Source: Marmoricola sp. OAE513
GTDB taxonomy: Bacteria; Actinomycetota; Actinomycetes; Propionibacteriales; Nocardioidaceae
Length of the DNA: 64,000 nt
Reading direction: 5' to 3'
NCBI RefSeq assembly: GCF_040546585.1
Contig: NZ_JBEPOC010000001.1
Location: 1,736,001 to 1,800,000, forward strand
Shown here: positions 1 through 64,000 of the stretch, piece after piece
How positions within the stretch are numbered: the first letter of the stretch is position 1
Layout of the letters: every line of letters starts with the position of its first letter
The notes under the pieces: model-generated
The model's database searches: none
Told to the model about the DNA's origin: nothing
The model's input: the letters and a program-made list of their open reading frames with translations, nothing else
Translations under genes and position numbers: made by a program

Positions 1-1
1 C

Positions 2-247
2 CTGCTCGAGCTCGGCATCACCTCGCTCGAGGAGCTGGCCGGCCTGCTCACCTCGGTCGACAGCAGCGTCATCAACGAGCGGCTCGCCTACAAGTACCCG
101 CCCGGCGCCGTACGCCGCCTCGACGACGCCCTGCTCGCCGTCTTCGGTCAGCAGTACGTCGACCTGCACGGGAACGGCCACCGGGTCGAGCTGCTCCGGA
201 CGCGCCTGGAGAAGCTGCGCGCGGAGACCGAACCCGTCACCGAATGA
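2..247 (+). CDS. C-terminal fragment of an unidentified protein
   Basis: The window opens inside a gene. Reading from base 2 gives 81 residues before a TGA at 245-247, so the start lies outside. The visible part is charged and helical-looking, with leucine-rich stretches near both ends and a middle segment containing the string KYPPGAVRRLDDAL. No membrane segment, signal or cysteine motif is visible. I do not recognise the family. It is codirectional with the alkaline phosphatase 79 bases downstream, whose own ribosome binding site suggests independent initiation. Confidence 0.6.
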   Translation: MLELGITSLEELAGLLTSVDSSVINERLAYKYPPGAVRRLDDALLAVFGQQYVDLHGNGHRVELLRTRLEKLRAETEPVTE

Positions 248-325
248 TCACCGGACCGCAACCCTGAGGTCCCCTGGGCCCGATTGCCTTCGTGGGTACG
301 CACGACCACTCTCGAAGGGACCCCG

Positions 326-1774
326 ATGTCCAAGCTCCGCACCGCAGCGCTCCGCACCTCCCTGGGTGCAGCGCTCGTCGCCGCGATCGTGGGCGGTACC
401 GCCGCCGCCGACGCCACCTTCCTCCGGCCGGTCCTCGACCGGCACGCGCAGGGCCAGATCGACCAGGTCGGCGGTGCCCGCCGCGAGGCCGGCGACCAGA
501 CGCGAACCATCGACCGCGCGATCCAGTACGGCAAGGCCAAGAACGTCATCCTGTTCATCGGCGACGGCATGGGTGACTCCGAGATCACCGTGGCCCGCAA
601 CTACCTCCGTGGCGCGGGCGGCGCCTTCCCCGGCATCGACGCCCTCCCGATGACCGGTCAGATGACGCACTACAGCGTCAACAAGGCCACTGGGAAGGCC
701 GACTACGTCCCCGACTCCGCCGCGACCGGCACCGCCTGGGCCACCGGCGTGAAGACCTACGACAACGCCGTCGGCGTCGACCGCTTCGGCGTCGCGCACC
801 AGAACCTGCTGGAGCTGGCGAAGAAGAAGGGCAAGGCCACCGGCAACATCACCACCTCCGAGATCCAGGACGCCACCCCGGCCGTCCAGGAGGCGCACAT
901 CAGCCTGCGGTCCTGCTACGGACCGAAGGCCACCACGGCGAACTGCCCCGAGGCAGCGCTCCAGAACGGCGGCAAGGGTTCGATCAGCGAGCAGCTGCTG
1001 ACCACCCGCCCCGACGTGACCATGGGTGGCGGCTCGGCGACCTTCACCGCGAGCACCCCGGCCGACCTCGCCCAGGCCGGCCCGTACGTCGGCCAGACCC
1101 TGCAGGCCCAGGCCGTCGCCCGCGGCTACAACTGGATCACCGACAAGTCCGCGCTGGCCGGCGTCACCGCCGCGAACCAGAACAAGCCGCTGCTCGCGCT
1201 CTTCGCGCCGGGCAACCTGCCGGTCAAGCTCACCGGTCCGGCCGCCACGAGCGGTGGGGCGAACCTCCCGGCCGCGGCCTGCACCGACAACCCGGCGTTC
1301 GCCGCGGTGCCGACGCTCAAGGAGATGACCAACAAGTCGATCGACTTGCTCACCAAGAACGCCAACGGCAAGAAGAAGGGCTTCTTCCTCCAGGTCGAGA
1401 GCGCGTCGATCGACAAGCAGGACCACGCCGCCGACGCCTGCGGCCAGATCGGTGAGACCCAGCAGCTCGACGAGGCCGTGAAGAGCGCTCTCGACTTCGC
1501 GCGCAAGCAGGGCAACACCCTGGTCATCGTCACCGCCGACCACGCCCACACCAGCCAGCTGGTCGACGGCAACACCCCCGGCCTGACGGTGAAGCTCGCC
1601 ACCAACGAGGGCTCCGAGATGATCGTGGCCTACGGCACCGCCGCTGCCGGCGGCAGCCAGCAGCACACCGGCAGCCAGCTCCGCGTCGCCGGTTACGGCC
1701 CTGGGGCAGCGAACCTGGTGGGCCTGATCGACCAGACGGACATCAACTTCATCATCCGTCGCGCATTCGGCTGA
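326..1774 (+). CDS. phoA: secreted alkaline phosphatase (PhoA family)
   Basis: 482 residues, probably exported, hydrolysing phosphomonoesters outside the cell to scavenge phosphate. A signal-like N-terminus (residues 1-28) leads into the alkaline phosphatase fold: the metal-binding Asp in LFIGDGMGDS (about 80), the nucleophilic Ser in PDSAATGTAWATGVKT (about 131), ESASIDKQDHAAD with the metal-binding acidic and His residues near 360, and the late TADHAHT motif. I use the ATG at 326 because GAAGGGA lies 5 bases upstream and it gives a clean signal peptide; an in-frame start at 284 would add 14 residues. A strong hairpin follows the stop. Phosphate-starvation control is expected from the family, but I found no PHO box. 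Confidence 0.93.
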   Translation: MSKLRTAALRTSLGAALVAAIVGGTAAADATFLRPVLDRHAQGQIDQVGGARREAGDQTRTIDRAIQYGKAKNVILFIGDGMGDSEITVARNYLRGAGGAFPGIDALPMTGQMTHYSVNKATGKADYVPDSAATGTAWATGVKTYDNAVGVDRFGVAHQNLLELAKKKGKATGNITTSEIQDATPAVQEAHISLRSCYGPKATTANCPEAALQNGGKGSISEQLLTTRPDVTMGGGSATFTASTPADLAQAGPYVGQTLQAQAVARGYNWITDKSALAGVTAANQNKPLLALFAPGNLPVKLTGPAATSGGANLPAAACTDNPAFAAVPTLKEMTNKSIDLLTKNANGKKKGFFLQVESASIDKQDHAADACGQIGETQQLDEAVKSALDFARKQGNTLVIVTADHAHTSQLVDGNTPGLTVKLATNEGSEMIVAYGTAAAGGSQQHTGSQLRVAGYGPGAANLVGLIDQTDINFIIRRAFG

Positions 1775-1793
1775 TCGACTCAGCCCCTTCGGG

Positions 1794-1828
1794 CGGCCCG
1801 GTACCGACCTCCCCTCGGTGCCGGGCCG
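1794..1828. terminator. bidirectional hairpin between phoA and kdpE-like gene
   Basis: A 14-bp inverted repeat (CGGCCCGGTACCGA / TCGGTGCCGGGCCG, one mismatched pair) with a 7-base loop sits between two convergent genes. It has no long T tract, as usual in high-GC actinobacteria. Confidence 0.75.
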
Positions 1829-1837
1829 TTCGGCGTT

Positions 1838-2518
1838 CTACGGCTCGAAGCGGTAGCCCATCCCCGGCTCGTTGAGCAGGTGCACCGGTCGCGCGGGGTC
1901 GGCCTCGAGCTTGCGCCGGAGCTGGCCCATGTAGAGCCGCAGGTTTCCCTGGGCGGTCTCGTATCCGGGTCCCCAGACCTCCAGCAGCAGCTGCTTCTGG
2001 CTGAGCAGCTTTCCGGGGTTCCGGACCAGTACCTCCAGCAGGTGCCACTCGGTCGGGGTGAGACGCACATCGGTCCCGTCCGCTGCGGTGACCCGCCGGA
2101 GAGCGAGGTCGACGGAGCTCGTCCCGAACGGCACGACCGGTTGGTCCTCGGTGACCGAACCACCGCGGCGCTCCATCGCACGCAGGCGTGCCAGGAGCTC
2201 ATCCATACCGAACGGCTTCGTCACGTAGTCGTCGGCGCCGGCATCGAGGGCGTCGACCTTGTCGGCACTGTCCGACCTGCCGGAGAGCACCAGGACCGGG
2301 ACACTGGTCCATCCACGCAGACCGGCGACCACGGCGGTCCCGTCCATGTCCGGCAACCCGAGGTCGAGGATCACGAGGTCCGGCGGGTGCGCTGCGGCCG
2401 CAGCGAGGGCGGTGGCGCCGGTGGTCGCCGTGTGCACGTCGTACCGACGCGCCCGCAGGGTGATCGCCAGGGTGCGCAGGATCTGCGGGTCGTCCTCGAC
2501 GAGGAGCACCGTGGTCAT
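1838..2518 (-). CDS. kdpE: KdpE-type response regulator (OmpR family)
   Basis: 226-residue OmpR/PhoB-family regulator. The receiver domain (1-115) has the acidic pocket at EDD (8-10), phospho-acceptor Asp52 in VILDLGLPDMDG and Lys101 in DDYVTKPFGMDELLARLRA. The C-terminal winged helix (about 130-226) includes RLTPTEWHLLEVLVRNPGK and ends GMGYRFEP. LPDMDG, LRGWTSVPVLVLSGR and ADDYVTKPFGMDELLARLR are typical of KdpE. It overlaps the upstream kinase gene by 4 bp, so the two are translationally coupled. No kdpFABC genes are visible; the nearest transporter is the divergent KUP/APC-like permease at 4120, a plausible target. KdpE is my best subfamily call; a generic OmpR regulator is the alternative. 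Confidence 0.85.
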   Translation of the reverse strand: MTTVLLVEDDPQILRTLAITLRARRYDVHTATTGATALAAAAAHPPDLVILDLGLPDMDGTAVVAGLRGWTSVPVLVLSGRSDSADKVDALDAGADDYVTKPFGMDELLARLRAMERRGGSVTEDQPVVPFGTSSVDLALRRVTAADGTDVRLTPTEWHLLEVLVRNPGKLLSQKQLLLEVWGPGYETAQGNLRLYMGQLRRKLEADPARPVHLLNEPGMGYRFEP

Positions 2519-3639
2519 GACGTCGTCCGTTCGACGAGACCCGGCTCTGCGACGGACTCGTCACCGGCCTGGAGCGTGATCACCAGGGTGAGTCCGCCGC
2601 CTGGGGTCTCCTCGGGTTCCAGGGTCCCGCCCATCGCCTCGGTGAGCCCGCGTGAGAGCGCGAGACCCAGGCCGATGCCCGTGGTGTTGTCGGTGTCACC
2701 GAGGCGCTGGAACGGCAGGAAGACGCGATCGCGCTCGGCCACGGGGATGCCCGGCCCGTGGTCGACGACCCGCAGCTGAACGGTCCCGTCGGCCGTCGAC
2801 GCGTGCACCTGCGGCGGGTGGTCCGGGGAGTACCTCAAGGCGTTGTCGACCAGGTTCACCAGCACACGTTCGAGCAGACCGGGGTCGCAGAGCACCACCG
2901 GCGACGGGCTGCCGAGGTCGAGCACCAAGCGGGTCCCGGCGGGACCGATGTCCTCGAGCGCGCGCGCCACCACCTCGTCGGTCGCCGTCGGGGTCAGCTG
3001 GATCGCCAGCGCCCCGGCCTGCAGCCGGCTCATGTCGAGCAGGTTGTCGACCAGGCCCGCCAGGCGGTCGAGCGACTCGTCCGCAGCAGCGAGCAGCTCG
3101 TCGCGGTCCTCGGCGACGAGGTCGATGTCACGCGACCGGAGACTGGAGACCGCCGCCTTCGCGGCCGCGAGCGGCGAGCGGAGGTCGTGCCCGACAGCGG
3201 CCAGCAGGGCGGTGCGGATCTTGTTCGCCTCGGCGAGCGGCGCCAGGTACTGAGCCTGTCGCGTACGCCGGTCGGCCAGGTCCACGGCCGAGCTCACGAG
3301 GATCGCGACCGCGATGAACACACCGATCGCCAGCGCGTTGTTGGCGTCGCGCACCTCCAGGGTGTGGAACGGCGGGGTGAAGTAGTAGTTGATGAGCAAC
3401 GACCCGACGGCGGCGGCGACCAGAGCGGGCAGCAGGCCACCGACACGGGACACGAGGACCGTCAGCAGCAGGAAGAGCAGCATGTCGCTCACCAGGTTCA
3501 CCCGGTCGGACAGCGGGTGCAGGACGAGGGCGAGCAGGGGCGGCGAGATCAGTGCCATCGCAAAGCCCGCGAGCCGACGTCCCCGGTCGAGCTCACCGCG
3601 TTCGCGTCGTCGTGCCACCCGATCAGTGTGCACGCTCAT
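2515..3639 (-). CDS. short KdpD-like sensor histidine kinase (DUF4118)
   Basis: 374 residues. Four hydrophobic segments at about 25-120 match the DUF4118 membrane module of KdpD, followed by a coiled linker, a HisKA domain with His151 in AAVGHDLRSPLAA, and an HATPase domain (NLVDNALRYSP, DHGPGIP, GIGLGLALSRGL). The large N-terminal KdpD sensor and USP domains found in E. coli KdpD are absent, so this is the actinobacterial stand-alone type. I use ATG 3639: an upstream in-frame start at 3747 would run 98 bases into the preceding gene, whereas 3639 lies just after that gene's stop. It overlaps the regulator gene by 4 bp. Inferred role: sensing K+ or osmotic status and phosphorylating the adjacent KdpE-like protein. 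Confidence 0.85.
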   Translation of the reverse strand: MSVHTDRVARRRERGELDRGRRLAGFAMALISPPLLALVLHPLSDRVNLVSDMLLFLLLTVLVSRVGGLLPALVAAAVGSLLINYYFTPPFHTLEVRDANNALAIGVFIAVAILVSSAVDLADRRTRQAQYLAPLAEANKIRTALLAAVGHDLRSPLAAAKAAVSSLRSRDIDLVAEDRDELLAAADESLDRLAGLVDNLLDMSRLQAGALAIQLTPTATDEVVARALEDIGPAGTRLVLDLGSPSPVVLCDPGLLERVLVNLVDNALRYSPDHPPQVHASTADGTVQLRVVDHGPGIPVAERDRVFLPFQRLGDTDNTTGIGLGLALSRGLTEAMGGTLEPEETPGGGLTLVITLQAGDESVAEPGLVERTTS

Positions 3640-3649
3640 CGTCGTCCGC

Positions 3650-4006
3650 TCATCGCCGGAGGCGCCGTACGAGGGTCGGGACCAGGCCGACGGCTGCGAC
3701 CAGCGCGCCCAACCGGTAGAGGTCGCTGGCAGCGAGGGTGAGCTCACCGAGCTCGTTCACGACGAAGCCGGTGACGAACGCCCACGTCACCAGTCCGAGG
3801 ACGGGGCGCAACGGCAGCGGGAGCCCGGCGCCCACGAGGACCATCGCGGAGGCGGCCGAGACCTCGGTCGGTACGACGCCGAGGCGGATCCCCTCAGCGA
3901 GGAGCAGCACGACCGCGAGCACGGCGTGCGCCCACGCGAAACGGAGCCCCGGGTCGGTGCGGACCGGGATCCGGGTCGTCGTACGGGAGGGTTCGAACGT
4001 CTTCAC
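3650..4006 (-). CDS. small integral membrane protein, unknown
   Basis: 118 residues with three to four hydrophobic helices (roughly 24-45, 50-68, 70-88, 92-112) and basic ends (starts MKTFEPSRTTTRIP, ends VRRLRR). No catalytic motif is visible and I do not recognise a family. It is first in a three-gene leftward operon with the KdpD-like kinase (10-base gap) and KdpE-like regulator. The position suggests an accessory membrane component of that signalling system, but this is inference from linkage only. Confidence 0.75.
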   Translation of the reverse strand: MKTFEPSRTTTRIPVRTDPGLRFAWAHAVLAVVLLLAEGIRLGVVPTEVSAASAMVLVGAGLPLPLRPVLGLVTWAFVTGFVVNELGELTLAASDLYRLGALVAAVGLVPTLVRRLRR

Positions 4007-4055
4007 GGTTCCAGTCGAACCCAGGTCCAGGCGGCCGGCGGCGTCCCTGACGACT

Positions 4056-4089
4056 TCCTAACGCGCGCCTCGTTAGGGACCTGTTAGGG
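4056..4089. promoter_or_regulatory. GTTAGG repeat cluster, candidate KdpE operator
   Basis: The 113-base divergent gap between the kdp-like operon and the permease holds CCTAAC at 4057-4062 and two direct copies of GTTAGG at 4072-4077 and 4083-4088, spaced 11 bp. Direct half-sites about one helical turn apart are typical of OmpR/PhoB-family binding. The assignment to KdpE is inference. Confidence 0.45.
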
Positions 4090-4119
4090 CGGTCGGGACA
4101 GGCCGGTCCCGGTGCTTGC

Positions 4120-5979
4120 ATGACCAGCGTGAGTACAACTGAGCGCAAGCACTCCTGGTGGAAGGTCATGTGCCTGACCGGGGTCGACTACTTCTCCACC
4201 CTCGGCTACCAACCCGGCATCGCAGCCCTGGCCGCCGGCGCCCTCGCGCCGATCGCCACCGTCGTGCTGGTCCTGCTGACCCTCTTCGGCGCGCTGCCGG
4301 TCTACCGACGCGTCGCCGCCGAGAGCCCGCACGGGCAGGGTTCGATCTCGATGTTGGAGAAGCTGCTGCCGTTCTGGCGCGGCAAGTTGTTCGTCCTGGT
4401 TCTCCTCGGCTTCGCCGCGACCGACTTCATGATCACGATCACGCTGTCGGCCGCTGACGCCAGCGCCCACGTCGTCGAGAACCCGCACGTGCCGTCGTTC
4501 ATCCACGGCCACGAGCTGGCGATCACGATCGGCTTGGTCGCGATCCTCGGCGGCGTCTTCCTCCGCGGATTCAGTGAGGCGATCGGTGTCGCGGTCTTCC
4601 TCGTCACCACCTACCTGGCGCTGAACTTCGTCGTGATCGCCGTCAGTCTCGGCCACGTCTTCGCGAATCCGCACGTCGTCGGAGACTGGACGAACCTGCT
4701 CCAGGTCGAGCACGGCAGCGTGCTCGCGATGATCGGGATGTCACTGCTGGTGTTCCCCAAGCTGGCGCTGGGGTTGTCGGGCTTCGAGACCGGCGTCGCA
4801 GTGATGACCCACGTCCAAGGCCACCCGGGTGACACCGAGGAACGGCCCGTCGGCCGGATCCGCAACACCAAGAAGCTGTTGCTGGCGGCCGCCGCGATCA
4901 TGAGCACCTACCTGATCGCCAGCAGCCTGGTGACCACCTGGCTGATCCCTCCGGCGGAGTTCGAGGACGGCGGAGAGGCATCCGGGCGTGCTCTGGCGTA
5001 CCTGGCCCACGGCTATCTAGGCAACAGCTTCGGCACCGTGTACGACGTCTCGACGATCGCGATCCTCTGGTTCGCCGGCGCCTCGGCCATGGCCGGACTG
5101 CTGAACCTGATCCCGCGCTACCTGCCCCGCTACGGGATGGCGCCGGAGTGGGCCGGCGCGATCCGGCCGCTGGTCATGGTGCTCACCGCGACCGCGTTCG
5201 CGATCACCTGGATCTTCAAGGCCGACGTCAACGCCCAGGCCGGTGCCTACGCAACAGGCGTCCTCGTGCTCATCACCTCGGCCGCGGTCGCCGTGACGCT
5301 GTCGGCTCGTCGAGCGGGTCAGCGCAAGCAGACGGTCGTGTTCGCGCTGATCGCCGCGGTCTTCGCCTACACGACCGTCGACAACGTCATCGAGCGCCCC
5401 GACGGTGCCAAGATCGGCGGTCTGTTCATCCTCGCCATCGTGGTCAGCTCGGTGCTCTCGCGGGTCCGCCGGGCCTTCGAGCTGCGCACCACGAAGGTCG
5501 AGATCGACGCGACCGCTGAGATGTTCCTGCGTGACTGCGCCCGCCGCGACATCCGGATCCTCGCCCACGAGCCCGACCACGGCGGTCCCGAGGAGTACCA
5601 GCTCAAACGGGAGCAGATCCTTCTCGACAACGACCTGCCCGACGGAGCCGACGTGATCTTCGTGGAGGTCACGGTCACCGACCCGTCGGACTTCGAGAGT
5701 GTCCTGGAGGCACGCGGGGAGGTGGTGCACGACCGCTACCGCGTCATCCGGATGGAGTCACCATCGGTGCCCAACGCCATCGCCGCGCTGCTCCTCGACA
5801 TCCGGGACCGGACCGGCGTGCGTCCGCACGTCTACTTCGAGTGGACGGAGGGCAGTCCGGCGACCAACCTCCTCCGGTTCCTGCTGTTCGGGGTAGGGGA
5901 GGTGGCGCCGGTAACTCGCGAGGTGATCCGCCGTGCCGAGAAGGACCGCGAGCAGCGCCCGCACGTGCACGTCGGGTGA
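4120..5979 (+). CDS. APC-superfamily permease, KUP/KimA-like, with C-terminal cytoplasmic domain
   Basis: 619 residues. About twelve transmembrane helices occupy roughly 20-455, followed by a soluble region (about 460-619) rich in charged residues. The first helix reads [17 protein letters not shown]; an Asp followed by a Tyr seven residues on, in helix 1, resembles the K+-coordinating signature of KUP/KimA transporters, though databases usually label this actinobacterial family simply as amino acid permease. It is divergent from a KdpDE-like system with shared regulatory DNA, which supports a role in K+ uptake over amino acid uptake. A perfect hairpin follows the stop. Transporter class is secure; the substrate is inferred. 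Confidence 0.8.
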
Positions 5980-6016
5980 CCAGGGTCCGCCGCTGCCGAG
6001 GAGCGGCGGACCCTGG
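5980..6016. terminator. perfect 15-bp bidirectional terminator hairpin
   Basis: CCAGGGTCCGCCGCT and its exact reverse complement flank a 7-base loop between two convergent genes (permease ending 5979, secreted protein ending 6026). Confidence 0.85.
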
Positions 6017-6025
6017 TACGACTCC

Positions 6026-6781
6026 CTACTGCGAAGCGCACTCCCACCCGGGACGGGCCGAGGCCTGAGCCGACGGCAGCGTCTTGCCGGTCAGCTGCTG
6101 GAGCCGGGCGTGGACGGCGTTCTCGTACTGCGGGTGGGCGTTCTTCGCGAAGCCGCCGAAGGTCGCGCCCTTGCCCATCTCCTGAGCGATCGTCGAGACG
6201 TAGTTGGTGCTGCCCGCCTTCGCCTTGATGCCGGCCTTCTGCAGGATCGCGTTCGCCCAGGCCGGTGCGGCCGGGTCGGCGTCGCAGCCGACCGGGGGCG
6301 GCGGCGTGCTGCCCGCGGTGACGTTGACCGTGAACGCCGACTCGTCGAGCCGGAAGGTCAGCTTGGGGTCGTTGTTGGTGCGGGCGTCGTCGATGACGAA
6401 GGAGACGTTCGTGGACCCGAGGCCGAGCGCCTGAACCGTCGCGGTGAGCGTGTCGGTGCACGCGTCGAGAACGCCGTCGTTGGAAAGGATCACCGACGCC
6501 ACCGCCGGGTTGGCGACCACCGGGTTCAGGGCGATGTAGTGCGCCCCGCCCTGGATGTTGCAGCCCGGGTGGTCCGGCTTGCCGTTCACCTGGATGGCCA
6601 GGGTGGCCGTTCCGCTGGTCCCGGTCGCCGCGACCGTGTCGTAGGTCAGGGCGAGCGACTCCAGGCCGGTGTCGATGCTGTTGTCGAGGTCGTTGTAGAC
6701 GGTGTCGGCGAACGCGGCCGGACCGACCAGCGCGACGGCGGCACAGGCGAAGGCCGCCGCAAGCCTCTGGGGGCTGAGCAT
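6026..6781 (-). CDS. secreted protein of unknown function
   Basis: 251 residues with a clear signal peptide (MLSPQRLAAAFACAAVALVG, cleavage probably after AAFA near 25). The mature part looks beta-rich up to about residue 150 (possible Ig-like or cadherin-like fold), with paired cysteines, then a proline run (TPPPPVG) and a helical C-terminal domain of about 95 residues ending RPGWECASQ. I recognise no family. An enzyme is unlikely, since no catalytic motif is seen; a wall-associated or extracellular binding protein is a guess. Confidence 0.8.
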   Translation of the reverse strand: MLSPQRLAAAFACAAVALVGPAAFADTVYNDLDNSIDTGLESLALTYDTVAATGTSGTATLAIQVNGKPDHPGCNIQGGAHYIALNPVVANPAVASVILSNDGVLDACTDTLTATVQALGLGSTNVSFVIDDARTNNDPKLTFRLDESAFTVNVTAGSTPPPPVGCDADPAAPAWANAILQKAGIKAKAGSTNYVSTIAQEMGKGATFGGFAKNAHPQYENAVHARLQQLTGKTLPSAQASARPGWECASQ

Positions 6782-6928
6782 GGGTGACTCCTGACGTGGT
6801 GGGATCCCTCTCCACCTCGCTCAGCGGCTCGCCGACGGGTACGCGTCACCTCGCTCGGCAGATCGTCTGGACAGGCGCGGGCTACCTGTGACAGTTCCCG
6901 CGACCGTGGCGCTGAGCAGCGTCGCTGC

Positions 6929-9016
6929 CTAGGTCTCCGACCCCAGCGCCAGCGGCAGCACCGCCGCCGCGCCCGCCTGGGTCAGCCAGTGCGCCGCCAT
7001 CGTCATCGACCAACCCGAGGCGATCAGGTCGTCGATCAGCAGCACCCGCCGGCCGGCGACCCCGTCGTCGACCAGCTCGTAGCGACGGGACACCGCCGCG
7101 ATCCGCTGCGCCGAGTTGGTCGCGCCGTGCCCGGTGCCGATCGAGTCGTCCCGGATCGCGAGGCGACCCAGCACCGGGATCCGGCCCACCTTGGAGAGCC
7201 CCTCGACCAGGCTGCCGACGAGCAACGGGTGACTTCGGGACTCGAACCCGACGATGCCGTCCGGCTTCGGCTGCCAGTCGCTGAGCGTGGCGATCAGACC
7301 CTGGACCAGGTCGGCGGGTGCCGGCTGGTCGGGGCTCCCGGGTCGGAACAGGTCGCGCAACGCCTGACCCAACCCGAGGTCGGTCAGCCGCGCGACCACG
7401 CGACCCTCCTCCGCGGGTTCGGCGATCTTGCCCTTGAGGTCGATGCCCAGGTTGGCCAACGCTGTCGGCCACATCTTGCGCGGTTGAACGGCGACACCCG
7501 GCCGGGTCAGGCGGTCGCCGGCACCCGCGACACTCGCCTGCGAGACGGAGGACGAGAGCGTCGGACCGGCGCAGTTGTCGCAGCGGCCGCAGTCCTTCGC
7601 GCCGGGGTCGTCGAGCGCCTCGCGCAGGAACCGCATCCGGCAGCGGTCGGTGCTCACGTACTCGAGCATGAGCGCCTGCTCGTCTCGACGGGCCGCGGCG
7701 ACTCGGTCGTAGCGCTCCTGCTCGTAGACCCACTCCTGCCCGGTCGAGGTCCACCCGCCCTGGACCCGCCGGACGGCTCCGTCGACGTCCAGCACCTTGA
7801 GCATCATCTCGAGCCGGTTGCGGGACAGGTCGACGTACGTCTCCAGCTGCGCCGTCGACATCGCCCCGCCGTGCGCGTCGAGGGCGGACAGAGCCGTGCG
7901 CACGTGCTGCTCGGGCGGGAACGCGAGCGAGGCGAAGTAGCGCCAGATGTCGCGGTCCTCGTACGCCGGCAGGAGCACCACGCTCGCGTGCGCGTCGCCC
8001 GAGAGTCCACGGCCCGCACGACCGACCTGCTGGTAGTACGCGACCGGTGACGACGGTGCCCCGACGTTGATGACGAACCCGAGCTTCGCGTCAAAACCCA
8101 TGCCCAGCGCGCTGGTCGCGACCAGCGCCTTGAGCCGACCGGTGACCAGGTCCTGCTCGAGGGCCTGGCGCTCGGTGGTCTCCGTCTGCCCCGAGTACGC
8201 CGCGACGTCGTACCCCCGGTCACGCAGGAAGCCGGAGATCTCCTGGGACGCGGCCACCGTGAGCGTGTAGATGATCCCCGAACCGGGCAGCTCGCCGAGG
8301 TGGTCGGCCAACCACGCCAGTCGCTCCTCGGGTCGCTGAAGCTGGATCACCGCGAGGTCGAGGGACTCGCGGTCGAGCTCGCCGCGCAGCACGAGAACGC
8401 CCTCGCCGAGCTGCTCGGCGACATCGGTGGTGACGCGCGCGTTCGCGGTCGCCGTCGTGGCCAGCACCGGGATCCCCGCGGGCAGGTCGGTGAGCATCTG
8501 CCGGATCCGCCGGTAGTCGGGGCGGAAGTCGTGGCCCCAGTCGGAGATGCAGTGCGCCTCGTCGATGACGAGCAGGCCGGCGGACTCGGTCAGGCGCGGC
8601 AGCACCTCGTCGCGGAAGCCCGGGTTGTTGAGCCGCTCGGGGCTGACCAGCAGCACGTCGACCTCGCCGGCCGCGATCTGGGCGTGCGACTCCTGCCACT
8701 GCTCGATGTTCGTGGAGTTGATGGTCACCGCACGGATGCCGGCGCGCTCGGCCGCCTCGATCTGGTTGCGCATCAGCGCGAGCAGCGGCGAGATGATCAC
8801 CGTCGGACCACCACCGCGGGCGCGCAGCAGCGCCGTGGCGACGAAGTAGACGGCCGACTTGCCCCAGCCGGTGCGTTGCACGACGAGGGCCCGACGGCGG
8901 TCGACGGCGAGGGCTTCGATGGCCGCCCACTGGTCGTCGTACAGGGTGGCGTCGTCGGACCCGACGAGGGCCCGCAGGTGCTTCTCGGCTTCTGCGCGTA
9001 CCTCGGCTCGGTCCAT
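6929..9016 (-). CDS. RecQ-family DNA helicase with C-terminal phosphoribosyltransferase domain
   Basis: 695 residues. The first two thirds form a superfamily 2 RecQ-like helicase: Walker A QRTGWGKSAV (about 48-57), LLVIDEAHCISDWGHDFRPDY (DEAH box near 150), LATTATA, motif V TSALGMGFD and motif VI YYQQVGRAGR, then a RecQ zinc-binding cysteine cluster with CGRCDNC. The last 190 or so residues are a type I phosphoribosyltransferase-like domain with the PRPP loop VLLIDDLIASGWSMT. The helicase probably acts in DNA repair or recombination. What the PRTase domain does here is unknown; it may bind nucleotides or PRPP as a regulator. Confidence 0.9.
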   Translation of the reverse strand: MDRAEVRAEAEKHLRALVGSDDATLYDDQWAAIEALAVDRRRALVVQRTGWGKSAVYFVATALLRARGGGPTVIISPLLALMRNQIEAAERAGIRAVTINSTNIEQWQESHAQIAAGEVDVLLVSPERLNNPGFRDEVLPRLTESAGLLVIDEAHCISDWGHDFRPDYRRIRQMLTDLPAGIPVLATTATANARVTTDVAEQLGEGVLVLRGELDRESLDLAVIQLQRPEERLAWLADHLGELPGSGIIYTLTVAASQEISGFLRDRGYDVAAYSGQTETTERQALEQDLVTGRLKALVATSALGMGFDAKLGFVINVGAPSSPVAYYQQVGRAGRGLSGDAHASVVLLPAYEDRDIWRYFASLAFPPEQHVRTALSALDAHGGAMSTAQLETYVDLSRNRLEMMLKVLDVDGAVRRVQGGWTSTGQEWVYEQERYDRVAAARRDEQALMLEYVSTDRCRMRFLREALDDPGAKDCGRCDNCAGPTLSSSVSQASVAGAGDRLTRPGVAVQPRKMWPTALANLGIDLKGKIAEPAEEGRVVARLTDLGLGQALRDLFRPGSPDQPAPADLVQGLIATLSDWQPKPDGIVGFESRSHPLLVGSLVEGLSKVGRIPVLGRLAIRDDSIGTGHGATNSAQRIAAVSRRYELVDDGVAGRRVLLIDDLIASGWSMTMAAHWLTQAGAAAVLPLALGSET

Positions 9017-9060
9017 GCAGCAGTTCTATCCCACGACGCCGACAGGGCTCGGCGGGGCGG

Positions 9061-9423
9061 TCAGCAGGTGGTCCGGGCGTAGGCCTTCAGGGCGGCCGCG
9101 TCCTGACCGGCGGCCGAGGTCTGCGCCGCGAGGTCGTTGAGCTGACCGCCGTCGGAGAACTTGTGGTCCGGGTCGATCACGTACTCGAAGCCGTTGCGCG
9201 CCGCCGTGGGGATCCCCCGTGGCGTGCCGAACCGGGCGAGCTCATTGAGGTAGTCCTCGAGCTTGTCGCTGGACGTGCTCGCTGTCGCCTTCGCGACCCT
9301 GCTGTACGCCGCGCAGAAGTCGTCCGTCTTCGCGTTCAGCGGCGCCCGGCCCGGGTCGATGCCACCGCACGCGGCCACCGTGATCGCCAGCAGCACGGCA
9401 AGGCCCGCTCCCCGATTTCTCAC
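9061..9423 (-). CDS. small lipoprotein, unknown
   Basis: 120 residues. The N-terminus MRNRGAGLAVLLAITVAACGG is a lipoprotein signal with a lipobox ending in Cys19. The mature helical domain has three further cysteines, one near the front (DDFCAAYSRV) and one at the very C-terminus (ARTTC), consistent with a disulphide outside the membrane. DxFCxxYxxx with a terminal Cys is also seen in the three lipoproteins at 12.8-14.3 kb, so it may belong to the same broad class. Function unknown. It lies 19 bases downstream of the beta-propeller gene and is probably cotranscribed. Confidence 0.78.
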   Translation of the reverse strand: MRNRGAGLAVLLAITVAACGGIDPGRAPLNAKTDDFCAAYSRVAKATASTSSDKLEDYLNELARFGTPRGIPTAARNGFEYVIDPDHKFSDGGQLNDLAAQTSAAGQDAAALKAYARTTC

Positions 9424-9442
9424 GCACGGTCTAACGACCGAG

Positions 9443-10735
9443 TCAGTCCCGGGTCACCACCGCGGTGCCCGTGTTGGTGAGCACACCGAGGTGCTTGGGC
9501 GTGGCCAGCAGCTGGTAGGGCCAGTACGTCGACGACACCCCGTCGGTGGGCAACGGCACCGAGCGTGAGGTCCCGTCCGTCACGTCGAGGATCTCCAGCG
9601 AGCTCGTGGTCGGGACCAGCACGTGTGTCCCGTCGAGCGACGGCATCTGCCCGAGCGCGAAGCCGTAGGGGAAGTAGGTGCGGTCCTGCGGGAGGGCCCG
9701 GCGCCAGAGGACCTTGCCACTCCCGGCGTCGTACGCGTCCAGGCTGGTGCGGGTCCGGGTGAGGACGACGTCGCCGCGCAGGGTGGCTTCGTAGGCCCCG
9801 TCGGGCAGGCGCACTGTCCACCTCTCGGCGAGCTGATCGTCGACCGCCGCCAGGTCGACGCCCTCCCCGAGGCGGGTGGTCACCACCATCGTCGAGCCGG
9901 TGGCTCCGACGACGTGCGCGAGGCCGGCGTCGCCGCCACCCCAGGCGACGACCTGGCGACCGCTCGACGGGTCCAGGGTGACCACGGCGTTGTCCACCTG
10001 CTTGCCGGAAGGGGCCGCGGCGAGTCGGAACTCCTCCTCACCGCCGACCACGAGCACGTCGCCGACCAGGTCCACGAAGTCCGCGCGCCCAGCCGTGACC
10101 GTGCGCGACCAGAGCTCCTTCCCGTCGTCGCCCGCAAGACGACTGACCTGGATCCGGTCACGCGTCGCAGGCAGCGCGACGACCACGTCGCCGCCCGGCA
10201 GGAACGCCGTCCCCACCGGCTCGCCCGCCCGCTGCTTCCCCGACAGCTCGGCGCACCACTTCTGCTCACCGGACCTCAGGTCGTGCGACGACACCGTCAC
10301 GGGCGCGGACTTCGACAACCCCAGCAGCAGGAACCGGTCCTGCGAGGTGTCCCAGGCCGTGCGCTTGGTCGCGGGGCGCAGCGACCAGCGCGGCTTCAAC
10401 GTGCCGTCGTCGAGGTAGGTGACCGGCGCGTTGTCGTTCGTCCAGGCGAGCACGCCGCCGTTCACGCCGTACAGGTGCAGGTACTGGTCGTAGTAGTAGT
10501 CCAACCCGGCACGCAGCTCACCGAACGGCTCGGGGGCCGAGCCGAGCGCCGTCGCCAGCGCGTCCCGGTCCTCGTCCGGCGCAGCCTTCATCCGGGCCAC
10601 GCTCTGCAGCGGGCTCCGGGGGTCCTCGACGGTCTCGACCGCGCAGGCGTCCCCGCCCAGCACCCGGACGCCGACGACGATCCCGCCGGCGACCGCGAGG
10701 ACGCCGATCAGCAGGAAGGCCAGGCGACGGATCAC
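9443..10735 (-). CDS. membrane-anchored PQQ-like beta-propeller protein
   Basis: About 430 residues. A single N-terminal hydrophobic anchor (RRLAFLLIGVLAVAGGIVVG) is followed by a long extracytoplasmic region with blade-like repeats such as SGEQKWCAEL, DGKELWSRTV and GSGKVLWRRAL, which identify a PQQ-type beta-propeller. No PQQ-binding or catalytic residues are recognisable, so a scaffold or binding role is more likely than dehydrogenase activity. GTG 10735 is chosen as start because it falls 8 bases after the stop of the upstream peptidase gene; an in-frame start at 10789 would overlap that gene by 47 bases. Confidence 0.75.
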   Translation of the reverse strand: MIRRLAFLLIGVLAVAGGIVVGVRVLGGDACAVETVEDPRSPLQSVARMKAAPDEDRDALATALGSAPEPFGELRAGLDYYYDQYLHLYGVNGGVLAWTNDNAPVTYLDDGTLKPRWSLRPATKRTAWDTSQDRFLLLGLSKSAPVTVSSHDLRSGEQKWCAELSGKQRAGEPVGTAFLPGGDVVVALPATRDRIQVSRLAGDDGKELWSRTVTAGRADFVDLVGDVLVVGGEEEFRLAAAPSGKQVDNAVVTLDPSSGRQVVAWGGGDAGLAHVVGATGSTMVVTTRLGEGVDLAAVDDQLAERWTVRLPDGAYEATLRGDVVLTRTRTSLDAYDAGSGKVLWRRALPQDRTYFPYGFALGQMPSLDGTHVLVPTTSSLEILDVTDGTSRSVPLPTDGVSSTYWPYQLLATPKHLGVLTNTGTAVVTRD

Positions 10736-10742
10736 CGCCCGG

Positions 10743-12695
10743 TCACCAGATCCGGACGCGGTCCTCGGGGTCGAGCCACAGCCCGTCACCGGGCTGGGTG
10801 CCGAACGCCGCGTGGAACTCGTCGAGGTTGCGCGCGATGTTGGCGCGGAACTCCGGCGGGCTGTGCGGGTCGGTGGTCAGGTACTGCTGCTCGAGCTCGA
10901 TCCGCCGCTTGGTCCGCCAGACGTAGCTCCAGTTGAGGAACAGCTTCTGGTAGCCGGTCTCGCCGTCGGCCTCCGGCACCGGGGCGCCGTCGAGGAAGAT
11001 CTCGTAGGCCTTGTGCGCGATCGTCAGGCCACCGAGGTCGCCGATGTTCTCGCCGACCGTGAGGGCGCCGTTGACGTGCTCACCCGGCAGGTTGCGCGGC
11101 TCGAAGCCGTCGTACTGGGCGATGAGGGCTTTCGACTTCACCTCGAAGGCAGCCTTGTCCTCGGCGGTCCACCAGTCGTTGAGGTTGCCGTGCCCGTCGT
11201 ACTGGGCGCCCTGGTCGTCGAAACCGTGGCCGATCTCGTGGCCGATGACCGCGCCGATGCCGCCGTAGTTCTCGGCCGGGTCGGCGTCGGGATCGAAGAA
11301 CGGCTTCTGCAGGATGCCTGCGGGGAAGCAGATCTCGTTGGTGCCCGGGTTGTAGTACGCGTTGACCGTCTGCGGCAGCATGAACCACTCGTCACGGTCG
11401 ACCGGTGCTCCGATCTTCTTCAGCTGCTTGTCGGTCTCGAACGCCGTGATCGCCAGGACGTTGCCGACCAGGTCGTCGGCGCTGATCGACAGCTCGGAGT
11501 AGTCCTTGAACTTCACCGGGTAACCGATCTTCGGCACGAAGGTGTCGAGCTTCTCGAACGCCCGCTGCTTGGTCTCCTCGCTCATCCAGTCGAGCGCGGT
11601 GATGCTCTGCCGGTACGCCTCGAGGAGGTTGGCCACCAGCTCGTCCATCAGCTCCTTGCTGCGCGGCGGGAAGTGCCGCTGGACGTACTCGCGACCGACG
11701 GCCTCGCCGAGCCCGCCCTCGACCAGGCCGACACCGCGCTTCCAGCGCGCCCGCAGCTCAGGGGTGCCGGACAGGGTGCGGCCGTAGAAGTCGAAGTTCG
11801 CCTGCACGAACGCGTCCGGCAGGTAGCCCGCGGCCGAGCGGATCGCGCGCACCGCCAGGAACGCGCGCCACGACTCGATCGGGGTCTCCGCGAGCACCGT
11901 CTCCAGGTGCGACAGGAAGGAGGGCTGTCGGACGACCGTCTCGGCGAAGGTCTTCTCGTCGCCGCCGAGGTTGCGGACGTAGACCTCGAAGTCGAACGAC
12001 GGCAGGGACGCCGTGAGATCGGCGTACGACGTCAGGTTGTAGGTCTTCAGGACGTCCCGGGTCTCCGAGCGCTCCCAGTGCCCTTCCGCGATCCGCTTCT
12101 CCAGCGCGAACACCGTCTCGGCCGTCGCGCGGGGGTCGGGCCGGCCGGCGAGGGTGAGCAGCGTGGTGAGGTAGTCGACGTACTTGCCGCGGATCTCCTC
12201 GAACTTCTCCTCGCGGTAGTACGACTCGTCGGGCAGGCCGATGCCGCCCTGGCTGATGTTGACCAGGTAGCGGTCGGAGTCGCGGTCGTCGGTGTCGACG
12301 AACGAGCCGAAGATGCCGCCTCCGCCGGTGCGCTCGAAGTCACCGAGGAACGACGCCAGGTCGAGCAGGCTGTCGAGGCCGTCGATCGCAGCGAGGACCC
12401 CGGTCAGCGGGCTCACCCCCAGCTCCTCGACGCGGGCCTCGTCCATGAAGCTGGCGTACAGGTCGCCGATCTTCTTCGCGTCCTCGCCCTCGATGCGCCC
12501 GGCGGCACAGTCCTCGATGATGACCCGGACCTGCTCCTCGGCCACGTCGGCGAGCATCACGAACGGGCCCCACGAGGCGCGGTCGGACGGGATCTCCGAG
12601 GTGTCGAGCCAGGTCCCGTTGACGTGACCGAACAGGTCGTCCTGCGGGCGGATGCTGAGGTCCATGCCCTCGCGGGCGTCATCGAGAATCGTCAC
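10743..12695 (-). CDS. pepO: M13-family zinc metallopeptidase (PepO/neprilysin-like)
   Basis: 650 residues, the usual length for bacterial M13 peptidases. The C-terminal catalytic domain has the zinc motif HEIGH in IGHEIGHGFDDQGAQ, the third ligand region GENIGDLGGL, and the family substrate motif NAYYNP. The N-terminal half contains the typical start DLSIRPQDDLFGHVNGTWL. No signal peptide is visible, so the enzyme is probably cytoplasmic or exported by another route; it should cleave oligopeptides. A second start at 12665 (MDLSIRPQDD) is equally plausible. The beta-propeller gene follows after 7 bases. Confidence 0.93.
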   Translation of the reverse strand: MTILDDAREGMDLSIRPQDDLFGHVNGTWLDTSEIPSDRASWGPFVMLADVAEEQVRVIIEDCAAGRIEGEDAKKIGDLYASFMDEARVEELGVSPLTGVLAAIDGLDSLLDLASFLGDFERTGGGGIFGSFVDTDDRDSDRYLVNISQGGIGLPDESYYREEKFEEIRGKYVDYLTTLLTLAGRPDPRATAETVFALEKRIAEGHWERSETRDVLKTYNLTSYADLTASLPSFDFEVYVRNLGGDEKTFAETVVRQPSFLSHLETVLAETPIESWRAFLAVRAIRSAAGYLPDAFVQANFDFYGRTLSGTPELRARWKRGVGLVEGGLGEAVGREYVQRHFPPRSKELMDELVANLLEAYRQSITALDWMSEETKQRAFEKLDTFVPKIGYPVKFKDYSELSISADDLVGNVLAITAFETDKQLKKIGAPVDRDEWFMLPQTVNAYYNPGTNEICFPAGILQKPFFDPDADPAENYGGIGAVIGHEIGHGFDDQGAQYDGHGNLNDWWTAEDKAAFEVKSKALIAQYDGFEPRNLPGEHVNGALTVGENIGDLGGLTIAHKAYEIFLDGAPVPEADGETGYQKLFLNWSYVWRTKRRIELEQQYLTTDPHSPPEFRANIARNLDEFHAAFGTQPGDGLWLDPEDRVRIW

Positions 12696-12707
12696 GGGGA
12701 AAGACTA

Positions 12708-12761
12708 GATGAGGAGACCCAAGAGGGGCGCGCAGCGCGGGCCCTCTCAGGTCTCCTCATC
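12708..12761 (-). terminator. long hairpin downstream of first lipoprotein gene
   Basis: GATGAGGAGACC at 12708-12719 pairs exactly with GGTCTCCTCATC at 12750-12761, and the interior AGAGGG/CCCTCT extends the stem. It lies between the lipoprotein stop and the M13 gene start, both leftward, so it separates two transcription units. Confidence 0.75.
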
Positions 12762-12776
12762 CGGGTGGTGCGAACG

Positions 12777-13250
12777 TCAGCCGGCGCAGTCGGGCAGCCC
12801 GAGCGCGGTGGCCTTGTCGTTGGCGTCCTTGAACGAACCGCCGGTGGGGTCGAAGGCCATCAGGTCCTGGAGCGAGGAGACCTCGCCCATCTGCTTGAGG
12901 CCGTCCTCGACGCTGTCCAGCATGCTGTCGACATCGTCCTCGATCGAGTCGGGCGCCTCCAGGTCGTCGATGTCCTCGACGAGCTTCTTGTTCCGGTCCA
13001 CGGTCTTGTCGATGGCATCGGACACGTCGGCGTCGCTCGAGCTCTCCGAGATGTCCTCGCCGAACTTCGCGGTGTCCTCGCCGGCTTCCTTGCAGAGCTT
13101 GTTGGCCTGCTCCTTGAAGTCGGCGACCGACAGCGTCTTGGACTCGCCCTTGTCGTCGTCCTTGCTGTCACTGCCGCAGCCGGCGAACGACGTCGCCAGC
13201 GCGACGGAGCACGCCACGGCGGCGAGCGAGCGGATGGTGGTGTTCTTCAT
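12777..13250 (-). CDS. lipoprotein, paralogue 1 of 3
   Basis: 157 residues starting MKNTTIRSLAAVACSVALA with lipobox SFAGC. The mature domain is acidic and helical, with one Cys near the start (NKLCKEAGED) and one near the end (GLPDCAG), probably disulphide-bonded. It closely resembles the next gene from the first residue onwards (FKEQANKLCKEA is shared). ATG 13250 has AGGAGA upstream. Function unknown. The family looks like extracellular helical-bundle lipoproteins common in actinobacteria. Confidence 0.85.
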   Translation of the reverse strand: MKNTTIRSLAAVACSVALATSFAGCGSDSKDDDKGESKTLSVADFKEQANKLCKEAGEDTAKFGEDISESSSDADVSDAIDKTVDRNKKLVEDIDDLEAPDSIEDDVDSMLDSVEDGLKQMGEVSSLQDLMAFDPTGGSFKDANDKATALGLPDCAG

Positions 13251-13294
13251 GAAGTCTCCTTCTCGGCGGTCTCTGGAGGGGTGGTGCGGGAGAG

Positions 13295-13762
13295 TCACTG
13301 GGTGCTGTCGGCGCAGTCGTCAAGGCCGAGGGCCTTGGCCTTCTCGTTGGCGGCAGCGAACGGCGACTGCTGCTCGTTGAGCAGCGCGGCGCCCTTCTCG
13401 CGGATGGTGTCGGTGGCGTCGTTGACCGCGTCGAGCATGTCCTCGACGTCGTCCTCGATCGAGCTGGGGATGCCGAGGTCCTTGATGTCGTCGACCTCGT
13501 CGTCGACCCGGTCGGCTGCCTTCTTCAGTGCGTCGGTGACTTCGTCCTTGCCCGAGGTGGCACTGAGGGTCGTCCCGATCTCCTTGACGTCCTCGTCGGC
13601 CTCCTTGCAGAGCTTGTTGGCCTGCTCCTTGAACTCGGCGACCGACAGCGACTTGGAGTCACCCTTGTCGTCCTTGCTGTCGCTGCCGCAGCCGGCGAAC
13701 GACGTCGCGAGCGCGACCGAGCACGCCACGGCGGCGAACGTGCGGATGGTGGTGTTCCTCAT
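13295..13762 (-). CDS. lipoprotein, paralogue 2 of 3
   Basis: 155 residues, MRNTTIRTFAAVACSVALA with lipobox SFAGC, then an acidic helical domain with FKEQANKLCKEADED at the front and GLDDCADSTQ at the end. About the same length and layout as its downstream neighbour, clearly from local duplication. AGGAGA precedes the ATG. Leftward, separated by 44 bases from paralogue 1. Function unknown. Confidence 0.85.
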   Translation of the reverse strand: MRNTTIRTFAAVACSVALATSFAGCGSDSKDDKGDSKSLSVAEFKEQANKLCKEADEDVKEIGTTLSATSGKDEVTDALKKAADRVDDEVDDIKDLGIPSSIEDDVEDMLDAVNDATDTIREKGAALLNEQQSPFAAANEKAKALGLDDCADSTQ

Positions 13763-13810
13763 GGACTCTCCTTGGATGTGGTGCTCCGAGCCTAAGGGGT
13801 CGCCCGGGGA

Positions 13811-14275
13811 TCAGCTGGCACTGCTCAGGCAGCCGTCGATGCCGAGCTTGCGCGCCAGCTCGTCCGGCTTTGCGTACGGCGACGCCGCACCGTTGTCGAG
13901 CAGCTTCGCGCCCTTCTTCTTGGTCTCCTCCGCCGCCGCGGCGAACGCGTCGAGCCACTCCTCGACCGCCTTCTCCTGGGCCTTGGGCGGGTCCAGCTTC
14001 CGCAGGGCGGCCACCTCGGCGAGGAAGCCGTCGCCGACCTTGTCGAGGATCTTGGCGATCTGGGCCTGCGACGGGTCCGGTCCCAGCTCCTCGGGCAGCT
14101 TCTTGATGTCGGCGACTGCCTTCGTGCAGATCTTCTCGGCGTCCTTCTTGAAGTCCGCCCGCGCTTCCTTCCTGGCCTTCGGGGAGTCGTCGTCACCCCC
14201 GCAGGCGGCAAGCGACAGAGCCAGCGCGAAGGCGGCAGCGGCAGCGGTGCAGGTGCGGAACAGGATGCGCTTCAT
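13811..14275 (-). CDS. lipoprotein, paralogue 3 of 3
   Basis: 154 residues, MKRILFRTCTAAAAAFALALS with lipobox LAAC. Shares the architecture of the two downstream lipoproteins (helical, Cys in EKICTKAVAD, terminal GIDGCLSSAS, and a late SPYAKPDELARKLG matching SPFAAANEKAKALG), but is more diverged and more lysine-rich. Probably the oldest copy of the trio. Function unknown. Confidence 0.85.
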   Translation of the reverse strand: MKRILFRTCTAAAAAFALALSLAACGGDDDSPKARKEARADFKKDAEKICTKAVADIKKLPEELGPDPSQAQIAKILDKVGDGFLAEVAALRKLDPPKAQEKAVEEWLDAFAAAAEETKKKGAKLLDNGAASPYAKPDELARKLGIDGCLSSAS

Positions 14276-14314
14276 CGGTGTCTCCTCCGGAGGGGTCCCG
14301 AAGATCGTAGGGAC

Positions 14315-15292
14315 TCAGCGCACGGTGAGAACGGATTTGCCGAGAGTCCGGCGGTCGTCCATCTCCTGCAGCGCCCGGCCGAATTCCTCCAGCCGGTACG
14401 TCGCGCCGATCGGCGGGTCGATCACGCCGGAGGCCATCATCGGTTCGAGCTCGCGCCACTGCGCGGTCATGTACCCGGGACGGGTCATCGCGTACTCGCC
14501 CCAGGCGGCGCCGCGGACGTCGGTGTTGTTGAGCAGCAACCGGTTGATCTTCACCTCGGGGATCGAGCCGCCGGCGAAGCCGACCACCAGCAGCCGGCCC
14601 TGGGTGGCGAGCGAGCGCAGCGAGTCCTTGAACATGTCGCCGCCGACGACGTCGACGACCAGGTCGACGCCGGCGCCACCGGTGAGCTCCTTCACCGCAG
14701 CGAGGAAACCGTCGACCAGGACGACCTCGTCAGCCCCGGCTGCGCGAGCGAAGTCGGCCTTCTCCTGGTTGGAGACGACGGCGATGACGCGGGCGCCGTA
14801 CCCCTTGGCGACCTGGATGGTCGCCGTGCCGACGCCGCCGGCGGCGCCGTTGACGAGCACGGTCTCGCCCGGGAGCAGCTGGCCGCGCTCCTTCAGGACG
14901 AACTGTGCCGTGAGGTAGTTCATCGGCAGCGCCGCGCCCTGCGCGAAGGTGAAGCTGCCGGGAAGCGGGAACACGGTGTCCTTGCCCAGACCGACCAGCT
15001 CGGTCGCCCCGCCGTTGGCTCCGACGCACGCCACCCGGTCCCCTGCGGCGAAGCCGGTGCCCTCGGGAGCGCTGCGCACCACGCCGGCGAAGTCGACCCC
15101 GAGGGTGAACGGCAGGGCGGGCTTCAGCTGGTACTCGCCCTTGCTCATCAGCAGGTCGGGGAACGAGACCCCGACCGCGTGCACCTCGACGAGGATCTGC
15201 GGGCCGAAGACACCGACCTCGGTCGGTTCCTCGATCTCGTTGATCTCGACGGCGAGCGGGCCGTCGAGCCGGACTACCTGGGCTGCGCGCAT
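14315..15292 (-). CDS. NADPH:quinone oxidoreductase / MDR-family zinc-independent dehydrogenase
   Basis: 325 residues, typical of the quinone oxidoreductase (QOR) branch of medium-chain dehydrogenases. N-terminal GroES-like half includes GVSFPDLLMSKGEYQ and PFTLGVDFAGVV; the Rossmann half has the NADP-binding loop NGAAGGVGTATIQVAK. The structural zinc cysteines are missing, as expected for QOR. It should reduce quinones or enone-type substrates in the cytosol. Divergent from the FetB-type permease gene with only 46 bases between starts. Confidence 0.88.
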   Translation of the reverse strand: MRAAQVVRLDGPLAVEINEIEEPTEVGVFGPQILVEVHAVGVSFPDLLMSKGEYQLKPALPFTLGVDFAGVVRSAPEGTGFAAGDRVACVGANGGATELVGLGKDTVFPLPGSFTFAQGAALPMNYLTAQFVLKERGQLLPGETVLVNGAAGGVGTATIQVAKGYGARVIAVVSNQEKADFARAAGADEVVLVDGFLAAVKELTGGAGVDLVVDVVGGDMFKDSLRSLATQGRLLVVGFAGGSIPEVKINRLLLNNTDVRGAAWGEYAMTRPGYMTAQWRELEPMMASGVIDPPIGATYRLEEFGRALQEMDDRRTLGKSVLTVR

Positions 15293-15338
15293 GCTTCGGA
15301 CCCTACCGGCACGCCGTCGCCGCCCTACGCTTGCTCAC

Positions 15339-16097
15339 GTGAGCATCGAACCCGGCTGGCCGGTGGCCATCGCGCTGGCGATCCTGATGCTCATCACCCT
15401 GCTCGCCCACCAGGTCGCGGGCTACCAGCTGGCGTGGCCCTCGGCGATCGCGGGCGCACGCGCTCTCCTCCAGCTCACCGTCGTGGCGCTGCTGATCCGC
15501 TGGGTGATCGAGGACCTCGCGCTGTCCTTCGGTTTCGTCGCCCTGATGTTCGCGATGGCCGTGCTGACCACGTCGCGGCGTACGGGCTCACCGGGCACCT
15601 GGCACTGGGCGGCTCTGGCGATCGCCGCGGGTGTCGTTCCCGCGCTCACCGTGATCCTCGCGACCGGTGCGGTGCCGATGAAGGGCATCGCCGTGATCCC
15701 GGTGGCCGGCATCGTCATCGGTAACGCGATGACCGCGAACACCTTGGTCGGGAGGCGCGCGTACCCCGCGCTGCGCGAGGAGCACCACCTCTACGAGGCC
15801 GGCCTCGCCCTCGGCATGTCCCCCGGCGACTCGGCGCGCGAGATCGTTCACCCCCGCGCACCGGAGGCATTGCTGCCGGGCCTCGACCAGGTCACCACGA
15901 CGGGAGTCGTGACCCTGCCCGGCGCCTTCATCGGGGTCATGCTCGGCGGCGGTACGCCGGTGATGGCAGCGACGGCGCAGGCGCTCGTGCTCTTCGGGAT
16001 CATGGCCGCGCAGACGTTCACCGTGCTCGTCGCCGAACGCCTGATCACCCGCCGCCTGCTCGTCCCCGCCGACCTCAAGGTCGCGCTGATCGACTGA
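15339..16097 (+). CDS. FetB/YbbM-type ABC transporter permease (UPF0014)
   Basis: 252 residues with seven or so membrane helices. AVIPVAGIVIGNAMTANTL, the EAGLALGMSPGDSAREIVHPRAPEALLPGLDQ coupling stretch and VVTLPGAFIGVMLGG are characteristic of the FetB family, the permease of an exporter linked to iron homeostasis in E. coli. The partner ATPase (FetA) is not adjacent, so it must be encoded elsewhere or the system differs. GTG 15339 starts just before the first helix. Confidence 0.82.
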   Translation: MSIEPGWPVAIALAILMLITLLAHQVAGYQLAWPSAIAGARALLQLTVVALLIRWVIEDLALSFGFVALMFAMAVLTTSRRTGSPGTWHWAALAIAAGVVPALTVILATGAVPMKGIAVIPVAGIVIGNAMTANTLVGRRAYPALREEHHLYEAGLALGMSPGDSAREIVHPRAPEALLPGLDQVTTTGVVTLPGAFIGVMLGGGTPVMAATAQALVLFGIMAAQTFTVLVAERLITRRLLVPADLKVALID

Positions 16098-16124
16098 GGC
16101 GCCGGGCAGCACTGGACCTGTGCC

Positions 16125-16703
16125 GTGTGCCAGCATCGGGTGGTGCGCGGCGAGCAGAGGATCCCCCGAGGAACACCGGAGTCGAAGGCGGTCGCCGACC
16201 GGGTCCGGGTCGTGATGGCCCTGAGCGCCCGCCTCAACTCCCTCCCGTACGACGACGTCGACCAGCGCCGTGCGCTTCTCCGCGAGATCCTCGGCCACGG
16301 CATCCCCGACTCGCTGACGATCCTTCCGCCCTTCTACTGCGACCACGGAATGAACGCGTCCTTCGGCGAGAAGGTCTTCATCAACCAGGGCTGCTACTTC
16401 CTCGACCTGGGCGGCATCACCCTCGGTGACCGGGTGATGATCGGCCCTGGCGTCACGCTGAGCACCGGCGGGCATCCGGTCGAGCTGGACGAGCGCTACG
16501 AGTTCCTCACCCATGCGCCGATCGTGATCGAGGACGACGTCTGGATCGGTGCCGCCGCGACCGTCACCCCCGGCGTGCGGATCGGTCGCGGGTCGGTGGT
16601 CGGTGCGGGGGCCGTGGTGGCGTCCGACGTGCCGCCGCTGAGCGTGGTCACCGGGACCAGCCACCTCGAGCGGCGCCGGCTGAGGTCGCCCGCAGAGGAC
16701 TAG
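16125..16703 (+). CDS. sugar/galactoside O-acetyltransferase, left-handed beta-helix
   Basis: 192 residues of the maltose/galactoside acetyltransferase type. The N-terminal helical part includes RLNSLPYDDVDQRRALL, followed by LbH hexapeptide repeats (FINQGCYFLDLGGITLGDRV, VIEDDVWIGAAATVTPGVRIG) and the catalytic His in STGGHPVELDER. It should transfer acetyl from acetyl-CoA to a sugar hydroxyl. The GTG at 16125 is 27 bases after the permease stop; GTG codons at 16140 and 16143 are alternatives. Confidence 0.85.
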   Translation: MCQHRVVRGEQRIPRGTPESKAVADRVRVVMALSARLNSLPYDDVDQRRALLREILGHGIPDSLTILPPFYCDHGMNASFGEKVFINQGCYFLDLGGITLGDRVMIGPGVTLSTGGHPVELDERYEFLTHAPIVIEDDVWIGAAATVTPGVRIGRGSVVGAGAVVASDVPPLSVVTGTSHLERRRLRSPAED

Positions 16704-16763
16704 CGTCGAACCTTACGAGGTCCCGGGCCGCACGAACGACCGGATCTGTCGAGACCCGGGTCG

Positions 16764-17084
16764 TCAGCCCTCGATCTGAAAACCTGCCGCCTTCGCGGCA
16801 GCGAGCACCTCGCGCAGGCGCACCGGATCTTGAAGTACCGGTTCGAGCCGCTTCTGCAACCGGCGTAGATGGCGCTTCTTTCCTGACACCGAGAACATGG
16901 AACCTTCGGAATCAGGCTCCAGCTCCGCAAACTCCACCGGCGCAAGGAACTCGGCAACGGTCTCCCAGAAGTGACCGTTCGGCTCGTCGCCCTGCTCCCG
17001 CACGACGTCATCGACCGGGGTGCGGCACTCGAAGCTCAGGGAGTACTCACCGACGAACTTCTCGATCTTCGAAAGATCGCCCAT
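16764..17084 (-). CDS. hypothetical cytoplasmic protein
   Basis: 106 residues, no signal or membrane segment. The N-terminal half carries FVGEYSLSFECRTPVDDV and FWETVAEFLAPVEFAEL; the C-terminal half is helical and basic (KKRHLRRLQKRLEPVLQD). Size and single compact domain recall small immunity-type or antitoxin proteins, but no toxin gene is next to it and I do not assign a family. The surrounding codon use is somewhat less GC-rich than neighbours. Confidence 0.65.
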   Translation of the reverse strand: MGDLSKIEKFVGEYSLSFECRTPVDDVVREQGDEPNGHFWETVAEFLAPVEFAELEPDSEGSMFSVSGKKRHLRRLQKRLEPVLQDPVRLREVLAAAKAAGFQIEG

Positions 17085-17131
17085 GGGCGAAATTCAAGCA
17101 CGGTCTGCCCCGACCGGCGCGCGACCGAGCA

Positions 17132-17893
17132 TCAGCTGCTCGCGACGACCGCCACCCCGAGTCGACCACCGTCGACATCGAGGACCGTGCCGTGCACGAA
17201 AGCGGCGTCGTCCGAGGCGAGGTAGACCGCAGCCCCGGCGATCGCACCGGGGTGGCCGACCTCGTTGGCGGGGGTTCCCCGCATCATGCCGACCGCGAGG
17301 CGTGCGAGCTCGGAACCAGGTTCGGCGACGACGCCGGGTGAGACTGCGTTGACCCGAACGCCCTGCGGTCCGAACTCGGCGGCCCAGGCTCGGGTGAGGC
17401 CTTCGACCGCTGACTTGGATGCAGAGTAGGCCGAGCCCGAAGGGACACCGAGCCTGGTGATCCACGAGCCCAGGTTGACCACGGCACCGCTGCCGCGCTC
17501 GACCATGCTCGGCACCAGCGCCGCGGTCAGGAAGTACGGAGCCTTCACGTTGACGGCGAAGATCTGGTCGAAGGTCGAGGCGTCGGTGGTGAGCGTCGTG
17601 CCGGCCGGATAGATGCCAGCGTTGTTGACCAGGATGTCGACACGGCCAAGCGCCGCGATGGCCTGGTCGGCAAGCTTCTGGGAACGGTCAGGACTGCCGT
17701 CCAGGTCCGCTGCCACGAAGTCAGCGCGACCGCCGGCGGCGCGGATCTCCGCAACGACAGCTGCTCCGCGATCAGGGTCGCGGCCTGAGACTGCGACGTG
17801 CGCACCTTCTGCTGCGAACCGCAGCGCGATGGCGCGGCCGATGTTGCTGGTGGATCCGGTGATGAGTGCAGTCTTACCGCTGAGCTTGTCCAT
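17132..17893 (-). CDS. SDR-family oxidoreductase
   Basis: 253 residues, classical short-chain dehydrogenase: cofactor loop TGSTSNIGRAIA near the N-terminus, DLDGS, NNAGIYPAG, the catalytic Ser in NLGSW and the YSASK motif (Tyr/Lys pair), and the C-terminal HGTVLDVDGG. Start ATG 17893 is preferred over longer in-frame starts that would run through the intergenic palindrome and into the divergent TetR gene. It is probably repressed by the TetR regulator encoded on the other strand 65 bases away. Substrate unknown. Confidence 0.9.
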   Translation of the reverse strand: MDKLSGKTALITGSTSNIGRAIALRFAAEGAHVAVSGRDPDRGAAVVAEIRAAGGRADFVAADLDGSPDRSQKLADQAIAALGRVDILVNNAGIYPAGTTLTTDASTFDQIFAVNVKAPYFLTAALVPSMVERGSGAVVNLGSWITRLGVPSGSAYSASKSAVEGLTRAWAAEFGPQGVRVNAVSPGVVAEPGSELARLAVGMMRGTPANEVGHPGAIAGAAVYLASDDAAFVHGTVLDVDGGRLGVAVVASS

Positions 17894-17918
17894 ACCGAGG
17901 ACGGTAGGAACTAGAAAA

Positions 17919-17934
17919 TGGACTTCCAAGTCCA
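17919..17934. promoter_or_regulatory. perfect 16-bp palindrome, candidate TetR operator
   Basis: TGGACTT-CC-AAGTCCA lies in the 65-base divergent gap between the SDR gene and the tetR gene. Size and symmetry suit a TetR-family dimer repressing both promoters. Confidence 0.7.
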
Positions 17935-17958
17935 GAATCTTGCTGCCATCCTCGAAGC

Positions 17959-18600
17959 GTGACTGGACTGAGTGCCAAGGGCGCAGCGACCCGCGCACGC
18001 CTGGTGGAGGGGGCCTCGGAACTCATGCGCGCCGAGGGCGTCGTCAACACCACCCTCGATGATGTGCTCGCTCGTACCGGCACCAGCAAGGGTCAGCTGT
18101 TCCACTACTTTCCGGGTGGTCGCGAGGAGCTGCTGCTCGCCATCGCTGAACTCGAAGCAGCTCGTGTCCTGTCCGACCAGGAGCCGCACCTCTCGCGCCT
18201 CGACTCGTGGCCCGCGTGGGATGCCTGGCGGCACGCGGTCGTCTCCCGCTACAAGGCCCAGGGTCCCGACTGCCCTCTCCACGCCCTGATGGTCCAGGTC
18301 AACGTGAGCTCGCCCGGCTCCCACGCCGTGATTATCGAGCTGATGCGCGCCTGGGAGCAGGCACTTCGGGACGGAATCGAAACCATGCAGGCAACGGGCC
18401 AGATCGACCGGAGTCACAACCCTGCCGCCGCTGCGAAAGCGATCGTCGCCGTCATCCAGGGCGGCGTCCAGGTCCTGATGGCAACCGGGGATGCCCAGCA
18501 CCTTGAAACCGCGTTGGACCTCACGCTCGCCGGGCTCAAGACACCCCCAGAACCTCGAGCCGGTCACCACTCAGGCGGACGTCAGGGCCTGCCGCGATGA
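17959..18600 (+). CDS. TetR-family transcriptional regulator
   Basis: 213 residues. The N-terminal HTH (about 5-50) reads ATRARLVEGASELMRAEG, TTLDDVLARTGTSKGQLFHYF. The ligand domain contains QGPDCPLHAL and a Q-rich dimer region, resembling the TetR_C_33/AcuR-like C-terminal domain. Starts at a GTG immediately downstream of a perfect palindrome. Likely repressor of itself and of the divergent SDR gene; the inducer is probably the SDR substrate, by analogy with other TetR-SDR pairs. Confidence 0.9.
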   Translation: MTGLSAKGAATRARLVEGASELMRAEGVVNTTLDDVLARTGTSKGQLFHYFPGGREELLLAIAELEAARVLSDQEPHLSRLDSWPAWDAWRHAVVSRYKAQGPDCPLHALMVQVNVSSPGSHAVIIELMRAWEQALRDGIETMQATGQIDRSHNPAAAAKAIVAVIQGGVQVLMATGDAQHLETALDLTLAGLKTPPEPRAGHHSGGRQGLPR

Positions 18601-18634
18601 GTGCGCCGCTTGCCTACGAGCCGAGACGCAACAG

Positions 18635-19813
18635 CTAGCGGACCGCGACGATCCGGGCGAGCTCGAAGTGCATCGGGTCGGTGTAGTTCCAGTCGCCGCC
18701 CCAGTTGAAGCCCCAGCGCTTGAAGATCTTCACCACGGTTCGGTTGATGTCCCCCGGGACGCCGCGCAGGTTGCCCGGCACGTTCAGGTCGATGGCAGTG
18801 CCGAAGGTGTGGAACGACAGCCCGCGGGACGGGTCGCTGGCGATGAACCGCGGCACGTAGCAGCCGCCGTACTCGTTCTTGTGGATCGCTTTGGCCAGTC
18901 CTGCACGGACCACGTCGGTCAGCGCCGCCCGCAGCTGGATCAGCATGGCCTTGTTGCAGCGGACGGTCCCGAGGATGGGCACCTGCTCGGTGCGGATGTA
19001 GGCGTTGACCCAGCGCGGGTCCGGGTTCACCGACCCGTTCTTGTTCGCGGTGTAGGTGAACGACCCGACGGCGCGGGAGACCGAACCACCGGTCAGAACG
19101 GCGAGCTGGGCCGCGCCGGGGTCGATGTTCGGTGCCAGCAGCGTCACCGTCGCCCGGTTGCCCAGAGCGGTGCGCAGCGCCTTGAGCACCGGCGCCGGTG
19201 ATCCGTTGCCGGTCGAGAGCACGAGGGCGTTCCCCTGCGGCATGTGCAGCTTCTTCGCCCAGCGCTCGTTGACGATCGCGCCGATCTTCGACCGGTCGAC
19301 CAGCGGGGCGAACGCGCCGACGTGCACCTTCTCGGCGTCGTCGTCGTTGCCCATGGTCACGTAGTCGTCGGCGCCGACCACGGACTTCTGCAGGTCGGGT
19401 CGCACCGCGATCTCGCCGTCGGCGACCCGGTCCCACACCTCGTTGAGCGCCGCCGTCGGCCCGAGGGTGAACGTGCGGAACGTGGCCGGGTCGACGGCCG
19501 CGTAGGTGATCTCGTTCTCCTCGGCGTAGAACGTCGCCATCGAGAATTGCTCGATCGCGACGACGCCCTTGGTGGACCTGGCCGTCGTCAGCACGTCCTT
19601 CGACAGGGGCTCACCGCTCTGGATCAGGATGTCGGGCGACTGGATCGGAGGGTCGAACTTCCCGGGCCGCGGCATCGCGACCTCGGAGCCCGAGGACGTG
19701 GTCGAGGTGGACGAGCTCGGCTTCGCGGCTGACTTCGCGGGCGCGCCACCGCAGCCGGCGACAGCAAGCGCGCCGACCAGCGCGAGCGCGCACCAACGCG
19801 TCGTCGTTCCCAT
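18635..19813 (-). CDS. lipoprotein with D-alanyl-D-alanine carboxypeptidase (VanY/M15) domain
   Basis: 392 residues starting MGTTTRWCALALVGALAVAGCGG, a lipoprotein signal with lipobox VAGC. After a Ser/Thr-rich linker comes a domain of unknown type (about 60-270), then an M15-like peptidase domain near the C-terminus with the His/Asp zinc motif SFHTFGTAIDLN and the late ligand HFELARI. It probably trims peptidoglycan stem peptides outside the cell. ATG 19813 has GAGGGGGG upstream; earlier in-frame starts (up to 20026) would invade the divergent arsR gene. Confidence 0.82.
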   Translation of the reverse strand: MGTTTRWCALALVGALAVAGCGGAPAKSAAKPSSSTSTTSSGSEVAMPRPGKFDPPIQSPDILIQSGEPLSKDVLTTARSTKGVVAIEQFSMATFYAEENEITYAAVDPATFRTFTLGPTAALNEVWDRVADGEIAVRPDLQKSVVGADDYVTMGNDDDAEKVHVGAFAPLVDRSKIGAIVNERWAKKLHMPQGNALVLSTGNGSPAPVLKALRTALGNRATVTLLAPNIDPGAAQLAVLTGGSVSRAVGSFTYTANKNGSVNPDPRWVNAYIRTEQVPILGTVRCNKAMLIQLRAALTDVVRAGLAKAIHKNEYGGCYVPRFIASDPSRGLSFHTFGTAIDLNVPGNLRGVPGDINRTVVKIFKRWGFNWGGDWNYTDPMHFELARIVAVR

Positions 19814-19877
19814 CCGAGCCCCCCTCACCGGAGCCATGCTAGCCAGGAACCGGACATACCCGACAGGAATCAGACCC

Positions 19878-19906
19878 TTGACCGCGTCGCGGTGTTTCGC
19901 TAACCT
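19878..19906 (+). promoter_or_regulatory. sigma-70-type promoter of the arsR-SRPBCC operon
   Basis: TTGACC at 19878-19883, 17-base spacer, TAACCT at 19901-19906. The -10 abuts the downstream palindrome. Confidence 0.6.
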
Positions 19907-19923
19907 ACAACTAACTGGTTGTA
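19906..19923. promoter_or_regulatory. TACAAC-N6-GTTGTA palindrome, candidate ArsR operator
   Basis: An 18-bp inverted repeat begins at the last base of the -10 element and lies 18 bases before the arsR start. Its position would block RNA polymerase when bound, which suggests autorepression. Confidence 0.65.
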
Positions 19924-19940
19924 CATAGAGGAGACCGACT

Positions 19941-20318
19941 GTGCTGACCGCCGGACCCGAGGCGCTTCCCGACGAGGTCGTGGACCAGCTGTTCCACGCG
20001 CTCGCCGACGCGACCCGGCGCGACATCCTGCGCCGCTCGGCGACCGACGGCCTGTCGGTCTCCCGGTTGGCCGACGCCTACCCGATGAGCTTCGCCGCCG
20101 TGCAGAAGCACGTGGCGGTGCTCGAGCGGGCGGGGCTGGTCACCAAGGAGAGGAAGGGACGGGAAGCCGTGGTGCACACCGACCCCGACGCCGTACGGCG
20201 GGCCCGCCTCGCGCTCGACCACCTCGAGGCCACCTGGCGTGGCCGGCTCGACCGGATGGCCGACCTGCTGGCAGGCAACGAAGACACCGAGGAACGACCG
20301 AAGGGAACTGACCGATGA
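19941..20318 (+). CDS. ArsR-family winged-helix regulator
   Basis: 125 residues of the SdpR-like ArsR subgroup: FHALADATRRDILRRSATDGLSVSRLADAYPMSFAAVQKHVAVLERAGLV is the HTH and recognition helix, followed by a beta wing with KERKGREAVVHTDP. No metal-binding cysteines, so metal sensing is unlikely. Its gene overlaps the SRPBCC gene by 4 bp, a common pair in actinobacteria. Probably autoregulated through the palindrome at 19906. Confidence 0.92.
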   Translation: MLTAGPEALPDEVVDQLFHALADATRRDILRRSATDGLSVSRLADAYPMSFAAVQKHVAVLERAGLVTKERKGREAVVHTDPDAVRRARLALDHLEATWRGRLDRMADLLAGNEDTEERPKGTDR

Positions 20319-20797
20319 CCGTCATCGACATCACCAAGGACTACGACACCTTCACCCTGACCGCGACCGCGGAGTTCGCGGCCGACCTCGAGGACGTCTG
20401 GCAGCTGTGGGCCGACCCGCGCAAGCTCGAGAAGTGGTGGGGTCCGCCGACGTACCCGGCCACGTTCGACGAGCACGACCTCACACCCGGCGGCGCCGCG
20501 GCGTACTACATGACCAGTCCGGAGGGCGAGAAGTACCGCGGCTGGTGGCGGATCACCGACGTCGATGCCCCGCACGGGTTCGAGTTCAACGACGGGTTCG
20601 CCGACGAGTCCGGCACCCCGATCGACGACATGCCGGTCTGCGAGTGCGCCGTGCGCCTCAGCAGCTTCGAGGGCGGCACGCGGCTGCTGATGACCTCGGT
20701 CTACGCGAACCGCGCCGAGATGGAGAAGGCCGTCGAGATGGGCATGGTCGAGGGCCTCACCGCTGCGATGGGCCAGATGGACGCTCTACTTCCCTGA
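20315..20797 (+). CDS. SRPBCC / AHSA1-domain protein
   Basis: 160 residues with the AHSA1-like START fold: DVWQLWADPRKLEKWWGPPTYPATF near the front, a central GGAAAYYMTSPEGEKYRGWW sheet, and the long C-terminal helix EGLTAAMGQMDALL. Such proteins bind hydrophobic ligands in a helix-grip cavity. Translationally coupled to the upstream ArsR regulator (4-bp overlap). Ends 12 bases inside the convergent tetR gene. Confidence 0.9.
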   Translation: MTVIDITKDYDTFTLTATAEFAADLEDVWQLWADPRKLEKWWGPPTYPATFDEHDLTPGGAAAYYMTSPEGEKYRGWWRITDVDAPHGFEFNDGFADESGTPIDDMPVCECAVRLSSFEGGTRLLMTSVYANRAEMEKAVEMGMVEGLTAAMGQMDALLP

Positions 20798-21439
20798 GCC
20801 GTGCAGGACTTTCTCGGCGATGTACGCGATGTCGTCCGCCGTCGAGGAGGGCGTGCCGCTCGGCGCCGTGACGTGGCTGAGCAGGAGCCGGATCACCATG
20901 TCCACCAGGGCATCGATCCGGTCCTCTGCCAGGTCCACCCGGTAGGCGGCGAGGTGGCCGCGGATCAGCACCCCGGCGGCCGAGATGATTGGTTCGACCT
21001 GCGTGGTGAGCAGCGGCAGCAGCGTGCTCTCCGCGCCGTGGCTCGCCGAGAGCACCGCGTGCAGGAGCGGGTTGGACCGGGCGTTGGTCAGCACCGCCGC
21101 TGCGGCCTGCCGGATCGCCTCGACCAGGTCGTCGGGGTTCGCCGCGAACGCCGCGTCGACGCCGCGCAGGAAGACCTCGAGCTCCCGCATGATCATCGCC
21201 TCGGCGAGCTGCTGCTTGGAGCCGATCTCGTTGTAGACCGTCTGCCGGCTGACGCCCACCCGGTCGGCGAGCTTGGCCATGGTGATGGCCTGCCAGCCGC
21301 CGGCCTTGGTGAGCTCGGCGGCCTCCACGATCAGCCGCTCGCGCCAGGTGCTCCCGGTGCCGCCCGACGCACCGCCGGCGAGCCCCGGGAGCAGGGTCGT
21401 CAGGCCCGCCCGCGGGGTGATCGTCGTGTCGGCACTCAT
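20786..21439 (-). CDS. TetR-family regulator of the alkane operon (AlkX-like)
   Basis: 217 residues. After a Gly/Ala/Thr-rich leader of about 30 residues, the HTH is WRERLIVEAAELTKAGGWQAITMAKLADRVGVSRQTVYNEIGSK. The C-terminal ligand domain includes RSNPLLHAVLSASHG. The gene begins 4 bases after the ferredoxin stop and is the last of the alkB operon, matching the alkB-linked TetR regulators (AlkX type) of Dietzia and Rhodococcus, which repress alkB and respond to fatty acids. The specific role is inferred from that arrangement. Confidence 0.85.
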   Translation of the reverse strand: MSADTTITPRAGLTTLLPGLAGGASGGTGSTWRERLIVEAAELTKAGGWQAITMAKLADRVGVSRQTVYNEIGSKQQLAEAMIMRELEVFLRGVDAAFAANPDDLVEAIRQAAAAVLTNARSNPLLHAVLSASHGAESTLLPLLTTQVEPIISAAGVLIRGHLAAYRVDLAEDRIDALVDMVIRLLLSHVTAPSGTPSSTADDIAYIAEKVLHGSGK

Positions 21440-21443
21440 GGCG

Positions 21444-21635
21444 TCAGTCTTGCAGGGTCAGCGCAAGGGCGGGGCAGGACTGGACAGCGGCGTGCACCTT
21501 GGCCCGGTCCTCCTCGGGCGGCGAGTCGTTGAGGATGGTCAGCATCTCGTCGTCGTCGAGCTCGAAGTAGTCGTGCGCCATCGCCTCGCACATCCCGTGC
21601 CCGTCGCAGAGGTCGCGATCGAGGACGATCTTCAC
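21444..21635 (-). CDS. [3Fe-4S]-type ferredoxin
   Basis: 63 residues starting at GTG 21635. Cys10, Cys16 and Cys54 in LCDGHGMCEAMA and VQSCPALA give the CxxHxxC...CP pattern of single-cluster 3Fe-4S ferredoxins that usually feed electrons to cytochromes P450; the His sits where a fourth Cys would be. The rest is acidic (FELDDDEM), as expected for a soluble electron carrier. It overlaps alkB by 4 bp, implying a role with alkane hydroxylase even though the hydroxylase has its own rubredoxin domain. Confidence 0.9.
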   Translation of the reverse strand: MKIVLDRDLCDGHGMCEAMAHDYFELDDDEMLTILNDSPPEEDRAKVHAAVQSCPALALTLQD

Positions 21636-23149
21636 GACTGCACCCGGGTCGGCTCGGTCGGGACGAAGTCGACCTTCTCGCGGACACCGCAGTCGGGGCA
21701 GCACCAGTCGGCCGGGATGTCGGCCCAGGCGGTGCCGGCGGCGAAGCCCTCGAGCTCGTTGCCGACCGCGACCTCGTAGGTGTAGCCGCAGCCGGGGCAC
21801 TTGGCAGCCAGGACCTCCGCGTTCGCGATGTCGGCCACCGTGAGGTCGGCTCCCAGCTCGTGCTCGTGCTCGGTCAGGCCGTACTTCGCGAGGATCTTCG
21901 CCCGCTTGCTCGGCTGGATGTTCGCCAGCGTCAGGTCGCCGTTGTAGTGCGCCAGGACCCGGGGGTCCATCACCCGGCGGTAGAGCGGCGGGAAGAGCGA
22001 CAGGACGATCATCCCGGCGTACCCGGTCGGCAGCACCGGCGACTCCTCGAAGTCGCGCAGCGTCTGGTAGCGACGGGTCGGGTTCGCGTGGTGGTCGCTG
22101 TGCCGCTGCAGGTGGTAGAGCAGCACGTTGGTCGCGATGTTGTTGGAGTTCCAGCTGTGGCTCGGGTCGACCCGCTCGTAGCGCTGCTTGTCACCGGTGC
22201 CGACCTTCTGGCGCAGCATGCCGTAGTGCTCCATGTAGTTGACGACCTCGAGCAGCGAGAACCCGATGAAGGCTTGGATGAGCAGGTACGGCGTGACCTC
22301 CCAGCCGAAGGCGACGATGATCGCGCCGAACAGCACGGCCGACATCAGCCAGGCGTTGAGCACGTCGTTGCCGATCCGGAAGGGGTGCTTGTTCTTGCGG
22401 GCGTACCGCTTCTTCTCCAGGTGCCACGCGCTCTTCAGCGAGCCGGCCACCGTGCGCGGCCAGAAGGCGTAGAAGCTCTCGCCGAAGCGGCTGGAGGCCG
22501 GGTCCTCGGGAGTCGCGACGCGGACGTGGTGGCCGCGGTTGTGCTCGATGTAGAAGTGGCCGTAGAAGCTCTGCGCCAGGGCGATCTTGGACAGCCAGCG
22601 CTCGTTCTCCTCGCGCTTGTGACCGAGCTCGTGGGCTGTGTTGATGCCGATGCCACCGATCACGCCGATCGAGATCGCGAGACCGATCTTGTCGACCACC
22701 GACAGGCCGAGGCTCTCGGCCATCAGCCGGTCGCCGAACGGCAGACCGACGCCCCAGTCGTGCAGGCCGAGGGTGTTCACCAGCCAGCCGGCGGGGTTCT
22801 GGTCGGCGACGACGGCCATCGCCGCCACGAAGCCGAGGTACTGGATCGGCAGGAAGAGGTAGGTGATCCACCGGTAGTACTTGTCGTTCTCGAGCGCCTC
22901 GATGGCGTCGTCCGGCGGGTTGGCGCGGTCGAGGCCGACGACCAGGTCGATCGCCGGAACGACGCCGAGCACGATGATCGGCCCGATCCAGAGCACCGCC
23001 CCGACGCCGGTGACGATGTAGGCGATCGCCGCGACGAACGCCAGGCTCGGGACCACCAGGCCGATCAGCCAGAGGTAGCGCTTGCTGTCCTTCCAGACCT
23101 CGGTCGACCCCTCCGGGACCGTCGAGTTGGGGATGTCGCTGATCGCCAT
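21632..23149 (-). CDS. alkB: alkane 1-monooxygenase fused to rubredoxin
   Basis: 505 residues. The membrane di-iron hydroxylase (about 1-415) has the histidine boxes HELGH (173-177), EHNRGHH (202-208), NYMEHYG (304-310) and LQRHSDHH (347-354), with about six transmembrane helices. A linker leads to a rubredoxin domain with the iron ligands CPGC (451, 454) and CPDC (484, 487). It oxidises medium to long n-alkanes to 1-alkanols at the membrane. ATG 23149 has AAGGAGAG upstream; longer in-frame starts lack support and would run through the promoter. First gene of the alkB-fdx-tetR operon. Confidence 0.96.
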   Translation of the reverse strand: MAISDIPNSTVPEGSTEVWKDSKRYLWLIGLVVPSLAFVAAIAYIVTGVGAVLWIGPIIVLGVVPAIDLVVGLDRANPPDDAIEALENDKYYRWITYLFLPIQYLGFVAAMAVVADQNPAGWLVNTLGLHDWGVGLPFGDRLMAESLGLSVVDKIGLAISIGVIGGIGINTAHELGHKREENERWLSKIALAQSFYGHFYIEHNRGHHVRVATPEDPASSRFGESFYAFWPRTVAGSLKSAWHLEKKRYARKNKHPFRIGNDVLNAWLMSAVLFGAIIVAFGWEVTPYLLIQAFIGFSLLEVVNYMEHYGMLRQKVGTGDKQRYERVDPSHSWNSNNIATNVLLYHLQRHSDHHANPTRRYQTLRDFEESPVLPTGYAGMIVLSLFPPLYRRVMDPRVLAHYNGDLTLANIQPSKRAKILAKYGLTEHEHELGADLTVADIANAEVLAAKCPGCGYTYEVAVGNELEGFAAGTAWADIPADWCCPDCGVREKVDFVPTEPTRVQS

Positions 23150-23205
23150 CGATCTCTCCTTACGCCACAGGCCGGGACCGGTGAATGTCCTGACCACTTG
23201 ACACA

Positions 23206-23234
23206 ACCGTAAGGAATGTAAAGCGATTTGACAA
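23206..23234 (-). promoter_or_regulatory. putative alkB promoter
   Basis: On the minus strand TTGTCA, a 17-base spacer, then TACGGT, ending about 57 bases before the alkB start. The 118-base upstream region is markedly AT-richer than its surroundings and contains TTGACA twice on the plus strand (near 23198 and 23228), 30 bases apart. Confidence 0.45.
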
Positions 23235-23267
23235 GACCCTGCTACTTGTAAACTTTCGTGGCCTGGG

Positions 23268-23684
23268 TCACGGTGCCGACGGCAGCGCACCGGGATTCCG
23301 GCGCCGGTACCAGAGCAACCCGGCGGCCAGCAGCAGCGTCACGTCGCCGACGATTGCGATGACCTGGAAGAGCGAGCTCTCGACCAGTCCCTGCGGGCGG
23401 TTGGCGTTCGGCTCTCCCGGCACCACCCGGACGGCGATGCGGTCGCTGTCGTCGGCCTGCTCGTAGGTCTCCACGTCGATCGACGCCGAGTAGGTGCGCT
23501 GCTCGCGGTCCACCGACCGGGGCAGCCGGTAGTCGACGAGGTAGCCGTCGTCGACCTGCTGGACCTTCAGGACGACGGCCTCGACGTCCCGCCCCTGCGA
23601 CCGCACCCGGTGGTCGGTCCAGCTCTCGTGCACGTACGGCAGGTTCACCAGCACGGCGAGGACGACGAAGAAGAGGACACGCAT
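23268..23684 (-). CDS. membrane protein, DUF3592-like
   Basis: 138 residues: one hydrophobic helix at each end (RVLFFVVLAVLVNLPY and LFQVIAIVGDVTLLLAAGLLWYRRR) enclosing a beta-rich extracytoplasmic domain with DGYLVDYRLP and IAVRVVPGEPNANRP. That layout resembles the DUF3592 family. Function unknown. It ends 118 bases before the alkB start and starts 9 bases after the nitroreductase stop, so it is probably cotranscribed with the nitroreductase. Confidence 0.7.
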   Translation of the reverse strand: MRVLFFVVLAVLVNLPYVHESWTDHRVRSQGRDVEAVVLKVQQVDDGYLVDYRLPRSVDREQRTYSASIDVETYEQADDSDRIAVRVVPGEPNANRPQGLVESSLFQVIAIVGDVTLLLAAGLLWYRRRNPGALPSAP

Positions 23685-23693
23685 CCGGCCAAA

Positions 23694-24257
23694 CTACGGC
23701 GTGAAGGGCGTCCCGAACGTCCCGCTGAAGGCGAACTCGCCGATCTCCCGGCGTACCCGAGGTCGGCTCTCCTCCTCGCGCGGCTGGTGCAACCCGATCG
23801 CGATGCCGGTCGTCACCTGCCACGCCGGCGGGACGGCGAAGAGCTCGGCGACCCGGGCGTGGTCGAACCCGGCGAACTGGTGCACCGACAACCCCGACGC
23901 CTGCGCCTGCACCGTGAGGTGCGCGACCGCCTGCCCGAGGTCGTACGCCGCGTAGTCGCTGTAGGCGAACGTCGGGTCCTCGTCGGCGCCGGCCCGGAAG
24001 AGCGAGATCAGGACCGCGCTCGCCGTCGGCACCCACGAGGTGTTCCCGCGGCTCAGCGTCCCGACGAGCTTGTCGTGCGCCTCGTCGCCACGACGAGCGA
24101 CCAGGAACGCCCACGGCTGGGAGTTGCCCGCGCTCGGCGACCACCGCGCCGCCTCGAGCAGCTGCACGAGCACCCCGTCGTCGAGCTCGTGGGTCGGGTC
24201 GTACTGCCGCGTGCTCCGACGGTCGCGCAGCAGCGGGTGCAGCTCGGGGACGGCCAT
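23694..24257 (-). CDS. nitroreductase-family FMN protein
   Basis: 187 residues. RRSTRQYDPTHELDD carries the FMN phosphate-binding Arg-Ser-x-Arg motif, and WSPSAGNSQPWAFLVAR is the classic second motif; YDLGQAVAHLTVQAQASGL is the dimer-interface helix. Such enzymes reduce nitroaromatics, quinones or enones with NAD(P)H. Single gene after the nuclease terminator; substrate not predictable. Confidence 0.9.
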   Translation of the reverse strand: MAVPELHPLLRDRRSTRQYDPTHELDDGVLVQLLEAARWSPSAGNSQPWAFLVARRGDEAHDKLVGTLSRGNTSWVPTASAVLISLFRAGADEDPTFAYSDYAAYDLGQAVAHLTVQAQASGLSVHQFAGFDHARVAELFAVPPAWQVTTGIAIGLHQPREEESRPRVRREIGEFAFSGTFGTPFTP

Positions 24258-24270
24258 GGGGTCGCAACGC

Positions 24271-24303
24271 AGCGGCGGCCCGGGAACTTCCCGGGCCGCC
24301 GCT
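24271..24303 (-). terminator. terminator of the large nuclease/nucleotidase gene
   Basis: AGCGGCGGCCCGGGAA and its exact complement are separated by a single base, forming a stem of about 14 bp just past the stop at 24314. Confidence 0.8.
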
Positions 24304-24313
24304 CGCTCTCGCG

Positions 24314-27300
24314 CTACTTCTTGACGGTGAAGTAGATCTTCGCGTCGTCGGACCCGACGAAGTCGTTCCCGAGGAACGTCGCCGTCACCCCCTTGGTGCC
24401 CTTGGTCTTGAACGCCGGGAGCTTGAAGCTGCCCACGCCGTTCTTGATCTGGATGAGACCGAGCAGCTTCCCGCTCCGGGTGATCTTCATGTACCCGTTC
24501 GCGGGGAGCACCGACTGCACCGTCACCTTGAGGGTGGCCTGCCTCCCCACCTTCACCGGGTTCGGGGTGACCGACCCGCGCACCGTCGCGCCCGCCGTGA
24601 CGACGGTCAGCTTCGCGGTGCCCTGCGACGGGCTGAACGCGTCGTTCCCGAGGTACTTGACCACGAGCGAGTACGTCCCGGTCGCCCGGAACTGCGGCAG
24701 CAGGATCGTCGCCTTGCCGGCACTGACCGTCCCGGTCGCCAGCACCGAGTCCCCGTCGAGGACCTGGACGGTGCCACCCTCGACGGTCGCTCCCGTGCTC
24801 GACACGGTGACCTGGAGATAAGGCCGGTTGTACTTGACCACCGTGGTCGGCGTGGAGATGGACGCCTTGGTCGTCGTGGCCTTCGGACCCGGCGGGACCA
24901 CCGGGCTCGGCTCGGCCGGGATCGTCACCGTCGTGCCGCTCGGCTGCGCCGTGAACACGTACGACGAGCCTTCAGGCACCGAGGCCGGCGCGGTGAAGGC
25001 GATCGTCGCCGCCCCGGCGGTCACCGGGAAAGAGCCCACCGACGTCTCGCCCGACGGCGTCTTGAGGACGCCGGCGACCGTCGTGTTCAACGGGCTGCCG
25101 ATCGACGTCAGGTCGAGACGGCTCAGCGAGAAGTTCACCGCAGCCGACGGGGCGATGGACGCCGGGAAACCGGTGCCCTCCACCTCGCGACGGTCGAAGC
25201 GCGGCGCGAGCGGGCTGTGGTCGGTGATGTAGGAGATCCACGCGTCCCGGTCGACCTTGCCCGTGTCGACGGCGTTCGTCCCGTTCTTGAACTCGGTGAA
25301 GTTGTCGCCGCCGGTCACCAGGAACGAGAACGTCCCGACGGTGAAGACGTCGGTGGGCTTCACGACCGCGCCGTTCACCCGGATCGACTTCACCCGGTCG
25401 CCGGCCGCGGCCGACGGCTCGAGCTGCACCGACACGTTCTTCGACAGTCCCAGGTGCAGGAACGGCCGTTGCGAGCCGGCCGGCTGCCACTGCTGCTCGA
25501 GCACCTTCTTCAGCTGGGCGCCGGTGAGCTTCACCGTCCAGAGGTTGTTGACGAACGGCAGCACCGCGTTGGCCTCCGCGAAGGTCACGTTGCCGTCGCC
25601 CTCGTTGACGACGCTCTGCTTGTAGAACAGCTCGTCGCGCAGACCGCCCGGGTTCATGATGGCGATCTGGGCCCCGTTGGTGCTCAGGTTGTCCAGCAGC
25701 GCGTCGGCGACCTGGTTGCCCAGGGTCGACTCGAGGTCACGCTGGTCACGGCCCGACTTCGGGTCGTTGTTCGCGTTCGAGCCCTGGTACTTGCCGTCGA
25801 CGTACGAGCCCCCACCGAACGCGGTGGTGATGTCGGTGGACACCTTGCCCTTGACCACGTTGCCGATCGTCGCTGCCTGGGCGAGCGCCGCGTCGACGAC
25901 GGTCTTGACCGCCTGCACCCGCGGGTAGTCGGTGTCCACCACGGCGCCGCGCGGCACGATGGCCTGCGAGTACGACGTCACCTGCTTGGTGGTCGGGTCG
26001 ACGAGCAGGCGCACCTGACCGACGTTGTTCCCGTACTCACCGGTCTGCACGATCGGGCGGGTCTTGCCGCTCTGGCCCGGGATCGGTGCGTCCCACGCGT
26101 ACTGCTTGTGGGTGTGCCCGGTGAAGATCGCGGCGACCTTCGCGCTGGTGTCGTTCACGATGTGCGCGAAGGCCCCGCCCTCGGCCACCTCCTGAGCCAG
26201 CGTCGCGCCGTCCGGAGCACCTTCGCCGGCGCCCTCGTGCAAGGTGGCGACGATGACGTCAGCCTCGCCGTTGGCCTCGTTGCCGTCGGTGAGCTGGTTG
26301 GCCACCCGGTTGATCGCGACGACCGGATCACCGAAGTCGAGCGTGGCGATGCCGCCGGGGGTCACCAGGGACGGTGCCTCCTGGGTGACCGCGCCGATGA
26401 CGCCGACCTTGATCCCGCCGCGGGTGAACACCTTGTACTCCGGCAGGGCCGGCGTCGTGGTGCCCTTCTGGTAGACGTTCGCGCCCAGGTAGTCCCAGTC
26501 CGCACGGGTCGTCACGTGACCGGTCAGGTCCGAGAAGCCCTTGTCGAACTCGTGGTTGCCGACAGCCGAGGTGTCCAGACCGAGAGCGTTCAGGGTGTCG
26601 ATCGTCGGGTTGTCGTCAGCGGTCGAGGACGCGAACAACGAGGCGCCGATGTTGTCTCCCGCCGAGAGGAACAGCGTGTTGGCCTCGCCACCGGCCTCGC
26701 GCAGCTGCTCGACCGTGGTCGCCCACGCCGTCGTGTTGGTGTCGATGCGTCCGTGGAAGTCGTTGATGCCGAGCAGGTTCAGCGGCACCACCGACGCCGC
26801 CGAGGACGGGTTGTCGAAGCCCACGACGAGCGGGTCGTGGTCGCTGCTGCGGTACGGGTCGGCGACGTAGAAGTCGGTCGCGTTGTAGTTGTACCGGCTG
26901 TACTCGTAGGCCACCGACTCGACCGAGTTGATGTTCCAGATCGAAGCACCCTGGACGTCGGCGACGGCGTCGTTGTTCGCGAGCACGTGGTCGAGCGAGC
27001 CGACCTCGCCGTCGAAGACGTAGGTGTACTCGTCGGCGAAGGTCGATCCGATGTCGGTGTAGCCGGCGTCGTAGAGGACCTTCATCGGGTCCTCCTGGGT
27101 GTAGGAGTTGAAGTCACCGGTGAGGAAGACCCGCTTGGTCGCGGTCGACGTCTTGAGCTGGTCGACGAACGTCACCAGCGCCTTGGCCTGCGCGACGCGC
27201 GAGGCGTTGGACCCGCCCTGCCCGTCGCCCTGGTCCGCGTCGGCGCCGGAACCGGAGCTCTTCGACTTGAAGTGGTTCACCACGACGAGGAACTGCTGCG

Positions 27301-29302
27301 ACAGGGTGCCGTTCTTGGGCTTGAACACCTGCGCCAGCGGCTCGCGCGCGTTGTTGAACGCCGCGTTCCCGACCAGGATCCGCGACTTGCCGACCGTCTC
27401 GACCTTGGCCTTCTTGTAGATGAAGGCCGTCCGGATCACGTCCTGCTCGGCGAGCGAGGGCTGCTGCGCCGCGGTCGGCGTCGGGACGAAGGACCAGAGG
27501 TCGCTCCCGGCGTCGGCGTTCAGCGCGTCCACCAGGGTGCTCAGCGCAGCGTCGCGGTTCGGGCCGTACTTGCGGGAGTTCTCGATCTCCTCGAGCGAGA
27601 CGACGTCCGAGCCGAGGGCGTTGATCGCCTTGACGATCTTGGCCTGCTGGCGCAGCCGGTTGGTGTCGTCCCAGGCACCGCGCGGACCGTCACCGCTGCA
27701 GGTGTCGGTGGCGATCGGCGTCCCGGCCCGGTCCTTGTACGACGTGCAGGTGTTCCCCTGCGCCGCCGCGATCCAGGCGGGTCCGGTCTGGGTGAAGTAG
27801 TTGAGGACGTTGAAGCTGGCGACCTTGAGCTGGCCGTCCACCGGGTCGGGGTGGGCGGTGCGGGTGTTCTCGAAGGAGGCGGGCTTGACGTTGTTGGTGT
27901 CCGCCGCGTTGAGCTGCTCGGTGGGCTGGAACTTCCAGCCGTCGAACTGGCTGACGATCACCGGCTTGGTGAAGTCGACCGAGGCGCCGACCCGGACCGA
28001 GCTGGTCTGGGTGATCCACGGCAGCGCCGTGTTCTTGGCGGCACCGAAGAAGTCAAGGGTGGCGCCGTCGTCCAGGGTCACCGACTTGGCGGCGTTCTGC
28101 GCGGCGACCGCAGCAGCTGCCGCCGTCTTCGGCCGGGCCACGTCGGTCGGGACGCGCAGCGGGGTGGTGCCGCGGGCCAGGTCGATCTGCCCGCTGCTGT
28201 TCAGGTTGTAGACCTCGGCGACCGTCCACGGCCCGCTCGGTGCGAACAGCATGCTCTCCAGCGACTCCCGCGCTGCAGCGCCGCCGGGCCACGTCGCCAC
28301 GGCGGGCGTCGGCGCCGCGACGTTGTCCGGGAGCTCGGTGATGTTGTCGACCACGACCGGGCGGATCTCGGTGAGTCCGCTGAACTCCTTGACCGCACCG
28401 GTCACCTCGACGTAGTCACCGATCTCCGGGTACGACGCCGGCGCGATGTTGCCGGCGTACACGAACACGGCGTCGGAGGTGGTGTGCTCGGACAGGTCGA
28501 GGTCACCGCCGGTCCCCGGCACCTGGATCGTGAAGCCCTTGAGCCCGCCCGTCGGGTACGCCGCGGTGACGACACCCCGGGTGGTGACCTTCTTCCCGAC
28601 CAGCGGGCTCTCGGAGCCGCTCCCCTGGATCTCCGGGATGGTCTTCTCGACCGCGGGCTCGGAGCCGACCGGGTTGTCGTCGGAGTTCTGGGGTGCGGGG
28701 GCACCGACGGTGAGGTCGGCGCTGTTGACGTCCGTGTCGTCGTGCTGCGCGTTGCGGGAGGCTGCCGTGGTGTTCGACAGCGCCCCGGCCGCGGTGCCCT
28801 CGAAGGTGTTCGAGCTCCCGTACCCGACGAGGTCGATGACGCTGGTGTTCGCGACCGACGATCCCGCGGTCAGCGTGACCAGGGAGGTCGTGCTCGCCAG
28901 GAAGACGGTCCCGTTCGTCCCGGAGAGGTTGATGCTGCTCACCGCGTCGGGCGAGGGCAGGTCGGCCGGCGTGAAGGTCCCACCGGCCCCCTGGATGAGG
29001 AAGTACCCGTGCGGCTCCACGGAGCCGGACAGCGTCGTCAGGCCGGTCCCGGTGTTGGTCGCCGAGCGGTACTGCAGGGACTTGCCGTTCAGCGAGATCG
29101 CCTGGTCGGTCGGGTTGTACAGCTCGACGAAGTCGTAGGAGTACTGCGCGCCGGTGTTGCCGCCGCCGCCGTAGACCTCGTTGATGACGAGGTGGTTGAC
29201 GGCGGCCTGGGCGGTCGGCGCGATCGCGAGGGGCGCGAGGAACAGCGCTGCGATCGCGCTGAGGATGGTGGCGCGGGCAGCACCGTTGACCGAGATCCGC
29301 AT
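24314..29302 (-). CDS. multidomain secreted ExeM-like endonuclease / 5'-nucleotidase
   Basis: 1662 residues. Order: signal peptide (1-34, MRISVNGAARATILSAIAAL ending QAA), lamin-tail domain (VINEVYGGGG...FVELYNPT), an OB-fold-like domain (GVVTAAYPTGGLKGFTIQ), an endonuclease/exonuclease/phosphatase domain (ASFNVLNYF, DVVSLEEIENS, LTGDFNS, SSDHDPLVVGF), then a UshA-type metallophosphatase (LLGINDFHGRI, AGDNIGAS, VGNHEFDKG, TGHTHKQ) and 5'-nucleotidase C-terminal domain (NPGGLRDELFYKQS, TVGTFSFLVTGGDNF), and about three Ig-like repeats. It should degrade extracellular DNA and dephosphorylate the nucleotides to nucleosides. There is no sortase or membrane anchor, so it is probably released or wall-bound through the Ig repeats. 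Confidence 0.93.
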   Translation of the reverse strand: MRISVNGAARATILSAIAALFLAPLAIAPTAQAAVNHLVINEVYGGGGNTGAQYSYDFVELYNPTDQAISLNGKSLQYRSATNTGTGLTTLSGSVEPHGYFLIQGAGGTFTPADLPSPDAVSSINLSGTNGTVFLASTTSLVTLTAGSSVANTSVIDLVGYGSSNTFEGTAAGALSNTTAASRNAQHDDTDVNSADLTVGAPAPQNSDDNPVGSEPAVEKTIPEIQGSGSESPLVGKKVTTRGVVTAAYPTGGLKGFTIQVPGTGGDLDLSEHTTSDAVFVYAGNIAPASYPEIGDYVEVTGAVKEFSGLTEIRPVVVDNITELPDNVAAPTPAVATWPGGAAARESLESMLFAPSGPWTVAEVYNLNSSGQIDLARGTTPLRVPTDVARPKTAAAAAVAAQNAAKSVTLDDGATLDFFGAAKNTALPWITQTSSVRVGASVDFTKPVIVSQFDGWKFQPTEQLNAADTNNVKPASFENTRTAHPDPVDGQLKVASFNVLNYFTQTGPAWIAAAQGNTCTSYKDRAGTPIATDTCSGDGPRGAWDDTNRLRQQAKIVKAINALGSDVVSLEEIENSRKYGPNRDAALSTLVDALNADAGSDLWSFVPTPTAAQQPSLAEQDVIRTAFIYKKAKVETVGKSRILVGNAAFNNAREPLAQVFKPKNGTLSQQFLVVVNHFKSKSSGSGADADQGDGQGGSNASRVAQAKALVTFVDQLKTSTATKRVFLTGDFNSYTQEDPMKVLYDAGYTDIGSTFADEYTYVFDGEVGSLDHVLANNDAVADVQGASIWNINSVESVAYEYSRYNYNATDFYVADPYRSSDHDPLVVGFDNPSSAASVVPLNLLGINDFHGRIDTNTTAWATTVEQLREAGGEANTLFLSAGDNIGASLFASSTADDNPTIDTLNALGLDTSAVGNHEFDKGFSDLTGHVTTRADWDYLGANVYQKGTTTPALPEYKVFTRGGIKVGVIGAVTQEAPSLVTPGGIATLDFGDPVVAINRVANQLTDGNEANGEADVIVATLHEGAGEGAPDGATLAQEVAEGGAFAHIVNDTSAKVAAIFTGHTHKQYAWDAPIPGQSGKTRPIVQTGEYGNNVGQVRLLVDPTTKQVTSYSQAIVPRGAVVDTDYPRVQAVKTVVDAALAQAATIGNVVKGKVSTDITTAFGGGSYVDGKYQGSNANNDPKSGRDQRDLESTLGNQVADALLDNLSTNGAQIAIMNPGGLRDELFYKQSVVNEGDGNVTFAEANAVLPFVNNLWTVKLTGAQLKKVLEQQWQPAGSQRPFLHLGLSKNVSVQLEPSAAAGDRVKSIRVNGAVVKPTDVFTVGTFSFLVTGGDNFTEFKNGTNAVDTGKVDRDAWISYITDHSPLAPRFDRREVEGTGFPASIAPSAAVNFSLSRLDLTSIGSPLNTTVAGVLKTPSGETSVGSFPVTAGAATIAFTAPASVPEGSSYVFTAQPSGTTVTIPAEPSPVVPPGPKATTTKASISTPTTVVKYNRPYLQVTVSSTGATVEGGTVQVLDGDSVLATGTVSAGKATILLPQFRATGTYSLVVKYLGNDAFSPSQGTAKLTVVTAGATVRGSVTPNPVKVGRQATLKVTVQSVLPANGYMKITRSGKLLGLIQIKNGVGSFKLPAFKTKGTKGVTATFLGNDFVGSDDAKIYFTVKK

Positions 29303-29458
29303 GGAGGGGGCCTGCTTTCGTCCGAGTAAGAAAACAACGCTGGTGACAGTCCCCCGGATCATGGATATCAGCAGTTTGCGAGGTCGTAAAGGGAGGGCGA
29401 TCAGGAGATGACTTCCCCGCGTCACGCGTTTGAAACGTTGCTGAGTAGCGTGGTCCCC

Positions 29459-29749
29459 ATGAGCGATGTCGAGGTCTCCAACAACACCGAGCTGAGCCGC
29501 TACGAGGCGCACGTCGACGGTCGGCTGGCCGGTTTCGCCGAGTACCACCTGCGCGGTTCGTCGATCGTCTTCACCCACACCGAGGTGGCCGACGAATTCG
29601 AGGGTCAGGGCATCGGCGGCGCCATCGTCAGGCAGTCGCTCGACGAGATCCGCGCCGCGGGCCAGTACGACGTCGTCCCGATCTGCCCGTTCTACAAGGG
29701 GTGGATCGGCAAGCACCCCGACTACGCCGACCTGGTCCACCAGCCGTGA
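29459..29749 (+). CDS. GNAT-like N-acetyltransferase (YidJ/Acetyltransf_CG type)
   Basis: 96 residues. The small N-acetyltransferase fold is visible as LAGFAEYHLRGSSIVFTHTEV, the acetyl-CoA loop EFEGQGIGGAIV and the conserved end CPFYKGWIGKHPDYADLV. Substrate unknown; the family includes eukaryotic NATD1. ATG 29459 follows a 156-base intergenic gap that also carries the nuclease promoter. Overlaps the downstream SDR gene by 4 bp. Confidence 0.9.
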   Translation: MSDVEVSNNTELSRYEAHVDGRLAGFAEYHLRGSSIVFTHTEVADEFEGQGIGGAIVRQSLDEIRAAGQYDVVPICPFYKGWIGKHPDYADLVHQP

Positions 29750-30642
29750 GCTTCAAGCCCGCCGACCTTCCCGACCTCTCCGGGAAGATCGCCGTCGTCA
29801 CCGGCGCCAACTCCGGGATCGGCTTCCACGCCTCCCGGCACCTCGCCGACCACGGCGCCCGGGTCGTGCTCGCGGTCCGCGACCTGCAGGCCGGCGCCGA
29901 GGCTGCCGCGAAGATGCCCGGCGACACCGAGGTCGAGCACCTCGACCTGGCCTCGCAGGCCTCGGTCGCGGCCTTCGCCGAGCGCTGGACCGGTCCGCTC
30001 GACCTGCTGGTGAACAACGCAGGCATCATGCGGCCGCCGGCGTACCGGGAGACCGAGGACGGCCACGAGCTGATGTTCGGCACCAACCACTACGGACACT
30101 TCGCCCTGACCGGTCGGCTGCTCCCCGCGCTGCTGGCCGCGCCCGCCCCGCGGGTCGTCACGATCGCGTCGATCGCCCACCTGGGCGGGGACGCCGGCGT
30201 CGTCGACGCGAACCCCGAGGCGACCTACGACGCCAACAAGTACTACGCCCAGAGCAAGCTCGCGAACCTGATGTTCGCCCGTGAGCTGCACAAGCGCGCC
30301 GCCGCTGCCGGGAGCCCGTTGACCTCGACGGCCGCCCACCCCGGCGTCTCCTCGACGGGCCTGATCATCGACCCCGACGGCATGGGCGCGAACTGGATCT
30401 TCCGCACCGTCGGACCGTTCATCCTCCCGCTGCTCTTCCAGCCGGCGGCCGCCGGAGCGAACCCGACCCTGTACGCCGCCACGCTGGCCGAGCCCGGGTC
30501 CTACACCGGACCGCAGTGGATCGGCGAGAGCCGCGGACCGATCGGACCCGCCCGACTCAACCCGTACGCCGAGGACGACGACCTCGCTGCCCGCCTCTGG
30601 AAGGAGAGCGAGGCTGCGACCGGGGTGACGTTCGCGTTCTGA
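29746..30642 (+). CDS. SDR-family oxidoreductase (retinol dehydrogenase/WWOX-like)
   Basis: 298 residues, long-type SDR: cofactor loop TGANSGIGFHASRHL near 20, LDLASQASV, NNAGIM, GTNHYGHFALT, catalytic Ser in IASIAHLGG and YAQSK (Tyr/Lys). These actinobacterial enzymes act on diverse alcohols or ketones; the substrate cannot be predicted. It starts at a GTG overlapping the GNAT stop, so the two are cotranscribed. Confidence 0.9.
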   Translation: MSFKPADLPDLSGKIAVVTGANSGIGFHASRHLADHGARVVLAVRDLQAGAEAAAKMPGDTEVEHLDLASQASVAAFAERWTGPLDLLVNNAGIMRPPAYRETEDGHELMFGTNHYGHFALTGRLLPALLAAPAPRVVTIASIAHLGGDAGVVDANPEATYDANKYYAQSKLANLMFARELHKRAAAAGSPLTSTAAHPGVSSTGLIIDPDGMGANWIFRTVGPFILPLLFQPAAAGANPTLYAATLAEPGSYTGPQWIGESRGPIGPARLNPYAEDDDLAARLWKESEAATGVTFAF

Positions 30643-30690
30643 GCCGGTAACTCGCTCGCGGTTGTCGGTCGCGGCGGTGACACTGAACGC

Positions 30691-31980
30691 ATGACCGAGC
30701 AGGCCGAGGTGACCCAGCAGGGGCGTCCGCTCCCCCGCGCACTGACGCCGTTCCGGTCTCCGTCGTACCGCAAGCTCGCGCTGGCACTGGTGCTCCAGAC
30801 GCTGGCGGCCGGCGTCTGGGTGGTCGCGCTGGTCTGGGAGGTCATCCGGATCGGTGGCGGACCGGGACAGCTCTCGATCGTCTCCACCTGCGCCGCGGTC
30901 GGCGTGGTGCTGCCGGCCCTCCTCGGTGGCGTGGTCGCCGACCGCATCCCGCAGAAGTCGATCCTGCTCGTCGTCGCGACCATCGAGCTCGCCGGGATGG
31001 CCCTGGTCGCGCTGCTGTCCCTGACCGGCACCACCGAGATCTGGCACCTCGCGGTGGTCTCGTTCGTCAGCGGCGCCGGGATGGCGTTCTACTACCCGGC
31101 GTACTCGGCGTGGCTGCCCGCCATGGTCGCCGAGGAGGACCTGCTCGCCGTCAACGGATTCGAGGGCATGGTCCGCCCGACCATCGGCCAGGCGATCGGT
31201 CCCGGCCTCGCCGGGGTCATCGTGGGCGCCGCGTCACCGGGCAGCGCCTTCACCGTCGCCGCGGTCTGCTCCGCCGCCGGGGTGCTCGCCCTCGCGGTGG
31301 TGCCGAAGACACCCGTACGCCGCGACCTGGAGGCCCTCACCGAGCAGCACCCGGTCGCCTCCGCGATCAGCGACATGGCCGAGGGGTTCCGCTACATGGT
31401 GCGCACGCCCTGGCTGCTCGCCACGCTGCTGTTCGCCTCCCTCATGGTCCTGGTCATGATGGGTCCGCTCGAGGTGCTGGTGCCGTTCCTCATCAAGGAC
31501 AAGCTCGGTGGCGGCCCGCGCGACCACGCCCTGGTGCTCGCCGCCTTCGGCGTCGGCGGCGCTATCGGCTCGATCATCATGGCGTCGCGCCCGATGCCAC
31601 GGCGCTACCTCACGGTGATGAACCTGATGTGGGGTGTCGGCTGCGTTCCGTTCGTCGTGATGGGCGTGACCTCGCACATCTGGGTCGTGGTCGCCTGCGG
31701 TTTCGTGCTCGGCGTGCTCTTCTCCGGGCCGATGGTGATCTGGGGGACACTGCTGCAGCGCCGGGTGCCGCCCGACCTGCTGGGACGGGTCGCCTCGCTC
31801 GACTTCTTCGTCTCGGTCAGCCTGATGCCGGTGTCGATGGCGCTGGCCGGTCCGGTCGCCGACCTCATCGGTCTGCGCACGACGTTCTTCATCGCGGGCA
31901 TCGCGCCCACGGTGTTCGCGGTCGCAGCGATCCTGCTCTGGCGTCTGCCCGAGGACGAGATCGCGAACCCGCTGACCTAG
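30691..31980 (+). CDS. MFS transporter (EntS/MFS_3-like exporter)
   Basis: 429 residues with twelve predicted membrane helices. FRSPSYRKLALALVLQTLA at the front, GGVVADRIPQKSILLVVATIELAG (the loop 2-3 region), and YYPAYSAWLPAMVAEEDLLAVNG are typical of the enterobactin-exporter/macrolide-efflux type MFS_3 family. Likely exports a small molecule by proton antiport. 48 bases downstream of the SDR gene, so possibly in the same transcript. Confidence 0.88.
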   Translation: MTEQAEVTQQGRPLPRALTPFRSPSYRKLALALVLQTLAAGVWVVALVWEVIRIGGGPGQLSIVSTCAAVGVVLPALLGGVVADRIPQKSILLVVATIELAGMALVALLSLTGTTEIWHLAVVSFVSGAGMAFYYPAYSAWLPAMVAEEDLLAVNGFEGMVRPTIGQAIGPGLAGVIVGAASPGSAFTVAAVCSAAGVLALAVVPKTPVRRDLEALTEQHPVASAISDMAEGFRYMVRTPWLLATLLFASLMVLVMMGPLEVLVPFLIKDKLGGGPRDHALVLAAFGVGGAIGSIIMASRPMPRRYLTVMNLMWGVGCVPFVVMGVTSHIWVVVACGFVLGVLFSGPMVIWGTLLQRRVPPDLLGRVASLDFFVSVSLMPVSMALAGPVADLIGLRTTFFIAGIAPTVFAVAAILLWRLPEDEIANPLT

Positions 31981-32013
31981 GCATCGCCCACCGGTGCGGC
32001 CTAGGCTCCGGCC

Positions 32014-32763
32014 ATGTCGACTCAGACCGGCCTCGCCGTCGCCGCGATGACACTGAGCATCGCGAGCGTGGTGCTGTCCGGCTGGTTCACGAACCGCTCG
32101 ATCAAGATCCGGCACGAGCTGGAGGACCAGCGCGAGCGCGACCTCCGGCAGGCGACCGCGCAGGAGGCGGCCGGCCGGGTCTACGAGCCGCTGGCGCAGG
32201 CGGCCGCCGAGCTGCAGTCACGCATCTACAACATCGTGCGGACCGGGTGGGTGCCGCTGGTCGAGCGCTACCAGTCGCATGGCGACTACGTCGTCACCAG
32301 CACCTCGTTCCTGTTCGCGCACTACTTCGGCTGGATCGAAGCGCGCCGCCAGGTGGTGCTCAGCTCCAGCGGCGAGGGCGACCGGGACCCGAGGGTCTCG
32401 AAGCTGATCCACGCCGTCCGCTCCACGCTCCGCGAGAGCCAGTACGACGAGGGATTCCTGTTCTTCAACGTCGAGCAGCGCGCGATCGGCGAGCTGATGT
32501 TCAGCTGGGACGTCATCGAGGACATCGGCCGCCTCCCTCGGGTGATGGGGTACGCCGAGTTCGTCGCGAAGTTCGAGAAGGACGAGTCGTTCCGCCGCTG
32601 GTTCAAACCGGTCGTGGCCGGCATCGAGCACATCGCGGAGTCCGAGAACTACGGGCGCCTGATCGAGATCCACGCCGAGCTGATCGCGCTGATCAAGGAG
32701 CTGGACCCGAAGAACAGGTACACGACCCGCTACGAGCTTCGACAGATCAGCCCCGAGAGCTGA
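32014..32763 (+). CDS. hypothetical protein with N-terminal membrane anchor
   Basis: 249 residues. One hydrophobic segment (about 5-26, GLAVAAMTLSIASVVLSGWF) is followed by a charged coiled-coil stretch (IRHELEDQRERDLRQATAQEAA) and a helical cytoplasmic or extracytoplasmic domain with no recognised catalytic motif. Aromatic-rich strings such as HYFGWIEARRQVVL recur in membrane-anchored proteins of unknown function in this group. Function unknown. Confidence 0.8.
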   Translation: MSTQTGLAVAAMTLSIASVVLSGWFTNRSIKIRHELEDQRERDLRQATAQEAAGRVYEPLAQAAAELQSRIYNIVRTGWVPLVERYQSHGDYVVTSTSFLFAHYFGWIEARRQVVLSSSGEGDRDPRVSKLIHAVRSTLRESQYDEGFLFFNVEQRAIGELMFSWDVIEDIGRLPRVMGYAEFVAKFEKDESFRRWFKPVVAGIEHIAESENYGRLIEIHAELIALIKELDPKNRYTTRYELRQISPES

Positions 32764-32777
32764 TCCGTACGACGGGG

Positions 32778-32897
32778 CTAGCGCCCTGCCGGAACTGCCG
32801 GTCGAGGCGCCGTGGGCGCATCGAGGTGTGCGACGACGAACTCGCAGGCGATGCCGAGCACGATGAGGAAGAGGCCGATCCCGAGTCCAATTGCCAT
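32778..32897 (-). CDS. 39-residue single-helix membrane peptide (DUF6458-like)
   Basis: Minus-strand ORF with GGAGCTCACC before the ATG at 32897 and a stop at 32778-32780. The peptide starts MAIGLGIGLFLIVLGIACEF, a single membrane helix, followed by a short Pro/Ala tail ending VPAGR. The opening resembles the actinobacterial DUF6458 small membrane proteins but lacks their second helix. Too short for most gene callers. Confidence 0.55.
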   Translation of the reverse strand: MAIGLGIGLFLIVLGIACEFVVAHLDAPTAPRPAVPAGR

Positions 32898-32997
32898 GGT
32901 GAGCTCCTGGCGGACAGTGCACGGGAAAACCCGTGGCGGCTGAGTTCTACGGTCCTCCCGTCACTACCCGAACACCCGCAGGTCATGCGGCGTGTCG

Positions 32998-35197
32998 TCA
33001 GACTGTTTCCGGGGCCCGGGTCGGGGTCTCGTCGTGCAGGACCGACGGGGGAACGCGCAGGACCTTGGCGACCCAGTCGGGCAGGTACCAGTTCCACTTG
33101 CCGAACAGGGAGACCAGGGACGGCACCAGGAGCGACCGCACGACCGTCGCGTCGAGCAGGATGCCGACACCGAGTCCGGTCGCCATGATCTTGAGATCCG
33201 TCCCGGGTCCGGAGGCGAGCGCGGCGAAGGCCAGGAACAGGATCAGCGCAGCACTCGTGACCAGCCGGCCCGTGCGTCCGATCCCTTCGATCACGGCCTC
33301 GTCGGTGTTGTGCCCGTTGTCGTACTCCTCGCGGATCCGGGCGAGGATGAACACCTCGTAGTCCATGGACAGCCCGAAGAGGAACGCGAACAGCATCAGC
33401 GGCACCCAGAAGGTGATCGCGCCCGTCTCCTGGATCCCGAAGAGCTCGTCGGACCCGAAGCCGTCCTGCCAGAACAGGCGCATCGCGCCGTACACGGCCG
33501 CGAGCGAGACCAGGTTCAGCAGGACCGCCTTGAGCGGCAGCAGCAACGACCGGAACGCGCGCACCAGCAGCACGAACGTGAGCAGCGTGATGATGGCGAG
33601 CACCAGCGGGAAGTTGCCGTAGACGCCGTGCAGGAAGTCGACCTGCGCCATGCCGAAGCCGGTCACCCCGATCACGCCGGGCAGGTCGTCGGCGACCTTC
33701 TTCACGTCCCGCACCGGCTCGACGGTCTTGCTGTTGACGGTCTCGTCCTCGGGGATCACCAGCACGACGGTCTTGCCGTTCTTCTCGCTGGTCCCGCTGG
33801 GCACCAGCGCGCGCTCGATGCCGTCGACCTCACCCAGCTTCGTCGCCACCGTGGTGGCCTCGTCGGTGCCGACGAGCACCTCGATCGGCGTGAGCGAGCC
33901 GGTGGAGACCCCGCCCTGCTCCAGCAGCTGCACGGTGTCGTACGCCGGCCCGTTCTTGGCCAGCGAGTCCGAGGACGGCGCACCGATCTTGATGCCGGCG
34001 AACGCCACGATCAGCGCGCCGAGCAGGAGGAACGCCCCGCCCGCGGCGAACCAGCGGCGGCGGACGACCATCGCGGCCCACCGGCTCCAGAACCGGCTGG
34101 CGGTGTTCTCGTGACGGACCTTCGGCCAGTCGATCTTCGGGCCGATCCCGCCGAGGATCGCCGGGGTCAGTGACAGCGTCACCGCGACACTCGCGAACGG
34201 GATCAGCGCACCACCCATCCCGATGCTGCGCATGAACGGCACCGGCAGCACGACCAGCGCCAGCAGGCCGATGGCGACGGTGATGCCGCTGAAGAGGACT
34301 GCGTGCCCGGCGTGCTTCATCGCCTCGACGACGGCGTCGTGGTTGTCCTTGCCGTGGTCGCGCTCCTCACGCCACCGGGTGACCAGGATCAGCGAGTAGT
34401 CGATCGCGACACCGAGGCCGATCAGCGCGACCAGGAACTGCACGATGAAGGACACGTCGGTCGCGTAGGTGAGCGGGAGCAGCAGCAGGAACGTCGTCAG
34501 GATCGAGACCCGCCGCGATGAGGAGCGGCAGCAGCGCCAGCAACGACGCGAACACGAACGCCAGCACCGCCAGCGCGCCGACGGCGCCGATCAACGTCTC
34601 GACCAGGACGCCCGGTCCTGACTGCTCGTCGCCGACGGCCAGCGGGTCGATACCCGTCACGCCGGCCTTCGCCCCCGGGAGGGACTTCGCGATCGACGCG
34701 TCGACCGAGTCCTGGATCCGGTCGGTGGGCACGACCGAGGTCGCGTCGCGGGGGAACGGGTAGAACACGTAGGCGAAGGTGGTGCGACCGTCCTTCGTCG
34801 TGAACGCCGGGTCGCCCGCGGGGTTGGTGACGTCGACGGTGTCGGTGAGGTCGACGACCCGCACCGGCTGCGCGTCCTTCTCGCCGGGCTTCGACGGCTT
34901 CGCGAGGTCGGGCACGAGCTGCTCGAACGCGGCGTGGATGGCGGCCTTGTTCTGCTCGACCGTCTCGCCCTTCTTCACCGTGATCGAGACCAGCGCCGGG
35001 CTGGTGTGCCCGCCGTTGCCGTAGTTCGCGACGATCAGGTCCGCGGCCTTCGTGCCGGGCTCACCGGGCAGCTTGAAGTCGACGGTCATCCGCTCGGTGA
35101 CGGTCTGGGACACGGCGATGCCGCTCGCCATGATCACCAACCAGAAGGCCACCACCCACTTGCGGTGGCGGAGGACGATTTCGGCCCAGCGTTCCAT
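32998..35197 (-). pseudogene. MMPL-family RND exporter, broken by a single-base frameshift
   Basis: Two frames together encode a complete MmpL-type transporter of about 732 residues. The N-terminal part (from ATG 35197, with AGGAGT upstream) has helix 1, a porter domain and LLPLLIAA; the rest (stop 32998) continues VSILTTFLLLLPLTYATDVSF, LGVAIDYSLILVTRWREE, and a second set including LFGLSMDYEVFILARIREE. Reading is lost at a GGG run (plus-strand CCC at 34509-34511): one base fewer restores the frame exactly. Such proteins export lipids or hydrophobic compounds. Either a sequencing error or a recent inactivating mutation; a clean edge and no further damage favour error. Confidence 0.88.
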
Positions 35198-35235
35198 CAG
35201 GGACTCCTGTGATCGGGGTGCTGCAGGGAGGGAGG

Positions 35236-35859
35236 TCAGCGGCCTCGGGAGCGGAGGGTCTCCACCCCGGGGCCGGTCAGGTCGTCGCACGTCGAGGAGC
35301 GCCCGGTCATGGCCATCACCAGGGACAGCATCGGCCCGGCGACCTCCTCACCCGTACCGTGCCGGAAATCGGCGTCGGTCGCCATCAGGGACAACCCTGA
35401 GATCCTGGTCTTCGTCCCGATCAGAGCGTTCGAGGTCTTGTAGAACTCGGCGACCTCCTGCACGGCGTCGCCGGGGTAGGTGTGCGCGATCCCGAGCGGT
35501 CGTCGGATGTCCTCGGCGTGCACGATCACCTCACCGAGCCAGGACTGCTTCGGTCCGGGCGGAGAGGTGGTCAGGTCCTGGACACCGCGGAAGTTGGCGA
35601 GGGTCGCGACGTTGCCCGGACCGAGGTGCTTGTCGATCTCGTTGTTGGCGAAGCGGTTGATGCTGAACCCCGAGCGGGCGAAGGAGCTGACGAACCGGCG
35701 CGGCGTCAGGCGTGCGGTCGCGGTCAGGTGACCCACCACCCGGCGCACGGTCCAGTCGGTGCAGAGGGAGCGTGCCTTCCACTGCTCGTCGGTGAGAGCG
35801 GCGAGGTCGTCGGCGAGCGCGCCCCGCTCGGCCGCGATCACGTTCCACAGGTCGACCAT
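35236..35859 (-). CDS. DinB-like / maleylpyruvate isomerase-type mycothiol-dependent protein
   Basis: 207 residues of the TIGR03083-type family: MVDLWNVIAAERGALADDLAAL helix, CTDWTVRRVVGHLTATA with the first metal-binding His, and the later HAEDIRRPLG with the second His/Glu/Asp region. Members are metal-dependent and use mycothiol, the actinobacterial thiol. The exact substrate is unknown. ATG 35859 is preferred because GGGAGGAT lies just upstream; ATG 35883 would add 8 residues. Precedes the MMPL gene by 38 bases. Confidence 0.85.
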   Translation of the reverse strand: MVDLWNVIAAERGALADDLAALTDEQWKARSLCTDWTVRRVVGHLTATARLTPRRFVSSFARSGFSINRFANNEIDKHLGPGNVATLANFRGVQDLTTSPPGPKQSWLGEVIVHAEDIRRPLGIAHTYPGDAVQEVAEFYKTSNALIGTKTRISGLSLMATDADFRHGTGEEVAGPMLSLVMAMTGRSSTCDDLTGPGVETLRSRGR

Positions 35860-35930
35860 CTGCTGATCCTCCCGAGGTGCCACCGGTGGGGCAAGACGCT
35901 GCGTGTGAATCTCTCGTTACGGTGACCCCC

Positions 35931-36512
35931 GTGAGCCTCTCCTGGAACACCCGCAGTCTGCTGTTCGCCCTCGGTGCCGTCGCCGGCCTGGTCGGGGACC
36001 GCGTGCACGTCGACACCTTCACCACCCGGTACGCCGACTCCGCCGTCCCGGTCATCGGCAGCAGCCCGTTGTGGTTCCCGCTCGCCACCGGCGTGGCCAC
36101 CGTGGTGCTCGCCGAGACGCGGCTGCGACTCCCGAGCCCGCGGACCGACCGCAGCCTCCAGCAGGGCATCGGAGCGGTCGCGGCCGTGCTGGCGATCTAC
36201 GCGCTCACCGGCATCCTGCACGGGTCGTCCCTCTTCTCGGTGACCGTGCTGATCCTCGCGCTGAGTGCCCTGACCTGGGCGACCTTCGGCGACGTCCAGG
36301 CGGCGTACGTCGGTCTCGTCGCTGCCCTGGTCGGCCCGGTGCTGGAGATGATCGGCGCGGCAACGGGTTTGTTCTCGTACGCCAGCGACGCGGACAGCCT
36401 CGGCGGTGTCGCTCCGTGGTTGCCGGGCCTGTACTTCGCGTTCGGGGTCACCGCCGCCGTCCTCGGCGAGCTCGGCGCTGCACGCACCCCGCGGGTCAGC
36501 GCAACCGGGTGA
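35931..36512 (+). CDS. probable INSIG-like polytopic membrane protein
   Basis: 193 residues, about six membrane helices. After the first helix (LLFALGAVAGLVGDRVHV), the pattern matches INSIG proteins in order: SSPLWFPLATGVATVVL (compare the AWWVPPCCGTAAAVVG region of human INSIG), the helix with LTGILHGSSLFSVTVLILAL, a DVQAAYVGLVAAL helix, and the C-terminal WLPGLYFAFGVTAAVLGELG, close to WLPCIFFSGGVTVGNIGRQ. A mycobacterial INSIG homologue has been structurally described. Start GTG 35931. Function in bacteria is not established. Confidence 0.6.
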   Translation: MSLSWNTRSLLFALGAVAGLVGDRVHVDTFTTRYADSAVPVIGSSPLWFPLATGVATVVLAETRLRLPSPRTDRSLQQGIGAVAAVLAIYALTGILHGSSLFSVTVLILALSALTWATFGDVQAAYVGLVAALVGPVLEMIGAATGLFSYASDADSLGGVAPWLPGLYFAFGVTAAVLGELGAARTPRVSATG

Positions 36513-37950
36513 CCGTCCGGACGTCGACCGAGGAGACGCCCGGCCCGCGAGCCGCGGTCGTGCGACGCACCACGCCCCGGCGGACGTCACCGGCGCTCGG
36601 CACGTACGGCGCGTGCGCCCGGCACGCGACCGTCCGCCCCGGCAGCACCGGACCTGTCGGGCAGACCACGGGTCCGGCGGTGTCGTCGACGACCCAGATC
36701 GTCGCGATCCGGGAGGGCCCGGTGTTGGTGACCTCGAAGGTCCACTCCACCTCGACGGCGCTGACCGTGCGTGCCGACGTGCGGAGCTCCAGCACCGGCC
36801 GCACCTGCAGCGTCGCCGAGCCGACCGGCTCGAGACCGGCGGCGTCGTGGAGATACCCGGCGCCGATCACGGACGACCCGGGCACCGAGGCACGCACCCG
36901 CAGCGAGAACGTGCACAGCTCCTGACCCTCGGCCAGTGATCCGTGCAACCGCAGCGTGCTCGCACCCACCGCGGTCAGGTCGGCGTCGGTGCACGTGGTG
37001 GCGAACGCCGGGACCGCGTCCACGCGCAGGCCGGCCGGCAGCTCGTCGATCACGGAGAAGCCCGGCTTGGTGCCGGCTTCGGAGGTGTTGAGCACCGTGA
37101 ACGTCAACGTGCTGGACCCGCCCGGGGCAACCGACGTCGGGCTGAAGCTCGGCCGCAGCGTCGGCGTGACGTCGAGCAGGGCGAGGTCGTCGATCGCCCC
37201 GTCGTTGCCGGTGCCGCTGCCGTTGGCGTTGCGGAGGTGGAGACCAGCGGTGCGACCGGGGACGAGCACGGCTCCGGTCCGGTGCTCTCCGACGACGACC
37301 GGTCCTGGGCCCGCGCATCCGTCGAGCGGCTCTCCGGTCTCGTGCGGGTGGCCCGCCCCGTCGACGACCTCGATCCGGTAGCGCGGCCCCGGGTGGTCGC
37401 AATTCACCGCCGCCGTCCTCAGCCGGACCGCCAGGAAGTGCGCGTCCGCACCGGACGGCAGCGCGATGGGCTGCCGGGTGCCGAGCACGAGGCGGTCAGC
37501 GCCCGGATCGGCACCGTCGGTGTAGCCCGCGAGCGCGTGGTTGGCTGAGCGCTCCCCGACCGGGCCGGTGCCCAGCGCCCGTGCCAGCTCACGGATCTGG
37601 GCGAACGCCGCCGCGTTCGACGCCGCGGACTTCTCGGTGCAGGTGGTGGCGGAGACCTCGGAGGCCGGCATCGCGTGGGCGACCACGTCTCCGTTGCACG
37701 CGGTCGTCCAGGCCGGGTCGGCGGCGTACCGGCCGGACGCGGTGACCAGCGTCGGGCTCGGACCTCCGTCCTCGAAGTCCTCGCGGAACAGCACCCGCTC
37801 CGCGGCTGGGCTCGAGACGGACCTCACGAGCGCGGCGCCCTGCGCCCGGCTCGGCCCGCTCGCAGTACCGGTCACCACGGCCGCTCCTACCAGCGCCACG
37901 ATCGTCGTGACGCGGGCGACATCCATCCTTGTCACGACGCTCGCCGTCAC
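36496..37950 (-). CDS. secreted DUF11-type surface protein
   Basis: 484 residues with an N-terminal signal (VARVTTIVALVGAAVVTGTASG). FREDFEDGGPSPTLV and the following domain resemble C-terminal carbohydrate-binding/fibronectin-type modules; the middle and C-terminal parts are DUF11-like conserved repeats (FTVLNTSEAGTKPGFSVIDELP, FEVTNTGPSRIATIWVVDD). No cell-wall anchor or terminal hydrophobic tail is seen. Probably an extracellular structural protein. Convergent overlap of 17 bp with the INSIG-like gene, and coupled (4-bp overlap) to the small gene at 37947-38267. Confidence 0.8.
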   Translation of the reverse strand: MTASVVTRMDVARVTTIVALVGAAVVTGTASGPSRAQGAALVRSVSSPAAERVLFREDFEDGGPSPTLVTASGRYAADPAWTTACNGDVVAHAMPASEVSATTCTEKSAASNAAAFAQIRELARALGTGPVGERSANHALAGYTDGADPGADRLVLGTRQPIALPSGADAHFLAVRLRTAAVNCDHPGPRYRIEVVDGAGHPHETGEPLDGCAGPGPVVVGEHRTGAVLVPGRTAGLHLRNANGSGTGNDGAIDDLALLDVTPTLRPSFSPTSVAPGGSSTLTFTVLNTSEAGTKPGFSVIDELPAGLRVDAVPAFATTCTDADLTAVGASTLRLHGSLAEGQELCTFSLRVRASVPGSSVIGAGYLHDAAGLEPVGSATLQVRPVLELRTSARTVSAVEVEWTFEVTNTGPSRIATIWVVDDTAGPVVCPTGPVLPGRTVACRAHAPYVPSAGDVRRGVVRRTTAARGPGVSSVDVRTVTRLR

Positions 37951-38267
37951 GTCGCGGGGACCACCGCGATCTCGAACGGGCAGACCCCGCTCCCCGGTGT
38001 GCAGGTCTCGAGCAGGTCGTAGGCGACGGCGACCGCCTCGCTGCCGCCGGCGTACGGCCCGTGGATCTCCATCCGCTCGCCGTCGACCTCACGCAGCACC
38101 ACGACGTGCGGGGTGTGCACGTCGGGCTCCTGGGCGCACCGGACGATCAGCGCCAGCACGTCCTCGGGGGCGAGCCGGTCGAAGTCCGGGACGGCGTACA
38201 GACCGGTGCCGTGCGGCCACTCGTCGGACGGCCGGCGTCGTTCGCCCGAGCTCGCCAGGTCCTTCAT
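37947..38267 (-). CDS. hypothetical protein, related to the gene at 39834
   Basis: 106 residues with no signal or membrane segment. Core includes YAVPDFDRLAPEDVLALIVR, EIHGPYAGGSEAVAVAYDLLE and CPFEIAVVP. The GPY...EA...A...LE...C...F.IA...P pattern recurs in the 86-residue product at 39834-40094, suggesting a small paralogous family. AGGAG lies 6 bases before ATG 38267. It overlaps the DUF11 gene by 4 bp. Function unknown. Confidence 0.78.
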   Translation of the reverse strand: MKDLASSGERRRPSDEWPHGTGLYAVPDFDRLAPEDVLALIVRCAQEPDVHTPHVVVLREVDGERMEIHGPYAGGSEAVAVAYDLLETCTPGSGVCPFEIAVVPAT

Positions 38268-38292
38268 GCAACTACTCCTCGCTAGCGCCCGA

Positions 38293-38355
38293 GGACGGAG
38301 GGGATGGCCGGGGGTGGCATCCCCTCCGTCCGTGCCGGGTTGTGGGCCCCGGCAC
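38293..38355. other. two adjacent strong stem-loops in a divergent intergenic region
   Basis: Hairpin 1: GGACGGAGGGGATG (38293-38306) pairs exactly with CATCCCCTCCGTCC (38318-38331). Hairpin 2: GTGCCGGG (38332-38339) pairs with CCCGGCAC (38348-38355). The flanking genes are divergent, so these are not ordinary terminators of annotated genes; they may be 5' leader structures of the gene at 38267 or the end of a small RNA. Confidence 0.6.
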
Positions 38356-38465
38356 ATGAACCCGATGGGCTTGCCGACCCGGGTTCACAGGTCCCAGACG
38401 CTCCCGCGGGGCGGTTGCTTACGGTGCCGCCATAAGGGAAAGCGACGCGACACCGTCAGTCCCGT

Positions 38466-39827
38466 ATGCACCCCGGCCCCTCGAGTCACCCGACCGCCAC
38501 CGACCAGGAGCTCTCCGAGCAGGCCCGCGCCGGCGACGCCGAGGCGTACGCCGAGCTGTGGCGCCGCCACGAGGACTCCGCCCGCGCCTTCGCGATCACG
38601 CTCGCCGGGCACGCCCACGCCCAGGACTTGGTGAGCGACGCGTTCGCGCGGGTGTGGTCGGCGATGTCGCGCGGCGGCGGACCGACCCAGGCGTTCCGTG
38701 CGTACCTGATCATGACGATCCGGCACGCGCACGTGGACCTGATACGTCGCGACTCGGGGACCACGCCGGTCGGTGACCTGGAGGCCCTCGACCGTGCCGA
38801 CCACGCTCCCGGCCCGGACGAGCGGGTCGTCGAGAGCGCGGTGATGGAGAAGGCGCTCAAGTCGCTGCCCGAGCGGTGGCAGACGGTGCTCTGGCTCTCC
38901 ACGGTGGAGGACGCCTCGCACGACCAGATCAGCGAGCTGCTCGGCATCAAGCCCAACGCCGTCGCCGCGCTCGCCTTCCGGGCGCGCGAGGGACTGCGGC
39001 ACGCGTACTTCCGCGAGATGGAGTACGACCACGAGCCCGAGAAGCGGTCGAGCGTGCGAGGGCTGGTGATCCTCCCGCTCGCGGCGTTCGCCAGCCTCTC
39101 CCCCGACGCGTTGGGCCGGTACGTCGACAGCCTGCCGCTGCTGTCACCCCGGCCTCCGCAGGGCTGGTCGTCGGGCGCGACGGTCGGCGCCGGCGTCGCG
39201 GTGACCGCCACCGTCGCCGCGGTGGCTGCCCTCGCGCTCGGGCTCGGCGGGCCCGGGACGGACTTCCAGGCACCTGCCCGGCCGACGCGGGCGGCTCCGA
39301 CCGCCGCCGTCACGGCCCCGCCCGTCACTACACCGCCCGTCACTACCCCGCCCAGGGCGACTGCCCGGACGACGAGCACGCCGACGAGCGCCTCGGCCGC
39401 TGCTCTCCGGACCGACGGGCCGGTCCGACTGGCCCGTCCCGTCCCGGTCTCGATCTCCGGGACCGCGTCTCGGTGGACCCACCTGGAATTCCCGATCAAG
39501 GGTGCTGCCGGCGCGGTCCAGGTCCGTGTCGAGGTGACCGGTGCCGGTGCGACCTTCGTCCACCGGGAGCCCTCCGCCGGCGGTTGGCGCTGCCGAGGGG
39601 TGCGGCAGCACGTCGTCTGCTCGAGCCACGTCGTCCCACCGGCCGAGGTCACCCGCTTCGCGCTCGACGTGGCACCCGACGCACGGCCGGTCCTCGTCGA
39701 GGTCCGCGTCCGCCGTACCGGGGAGAAACGCTGGAGTTCCGCACGCACCACGGAGGTCGCGTCATCGACCACCCCCGACGGGCGTCTGGGCCGGGAAAGG
39801 AATCACGACCAGGAAGGGAACGGGTGA
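38466..39827 (+). CDS. ECF-like sigma factor fused to transmembrane segment and extracellular tail
   Basis: 453 residues. Sigma region 2 (about 25-95) has DAEAYAELWRRHEDSARAFA and DLVSDAFARVWSAM; region 4 (about 128-183) has LPERWQTVLWLSTVEDASHDQISELLGIKPNAVAALAFRAREGLR. A single helix at about 238-260 is followed by a Thr/Pro/Ala linker (TAPPVTTPPVTTPP) and an outer domain of about 150 residues with two cysteines. There is no zinc-finger anti-sigma motif. The arrangement suggests a membrane-tethered sigma factor controlled by an external signal or by proteolysis. ATG 38466. The next gene starts 6 bases downstream. Confidence 0.85.
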   Translation: MHPGPSSHPTATDQELSEQARAGDAEAYAELWRRHEDSARAFAITLAGHAHAQDLVSDAFARVWSAMSRGGGPTQAFRAYLIMTIRHAHVDLIRRDSGTTPVGDLEALDRADHAPGPDERVVESAVMEKALKSLPERWQTVLWLSTVEDASHDQISELLGIKPNAVAALAFRAREGLRHAYFREMEYDHEPEKRSSVRGLVILPLAAFASLSPDALGRYVDSLPLLSPRPPQGWSSGATVGAGVAVTATVAAVAALALGLGGPGTDFQAPARPTRAAPTAAVTAPPVTTPPVTTPPRATARTTSTPTSASAAALRTDGPVRLARPVPVSISGTASRWTHLEFPIKGAAGAVQVRVEVTGAGATFVHREPSAGGWRCRGVRQHVVCSSHVVPPAEVTRFALDVAPDARPVLVEVRVRRTGEKRWSSARTTEVASSTTPDGRLGRERNHDQEGNG

Positions 39828-39833
39828 GTCCCG

Positions 39834-40094
39834 ATGGAACTGAGCGGCTCCGACTTCCAACGCCTCTCGGCCAGACTGCTCGAGGCTGAGGCCTGGGAGC
39901 GCGTCCGGGAGGCCGACCTCCCTCACATCGTGTCGTGCTGCGACGTCGTCACCGGTGCCGTCGACTACGCCGGTCCCTACCCGAGCCGCCTCGAGGCAGA
40001 GCTAGCCGCCGGCCTCGAGCGCGACCTGGACCGCGACTGCGACGAGCGGCTGCGCTTCAAGATCGCGCCCCTCTACCCACCGGTCGGCTGCTGA
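39834..40094 (+). CDS. hypothetical small protein, related to the gene at 37947
   Basis: 86 residues, soluble, with VSCCDVVTGAVDYAGPYPSRLEAELAAGLE and LRFKIAPLYPPVGC. The GPY-EA-LE-C-F.IAP pattern is shared with the 106-residue protein at 37947-38267. It lies 6 bases after the membrane-tethered sigma factor gene and about 100 bases before the next sigma gene, so it is probably part of that unit. Function unknown. Confidence 0.75.
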   Translation: MELSGSDFQRLSARLLEAEAWERVREADLPHIVSCCDVVTGAVDYAGPYPSRLEAELAAGLERDLDRDCDERLRFKIAPLYPPVGC

Positions 40095-40196
40095 AAGCAG
40101 GTACCTGCCCCGTGGAAACACGCAATTCGGCGGATGTGCCGGGTACCCCGCCGATCGAAGACTCGTGGTGCACCGGAAACAAGGGGGAGCTGCACC

Positions 40197-40787
40197 ATGA
40201 GGAACACCATCGCCTGGGACGATCTCGACGACGTCCGGATCATCGTCGCGCTGCGGGAACGTCTCGACCCGGCCGGGGTCGACGTGCTCTACCGCCGGCA
40301 CTCCGAGAGCGCGCGGCGCTGCGCGCGCGTCCTCGCCGGCCCCGACAACGTCGACGACCTCGTCTCGACTGCGTTCACCAAGGTGCTCGGCATGATCCGC
40401 GCCGGGAAGGGGCCTGACCGCAACGTCGGTGCCTACCTCAACGCCGCGGTCCGGTCCGCGCACTTCGACCTCGTGCGGCGCGAGATCCGGCAGCGGCGGC
40501 TGATCGAGGAGGAGCTCCGTCGGCAGGTCCCCGACGAGGCCGAGATGCCCGGGCCCGACGTGGAGCCGGCCGATCACCTCGTCGACCTGCGCCGCGCTTT
40601 CGGTGCTCTGCCGGAGCGGTGGCAACGGGTGCTGTGGTGGTCGGAGGTCGAGGACCGGAGTGCCGCCTGGATCGGGGAGCGGCTCGACCTCACGCCCAAC
40701 GCGGTCGGTGCGCTGGCCTTCCGGGCCCGGCGCGGGCTGCGTGTCGCCCACCTGCAGCAGTCCGGCCAGCGGGATCCCTGGGACTAG
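40197..40787 (+). CDS. ECF-like sigma factor
   Basis: 196 residues with region 2 (VDVLYRRHSESARRCARVLAG, DNVDDLVSTAFTKVLGMI) and region 4 (LPERWQRVLWWSEVEDRSAAWIGERLDLTPNAVGALAFRARRGLR). It is the nearest relative of the tethered sigma at 38466, with which it shares most of region 4, but has no membrane tail. GGGGGAG lies 7 bases before ATG 40197. The secretory lipase gene starts 10 bases after its stop, so both may be expressed together. Confidence 0.88.
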   Translation: MRNTIAWDDLDDVRIIVALRERLDPAGVDVLYRRHSESARRCARVLAGPDNVDDLVSTAFTKVLGMIRAGKGPDRNVGAYLNAAVRSAHFDLVRREIRQRRLIEEELRRQVPDEAEMPGPDVEPADHLVDLRRAFGALPERWQRVLWWSEVEDRSAAWIGERLDLTPNAVGALAFRARRGLRVAHLQQSGQRDPWD

Positions 40788-40797
40788 CCTGAGGCGC

Positions 40798-42027
40798 ATG
40801 CCTCGGACCCTGCGACGCACGAGCGGCCTTCTCGCCGCCTCCCTGACGCTCCTCGGGAGCGCGCTCGTTGCAGCGCCGGCACCCTCGGTCGCCGAGGTCG
40901 CGGTCGACTTCTACACGCCTCCGACCTCGTTGGCCGGCGCCGTGCCCGGCGACGTGGTCAAGGAGGAGCACACGGTCGTCAAGGCCGAGCCCACCGGCCT
41001 GATCGGTGTGCCGGTCACCGCTCGCCGGATGATGTACGTCAGCACCAACCGTGCCGGCGAAGCCGTCGCGGTCACCGGCACCGTCCTCACCCCGGTCGCC
41101 CGCTGGAGCGGTCGGGGCGAGCGCCCCGTCGTCGGGTACGCCGTGGGGACCCAGGGCCTCGCCGACCGCTGCGCGCCCTCGAAGCAGATGGCACTCGGGA
41201 CCGAGTACGAGATGCCGTTCATCGAGCTGATGCTCGCGAAGGGCTGGTCGCTGGTGATCACCGACTATCCCGGTCTCGGAACGCCCGGTGACCACCCGTA
41301 CGTCCAGCGGGTCGACCTCGGCCACGCGGTCCTCGACGCGGTCCGCGCCGCGCGCAACCTGAGCACCGGTGGCGTCAGCCGTACGGCGCCCGTCGTCATC
41401 TCCGGGTACTCCGAGGGCGGCACCGCAGCGGCCGGCGCGCTCGAGCTCCAGCCGACGTACGCACCGGACGTGCAGCCGGTCGCCGGGTTCGTGGGGGCTG
41501 CCGCCGCCGACTTCGTGATGCTCGCGCACCACCTCGAGGGCAACCTGCAGTCCTTCCTGCTCGGTTACACCACGATCGGCCTGCGGGTGAGCCGGCCCGA
41601 CCTGCCGATCGACTCCTCCCTGTCGGCGTACGGGAAGCAGCGGTTCGCCCGGCTGAACGACACCTGCATCCCGGACGCGATCGCGACCCAGCAGTACTTC
41701 CCCACCCGGAAGATGACGACCGACGGCAGCACCATCGAGGAGCTCACCGCCCGGCCCGAGTTCGCCGCCGCGCTCGCGGACATGAAGCTCGGCCGGACCG
41801 CGCCGACGGTGCCGGTGATGCTCGGGCACAGCGTGCTCGACGAGGTCCTGCCCTACCGGCAGGCGGTGAACCTGAATCGTGACTGGTGCGCGCGGGGCGG
41901 GCAGGTGAAGTTCGTGCCGACCCTGGTCCCCGAGCACATCGGCGGATCGATCGGCCTGTACCCCGCGGCCGTGACGTTCCTCGACGACCGGTTGAAGGGC
42001 AAGCCGTTCGTGAGCACCTGCCGGTGA
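40798..42027 (+). CDS. secretory lipase (LIP family alpha/beta hydrolase)
   Basis: 409 residues. Signal peptide about 1-32 (LLAASLTLLGSALVAAPAPS). The alpha/beta fold has VVGYAVGTQGLADRCAPS, LVITDYPGLGTPGDHPY and the nucleophile elbow VVISGYSEGGTAAAGA (Ser in GYSEG), with a plausible late Asp/His pair near VMLGHSVLDEVLPY and VPEHIGGSIGL. This is the secretory lipase family (PF03583) found in actinobacteria and yeasts; it should hydrolyse esters or triacylglycerols outside the cell. It may link to the alkane/lipid metabolism seen elsewhere in the window, but that is inference. Confidence 0.9.
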   Translation: MPRTLRRTSGLLAASLTLLGSALVAAPAPSVAEVAVDFYTPPTSLAGAVPGDVVKEEHTVVKAEPTGLIGVPVTARRMMYVSTNRAGEAVAVTGTVLTPVARWSGRGERPVVGYAVGTQGLADRCAPSKQMALGTEYEMPFIELMLAKGWSLVITDYPGLGTPGDHPYVQRVDLGHAVLDAVRAARNLSTGGVSRTAPVVISGYSEGGTAAAGALELQPTYAPDVQPVAGFVGAAAADFVMLAHHLEGNLQSFLLGYTTIGLRVSRPDLPIDSSLSAYGKQRFARLNDTCIPDAIATQQYFPTRKMTTDGSTIEELTARPEFAAALADMKLGRTAPTVPVMLGHSVLDEVLPYRQAVNLNRDWCARGGQVKFVPTLVPEHIGGSIGLYPAAVTFLDDRLKGKPFVSTCR

Positions 42028-42078
42028 GCCGGTGGAGACCGGGCGAAAGACCACCGCACGTGCCGGACATGGGATGAC

Positions 42079-42624
42079 GTGACCTCCGTGGACCAGACCC
42101 AGGACGCGCGACGTGCTGCGTTCGAGCAGGTCGTCGGCGAGGTCGTCGAGCCGCTGCGGAGGTTCCTCGCGCGGCGTACCGACCCGTCGACGGCCGACGA
42201 CGTGCTCGGCGACGTCCTCCTCGTGCTCTGGCGACGCCTCGACGGGCTCCCCTCCGACCCGCTCCCGTGGGCGTACGGCGTCGCCCGCAACTGTCTGGCG
42301 AACGCCGAGCGCGGTGCACGTCGGCAACGGCGGCTGGCGAACCGGATCGCGATCGTCGACCCGCCTGTCGAGGTGGCGCCGACCGACGAGGCCGACGAAC
42401 GGGTGCGCGAAGCGCTCGCCGCGATGAGTGAGCGCGAGGCGGAGCTGCTCCGGCTGTGGGCCTGGGAGCAGCTGGCGCCGGCCGAGATCGCCACCGTGCT
42501 CGGCATCAGCGCGAACGCCGCGAGCATCCGGCTGCACCGGGCGCGGGGGAAGTTCAAGCAGCAGCTGCGAAAGATCGACGAGGTCACCGGACATGAAGGA
42601 CCGAAGGGAGCGAACGATGACTGA
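42079..42624 (+). CDS. ECF-like sigma factor
   Basis: 181 residues, starting at GTG 42079. Region 2 has VVEPLRRFLARRTDPSTADDVLGDVLLVLWRRL; region 4 has MSEREAELLRLWAWEQLAPAEIATVLGISANAASIRLHRARGKFKQQL. It overlaps the downstream membrane protein gene by 8 bases, the usual arrangement of an ECF sigma with a cognate membrane regulator. Not close to the two sigma factors upstream. Confidence 0.9.
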   Translation: MTSVDQTQDARRAAFEQVVGEVVEPLRRFLARRTDPSTADDVLGDVLLVLWRRLDGLPSDPLPWAYGVARNCLANAERGARRQRRLANRIAIVDPPVEVAPTDEADERVREALAAMSEREAELLRLWAWEQLAPAEIATVLGISANAASIRLHRARGKFKQQLRKIDEVTGHEGPKGANDD

Positions 42625-43215
42625 CGACGACCGGCAGATGCTCGGCCGGGCCGACCCGGCCCGTTCGCTCGCGCCCCTCGACGCGACCGCGTTGAACGAG
42701 CTCCTGGAGGACACGATGGGCCAGAACGAAGACACGAACCCCGACGGCAGGCGAAAGGTGGTGCTGCTCGGCGCAGCCGCCGCGGCTGTCGTGGCGATCG
42801 CCATCGGTGTCGGGATCACGTTGGACGACGACGGCGAACCTCCCGAGACCGGCGACCGCCCGGATGTGACGAGCTCGACCGTCACCGAGCTGAGCGCCCG
42901 CCCTGCTCTCGGCAAGTGCATGGTGCCGTCACCCGAGACGGCCGCAAACCAGGATGTCGCCTTCGAGGGGCGTGTTGTCTCGGTCAAAGACGGGCTGGTC
43001 ACTCTCGACCCCCCACCCGGTTCTACACGGGAAGGGCCACCGACCGAGTCACCGTCAACGAGCCTGACCTGAACATGAGCGAGCTGCCCGTCGATTTCCA
43101 GGTCGGCCAGAACTACATCGTCGGCGCCACCGACGGCAACGTGTCGATCTGCGGGCTGAGCGGCCCCTCCAGCGAGGAGCTGCGCGCCCTCTACGACGCC
43201 GCGTTCCCGAGGTAG
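42617..43215 (+). CDS. single-pass membrane protein coupled to sigma factor (frame break at 43009-43014)
   Basis: About 199 residues if read through one frameshift. Cytoplasmic N-terminus (1-48) is short and acidic, a helix (KVVLLGAAAAAVVAIAIGVG) follows, then an outer domain with FEGRVVSVKDGLVTLDP continuing as TRFYTGRATDRVTVNEPDL and ending ELRALYDAAFPR. At the C6 run 43009-43014 one C appears to be missing: with C7 the frame joins exactly. No zinc-binding anti-sigma motif is visible, but the 8-base overlap with the sigma gene suggests it regulates that sigma. Confidence 0.75.
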
Positions 43216-43217
43216 CC

Positions 43218-43427
43218 GCCGAGCGGGCACAGATGTCCCACCCCCGTACGCCGAGCGGGCACAGATGCCCCGCCCCCGTACGCCGAGCGGGCACAGATGT
43301 CCCACCCCCGTACGCCGAGCGGGCACAGATGTCCCACCCCCGTACGCCGAGCGGGCACAGATGCCCCACCCCCGTACGCCGAGCGGGCACAGATGCCCCA
43401 CCCCCGTACGCCGAGCGGGCGCAGATG
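43218..43427 (+). repeat. array 1: six and a half copies of a 32-bp direct repeat
   Basis: Period 32 bp, copies at 43218, 43250, 43282, 43314, 43346, 43378 and a partial at 43410. Core GCCGAGCGGGCACAGATG is invariant in full copies; only one or two positions vary (T/C after GATG, A/G in CCCAC/CCCGC). The spacer CCCCCGTAC is constant. Lies between two rightward genes. Confidence 0.95.
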
Positions 43428-43463
43428 CTCGCCCTGGATGTCGAGATCACTACCCTCAACGCC

Positions 43464-43823
43464 ATGGAGACCAGCCTCGTCGAGCGCCTGCGCGCCGACC
43501 TGACCCAGGCGATGCGCGACCGCGACCGGGACGTCGCCCAGGTGTTGCGTACGGTGCTCTCCGCCATCGCCAATGACGAGGCACAACCGGTAGGCGACGC
43601 GGAGCTGCCTCTGGTCGAAGGCCCGATCGCCGGAGCGGTCCACGGCCTCGGCGCCGCTGAGGTCGCGCGTCGCCTCCTCACCGAGGAGGACGTGCGCGGC
43701 ATCGTGGACGGCGAGCGGGCCGAGCGGCTCAACGCCGCCGCCGACCTCGATGGGCACGGTCAGGTGCATGCGGCCGATGCACTGCGTGCGGCAGCTGCCG
43801 TACTCGACCGCTACCTCGCCTGA
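43464..43823 (+). CDS. YqeY/GatB-domain-like protein
   Basis: 119 residues. ETSLVERLRADLTQAMRDRDRDVAQVLRTVLSAIANDEA and the later GAAEVARRLLTEEDVRGIV, DGHGQVHAADALRAAAAVLDRYL match the YqeY/GatB-tail family in actinobacteria. These small helical proteins may bind tRNA or act with amidotransferases, but the function is not established. I use ATG 43464; longer in-frame reading would enter the repeat array, whose 32-base period shifts frame, so the array is not coding. Flanked on both sides by the 32-bp repeats. Confidence 0.82.
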   Translation: METSLVERLRADLTQAMRDRDRDVAQVLRTVLSAIANDEAQPVGDAELPLVEGPIAGAVHGLGAAEVARRLLTEEDVRGIVDGERAERLNAAADLDGHGQVHAADALRAAAAVLDRYLA

Positions 43824-43835
43824 ACATCACGAGCG

Positions 43836-43957
43836 GACATCTGCGTCCGCTCGGCGCGACCTGGCAAGACATCTGTGCCCGCTCGGCGCGACCGCGCGGG
43901 ACATCTGTGCCCGCTCGGCGCGACCACGCGGGGCATCTGTGCCCGCTCGGCGTCAGG
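43836..43957 (-). repeat. array 2: four copies of the same 32-bp repeat, inverted
   Basis: Copies begin near 43836, 43868, 43900 and 43932, each 32 bases apart, with core GCCGAGCGGGCACAGATG on the minus strand. The 10-base spacers differ between copies (for example ending CTGGCAA, CGCGCGG, CACGCGG), unlike array 1. Lies between convergent genes ending at 43823 and 43953. Confidence 0.93.
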
Positions 43958-44579
43958 GGCGCAGGTTGGCGCGGGCCCAGAGCGCGGCACTGGTCCGGTC
44001 GGCCACGCCGATCCGGCGGAAGACGTTGCCGAGGTGCACCTTGACCGTGCGCTCGGTGATCCCGAGGCGACGTGCGATCTGCTTGTTCGCCAACCCCTCG
44101 GCCACCAGGTCGAGCACCTCACGCTCCCGGGCGCTCAGCTCCGCGCCAGGCTCGGTACGGCGGGACGGCAGCAGCGCGCCCGCCACTCGCGGGTCCAACG
44201 GGGTGTGACCCTCGGCGGCGGACCGGATCGCGGCGACCACCTCGTCGGGCTCGCAGTCCTTGAGCAGGTAACCCACGGCGCCGGCCGTCAGCGCCTCGGT
44301 CACCCGGGCCTTGTCGGAGAACGAGGTCAGCATGACCACGGCGCCGGAGTACCCGTCGTCGAGGATCCGGCGGGTCGCCTCGATGCCGTCAGTTCCGGGC
44401 ATCGAGATGTCCATCAGGATCACCGCCGGGGCGAGCGTTCGCGCCAGCTCCTGGGCCTGCACGCCGTCGGCCGCTTCGCCGACGACGTCGAGATCGGCGA
44501 CAGCGCCGAGCAGGCCGGCGAGGCCGGTGCGGACGACGGGGTGGTCGTCCACGAGCAGCACGGAGATCGTCTCGCTCAC
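43953..44579 (-). CDS. NarL/LuxR-family response regulator
   Basis: 208 residues from GTG 44579. Receiver domain: [14 protein letters not shown], phospho-Asp in [16 protein letters not shown], Lys in [13 protein letters not shown]-terminal Lux[49 protein letters not shown]. Overlaps the kinase gene by 4 bp, forming a classic NarL-type pair. Target genes unknown; the secreted Asp/His-rich protein at the head of the operon is a candidate. Confidence 0.93.
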
Positions 44580-46003
44580 AGCGTCAGCCTCCACCGACAC
44601 CCGGCACCCGGCGCGGACGACACGGCCAGCTCGGCGCCCGACGCGCTGGCCAGGTCGGCGAGCACGCGCAGCCCGAAGTGGCCTTCCTCGGGGTGCCCCA
44701 GGACGGCCTCGGCGTCGAAGCCGATGCCGTCGTCCGCGATCTCGACCACGGCACCGGACCCCTCGGTCCCCGCGAGCCGGAGCCACACGTTCTGGGCTCC
44801 TGAGTGCCGGCGTACGTTCTGGAAGCACTCGTGCACGATCCGGAAGACGAGCCGGTCCGCCTCCGCGCCCAGGCCGAGGTCGGACTTGGGCAGTTCGAGG
44901 TGCACGTCGATGTCGCGCGAGCGCAACGTCGTGGAGAGGTCGCGCAGCACCTCGACGAGCCCGGCCGACTCGAGCGTCTCGGGATAGATGTCGACGAGCA
45001 GCGTGCGCAGTCCGCCGATGCTGAGCCGGAGGGTGTCGGCCGCGCCGCGGAGCTCCGTACCGAGCTGCTCGTCACCGAGTCCCTCGGCCCGCGACGCCGC
45101 GCCACTCACGGCGAAGGAAGCGCCGGCCAGCTCCTGGACGACTCCGTCGTGCAGCGTGCCGGCGATCCGCCGGCGCTCGTCGGCCGACGCGTCGACCGCG
45201 CGCTCCAGCAGGGCCTCACGCTGCCGCTGAGCTCCACGGACCCGGGTGAGCAGCTGCCAGAGCAGGGGGATCATCAGCGCGGTGAACACCAGCAGGCTGC
45301 TGACCGTCACGCCCGCGAACCCGCGCCACAGCTGCGAGGTGCGCTGGTCGACCTCGTCGTACGGCGAGTAGAACTCGAACAGCATCGGGGTGCCGTCGGG
45401 CGTCCACACCGGGCGGTAGGCCTCGAGCAGCTTGCCCTGCCCGCGTTCGTAGACGTTCTCCGGTTCCTCGAGGTCGGAGACCTCGGCCGTGGTGCGCGGG
45501 TGGACGAAGACCTCGCGCTCCTCCTCGTCCAGGGTGAACTGCCGTCCGATCAGCCGAGGCTCGTCGGAGTAGACGATCCTCCCGTCGCGGGACCACAGCT
45601 TCACCCTCATCAGCGACGAGGAGGAGAGGTAGTCCTCGAGGGCTTCCTGCAAGCTCGCGAGCGCGGCCGGGTCGCCCGTGACGATGCCGTTCTGCAGGGC
45701 GGGTTGCACGACGGCTTCGGCGAGCAGATCGGCAGTGTTCGCAGCGTCGTTGACCGACTGCCGCTCCGCGAGCGTCCGAGCGGCGAAGACACCGAGGACG
45801 CTGACGGCGACCAGGACGAGCAGGGCGATGCCGGCCACGGTGAGCACGATCCGGCGCGGTGCGGGCACGTCACCGTCGAGGTCGCCGCGCCGCTGCGCGA
45901 CCACAACCCACGGCGCCCGCCCGGAGAGCTTCCGGGTGGCGCCGTCGTGGACGCCGCCCTCAGGGGCGCGCGCGTCCGGAGGATCGCTGGTCATGGAATC
46001 CAT
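44576..46003 (-). CDS. NarL-type sensor histidine kinase with extracellular sensor
   Basis: 475 residues from ATG 46003 (ATG 45994 also possible). First helix about 48-70 ([20 protein letters not shown]), then a roughly 150-residue extracellular sensor ([20 protein letters not shown] ... [12 protein letters not shown]), second helix ([18 protein letters not shown]), HisKA_3 box with His in [17 protein letters not shown], and HATPase ([34 protein letters not shown]). Autophosphorylates and passes phosphate to the coupled regulator. It follows the Asp/His-rich secreted protein gene by 28 bases. Confidence 0.9.
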
Positions 46004-46031
46004 TGTGGGTGGTGGGACCTTGCAGGTCGGG

Positions 46032-46589
46032 TCAGTCGTCGGATCCGTGACCGCCGCTGCCGTGGTCGTCGTCGAGGTCGTGGTCAGCACCGTCGTCCGA
46101 CCCGTGACCGCCGCTGCCGTGGTCGTCGTCCGCGTCGTGGTCAGCACCGTCGTCGGACCCGCCACTCTTGCCGCTGGAACCGCTCCCGCTGGACCCGTGT
46201 CCGCTGTTCGATCCCCGGTCGTTGTCGTCGTCGGAGTCGTCGCCCGCGGAGTCACGACCGCCGTGACCCGACCGACCACCGTGGTCGTCGCCTGCGTCGT
46301 GACCGGGACCGTCGTCCGACCCGTGGCCGCCGCGACCGTGGTCGTCGGGCGTCGGACCCGAGGTGGGCCCGCTCGTCGGACCGTCGGTCGAGTCGTCGCC
46401 GCGTCCGCGGTCCGGCGTACCGTCGTCGTCCGCCTCCGAGCTCGGGGTTGCCGACGGCGTACTGGTCTGTGCCTGCTCAGGGACCCGGACCGGGACGTCC
46501 CGGCTGAAGGAGTCGTTGCCGGCCATGCCGACGGCGGCCGGTACGCCGGCGACGAGGAGCGCGCCGGTCGCTACGAGGTACTTGATCAT
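46032..46589 (-). CDS. secreted Asp/His/Gly/Ser-rich repeat protein
   Basis: 185 residues. Signal-like N-terminus (MIKYLVATGALLVAGVPAAV), a short Pro/Thr/Ser segment, then a disordered acidic tail of repeats such as DDHGSGGHGSDDGADHD, with tens of Asp and a dozen or so His. This composition suggests Ca2+ or transition-metal binding outside the membrane. The gene is first in an operon with a sensor kinase and response regulator. Function is unknown; a metal-buffering or sensing accessory is a possible inference. Confidence 0.75.
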   Translation of the reverse strand: MIKYLVATGALLVAGVPAAVGMAGNDSFSRDVPVRVPEQAQTSTPSATPSSEADDDGTPDRGRGDDSTDGPTSGPTSGPTPDDHGRGGHGSDDGPGHDAGDDHGGRSGHGGRDSAGDDSDDDNDRGSNSGHGSSGSGSSGKSGGSDDGADHDADDDHGSGGHGSDDGADHDLDDDHGSGGHGSDD

Positions 46590-46692
46590 CCGAACCAGTC
46601 CTTACCAAGATCGTTGTTGCTGACTGGTCCTACGGTCCCTGCAGTGCGGTACGCACCGCCATCGGACCATGGTGCTAGTACCTCCCGGGACC

Positions 46693-47190
46693 TCAGTCCC
46701 GCAGCACCCGACGGACGAACTCGAGCAGGTTGCGCTGCAGACGCTCGACCTTCTGCTCGGGCAGCAACGTCTCGTGCGCCGTGCTCATGGCCGGAGCCGA
46801 CCGCAGTCCTCGCGCGTACGCCGAGCACTCCAGCTCCGCGCAGATGTCCAGGCCCACCGTGTTGCCGTCGCGCCCCGACTTTCCGGCACGGGCGGCGACC
46901 ATCAACGAGACGCCCTGACCCGAGTGCGTCGTGGTGCACAGCGAGCACATCTTGGCGCGGCGTCCGCCGGCGCTGGTGTTGCGACGGAGCACCAGACCGA
47001 CCAGGCCGTGCTCCTCGGTGGGCACGACCAGACAGCTCTGCATCGGCGCCTTCGGGTCCACCCACCCGAGGAAGTCCAGGTCGGCCCACGGGCGCTCGTC
47101 GAGATCGAGCGGGATGTTCAGCCGCTTCGCGTCGCCTTTCGAGCAGTTGACGAACGACGCTCGTGCCTCGGCTTCGGTGATCGGTTCCAC
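46693..47190 (-). CDS. FBP-domain zinc-finger protein (EF-G-binding FusB-like C-terminal domain)
   Basis: 165 residues. The C-terminal treble-clef zinc finger is visible as MCSLCTTTHSGQGV and DICAELECSAYAR (two CxxC/CxxxC pairs), as in the FBP/FusB family that binds elongation factor G. The N-terminus (EPITEAEARASFVNCSKGDAKRLNIP) is the usual actinobacterial form. Probably affects translation or ribosome release; a role in fusidic acid resistance is known only for staphylococcal FusB. Confidence 0.85.
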   Translation of the reverse strand: MEPITEAEARASFVNCSKGDAKRLNIPLDLDERPWADLDFLGWVDPKAPMQSCLVVPTEEHGLVGLVLRRNTSAGGRRAKMCSLCTTTHSGQGVSLMVAARAGKSGRDGNTVGLDICAELECSAYARGLRSAPAMSTAHETLLPEQKVERLQRNLLEFVRRVLRD

Positions 47191-47352
47191 GTCTTGATTG
47201 TGCCTTTCGCAGTAACAGCGCCCGTCTCGACCTCGGTGTCACTGCACGTTCACGCATGCCTAGACATTCGAGACCAGATTCGCCGAGAGGGTTTCCTGCA
47301 ACTGTTTCGTGGTGCTCTAATCGTCTCGATCGGGACCCGAGACCCGATCATG

Positions 47353-47387
47353 AACGCCCCGCCGCCTTTCGAGGCAGCGGGGCGTTT
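47353..47387 (+). terminator. terminator-like hairpin with T-rich tail
   Basis: AACGCCCCGC ... GCGGGGCGTTT with a loop of about 14 bases, followed by CTCG. It is oriented to end a plus-strand transcript, although no plus-strand gene ends nearby. Confidence 0.65.
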
Positions 47388-47502
47388 CTCGTTGCAGGGA
47401 TGGAGATTCCGGACTTTCCGAATCGCCCACGAACTCGGGCTCGCAGCCGTAGGGTCGCCGCACCCGGGGAGGTCAGGCCACCCCCAGCGCCCGACCTCGG
47501 AT

Positions 47503-47532
47503 GCCCCGCCACCCATCCCCGGGTGGCGGGGC
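47503..47532 (+). terminator. second GC-rich hairpin
   Basis: GCCCCGCCACCC and GGGTGGCGGGGC form a 12-bp perfect stem with a 6-base loop, followed by GTTCGGG. Same GCCCCGCC-type stem as the hairpin 150 bases upstream. Confidence 0.65.
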
Positions 47533-47610
47533 GTTCGGGTTCACGGGAAACAAGCCTCGGCATCGGGGTTTCGACACCAAAGGTGGACGAATGGCGTAGA
47601 AACTTCCCTT

Positions 47611-48204
47611 GTGGGCCGACCCGTTGATCCTCTCGACGACGTCGTCAAGCGCATGCTGCGCGGTGACGACGAGGCCTTCAGGATCGTCTACCGCACGATC
47701 CAGCCCCGCCTCGAGCGCTACCTTTCCGGCCTCGTCGGAGTGAGCGACGCCGAGGACGTCGCCTCGGACACCTGGGCGCAGGCATGCCGGGACATGAGCT
47801 CCTTCAAGGGAGATGCCGACGGTTTCCGCGGCTGGATCACGACCATCGGCCGGCACCGCGCGCTGGACCACCTGCGCGCCAAGGGGCGACGGCCCCAGTC
47901 GGCCGGACCGATCGAGGAATTCCCGGACCGGCCGGCGGACGACGACGTCGAAGCCACCGTCGCCGCCCTGGTCTCCACCGCAGACGCCATCGAGCTGATC
48001 TCCTCGCTCCCCACCGAGCAGTCCGAGGCGGTGCTCCTGCGCGCCGTGATGGGACTGGACGCCAAGACCGCAGCCAAGATCCTGGGACGGAGCCCCGGTG
48101 CCGTCCGTACCGCCGCCTACCGTGGTCTGAAGACGCTCGCGGAGCGATCTGACAGGCCGTCCAGTGACAAATCTGGTGGAACGACCGCTGAGGAGGTGAG
48201 ATGA
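47611..48204 (+). CDS. ECF-like sigma factor
   Basis: 197 residues from GTG 47611. Region 2: DDEAFRIVYRTIQPRLERYL, DAEDVASDTWAQACRDMSSF, FRGWITTIGRHRALDHLRAKGRR; region 4: LPTEQSEAVLLRAVMGLDAKTAAKILGRSPGAVRTAAYRGLKTL. It overlaps the following membrane-protein gene by 4 bp (ATGA). A member of the ECF group whose cognate partner lacks the zinc anti-sigma domain and has a long extracellular part. Confidence 0.92.
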   Translation: MGRPVDPLDDVVKRMLRGDDEAFRIVYRTIQPRLERYLSGLVGVSDAEDVASDTWAQACRDMSSFKGDADGFRGWITTIGRHRALDHLRAKGRRPQSAGPIEEFPDRPADDDVEATVAALVSTADAIELISSLPTEQSEAVLLRAVMGLDAKTAAKILGRSPGAVRTAAYRGLKTLAERSDRPSSDKSGGTTAEEVR

Positions 48205-49044
48205 GTATGCGACGCAAGCAGCGAGTGACCCGGAAGTCGGCGGCCCAGGCCCTCGACCGAACCGGCGTCTCCGGCGTGGACGAGGTCGACGCGATCCTGG
48301 CTGCGGCCACCGCTCCCGCGACCGGCTTCGAGCTGAACAGGGAAGCCGACGCCGTCGCGATGTTCCGGAGCACTCATCTCGCCGTTGCTCCTACTCCAGC
48401 GAAGGTCACCCTCGTGCAGCAGATCCGTCTCCGCATGGCCGCCGCGAAGGTTCTCGTCGCCGGTGTTGCCGTCACCCTCGTCGCCGGAGGTGGCGTCGCG
48501 CTCGCAGCGTCCCACCGGGAACCTGCCGGACTTCGTCCCCGGTGTCGACGGGCCGAGCCACTCGAAGTCGTCCTCTGCTCCGGGGCACAACAAGACCCCG
48601 AAGGCGCCCAAGCCCACCAAGGGACCGAAGTCGTCCCCCAGCCCGTCGCTCAAGGGCCAGTGCACCAAGTTCCAGGCCGGCGCGACTTCCAACCCGGGCA
48701 AGGCAGCCGACACTCCCGCCTTCGCGGCGCTAGTGAAGGCTGCGGGCGGCAAGGATAACGTGGCGGCGTACTGCACCGCGCTCATCGGCGCCCCCGGCAC
48801 CAAGCCGACCGGCGGCCCGACCAGCCCGAGCGACAACGGCACGAAGCCGCCGAAGGCTCACCCGACCAAGAAGCCGCACCCGACCAAGAAGCCGCACCCG
48901 ACGAAGAAGCCGCACCCCACGACGGGCGCCAACGCGACCAAGACTCCGAAGGCTCACCCGACCAAGAAGCCGCACCCCACGACGGGCGCCAACGCGACCA
49001 AGACGCCGAAGCCCACGAAGACGCCGAAGGCTCCGGCGAACTGA
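48201..49044 (+). CDS. sigma-linked single-pass membrane protein with KPHPT repeats (frame break at 48511-48513)
   Basis: About 280 residues if one frameshift is corrected. N-terminal cytoplasmic part (1-80, QALDRTGVSGVDEVDAILAA) and one helix (KVLVAGVAVTLVAGGGVALAAS), then, in the next frame, an outer domain with GNLPDFVPGVDGPSHS, two cysteines (KGQCTKFQ, AAYCTALIG) and a Lys/Pro/Thr-rich tail of KPHPTKKPHPT repeats. Removing one C from CCC at 48511-48513 joins the frames exactly. Coupled to the sigma gene by a 4-bp overlap, so a likely regulator of it. A perfect terminator follows. Confidence 0.8.
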
Positions 49045-49051
49045 CGCTCTT

Positions 49052-49090
49052 CCACGAAGGCGGCGATCCCAGGGGACGCCGCCTTCGTGG
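49052..49090 (+). terminator. terminator after the sigma/membrane-protein pair
   Basis: CCACGAAGGCGGCG and its exact complement CGCCGCCTTCGTGG flank an 11-base loop and are followed by TTTCTC. Confidence 0.85.
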
Positions 49091-49111
49091 TTTCTCGAAC
49101 GGAGCTCCACG

Positions 49112-49273
49112 ATGGACGACGAACAGCAGAGTGCCGAGGCGGCTGAGCCGGTGCCGGTCAGTCCCTTGCAGGCCCTCCGCAACGGCCTGGGTCGCGTCAA
49201 CGACCTGACCCAGCGCGACGTCGACCGCCTGATCGCCCGGCTCCGCGCGCGCCGTCAGATCCAGGACCTGTAG
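49112..49273 (+). CDS. 53-residue hypothetical protein
   Basis: Short ORF with GGAG 7 bases before ATG 49112 and TAG at 49271-49273. It starts MDDEQQSAEAAEPVPVSPLQ and ends with a helical, basic C-terminus (VDRLIARLRARRQIQ). No membrane segment. Lies between a strong terminator and another small ORF. Function unknown. Confidence 0.55.
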   Translation: MDDEQQSAEAAEPVPVSPLQALRNGLGRVNDLTQRDVDRLIARLRARRQIQDL

Positions 49274-49354
49274 CCATGTCCTTTTTGTCCGATTTGTGGA
49301 ACACTTGGACCAACGCCGTCACGGATCGACGGTCGGACAGCGGGAGGGAACCCC

Positions 49355-49537
49355 ATGAGCGCAGCAGTCAGTCTCCACCACGACCTGGCCACCGAGACCC
49401 AGGCACCGGCGGCTCTCTCCGCGATCGCCGCCGCCGAGCGGAAGCTCGCCGATCTCTACGGCTACTGCGACAGACTCCACCAGGCCAACATCGAGCATGA
49501 CCCGCACTCCTGCGTGCTCTGTTTCGAGCAGCGCTGA
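49355..49537 (+). CDS. 60-residue hypothetical protein with CxxC
   Basis: ATG 49355 has GGGAGGGAA just upstream. The peptide is mainly helical (ALSAIAAAERKLADLYGYCD) and ends HSCVLCFEQR, with a CxxC that could bind zinc. A start at 49276 in another frame lacks an RBS and is less likely. Ends 1 base before the convergent prepilin peptidase stop. Function unknown. Confidence 0.55.
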   Translation: MSAAVSLHHDLATETQAPAALSAIAAAERKLADLYGYCDRLHQANIEHDPHSCVLCFEQR

Positions 49538-49538
49538 G

Positions 49539-50330
49539 TCACAGTCCCAGTGACCTGAGGTAGGCCTCCCCGAGGCCGCCTGCGCCCAGGACCGATGCGA
49601 CGGCCGCTGCCAGCATGAACGGTCCGAACGGCACCGCCGTCTTGCGCCCTGCCCTGCCGGTGACCAAGAGCCCGATGCCGACCAGCGAGCCGAGCACGAA
49701 CGCGCCGAACGCTCCCGTCAGGAACGCTCCCCAGGACAGGTAGCCGAGCATCCCGCCGACGACCCCGGCCAGCTTGACGTCGCCGAACCCCATCGCTCCC
49801 GGGGCCAGCATCGCGACGAGGAAGTAGAACGCGAAAAGGGACGCTCCTGCGACGCCCGCGCGCCAGAGCGCGTGGCCGTCCCAGCCGATCAGCAGCAGCC
49901 CGGCCAGCACCGGGTACGCCGGCAGCACCAGGGCGTTGGGGAGCCGGCGGACGTCGAGGTCGATCAGGGCGAGCGCGACCGCGAGGGCCGTGAAGGCCAG
50001 GTACGCCGCCAGCAGCCGCGGCTCGTCGGCGAACCTCGCGCCGATGCCGGCGAAGATCAGACCCGTGCCGAGCTCGACCAGGGGATAGCGGACGCTGATC
50101 GGCTCCTGGCAGTCGAAGCAGCGTCCGCGCAGGATGAGCCACCCGAGGACTGGGACGTTGTGCCGGTTCCGGATCGCGTTGCCGCAGTGCGGGCACGCCG
50201 AGGGTGGGTGCACGACTGACTTCCCGCGCGGGACTCGGTGCGCGACGACGTTGAGGAATGACCCCACCAGCAGGCCGAGGAGCCCGGCGAGAGCTGCGGC
50301 GGTGAGGAGCTGGGCATGGTCGGGGCTCAG
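49539..50330 (-). CDS. pilD: prepilin peptidase (PilD/GspO, A24 family)
   Basis: About 263 residues with eight or so helices. Cytoplasmic CPHC...CFDC zinc motif with VPVLGWLILRGRC, then the aspartic protease residues in ALIDLDVRRLPNALVLP and MGFGDVKLAG. It cleaves and N-methylates pilin leaders. The start is uncertain: the CTG at 50330 overlaps the upstream stop as CTGA; GTG 50420 is an alternative, inside the upstream gene. Last gene of the pilus operon. Confidence 0.9.
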   Translation of the reverse strand: MSPDHAQLLTAAALAGLLGLLVGSFLNVVAHRVPRGKSVVHPPSACPHCGNAIRNRHNVPVLGWLILRGRCFDCQEPISVRYPLVELGTGLIFAGIGARFADEPRLLAAYLAFTALAVALALIDLDVRRLPNALVLPAYPVLAGLLLIGWDGHALWRAGVAGASLFAFYFLVAMLAPGAMGFGDVKLAGVVGGMLGYLSWGAFLTGAFGAFVLGSLVGIGLLVTGRAGRKTAVPFGPFMLAAAVASVLGAGGLGEAYLRSLGL

Positions 50331-52469
50331 CGGGTGTGGTCCCAGTTCAGGATACTCATCTGGCGATGCCCCGGGCCAGGTGTTCCGCCTTCGTCGAAGA
50401 TCTTGACGCGTGATCTCAACGCCAAATTGGCCGGATCGACGCTGCACGTCGAACCAGAGCACACGTACACCGAGAGGCGAACCAATGTCGTTTCGAAACC
50501 GAAGCCTGGCGAATCGCTGGGAACCTCGATGACCGGATCGGTCTGACTCGAATTCCCGTTCCAGAATTGCAACGACACCTGACGTGCGACGACGCCGAAC
50601 TTCATGATCTCGGAGGCTGCGTTCCCCAGCAGCATCTGGAGGTCGCCCTTGGGTACGTACGTCGTCCCCTGCACGTATGCCTTCGTCATGTTGTTGCCGT
50701 TCTTCATATCCAAGAACAGACAGGCTGGTGCCGTCCCATCGATGCAGGTGCCGACCTGACTCCTGAGCACCGGGAGGTAGTAGGTCAGGTCGAACGTGAT
50801 CGCATCAACTTCGGTCACACCGTTCAGTTTCTTCGCGTTCGCCGTGTAGGCGACGGCGACATTGCCGAACCCGTTGTCGTGCACCTCCGTCTGTAAGGAG
50901 TTGAATATCGCAGCGTTCGTCGACCCGTCGAAGACTAGTTCAGTGGTCGTCGTCGACACCGAGGCGGGCACGGCAATCGCCGCGGTGGTCGACGACCCGA
51001 TCGTGAGCTTCGCGCTCGAGGCCGAGTTCGCCGTCCCGTCGGCGTCCTTGTGGGTGATGCGCAGCTTGGCGGATTGCAGAATCGCTCCCGGAACCGGAGG
51101 TGGGGTAGCACCGCCTGGGGTGAATCCTTTCACTGTGAGGGTGGTCGTCTGTGCGTTCGCATTCGACGTCGTCCAGCTAGCCACGGAACCGCCGGGGGCG
51201 AGGCTGGTGGGGGTAGCGGTGCCCCCGAACGAGCCCGATGCCTGAACAGTGCCGAGAGTGAGCCCGGTGGCCGCAGTCGCGGTGGGAGTCTGCCCAGACT
51301 TCAGTCCGTAAATTGCGATCGGCGGCCTGTCCGGGTGATACGTCGCGCAAAGCTCTACGTCGGACTTCTGGTCGATGTAGATGCGGCTACTCCCGCCGAA
51401 CACAAACTGCACACCCTTCGTGTTCACATTGGTAATCGGATTGCGACAGGCTCCCGGTACCGTCGCTCCGCTCGGGAGCTGAGCCAGGTTGTTACCGTTC
51501 GCGTCGACCGGGGTCCCGCCGACCACCGTCTTCCCGCTGATCGTCCAGACGTTGGAGCTCGCATCAAACACGTTGTCCGGGCACACGTTGGCGCATGCCT
51601 GGTCGTGAAAGTCGAAGTAGTAGTCGCCCGGTTTGAACCAAGCCGTCGAGCAAAGGTTGGTAGCCGCATTCAACTTCTTGGCGTTGTCGTAGTAGCCGGG
51701 CTCGAAAATCGCTACCCCGCTCGTGCACGAGGTTGGTGGGGTTCTCAGGTCAGGGACGGTGTTCCCCAACTCCGATGAGTAGTTCGGGTCTGGGACCGGA
51801 GTCACCCCGCCCCCGCAAAGTTTTGGCGACGCAGTGACCGTGGCGTCGCACGATCCGGTTGCTCGAACTCCACCTGCAATGACGTTCACCAGACCCTTGA
51901 CCGACCCGTTGGCGTAGATGCCGCCGCGCACGAGGAGGCCGGGGGCCTTGCTCCCGGTAGCGTCGACGTCCCCGGCAAGCGCGACCACTGCGTACCCCGG
52001 CTTGTTGCTCGACGCTGACCGGAACTGCGAGTCCCCGTTCGCCCGTATCGTTCTCAGGCTCACAGACGACGACGGCCGACATCGTCGACTGCGTCTCTGC
52101 TCGGCCCTTGTCATCTAGCGATGTGATCTGCGGGATGAGACCGTTCATCGGCAGGGTGCCCGGAGACGCGTTCGTGGCGTTCGGCCCGAAGCAGCCTGTG
52201 TTCTCAGCGTTGGTGTAATACCAAGGCGTGTTTGGTTGATCCAGCCGGTACCCAGTGCGAAGCGCGTTGACCGCGACCTGGGTCGCCGCCTCAGCTGTGT
52301 AGGACTGTCGTGCGACATCGCGCAGCTTGACCGCCGCTCGAAGACTTCCATTGCCTTGCGTCAGAACGACGCCCGTGACCAGCGCGACCGCCGTCACGAC
52401 CAAGATCGCGATGATCAGAATCGCGCCTTCATCATCGAGGCGCCGAGCCCTCTGGTCGGGTGTCGTCAT
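50327..52469 (-). CDS. PilX-like pilus assembly / minor pilin protein (frame break at 52033-52044)
   Basis: About 713 residues after correcting one frameshift. N-terminal RRLDDEGAILIIAILVVTAVALVTGVVLTQG is a PilX/GspK-like prepilin membrane segment. After TMSAVVVCEPENDTG the frame moves by one base, continuing as SQFRSASSNKPGYAVVALAG and a large beta-rich domain with DUF7305-like repeats (GLLVRGGIYANGSVKG, IYGLKSGQTP). Plus-strand CCCC (52033-52036) or CCC (52042-52044) probably carries one extra base. Likely a minor pilin or adhesin at the pilus tip. Confidence 0.8.
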
Positions 52470-53119
52470 GACTGCCTCAATTCACCGGTAAGCGTGATTT
52501 CGTAGCTCGAGCTGTTCTTATCGTCGGGATCCATCACCGAGAGCGGGAGGTCCACATAGTTCGGTCCGCCAGCAGATCCTGGGACCCCGGTGCAGGGCAC
52601 GCCGCAGCTTGGCACAGGGACCGCCTTCAGGTTGCTGGCCACTTTCGCTCGGGGCCCGTGCATGACCCCCGCGTCGCATCGCACGCGGATCAGGTCGTAG
52701 ACCTGGCCGTCCTGCTGGGCGTAGTAGCTGACGCTGATCGTTGTCGTCGGTGCGAGCGAGTCCAGCGACCCGTACCTGCTCCAAGCCAGAGAAATCACGC
52801 GAGTCCCTGCCAGCTGACATGCAGCAGGAGTCGGTGTGTTGATCGAGGGAAGCAGAGGGAAAGTTTTGCTGGTTGTGTCGTAACTATCACGCAGGCCGAC
52901 GCTGGCGACGTCGCGTTGCCAGTAAGCCGCCACGAGCTGCACATCCTGGGATTGGGTAAGCCGCGCCTCCGTGGCGGTTGTCGTCCGCAAATACACGACA
53001 ACCACGTTCGCGAGTGCGGCCACGATGAAGCCAACGATAGATACGGTGATGATCAGTTCGATTAACGAGAAGCCAGACTGATCGTCTGAGGTCCGACCGC
53101 TCCGCCGCCTCACGCGCAT
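52466..53119 (-). CDS. PilW-like prepilin
   Basis: 217 residues. Basic leader, then G|FSLIELIITVSIVGFIVAA, a classic class III prepilin cleavage site with Glu5, followed by a soluble domain with two pairs of cysteines (CQLAG, RCDAG, SCGVPCTG). A minor pilin that probably primes assembly. Overlaps the PilX-like gene by 4 bp and the PilV-like gene by 10 bp. Confidence 0.88.
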   Translation of the reverse strand: MRVRRRSGRTSDDQSGFSLIELIITVSIVGFIVAALANVVVVYLRTTTATEARLTQSQDVQLVAAYWQRDVASVGLRDSYDTTSKTFPLLPSINTPTPAACQLAGTRVISLAWSRYGSLDSLAPTTTISVSYYAQQDGQVYDLIRVRCDAGVMHGPRAKVASNLKAVPVPSCGVPCTGVPGSAGGPNYVDLPLSVMDPDDKNSSSYEITLTGELRQS

Positions 53120-53589
53120 GACGTTCCCTTGCCGCAGTTCTTGCGCACTACGATCGTGAGGAACTCCGTGGCGCCCGTTCCACTTCCGGTGCTAACGACC
53201 TTGATGCGCAGCCGTTGCACTCCCTTGTCGCCACACGGCGACCCACTCGCAAACACAGCGCCCGTGGCGGTCAGGAGTTGAACGCTCTCCACCGATGCCG
53301 AGTAGCCCGGCGGCTCGGTGTACCCGACGGTCGAGGGTTTGTAGCTGTCGGTTGCAGCGCAGGGGACGTAGTTCCCGTTCGTCTTCAGGTAAGACTCAAT
53401 CTTCTCGGCGTAGGCACGCACGTAGGCGCCCCCTGACGTCTGCTTTCGATTGATGTCTGATGCGGTCGCCGCAAGCTGCAGGCCAGCCAGAATGGCGACA
53501 GCTGCGATACCCAGAATTCCGAGCGCGACGAGGACCTCGACGAGGGACTCCCCACGCTCGTCTTTAACCCGCCTTCGCATCGCGAGCAT
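53110..53589 (-). CDS. PilV-like prepilin
   Basis: 159 residues. Prepilin leader ends at G|ESLVEVLVALGILGIAAVAI, with Glu5 present after the cleavage site, then a soluble C-terminal domain with cysteines (VPCAAT, SPCGDKG, NCGKGTSC). Minor pilin. The stop of PilC and its start share one base (53589). Confidence 0.88.
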   Translation of the reverse strand: MLAMRRRVKDERGESLVEVLVALGILGIAAVAILAGLQLAATASDINRKQTSGGAYVRAYAEKIESYLKTNGNYVPCAATDSYKPSTVGYTEPPGYSASVESVQLLTATGAVFASGSPCGDKGVQRLRIKVVSTGSGTGATEFLTIVVRKNCGKGTSCA

Positions 53590-54794
53590 CAGACGTCCAC
53601 CTGGGTGAACACGCCGTACATCGCCGAGACGAGCGCCACTGCGACGAAGCCGACGACGAGACCCATGGTGATGATCACCGCCGGCTCGAAGAGCGCCGTG
53701 AGCTTCTTGATCTTGTAGTCGAGCTCGACCTCGTAGTACTCGGCAGTGACCTCGAGCTGGCTGTCCAGGGAGCCGGTCTCCTCACCGACGCGCAACATCT
53801 GCGTCGCCGAGCCCGGGAAGAGCCGCGTGCGCGCCAAGGGCGATGCGATGCCCTGCCCCTCGAGCATCGAGTCTCCGACCTCGGTGAGCCGGCGGATGTA
53901 GACCCGGTTGCGCAGCGACTCGGTGGCCACCTTGAGCGCGTCCGGCAGGTTGACACCTGCGCTGACCATGGAGGCCATCACCCGGCAGAACCGTTCGACC
54001 AGGGCGTACTGGATGGTCTCGCCGAGAACCGGAACCTTGAGCAGGAACGCGTCCCGGGCGTAGCGCCCGCCGTCGAACCGCAGCACGACCCACCCGATCA
54101 GCACGAGGAGAACAACGCCGCCGGCGAGCGCCCACCAGAAGGCGCCGAGGAAGTCGGTGACCGCGAGCAGCATCCGGGTCGGCAGGGGGAGCTCGGCGTC
54201 CAGGTCGTTGAAGAAGTCCTTGAACTTCGGCAGCACGTACACGGCGAGGACGACGACGGTCACCATCGACATGGCAGCGATCACCAACGGATAGGTGAGC
54301 GCGGACTTGATCTTCCGACGCGCCTCGAGATCCCGTTCCAGGTACAGCGCGAGCCGGGCCAGCACGGTGTCGAGCTCGCCGGTGAGCTCGGCGGAACGCA
54401 CGATGCCGCGGTAGAAGTCCGGAAAGATCTTCGGGTGCCGGTCGAGGCAGTCGGAGAACCGGTCTCCCGACCGGAGCCCGTCCTCGATGTCGTTCATCAT
54501 CCGACGGACCGAAGAGTTCTCGGACTCGGCCCCGATGGAGTGCACCGCGTCCAGGATCGGCAGACCGGCACGCAGGAAGGCTGCCATCTGCCGAGACAGG
54601 TGCATTACCTCAGCCTTGGTGATCCGCGGCCCGGTGATCTCCATCTGGAGGATGCTGACCTTCTCGGTCACCTTCAGGTCGCGCAGCTCCTGCTCGTAGA
54701 GCGCCACCTCGGCATCGCCGCGGCTTCCGGCCTTGTACGTGCCCTTCACGGCTTCCCCAGCCATGTTGCTGCCGACGTAGGCGTACTTGGGCAT
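53589..54794 (-). CDS. pilC: type IV pilus inner-membrane platform protein PilC
   Basis: 401 residues of the GspF/PilC family. Two cytoplasmic domains of similar fold (LSRQMAAFLRAGLPILDAV and FCRVMASMVSAGVNLPDAL) alternate with three membrane segments (PLVIAAMSMVTVVVLAVYVL, AFWWALAGGVVLLVLIGWVV, FEPAVIITMGLVVGFVAVAL). It couples the ATPase motors PilB and PilT to the growing pilus. Two bases separate it from pilB. Confidence 0.95.
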   Translation of the reverse strand: MPKYAYVGSNMAGEAVKGTYKAGSRGDAEVALYEQELRDLKVTEKVSILQMEITGPRITKAEVMHLSRQMAAFLRAGLPILDAVHSIGAESENSSVRRMMNDIEDGLRSGDRFSDCLDRHPKIFPDFYRGIVRSAELTGELDTVLARLALYLERDLEARRKIKSALTYPLVIAAMSMVTVVVLAVYVLPKFKDFFNDLDAELPLPTRMLLAVTDFLGAFWWALAGGVVLLVLIGWVVLRFDGGRYARDAFLLKVPVLGETIQYALVERFCRVMASMVSAGVNLPDALKVATESLRNRVYIRRLTEVGDSMLEGQGIASPLARTRLFPGSATQMLRVGEETGSLDSQLEVTAEYYEVELDYKIKKLTALFEPAVIITMGLVVGFVAVALVSAMYGVFTQVDV

Positions 54795-54796
54795 CG

Positions 54797-56540
54797 TCAG
54801 ACTCCTGCGACGTAGATGGAACGCATGACCTCGGAGGCCGTCGTGGTGCCGTCGACGACCAGCCGGACAGCCTGCTCCTGCAAGGTGCGCATGCCCTGGC
54901 TGATCGCCAGCTTGCGCATCTCGTCGTGCGGGACCCGGTCGATGATCAGTTCGCGGACCTCGTCGGTCACGACCAGCAGCTCGTAGACGCCGATCCGCTC
55001 CAGGTATCCGGTGTGCGAGCAGAAGTTGCAGCCGGTGCCGCGGACGTATCCACCGGGCGGCTCCTGCCCGCCGAAGGTGCGCACGAAGTCCAGCTCCTCC
55101 GGCGTGGGGTCATAGGTCTCCAGGCACGAGGTGCAGCTGCGGCGGACGAGACGCTGCGCCATGACGGCGGTGACGGACGAAGCGATCAGGAACGGTTCGA
55201 TGCCCATGTCGAGCAGACGGTAGAGCGCAGACACCGACTCGGTGGCGTGCAGCGAGGACAGCACGAAGTGACCGGTGAGCGCGGACTGGACGGCGATGCG
55301 AGCGGTGTCGACGTCACGGACCTCACCGACCAGGATCACGTCCGGGTCTTGGCGCAGGATCGCCTTGAGACCACCGGAGAACGTGACCCCGGCCTGCTCG
55401 TTGATCTGGATCTGGTTGATGGAGTCGAACGTGTACTCGACCGGGTCCTCGATGGTCATGATGTTGCGCTCGACGCTGTCGAGCTCGCCGAGAGACGCGT
55501 ACAGCGTGGTGGTCTTGCCTCCGCCGGTCGGGCCGGCGCAGATGACCATTCCGTACGGCGACCTGATCAGGGCGCTGAACTGGGCAGCCGTCTCGGCAGG
55601 CATGCCGAGCTGGGCCAGCTGGAAGAGAGGACGGCTCTTGTCGAGCAGCCGCATCACGACTTTCTCACCACCCACGACTGCGGTGGTGGCGACCCGGATG
55701 TCCACGCCGCGGCCTTCCACGTCCATCGAGATCTGGCCGTCCTGGGAGCGGCGCCGCTCGACAATGTTCATCTCGGCGAGGATCTTGACCCGGCTGACGA
55801 TCGCCGGTCCGATGGACCCCGGGAGGTCGAGCACGTCGTTGAGCGCACCGTCGATCCGGTAGCGGACCCGGACCCGGTCGCCGAAGGGCTCGATGTGGAT
55901 GTCGGAGGCGCGGTCGCGCAGGGCCTGGGTGATGATCATCTGGACGACCCGGACGACCGGTGCCTCGTCGCTCGCGCTCGACTCCTCAAGTCGCGAAGCC
56001 TCGAGCCGCATGCGCGTCGCGAGCCTCGAACTCCTTGACCTGCGAGCCGACGTCCTTCGTGGCGCTGTACGCCGAGCCGAGGGCGACCTGAAGGTCCCGT
56101 CGCGACGCGACGGTGACCCTGATCTGCCGGCCGATCGCCGCCGCCACGGTGTTCAGGTGCTCGGGCGCGGGATCGACGACGGCGACCGTCACCGCCTGGT
56201 CGTCGACCTTGATCGGCAGGGCCTGCAGCTCCGCCGCGCGCTCGGGCGTGAGAGTCATCAGCGCGAGGGGTGCCGGCGTGACGTCGCGGAAGTCCAGGAG
56301 CGGGAAGCCCGACTTCGACGAGAGGAACTTGGCCAGGTCCACGTCGGAGATGGCACCGCGGGCGACGAGGCGGTCAGCGACGGTGCCGCCGCCCGGCGCG
56401 ACCAGAGCGGCGTCGACCTCGGCGCGGCTGACGACTCCCGCGTCGACGAGGGTCTCGGCCAGCCGGACGTCGCGCTCGGCGCGGGTCGGTCCGGTCGGGG
56501 TCCGGTCGACCTCGACGTTCTTGCGACGGCTGAACTTCAT
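54797..56540 (-). pseudogene. pilB: pilus assembly ATPase PilB, split by a single-base frameshift
   Basis: A complete PilB of about 580 residues lies in two frames. The N-terminal part (from ATG 56540) has the GspE-N domain (VSRAEVDAAL, ISDVDLAKFLSSKSG) ending KEFEARDA. The C-terminal part (stop 54797) has DRASDIHIEPFGDRVRVRYR, Walker A GPTGGGKTTTL, EDPVEYTF, the Walker B-type LRQDPDVILVGEVRD, and the zinc tetracysteine SCTSC/CNFC. One extra base near 56008-56012 (GCGCATG for GCGATG or GCCATG) separates them. PilB powers pilus extension. Most likely a sequencing error. Confidence 0.9.
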
Positions 56541-56550
56541 CGGTACCTGC

Positions 56551-57651
56551 TCACCGACCCATGCTGGCAGTCAGACGCGGGCGCGTCTCGATGTCCTTGG
56601 GATACAGGCTGCGCGCGACGGCGTCCTGCTCGGAGACGATCCCCTGCTGGACCAGGGCAGAGAGGGACTGCTCGAGGGAGACCATGCCCTCCCGCGACCC
56701 TGTCAGCAGCGAGTTGCGCAGCTGGTGGGTCTTGCCCTCCTTGATCAGGTTGCGGACCGCGGAGTTCGCGACCAGGACCTCGTAGGCAGCAACCATGCCG
56801 CCGCCCACCCGGGGCACCAATCGCTGGTAGACAACGCAGCTGAGCGCCGAGGCGAGCTGGACGCGGATCTGAGCCTGCTGCTCAGCCGGGAACACGTCGA
56901 TCATCCGGCCGAGCGACTGAGCGGTGTCATTCGTGTGCAAGGTGGCGAAGACCAGGTGGCCGGTCTCTGCCACCGTGAGCGCGAACGAGATCGACTCGAG
57001 GTCACGCATCTCGCCTACCAGCAGGACGTCGGGGTCCTCGCGCAGCACCGAGCGCAGGGCCTTGTGGAAGGTCCCGGTGTCGGTGCCGACTTCGCGCTGG
57101 TTCACCGCGGAGCGCTTGTGGTCGTGGACGTACTCGATCGGGTCCTCGACGGTGATGATGTGCGCGGCCCGGTTGGTGTTGATCACGTCGATCAGCGAGG
57201 CCAGCGTCGTCGACTTGCCTGAGCCGGTCGGCCCGGTCACCAGGATCAAGCCCTGGTGCGTCATCGCGAGTTCGCGCAAGATCGCGGGCAGACCGAGGTC
57301 GTCCGGGCTGGGGATGGCCCGCGGGATCATCCGAAGCGCAACCGCGGTCATCCCACGCTGGGTGAACGCATTGCCGCGGATGCGGGCGTGCTCGCGCCAC
57401 GAGAACGAGAAGTCGTACTCGTGCTCAGAAGTCCAGGACTGCGCCTGCTCGGCGGTGAGCACCTCACCGAGAAGCGCATCGGTGTCCTCGGCGCGAAGGG
57501 CGTCGGCTCCGGGAACAGGCTCGAGCGACCCGTTGACGCGGAGCATCGGAGGGAGGCCCACCGTCAGCAGCAGGTCGGTACCGCGCGCCTGCCACAGTGC
57601 CTCGAGCAGGTGGTCGATGTTGTCACCGATGCGGTGCAGCTGGTGGTACAT
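56551..57651 (-). CDS. pilT: pilus retraction ATPase PilT
   Basis: 366 residues. The PAS-like N-terminus (HLLEALWQARGTDLLLTVG) is followed by Walker A GPTGSGKSTTLASL, Asp box (LREDPDVLLVGEMRDLE), His box (GHLVFATLHTND) and the PilT hallmark AVRNLIKEGK, a close match to AIRNLIRE. It depolymerises pili for twitching. ATG 57651; a 12-bp terminator hairpin separates it from pilA upstream. Confidence 0.95.
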   Translation of the reverse strand: MYHQLHRIGDNIDHLLEALWQARGTDLLLTVGLPPMLRVNGSLEPVPGADALRAEDTDALLGEVLTAEQAQSWTSEHEYDFSFSWREHARIRGNAFTQRGMTAVALRMIPRAIPSPDDLGLPAILRELAMTHQGLILVTGPTGSGKSTTLASLIDVINTNRAAHIITVEDPIEYVHDHKRSAVNQREVGTDTGTFHKALRSVLREDPDVLLVGEMRDLESISFALTVAETGHLVFATLHTNDTAQSLGRMIDVFPAEQQAQIRVQLASALSCVVYQRLVPRVGGGMVAAYEVLVANSAVRNLIKEGKTHQLRNSLLTGSREGMVSLEQSLSALVQQGIVSEQDAVARSLYPKDIETRPRLTASMGR

Positions 57652-57676
57652 GAACCCCTCCGAGGTGGAACCAGGA

Positions 57677-57705
57677 GGAGGGCCGTAGCGCCGCTACGGC
57701 CCTCC
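57677..57705 (-). terminator. hairpin between pilA and pilT
   Basis: GGAGGGCCGTAG / CTACGGCCCTCC with a 5-base loop. It probably ends most pilA transcripts, allowing far more major pilin than downstream machinery. Confidence 0.85.
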
Positions 57706-57733
57706 TGGATTGCTGGTGGTGCGTCAGGCTGGA

Positions 57734-58090
57734 TCAGCCGGCGGTGCAGGTGCCCGGCGTGCTCGACAGCGTCATCGTGCCGTTGGCGCCGAGCGCGTCG
57801 TTCACGTACTTGGTGTCGGACGAGCGCAGGAAGCCGGTCGTTCCGAGGATCGTGACGGTGGTCGGGTAGGTGCCCTTGTCCGCGCGGTAGGCCTCGATCG
57901 CCACGGCGACCGTCTTGACCTCCGCCTTGCAGGCCGACTCCTTGCTGTTGTCCGTGATGCCGCGGACCGAGAAGACGACGATGCCCGACAGCACGCCGAG
58001 GATGACGATGACGATCAGGAGCTCGATGAGCGTGAAGCCCGACTCCTCGCGGCGGGCCGCGCGGGCCCGGTTCACAGCACTGCTGAGCAT
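57734..58090 (-). CDS. pilA: type IV major pilin
   Basis: 118 residues from ATG 58090 with GGAGATT upstream. Leader MLSSAVNRARAARREESG then G|FTLIELLIVIVILGVLSG, the strongest prepilin motif in the locus, with Glu5. The short globular domain has two cysteines (SACKAEV, GTCTAG) that probably form the D-region disulphide loop. The isolated position before a terminator fits the major subunit. Confidence 0.93.
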   Translation of the reverse strand: MLSSAVNRARAARREESGFTLIELLIVIVILGVLSGIVVFSVRGITDNSKESACKAEVKTVAVAIEAYRADKGTYPTTVTILGTTGFLRSSDTKYVNDALGANGTMTLSSTPGTCTAG

Positions 58091-58098
58091 GTAAATCT

Positions 58099-58110
58099 CC
58101 AAACGTTTGG
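58099..58110. promoter_or_regulatory. perfect 12-bp palindrome in the pilA leader
   Basis: CCAAACGTTTGG lies 8 bases upstream of the pilA start codon. It is symmetric and could be a repressor site or a small leader hairpin; not identified with any known regulator. Confidence 0.5.
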
Positions 58111-58331
58111 TGCAGCAAGGTGCTGCTGAGGTGTGAAAGACGTTAGGTCTGGGACGGGACCGACACGTCGTGAATCGGACATCTGGGCAATTCGGTCTAG
58201 GCACGCTGTAGCTCTCGGTGACACTTTCTGATCGCACGGCGCTGCTAGTGGTAACCGGCGAGATCTGCCGTATTTGCACGCGTGGACAAAGGAAAAGAGC
58301 GATCCAGCTGGTCTATCTCTGAATAGACCAC

Positions 58332-59378
58332 TCAGCTGTTGAGCGGTCGCTCCGCCACCGGCTCGGCGTACACGACGGCATTGGACCGGTAGACCCGCCC
58401 GTCGAAGTCGCTGCAGGTGATCAGCACCAGTCGCCCCGGCCCGTCCTGCCGGAAGATCGATGCCGAGCGGGCGGCCAGCCTGGCCACCGAGTAGTTCTTC
58501 GACGCCGTCACGACGTACTCGATCGTTCCCCGGGACGTCCTGACCTTCACCTTGTCGCCGACCACCAGCTTGCCGAGGTGGTCGAACGCGCCGCCGCCGG
58601 TGCTCACGGTGTGACCGGTGACGACCGAGGACCCGGCGGCCACGCCAACGCCGCGGCCCTCCTGCCACCAGCCGAGCAGCTGGGGGTCGTCAGGCGGCAC
58701 CAGCTCGCCGGTCTGCCCGCTGATCGGTACCACCTCAGACCGCACGTGCAGCCGCGGCACGACCACCTCGAGCGGTTTGCCCGCCGAGGCGAGCCGCTTC
58801 CCTTCCAGCGGGTTGCTCGTCGCGGTCCGGGAGGGCAGCGGGGCCGGGGGCTCGATCGTCGGGTCCGGGACCGTCGGTGTCGCCTTCGCCGGCACGGCGT
58901 CGGCGAACAGGTCGGGGACCTGGGGTGCCGCCCACGGCAGGACGGCGCACGCCAGGACCAGCGCTGAGCCGACCGCGATCCGGGTACGCCGGCGCCTGCG
59001 GTGTGCGCGGGCGACGCCGGCCCAGTGCTCGTCGTCGACGGCATCGGCAAAGATCGGCGCCGGCAGCAGGGCCGGAGGCGCGAGCACCAGATCCGGGTCG
59101 AGCTTGAACAAGGGGCGGACGACTGTCGGCTCGACGAGCTCGGTGCGCTCCGGAGCCTCGGGGTCGGGCACCCAGTCCCACAGCACCCCCACGTCGGCGG
59201 AAGCCGGCACGGGCGTGACCTCGTCGAGGTCCAGGGGAGGCGCCAGGGAAGCAAGGGGCGTCGCGGGCTCGTCGTAGGCGACCGAGTCGGCGACCTCCGG
59301 GGTCCAGGTCCAGAGCACGCCGACGGGCGTCTCGTCCGGAGACGCCCCGTCCTGACCCTCTGTGCTTCCCACAATCCT
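58332..59378 (-). CDS. class E/F-like sortase
   Basis: 348 residues from GTG 59378 (TTG 59414 is a longer option). A Pro/Asp-rich cytoplasmic region of about 125 residues, then one helix (RIAVGSALVLACAVLPWAA), then the sortase domain: catalytic His about 256 in SVVTGHTVST, Cys about 322 in LVLITCSDFDG, and Arg in GRVYRSNAVVYA. The long N-terminal extension is unusual. It anchors surface proteins to peptidoglycan; the neighbour at 59477 is the likely substrate. Confidence 0.85.
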   Translation of the reverse strand, partial: RIVGSTEGQDGASPDETPVGVLWTWTPEVADSVAYDEPATPLASLAPPLDLDEVTPVPASADVGVLWDWVPDPEAPERTELVEPTVVRPLFKLDPDLVLAPPALLPAPIFADAVDDEHWAGVARAHRRRRRTRIAVGSALVLACAVLPWAAPQVPDLFADAVPAKATPTVPDPTIEPPAPLPSRTATSNPLEGKRLASAGKPLEVVVPRLHVRSEVVPISGQTGELVPPDDPQLLGWWQEGRGVGVAAGSSVVTGHTVSTGGGAFDHLGKLVVGDKVKVRTSRGTIEYVVTASKNYSVARLAARSASIFRQDGPGRLVLITCSDFDGRVYRSNAVVYAEPVAERPLNS

Positions 59379-59476
59379 CACCTGTACCTGCGCAGACCCG
59401 CGCAAACACCTCAAAAGTAGCCCTGAGGGCGACGTCGCGGAGTGGAACTCCGAACGCCGCCCCCAGGGCTAGTGGA

Positions 59477-60595
59477 TCAGCTGCGTGCCCGTGCGATCGG
59501 TCGCGCCAGACCCAGGCCGGCGGCCAGGATCATCAGCACCATGCCGGTCAGCAGCAGGGCCAGGCCCTGCTCGCTGCGCAGGTCCGGCGCGGTGAGACCG
59601 GCGTGGACCAGGGTCGGCGTGGCGATCGGGGTGTCCGTCGGCGTGTCGACGACGGGGGTGTCGACCGGCGTCTCGGGAACCTCGACCAGGACGCAGTTGG
59701 CCTCAGCCGGGCCGAACGTGTGCTCGTCGAAGACCTTCGTCTTCGGGTCGCCCACGGCGAACTCGTTGTTCCCGACCGCGTTCGCGGTGACGGTGACCTT
59801 GCCGCCCGGGATCTTGTCCCCGACGGTGACGAACTCGACGTTGGTGCCGTTGGTCACGACCGACGGCACGTTGTTGTTGGCGCAGGACGGCTCGACGTAG
59901 TCGACCGAGGCGGTCGCGACGCCCGGGACGTCAACGACGACGCACGGGGGCGCGGTCGGGTCGACAGCCGGGTCGAAGGTGTGCTGCGGGAAGACCAGCG
60001 TGGTTCCGCCGCCCTCGAAGGTGGCGCCGGGGGCCGCGTGCGCGGTCACGGTGATGGAGCCGCCGGGGGTCTTGCTGCCCGTGTACGTGGCCGGGGCCAG
60101 GTTGTTGCCGATGACCTCGAAGTCAGCCGCGGTCGGGGCGGCACAGCTGGGCTCGGTGTACTCGATGTCGGCAGTGGCCTCGGTCGTGACGACCACGGCT
60201 CCGTCGCAGCGGGACTTGGTGACGACGCCGTCGTAGACGTGGGAAACACCCTTGTCGTCGACGAAGTCGCCGATGATGTCGGGCTTGGCCTGGCCGGCGA
60301 CGTGGCTCTTGCCGTCGAAGGTGCCGTCGGTCTTCCACGTCTTGTTCGGGTTCGAGCGGTGCTCCAGGTGGCCCTTGCTCTTCACCGAGTCGTCGTCGAC
60401 GACGATGTAGGTGTACGGGTTGGTGTCCGAGCTGGTCGCGTGGCACACGTAGACCGGGGTCTTCGCGGCGTTGGCCGGCGAGGCGGTCACCATCAGCGCG
60501 ACGCCACTGGACATCACGAGCGCGCCGAGCGCGGCGGTGAACGTCGCCAGGCGACGCAGGCCCAGCTTCTTCGGTGCATTACTGCGGGTCATCAC
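59477..60595 (-). CDS. surface protein with non-canonical sortase signal (LVHAG)
   Basis: 372 residues. Signal peptide (RRLATFTAALGALVMSSGVALM ending AANA), a mature region with CHATSSDTNPYTYIVVDD resembling the start of many actinobacterial surface proteins, then two similar beta-rich repeats with ...EPSCA... (TADIEYTEPSC, ASVDYVEPSC), a Pro/Thr stalk, and a sorting signal PTLVHAG, hydrophobic helix, RPIARARS. The LVHAG replaces LPXTG. Likely anchored by the adjacent sortase, which starts about 100 bases downstream. Confidence 0.82.
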   Translation of the reverse strand: MMTRSNAPKKLGLRRLATFTAALGALVMSSGVALMVTASPANAAKTPVYVCHATSSDTNPYTYIVVDDDSVKSKGHLEHRSNPNKTWKTDGTFDGKSHVAGQAKPDIIGDFVDDKGVSHVYDGVVTKSRCDGAVVVTTEATADIEYTEPSCAAPTAADFEVIGNNLAPATYTGSKTPGGSITVTAHAAPGATFEGGGTTLVFPQHTFDPAVDPTAPPCVVVDVPGVATASVDYVEPSCANNNVPSVVTNGTNVEFVTVGDKIPGGKVTVTANAVGNNEFAVGDPKTKVFDEHTFGPAEANCVLVEVPETPVDTPVVDTPTDTPIATPTLVHAGLTAPDLRSEQGLALLLTGMVLMILAAGLGLARPIARARS

Positions 60596-60883
60596 TTACC
60601 CCCAAGACTTTCTTCCGTCGATTGATTGCGGCCCCCCGCGGCCATTGCCTTCTCAACCCCGAGCAGGAGCCGAAAATCCCCCCGGACCCCACGTCGCAAA
60701 ACGAGACATCCGAATGCTCATCAAACGACTGGAACCCCCCGCGAGCCACTCGACGGAAAGAGGTGTCTAGGCCAGGAATTCACGCTCAAACCGTGCCTGA
60801 GCGGGGACTCACAAATCGGAATCTGAAGACAGCGCCGCGGGTTCAAAAAGTGTCACAGCGTCTTCCACAGGCGCGCGCGCTGC

Positions 60884-63622
60884 TCAGTCCGTCTCAGCGG
60901 CCCGCAGGTGCGCGGCGAGCTCGGTCCGCGAGCGCACCCCGAGCTTCCGGTAGGTCCGGGTGAGGTGCAGCTCGACGGTCTTCGGCGACAGGAAGAGCAC
61001 CGCGGCGATCTCCTTGTTGGTCATGCCGTCACCGGCCATCCCGGCGACCGTGGCCTCGGTCGCGGTAAGGCCGTCGTCGGGCCGGGCCCCCGCGCCGAGC
61101 CGGCTGAGCTCGGCATCGACCATGGCGACCCACCCGAGAGATCCGAGGCCCAGGAGCAGGTCGCGCGCCTCGGCCAGCGCGTCCTTGGCCGGTGCCTTCT
61201 TCTTGAACCGACGCAGCGCCACCCCGCGCAGGATGAGCGTCCGGGCGTGCTCGACCGGGTAGTAGCCGGTTTTGGTGTGGTACCTGACCGCCTCGTCGAG
61301 GGCCGCGAGCACACCCTCCTCGTCGGAGGCGACCAGCGCTGCAGTGGCGCGGCAGCGGGCTGCGAGCGCGAGGGCGCTGGCGCGGTCGGACTCGCGCGCG
61401 TGGCCTTCGTACAGGTCGAGCTCGGTTCCCAGGTGTTCCCCGACCGCGAGGCGGGCCTCGATCAGCTTGGGCAGGTGGGTCAGTGCCGAGGGGTCGCACA
61501 TCTCCGGGCTGCGGAGCTCCTCGACCCTGTTGAAGTGCGTGAGCGCCGTGGCCGGGTCGCCCGAGGCGAGCGCCGCGTCGCCGGTCAGCCGTCGGCCGAG
61601 GGACTCGATCCGGTCGCCGGCGCCGTTCTCCCCCTCGGCGACCAGCTGCTCACCGATCCGGGCCGCGGTGGTGAAGTCGCCGCGCTGGAAGGCCGCCAGG
61701 CCCTGGTTGTGCCGCGCGAACCGCGCCATATGCGCCTGACCGGTGAGCTCGGCCAGCGCGACGTGCTCGGCCGCGAGGCGCTCACCCTCCGCGATGTTGC
61801 CGGCAGCGAGCTCGAGCGCGGTGGTCCACATCAGCACGCCGGTCTGGTCCCGGTCGTAGCCGTGCTCGGCGTTGACCCGCGACCACTCCTCGATGAGCTC
61901 GCGGGCCCGGTCGAGATCGTCGGCGTACACGCACTGCGCGGCGTAGTAGCCGATCATCCGGTCCTCGGCGGGCGCGCCGGCGTCGGCCTCGAGCTTCTTG
62001 GCGCGCTCCATCGCAGCGTGGTCGAGCCCGCGGCCCAGGCTGAAGTCGATCCCGGCGGCCAGGGCGAGCGCCTTGGAGAGCAGCGACGGGTCGGGGTCGT
62101 CGGTCGCCTCGAGCAGCTCCTGGGCGGTGCGGGCGTCGGCGCGGGCACGGTGCGGCGCGAACTGGTGCGCCTGCGCGAGGTAGATGTACGCCTCCGCGAG
62201 CAGGGCGTCGTCGCCCAGCGCGGTGGCGGTCTCCACCGCGTCGAGGCCGTAGCGCTCGGCCACCTCGTGCGAGATGGTCGAGCAGGCGAGCTCGCACATC
62301 GTCACCTGGGCCGGCCCGCGCACCGCGGCCGGCACCTGCGGCTCGCACAAGCTCTCCAGCAGCGGTCGGGCCTCGGGGTCACCGGCGACGAAGAGCAGGC
62401 GAGCCAGGCGGTACTCCCGGGCCGCGAGCCCCGCGGATCCCTCCGGGGTCGCACGCAGCGCGAGCCTGGCTGCGTCGGTCCCGGCGTGCACGTCGGCCCG
62501 GGCCAGTGCCCGCGCGACAGCATCGTCGAGCTCAGCGGCGACCTCCTCGTCCGGTCCCTCGGCGCCGAGTGCACGGTGGCGGGCCCGGTTCTCCGGACCG
62601 GAGACGACCGTCGCCAGCCGCCGGTGCAGGGCGGAGCGCTCGCTGCCGGTCAGGGCGTCGTACGCCGCCGCGGCGATCAGCGGGTGCGCGAACCGGACCT
62701 GCCCGCGGTCCACGACCAGGACGTCGGCCCGCTCGGCGGCGACCACGTCGGCGTCGGCGAAGCCGAGCTCGGCCAGCACGGCCCGGGTCGGAGCGATGAG
62801 GGCCGAGGCCGCCGTCACCGCGGACAGGCTCTCCGGGGTCAGCTCGGCCAGACGGGCGTCGACGAGCGCGCGCAGCGACGGCGGCACCGGCAGCGTGTCG
62901 AGAGAGTCCGACGTCGCGCCGGCCCACATCCGGGCGAGCTCGACGGCGAAGAACGGGTTGCCGCCGCTGGCCTCGACGGCGCGGGTCAGCACGCTGCGCG
63001 GCAGGTCGTGTCCGCTACGCGCGCGGATCAGCGCGCCGACCTCGTCGTCGTCCAGGGCCTCGACCCGGTGCCGGGCCAGCGCGTCGAGGGCTGCCAGGTC
63101 CCGGGCGGGGGCCGGCAGCTCGGGGGCGAGCGGCGTACGAGCTGTGAGGAGGAACAGGACCCCCTCGGTACGCCGACGCGCGGCCCACCCGAGCGCGTCC
63201 GCGGTGTTGGGGTCGAGCCACTGCAGGTCGTCCACGGCTACGAGCACGGGCGACTCGGCGGCGAGCAGGTCGAGCACCGACGCCAGGGCGACCGCGACGA
63301 TGCCGGGATCCGGGGCGGCGCCGTCCGGCTCGCGCCGGATCAGCGCGGTGAGCAGCGCCTTGGCCTGCGGGCCGGGGATCTTCTCGATGACCTCGTCGGA
63401 CACGTCGGCTAGGAGCTCGATCAGGCCCCCGGGGGTGAGCCGGGAGCCGGCTTCGACCGGGCAGGAGGTGAGCACGCGGAAGCCGGAGGACCTGGCCTCG
63501 GCGACCAGATCGGTCCAGATCCGGGTCTTGCCGATCCCGGGATCGCCCTCGATCAGCAGGCCACCCCCGGCGGCCTGCAAGTCTGCGAGGTGTCCGCTCT
63601 TGTCGCCCGAAATCGCACCCAC
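60884..63622 (-). CDS. LAL-type LuxR regulator (MalT-like ATPase)
   Basis: 912 residues. Walker A EGDPGIGKTRIWTDL (about 25-39), Walker B VLVAVDDLQWLD, AAA/STAND sensor LLTARTPL, then a long TPR-like helical region (250-840), and a LuxR HTH at the C-terminus: LTATEATVAGMAGDGMTNKEIAAVLFLSPKTVELHLTRTYRKLGVRSR. Large ATP-binding LuxR regulators respond to ligands through ATP hydrolysis and activate distant genes. Target unknown. Divergent from the gene at 63752. Confidence 0.92.
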   Translation of the reverse strand: MGAISGDKSGHLADLQAAGGGLLIEGDPGIGKTRIWTDLVAEARSSGFRVLTSCPVEAGSRLTPGGLIELLADVSDEVIEKIPGPQAKALLTALIRREPDGAAPDPGIVAVALASVLDLLAAESPVLVAVDDLQWLDPNTADALGWAARRRTEGVLFLLTARTPLAPELPAPARDLAALDALARHRVEALDDDEVGALIRARSGHDLPRSVLTRAVEASGGNPFFAVELARMWAGATSDSLDTLPVPPSLRALVDARLAELTPESLSAVTAASALIAPTRAVLAELGFADADVVAAERADVLVVDRGQVRFAHPLIAAAAYDALTGSERSALHRRLATVVSGPENRARHRALGAEGPDEEVAAELDDAVARALARADVHAGTDAARLALRATPEGSAGLAAREYRLARLLFVAGDPEARPLLESLCEPQVPAAVRGPAQVTMCELACSTISHEVAERYGLDAVETATALGDDALLAEAYIYLAQAHQFAPHRARADARTAQELLEATDDPDPSLLSKALALAAGIDFSLGRGLDHAAMERAKKLEADAGAPAEDRMIGYYAAQCVYADDLDRARELIEEWSRVNAEHGYDRDQTGVLMWTTALELAAGNIAEGERLAAEHVALAELTGQAHMARFARHNQGLAAFQRGDFTTAARIGEQLVAEGENGAGDRIESLGRRLTGDAALASGDPATALTHFNRVEELRSPEMCDPSALTHLPKLIEARLAVGEHLGTELDLYEGHARESDRASALALAARCRATAALVASDEEGVLAALDEAVRYHTKTGYYPVEHARTLILRGVALRRFKKKAPAKDALAEARDLLLGLGSLGWVAMVDAELSRLGAGARPDDGLTATEATVAGMAGDGMTNKEIAAVLFLSPKTVELHLTRTYRKLGVRSRTELAAHLRAAETD

Positions 63623-63751
63623 AAGGGACCCCTTCTGGTCCGCCCGATCCCCGATGGGGGTGAGTTTAGGGGTTTCCCTGATTGCGGGGACGTGAATCAG
63701 CGACAGGCTTCAACCCGTCGCACTACCGCGGCCAGAGACAAGGAGAACGTG

Positions 63752-64000
63752 ATGGGTCTGTTCAAGCAGATGAAGGACATGAAGAACATGGTCGAGCAGG
63801 CGCCGGGCATGATCGCCCAGGGCCAGCAGCTGGCCGCGCAGGCGCAGGAGATGGCCGTCGCCCAGCAGGCTGCTGCCCAGCAGGCGGCCGCCCAGGCGCA
63901 GGCGGCGAACACCGCCGCGGCCGCGACCGGCGCCGGTGACTTCACGCCGATCAACGGCGTGACCATCGAGCAGTACGCCACCCTGTGCAAGCAGCTCGGT
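63752..64000 (+). CDS. Gln/Ala-rich protein (partial, runs off window)
   Basis: 83 codons seen of an open frame. AAGGAGAACGTG precedes ATG 63752. MGLFKQMKDMKNMVEQAPGM is followed by a Gln/Ala-rich coiled-coil-like stretch (AQEMAVAQQAAAQQAAAQAQ) and the start of a domain (DFTPINGVTIEQYATLCKQL). No signal peptide. The incomplete sequence does not allow a family call. Confidence 0.75.
   Translation, partial: MGLFKQMKDMKNMVEQAPGMIAQGQQLAAQAQEMAVAQQAAAQQAAAQAQAANTAAAATGAGDFTPINGVTIEQYATLCKQLG

Follow-up and report, generated by a model that had tools for sequence, protein, structure and literature searches.

The ways in which transcription ends without U-tracts in high-GC actinobacteria and in which convergent genes are kept separate are poorly settled. 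The mycobacterial interspersed repetitive units (MIRUs) are tandem intergenic repeats beginning at or over a stop codon, which lie within operons as direct repeats with a length of about 50-100 bp. The BOX elements of the pneumococcus are modular, contain a variable number of internal repeats and are able to fold into long hairpins. According to passages of PMC3733652, REPs and BIMEs occur as short conserved intergenic copies, which are often oppositely oriented and found mainly behind genes and in the spaces between ORFs that are co-directional or convergent. In REPINs, as characterised in parts of PMC3116915, an inverted pair encloses a spacer of conserved length and compensatory changes are found at the apex.

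The window, i.e. the whole stretch of 64,000 nucleotides of Marmoricola sp. OAE513 that was analysed, contains two arrays of a 32-bp repeat facing each other (Table 1). The arrays had been proposed in an earlier note made from the sequence alone, and they are real: the core GCCGAGCGGGCACAGATG was detected 11 times with up to three mismatches compared to 0.18 matches expected from shuffles. Plus-strand cores are located at 43218, 43250, 43282, 43314, 43346, 43378 (exact) and 43410 (one mismatch) and minus-strand cores at 43838 (two mismatches), 43870, 43902 and 43934 (exact), resulting in seven plus-strand and four minus-strand units spaced 32 bp apart throughout. Thus, array 1, whose cores occupy 43218-43427, has seven cores instead of the six and a half copies counted previously, and its spacers, formerly described as constant, vary at two positions (T/C and A/G). 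The four copies of array 2 were counted correctly, whereas its extent of 43836-43957 has to be replaced by the 43838-43951 spanned by the cores. Array 1 starts 2 nt past the TAG codon, and, in the direction of the minus strand, the outermost unit of array 2 begins 1 nt past the stop codon of the response regulator gene. The innermost 18-bp cores are separated by 410 nt and the 5' ends of the innermost units by 446 nt.

Table 1. Features around the two facing arrays, given as positions in the window.
Feature	Position	Strand	Description	Basis
Stop codon TAG ahead of array 1	43213..43215	+		ORF list
Array 1	43218..43437	+	seven inward-reading 32-bp units	core scan and PWM scan
Unit of array 1			core GCCGAGCGGGCACAGATG, followed by TCCC/CCCC and spacer; seventh unit with one mismatch, spacer repeat ends there	
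Gap between facing arrays	43428..43831	.	contains a gene	
YqeY-like gene between arrays	43464..43823	+		Pfam PF09424, residues 7-41
Array 2	43832..43951	-	four inward-reading units	core scan and PWM scan
Response regulator	43953..44828	-	LuxR-type (GerE) DNA-binding domain	Pfam
Histidine kinase ORF	44576-46279		next to the response regulator	

The extent given for the response regulator is that of the longest ORF; the gene caller places its start at 44600. The Pfam match of the YqeY-like gene has an E-value of 1e-7 and covers only the residues listed. Among the 24 genomes of the genus that were searched, this gene was matched in seven (OAE513 counted), with no match in the sister genome G012. 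Among the other array-bearing genomes of the genus it was detected in G014 but not in G006, G007, G008, G009 and G012, and it was rejected as a functional partner of the arrays. The earlier description of arrays placed around a YqeY-like gene is correct as to the placement, but the gene itself seems to be of no relevance, as the facing units are less than 200 bp apart in 43 of the 46 two-sided elements of OAE513 and the sister genome.

Judged from its sequence, the array pair of the window represents a single member of a family of modular elements that are dispersed over intergenic regions. The genome of OAE513 (one contig, 3,890,914 bases) contains at least 28 such elements with 189 units. 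The 18-bp core was found at 183 places with up to three mismatches (reversed control: 15), the tandem pattern yielded 101 pairs (control: 0), and a position weight matrix (PWM) applied to stretches of this genome gave 191 hits, 189 of them within the 28 elements; PWM hits of up to 10.5 bits and two isolated hits (1797485 and 3232216) were not counted as elements. The number of 28 is a minimum since the period was fixed at 31-33 in the tandem search and only the matches listed were considered. In the sister genome 27 elements with 98 units were identified, most of them consisting of two plus two units. According to the PWM the unit reads GCCGA[GC][CA]GG[GT]CN[CG][AG]GATGTCCC[GA]CC and is followed by a nearly free spacer. 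The genome-wide core search proposed in the earlier note therefore shows that the core is not confined to the window, and the recurrence of this architecture in several genomes that were assembled independently argues against both an assembly collapse and the local duplication of a single coding fragment. Neither the literal core nor a description of such elements was found in the open-licence literature searched, in which the papers on REPs and REPINs deal with other bacteria. A known structured RNA was rejected, as Rfam 15 produced no match at the gathering score in the window and five further loci.

Each element is composed of n inward-pointing units on one side and m inward-pointing units on the other, with a motif of 24 bp and a period of 31 or 32 bp. 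In all 46 two-sided elements of both genomes the plus array precedes the minus array, and nine of the 55 elements were one-sided as detected, one of them at a contig end. When the units were located by a weight matrix blind to spacing, the interval between same-strand units was exactly 32 in 185 of 186 cases and 31 in the remaining one. The 8-nt spacers are alike inside an array (1.6 of 8 positions differ between neighbours), the pattern to be expected if tandem duplication is followed by drift. Spacers of different arrays are nearly random, deviating at 4.7 of 8 positions (random sequences: 5.66), and 129 of the 186 spacers are distinct. A spacer length that remains fixed despite a free sequence suggests selection on the spacing; however, the exact period could partly stem from tandem duplication, which counts against an array of protein-binding sites. 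In eight other genomes, where any period from 19 to 49 was allowed, 148 of the 150 matches listed (229 in total) have a period of 31 or 32; counted by hand, 53 show 31, 95 show 32, and one each shows 30 and 21. A period of about 3 x 10.5 bp thus holds in ten genomes. The short and, within arrays, similar spacers led to the rejection of a CRISPR, in agreement with the earlier note, which had considered them too short.

The elements are closely associated with the ends of genes, as predicted by a home-made caller based on codon usage. After removal of the element at the contig end, which lacks a neighbour, 54 elements were left, of which 26 are located between convergent, 23 between co-directional and five between divergent genes. 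In OAE513, 14 of 28 elements occupy convergent positions, as opposed to about 24 of the 228 gene pairs without an element (p=2e-7), the background representing the 38 convergent among 256 pairs minus the elements. Of 72 array ends on the sense side of a gene, 58 lie within 10 nt of the stop codon and 46 at -5 to 2 nt from it, including 35 at 1 or 2 nt, whereas none of the 28 ends facing a gene start is within 10 nt and all are at least 15 nt away. Counted per element, 48 of the 54 place an array end behind a gene on its sense side, 42 do so within 10 nt of the stop codon, and 16 of these have two such ends. At four ends (34828 in OAE513; L150, L159 and L169 in the sister genome) the stop codon falls within the first unit (distance -5), so that the array overlaps the gene end. 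In other genomes array ends near stop codons were found in 4 of 22 cases compared to a background of 3.4% (p=0.006), using a strict pattern which misses decayed outer units. Two of the five elements in divergent pairs represent one orthologous site (3213288 in OAE513, L151 in the sister genome).

Flanking proteins in the sister genome are mostly 70-97% identical to those of OAE513. Only three of the 28 elements of OAE513 have flanks in common with any of the 27 element loci of the sister genome. No unit was detected in any of the 20 sister-genome regions fetched for the other 25 elements, 17 of which contain homologues of genes from both sides; a score above 4 was reached in L194 alone, by a hit of 6.3 bits located within a gene. 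At the site corresponding to element 1295005 the sister genome has an ordinary long GC hairpin where OAE513 has arrays. Inspection by eye of 13 site comparisons with diverged flanks revealed no target duplication, one mark of a transposon with multi-site ends (Tn7/Mu type), and several elements appeared to take the place of the whole intergenic region between the two stop codons rather than to insert into it. Where arrays fill the space from stop to stop, whatever ends transcription presumably lies within the array.

Four of the 20 regions (L180, L186, L192 and L194) carry units of another family with the 22-bp consensus GAGTAGGGCCCGCCGCGCGGTT, and facing arrays of these units were found at the further sister-genome loci L218, L221, L222, L223 and L227. 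Among the 24 genus genomes, tandem pairs of this family were found in the sister genome only (31 pairs), and no arrays of 22-bp units were seen in OAE513. All 15 two-sided clusters among the 20 scanned are arranged plus then minus, and of 39 intervals, among them those of an array fetched twice (L163 and L222), 36 measure 22.

The tandem pattern GCCGASMGGNC at a period of 31-33 occurs in 42 of the 293 genomes of the order that were searched. All 13 genomes with at least three tandem matches belong to the family of OAE513 (f1); outside it the maximum is two matches, while the reversed control reaches three in one genome. The units of the relatives share the half GCCGASCGGGC, whose constancy is partly due to its use as the search pattern, and differ by lineage in the second half, which is CAGATGTCCC in OAE513 and the sister genome, CTGATGCTGC in G008, GTTCTGGTTG in G006, CTTCCTCGCGCTGG in G218 and G056, CTTCCTGCCCGTC in G204 and CTTCCTGACACCT in G277. 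A core scan of genome contigs returned 100 stretches; the 80 listed are mostly single matches, which we read as chance, and tandem matches were found in one MAG (LacPavin) only among the matches listed. A generic scan for facing arrays identified 11 arrays in the OAE513 loci, one of them of another family, one array in 200 kb of G009 and none in 200 kb of G020; having recovered just 11 in the OAE513 loci, it apparently misses many arrays. In G008, runs of N directly inside the facing arrays of L146 and L147 suggest that short-read assemblies may under-count the elements.

The distances between the innermost facing units, measured from 5' end to 5' end, cluster near 41, 51 and 62, with some larger values. 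The core gap amounts to 13-17 in 26 and to 24-28 in 10 of the 46 two-sided elements. When periods from 5 to 20 are compared, the 53 distances below 200 bp are best described by one of 10.4 (R=0.84); 43 of these distances originate from OAE513 and the sister genome and ten, taken from the facing pairs listed, from G009 (six) and G006, G267, G277 and G056 (one each). With the means of ten distance classes, a period of 10.5 gave R=0.78 (p=0.001) and the A-form period of 11.0 gave R=0.28, the classes having been formed once the data were known and related copies being non-independent. Distances of 73 to 176 bp may represent the classes 41, 51 and 62 plus decayed units, as 31.5 equals 3 x 10.5. The nine distances above 400 bp show no phasing; among them is the 446 bp across the YqeY-like gene, which is out of helical phase with the short distances. 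Core gaps above 32 taken alone are without significance at 10.5 (p=0.24, n=10, three above 400). The earlier note had proposed a protein-binding array with all cores on one face of the helix, which gains genuine support from the 31/32 spacing in ten genomes and from the facing distances stepping by about one turn.

The innermost pairs of the sister genome are more alike than permuted pairs in the core (p=0.0005), at positions 23-25 (p=0.0045) and in the spacer (0 of 2000 permutations). In OAE513 the effect is weaker, with p=0.049 for the core, p=0.38 for positions 23-25 and p=0.008 for the spacer. Among the folded apices, 8 of 20 in the sister genome and 3 of 23 in OAE513 form an unbroken stem of 16 or more pairs, the stems differing in sequence. 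The apex hence covaries in the manner of an RNA or single-stranded DNA hairpin, which counts against a reading as protein-bound double-stranded DNA. From the second layer outward, elements of both genomes show no excess of pair identity across the dyad, and the folding of single units does not exceed that of shuffles on average over 13 genomes (mean z -0.06 +- 0.27), despite strongly folding units in G006 and G204. Taken together, RNA pairing fails to explain the tandem units, and both a hairpin at the level of the unit and a long rod-like pairing of whole arrays were rejected. The median best energy in 60 nt is -31.1 in convergent pairs of OAE513 with arrays (n=15) and -31.5 in those without (n=23), compared to -23.4 in divergent pairs (n=66) and -26.7 in coding samples (n=268). 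The longest T or A run does not exceed 3 in the 15 convergent pairs with arrays and 5 in the 23 without. With hairpins present and a U-tract absent, a canonical intrinsic terminator was rejected for the array pairs.

With respect to known systems, the elements resemble REPs and BIMEs as dispersed, conserved intergenic units located mostly at gene 3' ends, but the unit is on average non-palindromic, has no GTAG or CGTC foot as judged by eye, and forms tandem 31/32-bp arrays which always point inward. They share with REPINs the inverted pair in all 46 two-sided elements, a gap of conserved length and the covariation of the innermost pair, clear in the sister genome and weak in OAE513. In contrast to REPINs, they possess extra tandem units outside the pair and facing steps of one helical turn, and no RAYT-type domain was found: the Y1 transposase domain (PF01797) was detected in 0 of 24 genus genomes and in five of 14 control genomes, leading to the rejection of mobilisation by a RAYT. 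The transposase search covered the Y1 type. Since no Y1 transposase domain was found and the unit is non-palindromic, the elements do not belong to the REPINs and are regarded as a new variant of interspersed 3'-end repeats. They have in common with MIRUs that tandem intergenic repeats start at stop codons, but are facing arrays of 31/32-bp units. Unlike in BOX elements, no ends similar to boxA or boxC were noticed, and outside the innermost pair each of the two facing arrays evolves on its own. The earlier conclusion that no known element fits was fair, although it did not name the closest kind, which is BIME/REPIN-like at gene 3' ends.

Our preferred reading, which we hold tentatively and rate at somewhat less than an even chance, is that the elements are BIME/REPIN-like phased arrays of putative protein-binding sites which serve as a barrier to transcription, or as its insulator, at the 3' ends of genes, by a mechanism that we infer. 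The features on which it is built appear directly in the sequences, namely the dispersal, the inward orientation, the three-turn period with free spacers, the one-turn facing steps, the array starts behind stop codons, the convergent preference, the lineage-specific second half and the turnover between sister species. A putative protein would bind the units of both arrays on one face of double-stranded DNA, as suggested by the three-turn spacing, the one-turn facing steps and the unpaired outer layers. The bound arrays would form a bidirectional block together with the apex hairpin, and this block would terminate transcription or insulate it at the 3' ends of genes, chiefly where two genes converge; a role in ending transcription is suggested by an apex hairpin as strong as those of other convergent pairs, by the adjacency to stop codons and by the preference for convergent genes. 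The facing distances of the 22-bp family, which are unphased (n=11, p=0.22), count against phased arrays, and the divergent pairs, where no terminator is needed, are an odd place for a block at gene ends. An extended version of this reading seems unlikely as a whole: the elements would be gene-end boundary elements of a bacterial family, unlike known terminators, in which two facing arrays of protein sites, set at intervals of three helical turns and phased across the dyad, stop or insulate polymerases from both sides, a conserved factor reads the common half and a fast-changing one the other half, giving rise to lineage dialects, and one gene end may be occupied by different array families in sister species.

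Alternatively, the elements might act as bidirectional RNA terminators in which the innermost inverted pair forms a GC-rich hairpin without U-tract in both transcripts and the extra units are by-products of duplication. We consider this rather unlikely, though it deserves serious attention. It would account for the innermost identity and the long apex stems described above, for the strong hairpins of array-free convergent pairs, which the array sites equal, and for the GC hairpin of the sister genome at the site of element 1295005. However, the facing distances step by 10.4 bp and not by 11, and a loop longer by one turn should be neutral to a hairpin; the exact unit spacing is left unexplained, the outer layers do not covary, and one-sided elements and elements between divergent genes exist. 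Furthermore, template switching at inverted repeats could match the apices without selection. It also seems unlikely that the elements are mainly selfish, non-autonomous mobile DNA (REPIN/MITE-like) which is tolerated behind stop codons, the arrays serving as repeated transposase-binding ends and at times flanking a gene (yqeY-like, endonuclease-like or OsmC-like). The few flanks shared with the sister genome and the lack of the element at all 20 other sites fetched agree with such mobility, and so do the facing arrays 0.45-1.1 kb apart in five genomes (OAE513, G012, G009, G218 and G277). The selfish mini-repeat suggested in the earlier note thereby keeps support, most positions not being common to the sister genome. 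Moreover, the inverted pair, the conserved length and the compensatory apex are as reported for REPINs in parts of PMC3116915. Yet several elements appear to replace sequence from stop to stop, no target duplication was visible, no Y1 domain was found in the 24 genus genomes, and the helical phasing and the starts at stop codons demand an additional reason. Carriage by viruses or plasmids was rejected as well, since viral contigs, phages and plasmids gave no match, records of OAE513 or its near relatives perhaps being left out there. The terminator and the selfish element are live rivals and may be partly compatible, if mobile copies are kept because they terminate.

An improbable further explanation is that the arrays are supercoiling sinks, recruiting a topoisomerase where convergent transcription piles up positive supercoils, as E. 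coli REPs and BIMEs do with gyrase. The long conserved motif exceeds what would be expected for a gyrase preference, and 28 of the 54 elements are not convergent. The preference for convergent positions and 3' ends would nevertheless fit, and REPs at the 3' ends of ORFs are discussed as gyrase targets in a section of PMC3733652.

In each genome the elements label tens of gene ends with a simple geometry, and the second half of the unit, which differs by lineage, suggests a partner that evolves rapidly. Should a binding protein be identified, it would represent a novel type of boundary factor; should there be none, the elements would be dispersed repeats of an unusual sort that are not known to have a means of moving.

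Genes between or next to arrays were observed at further places. The orthologous loci L028 (1346803-1348035 in OAE513) and L159 (C6:444714-445886 in the sister genome) have facing arrays around a gene of about 1 kb which we take, from its sequence, to encode an endonuclease-like protein, and in G009 (L197:4642-5440) facing arrays flank a presumably OsmC/Ohr-like gene. Gaps of 0.6-1.1 kb were found elsewhere in G009 and also in G218 and G277. In the window, the gene upstream of array 1 (42618-43215) seems to be frameshifted in a C-rich run near 43010-43020, where two overlapping frames resemble one protein, reflecting either a true change or a sequencing error.
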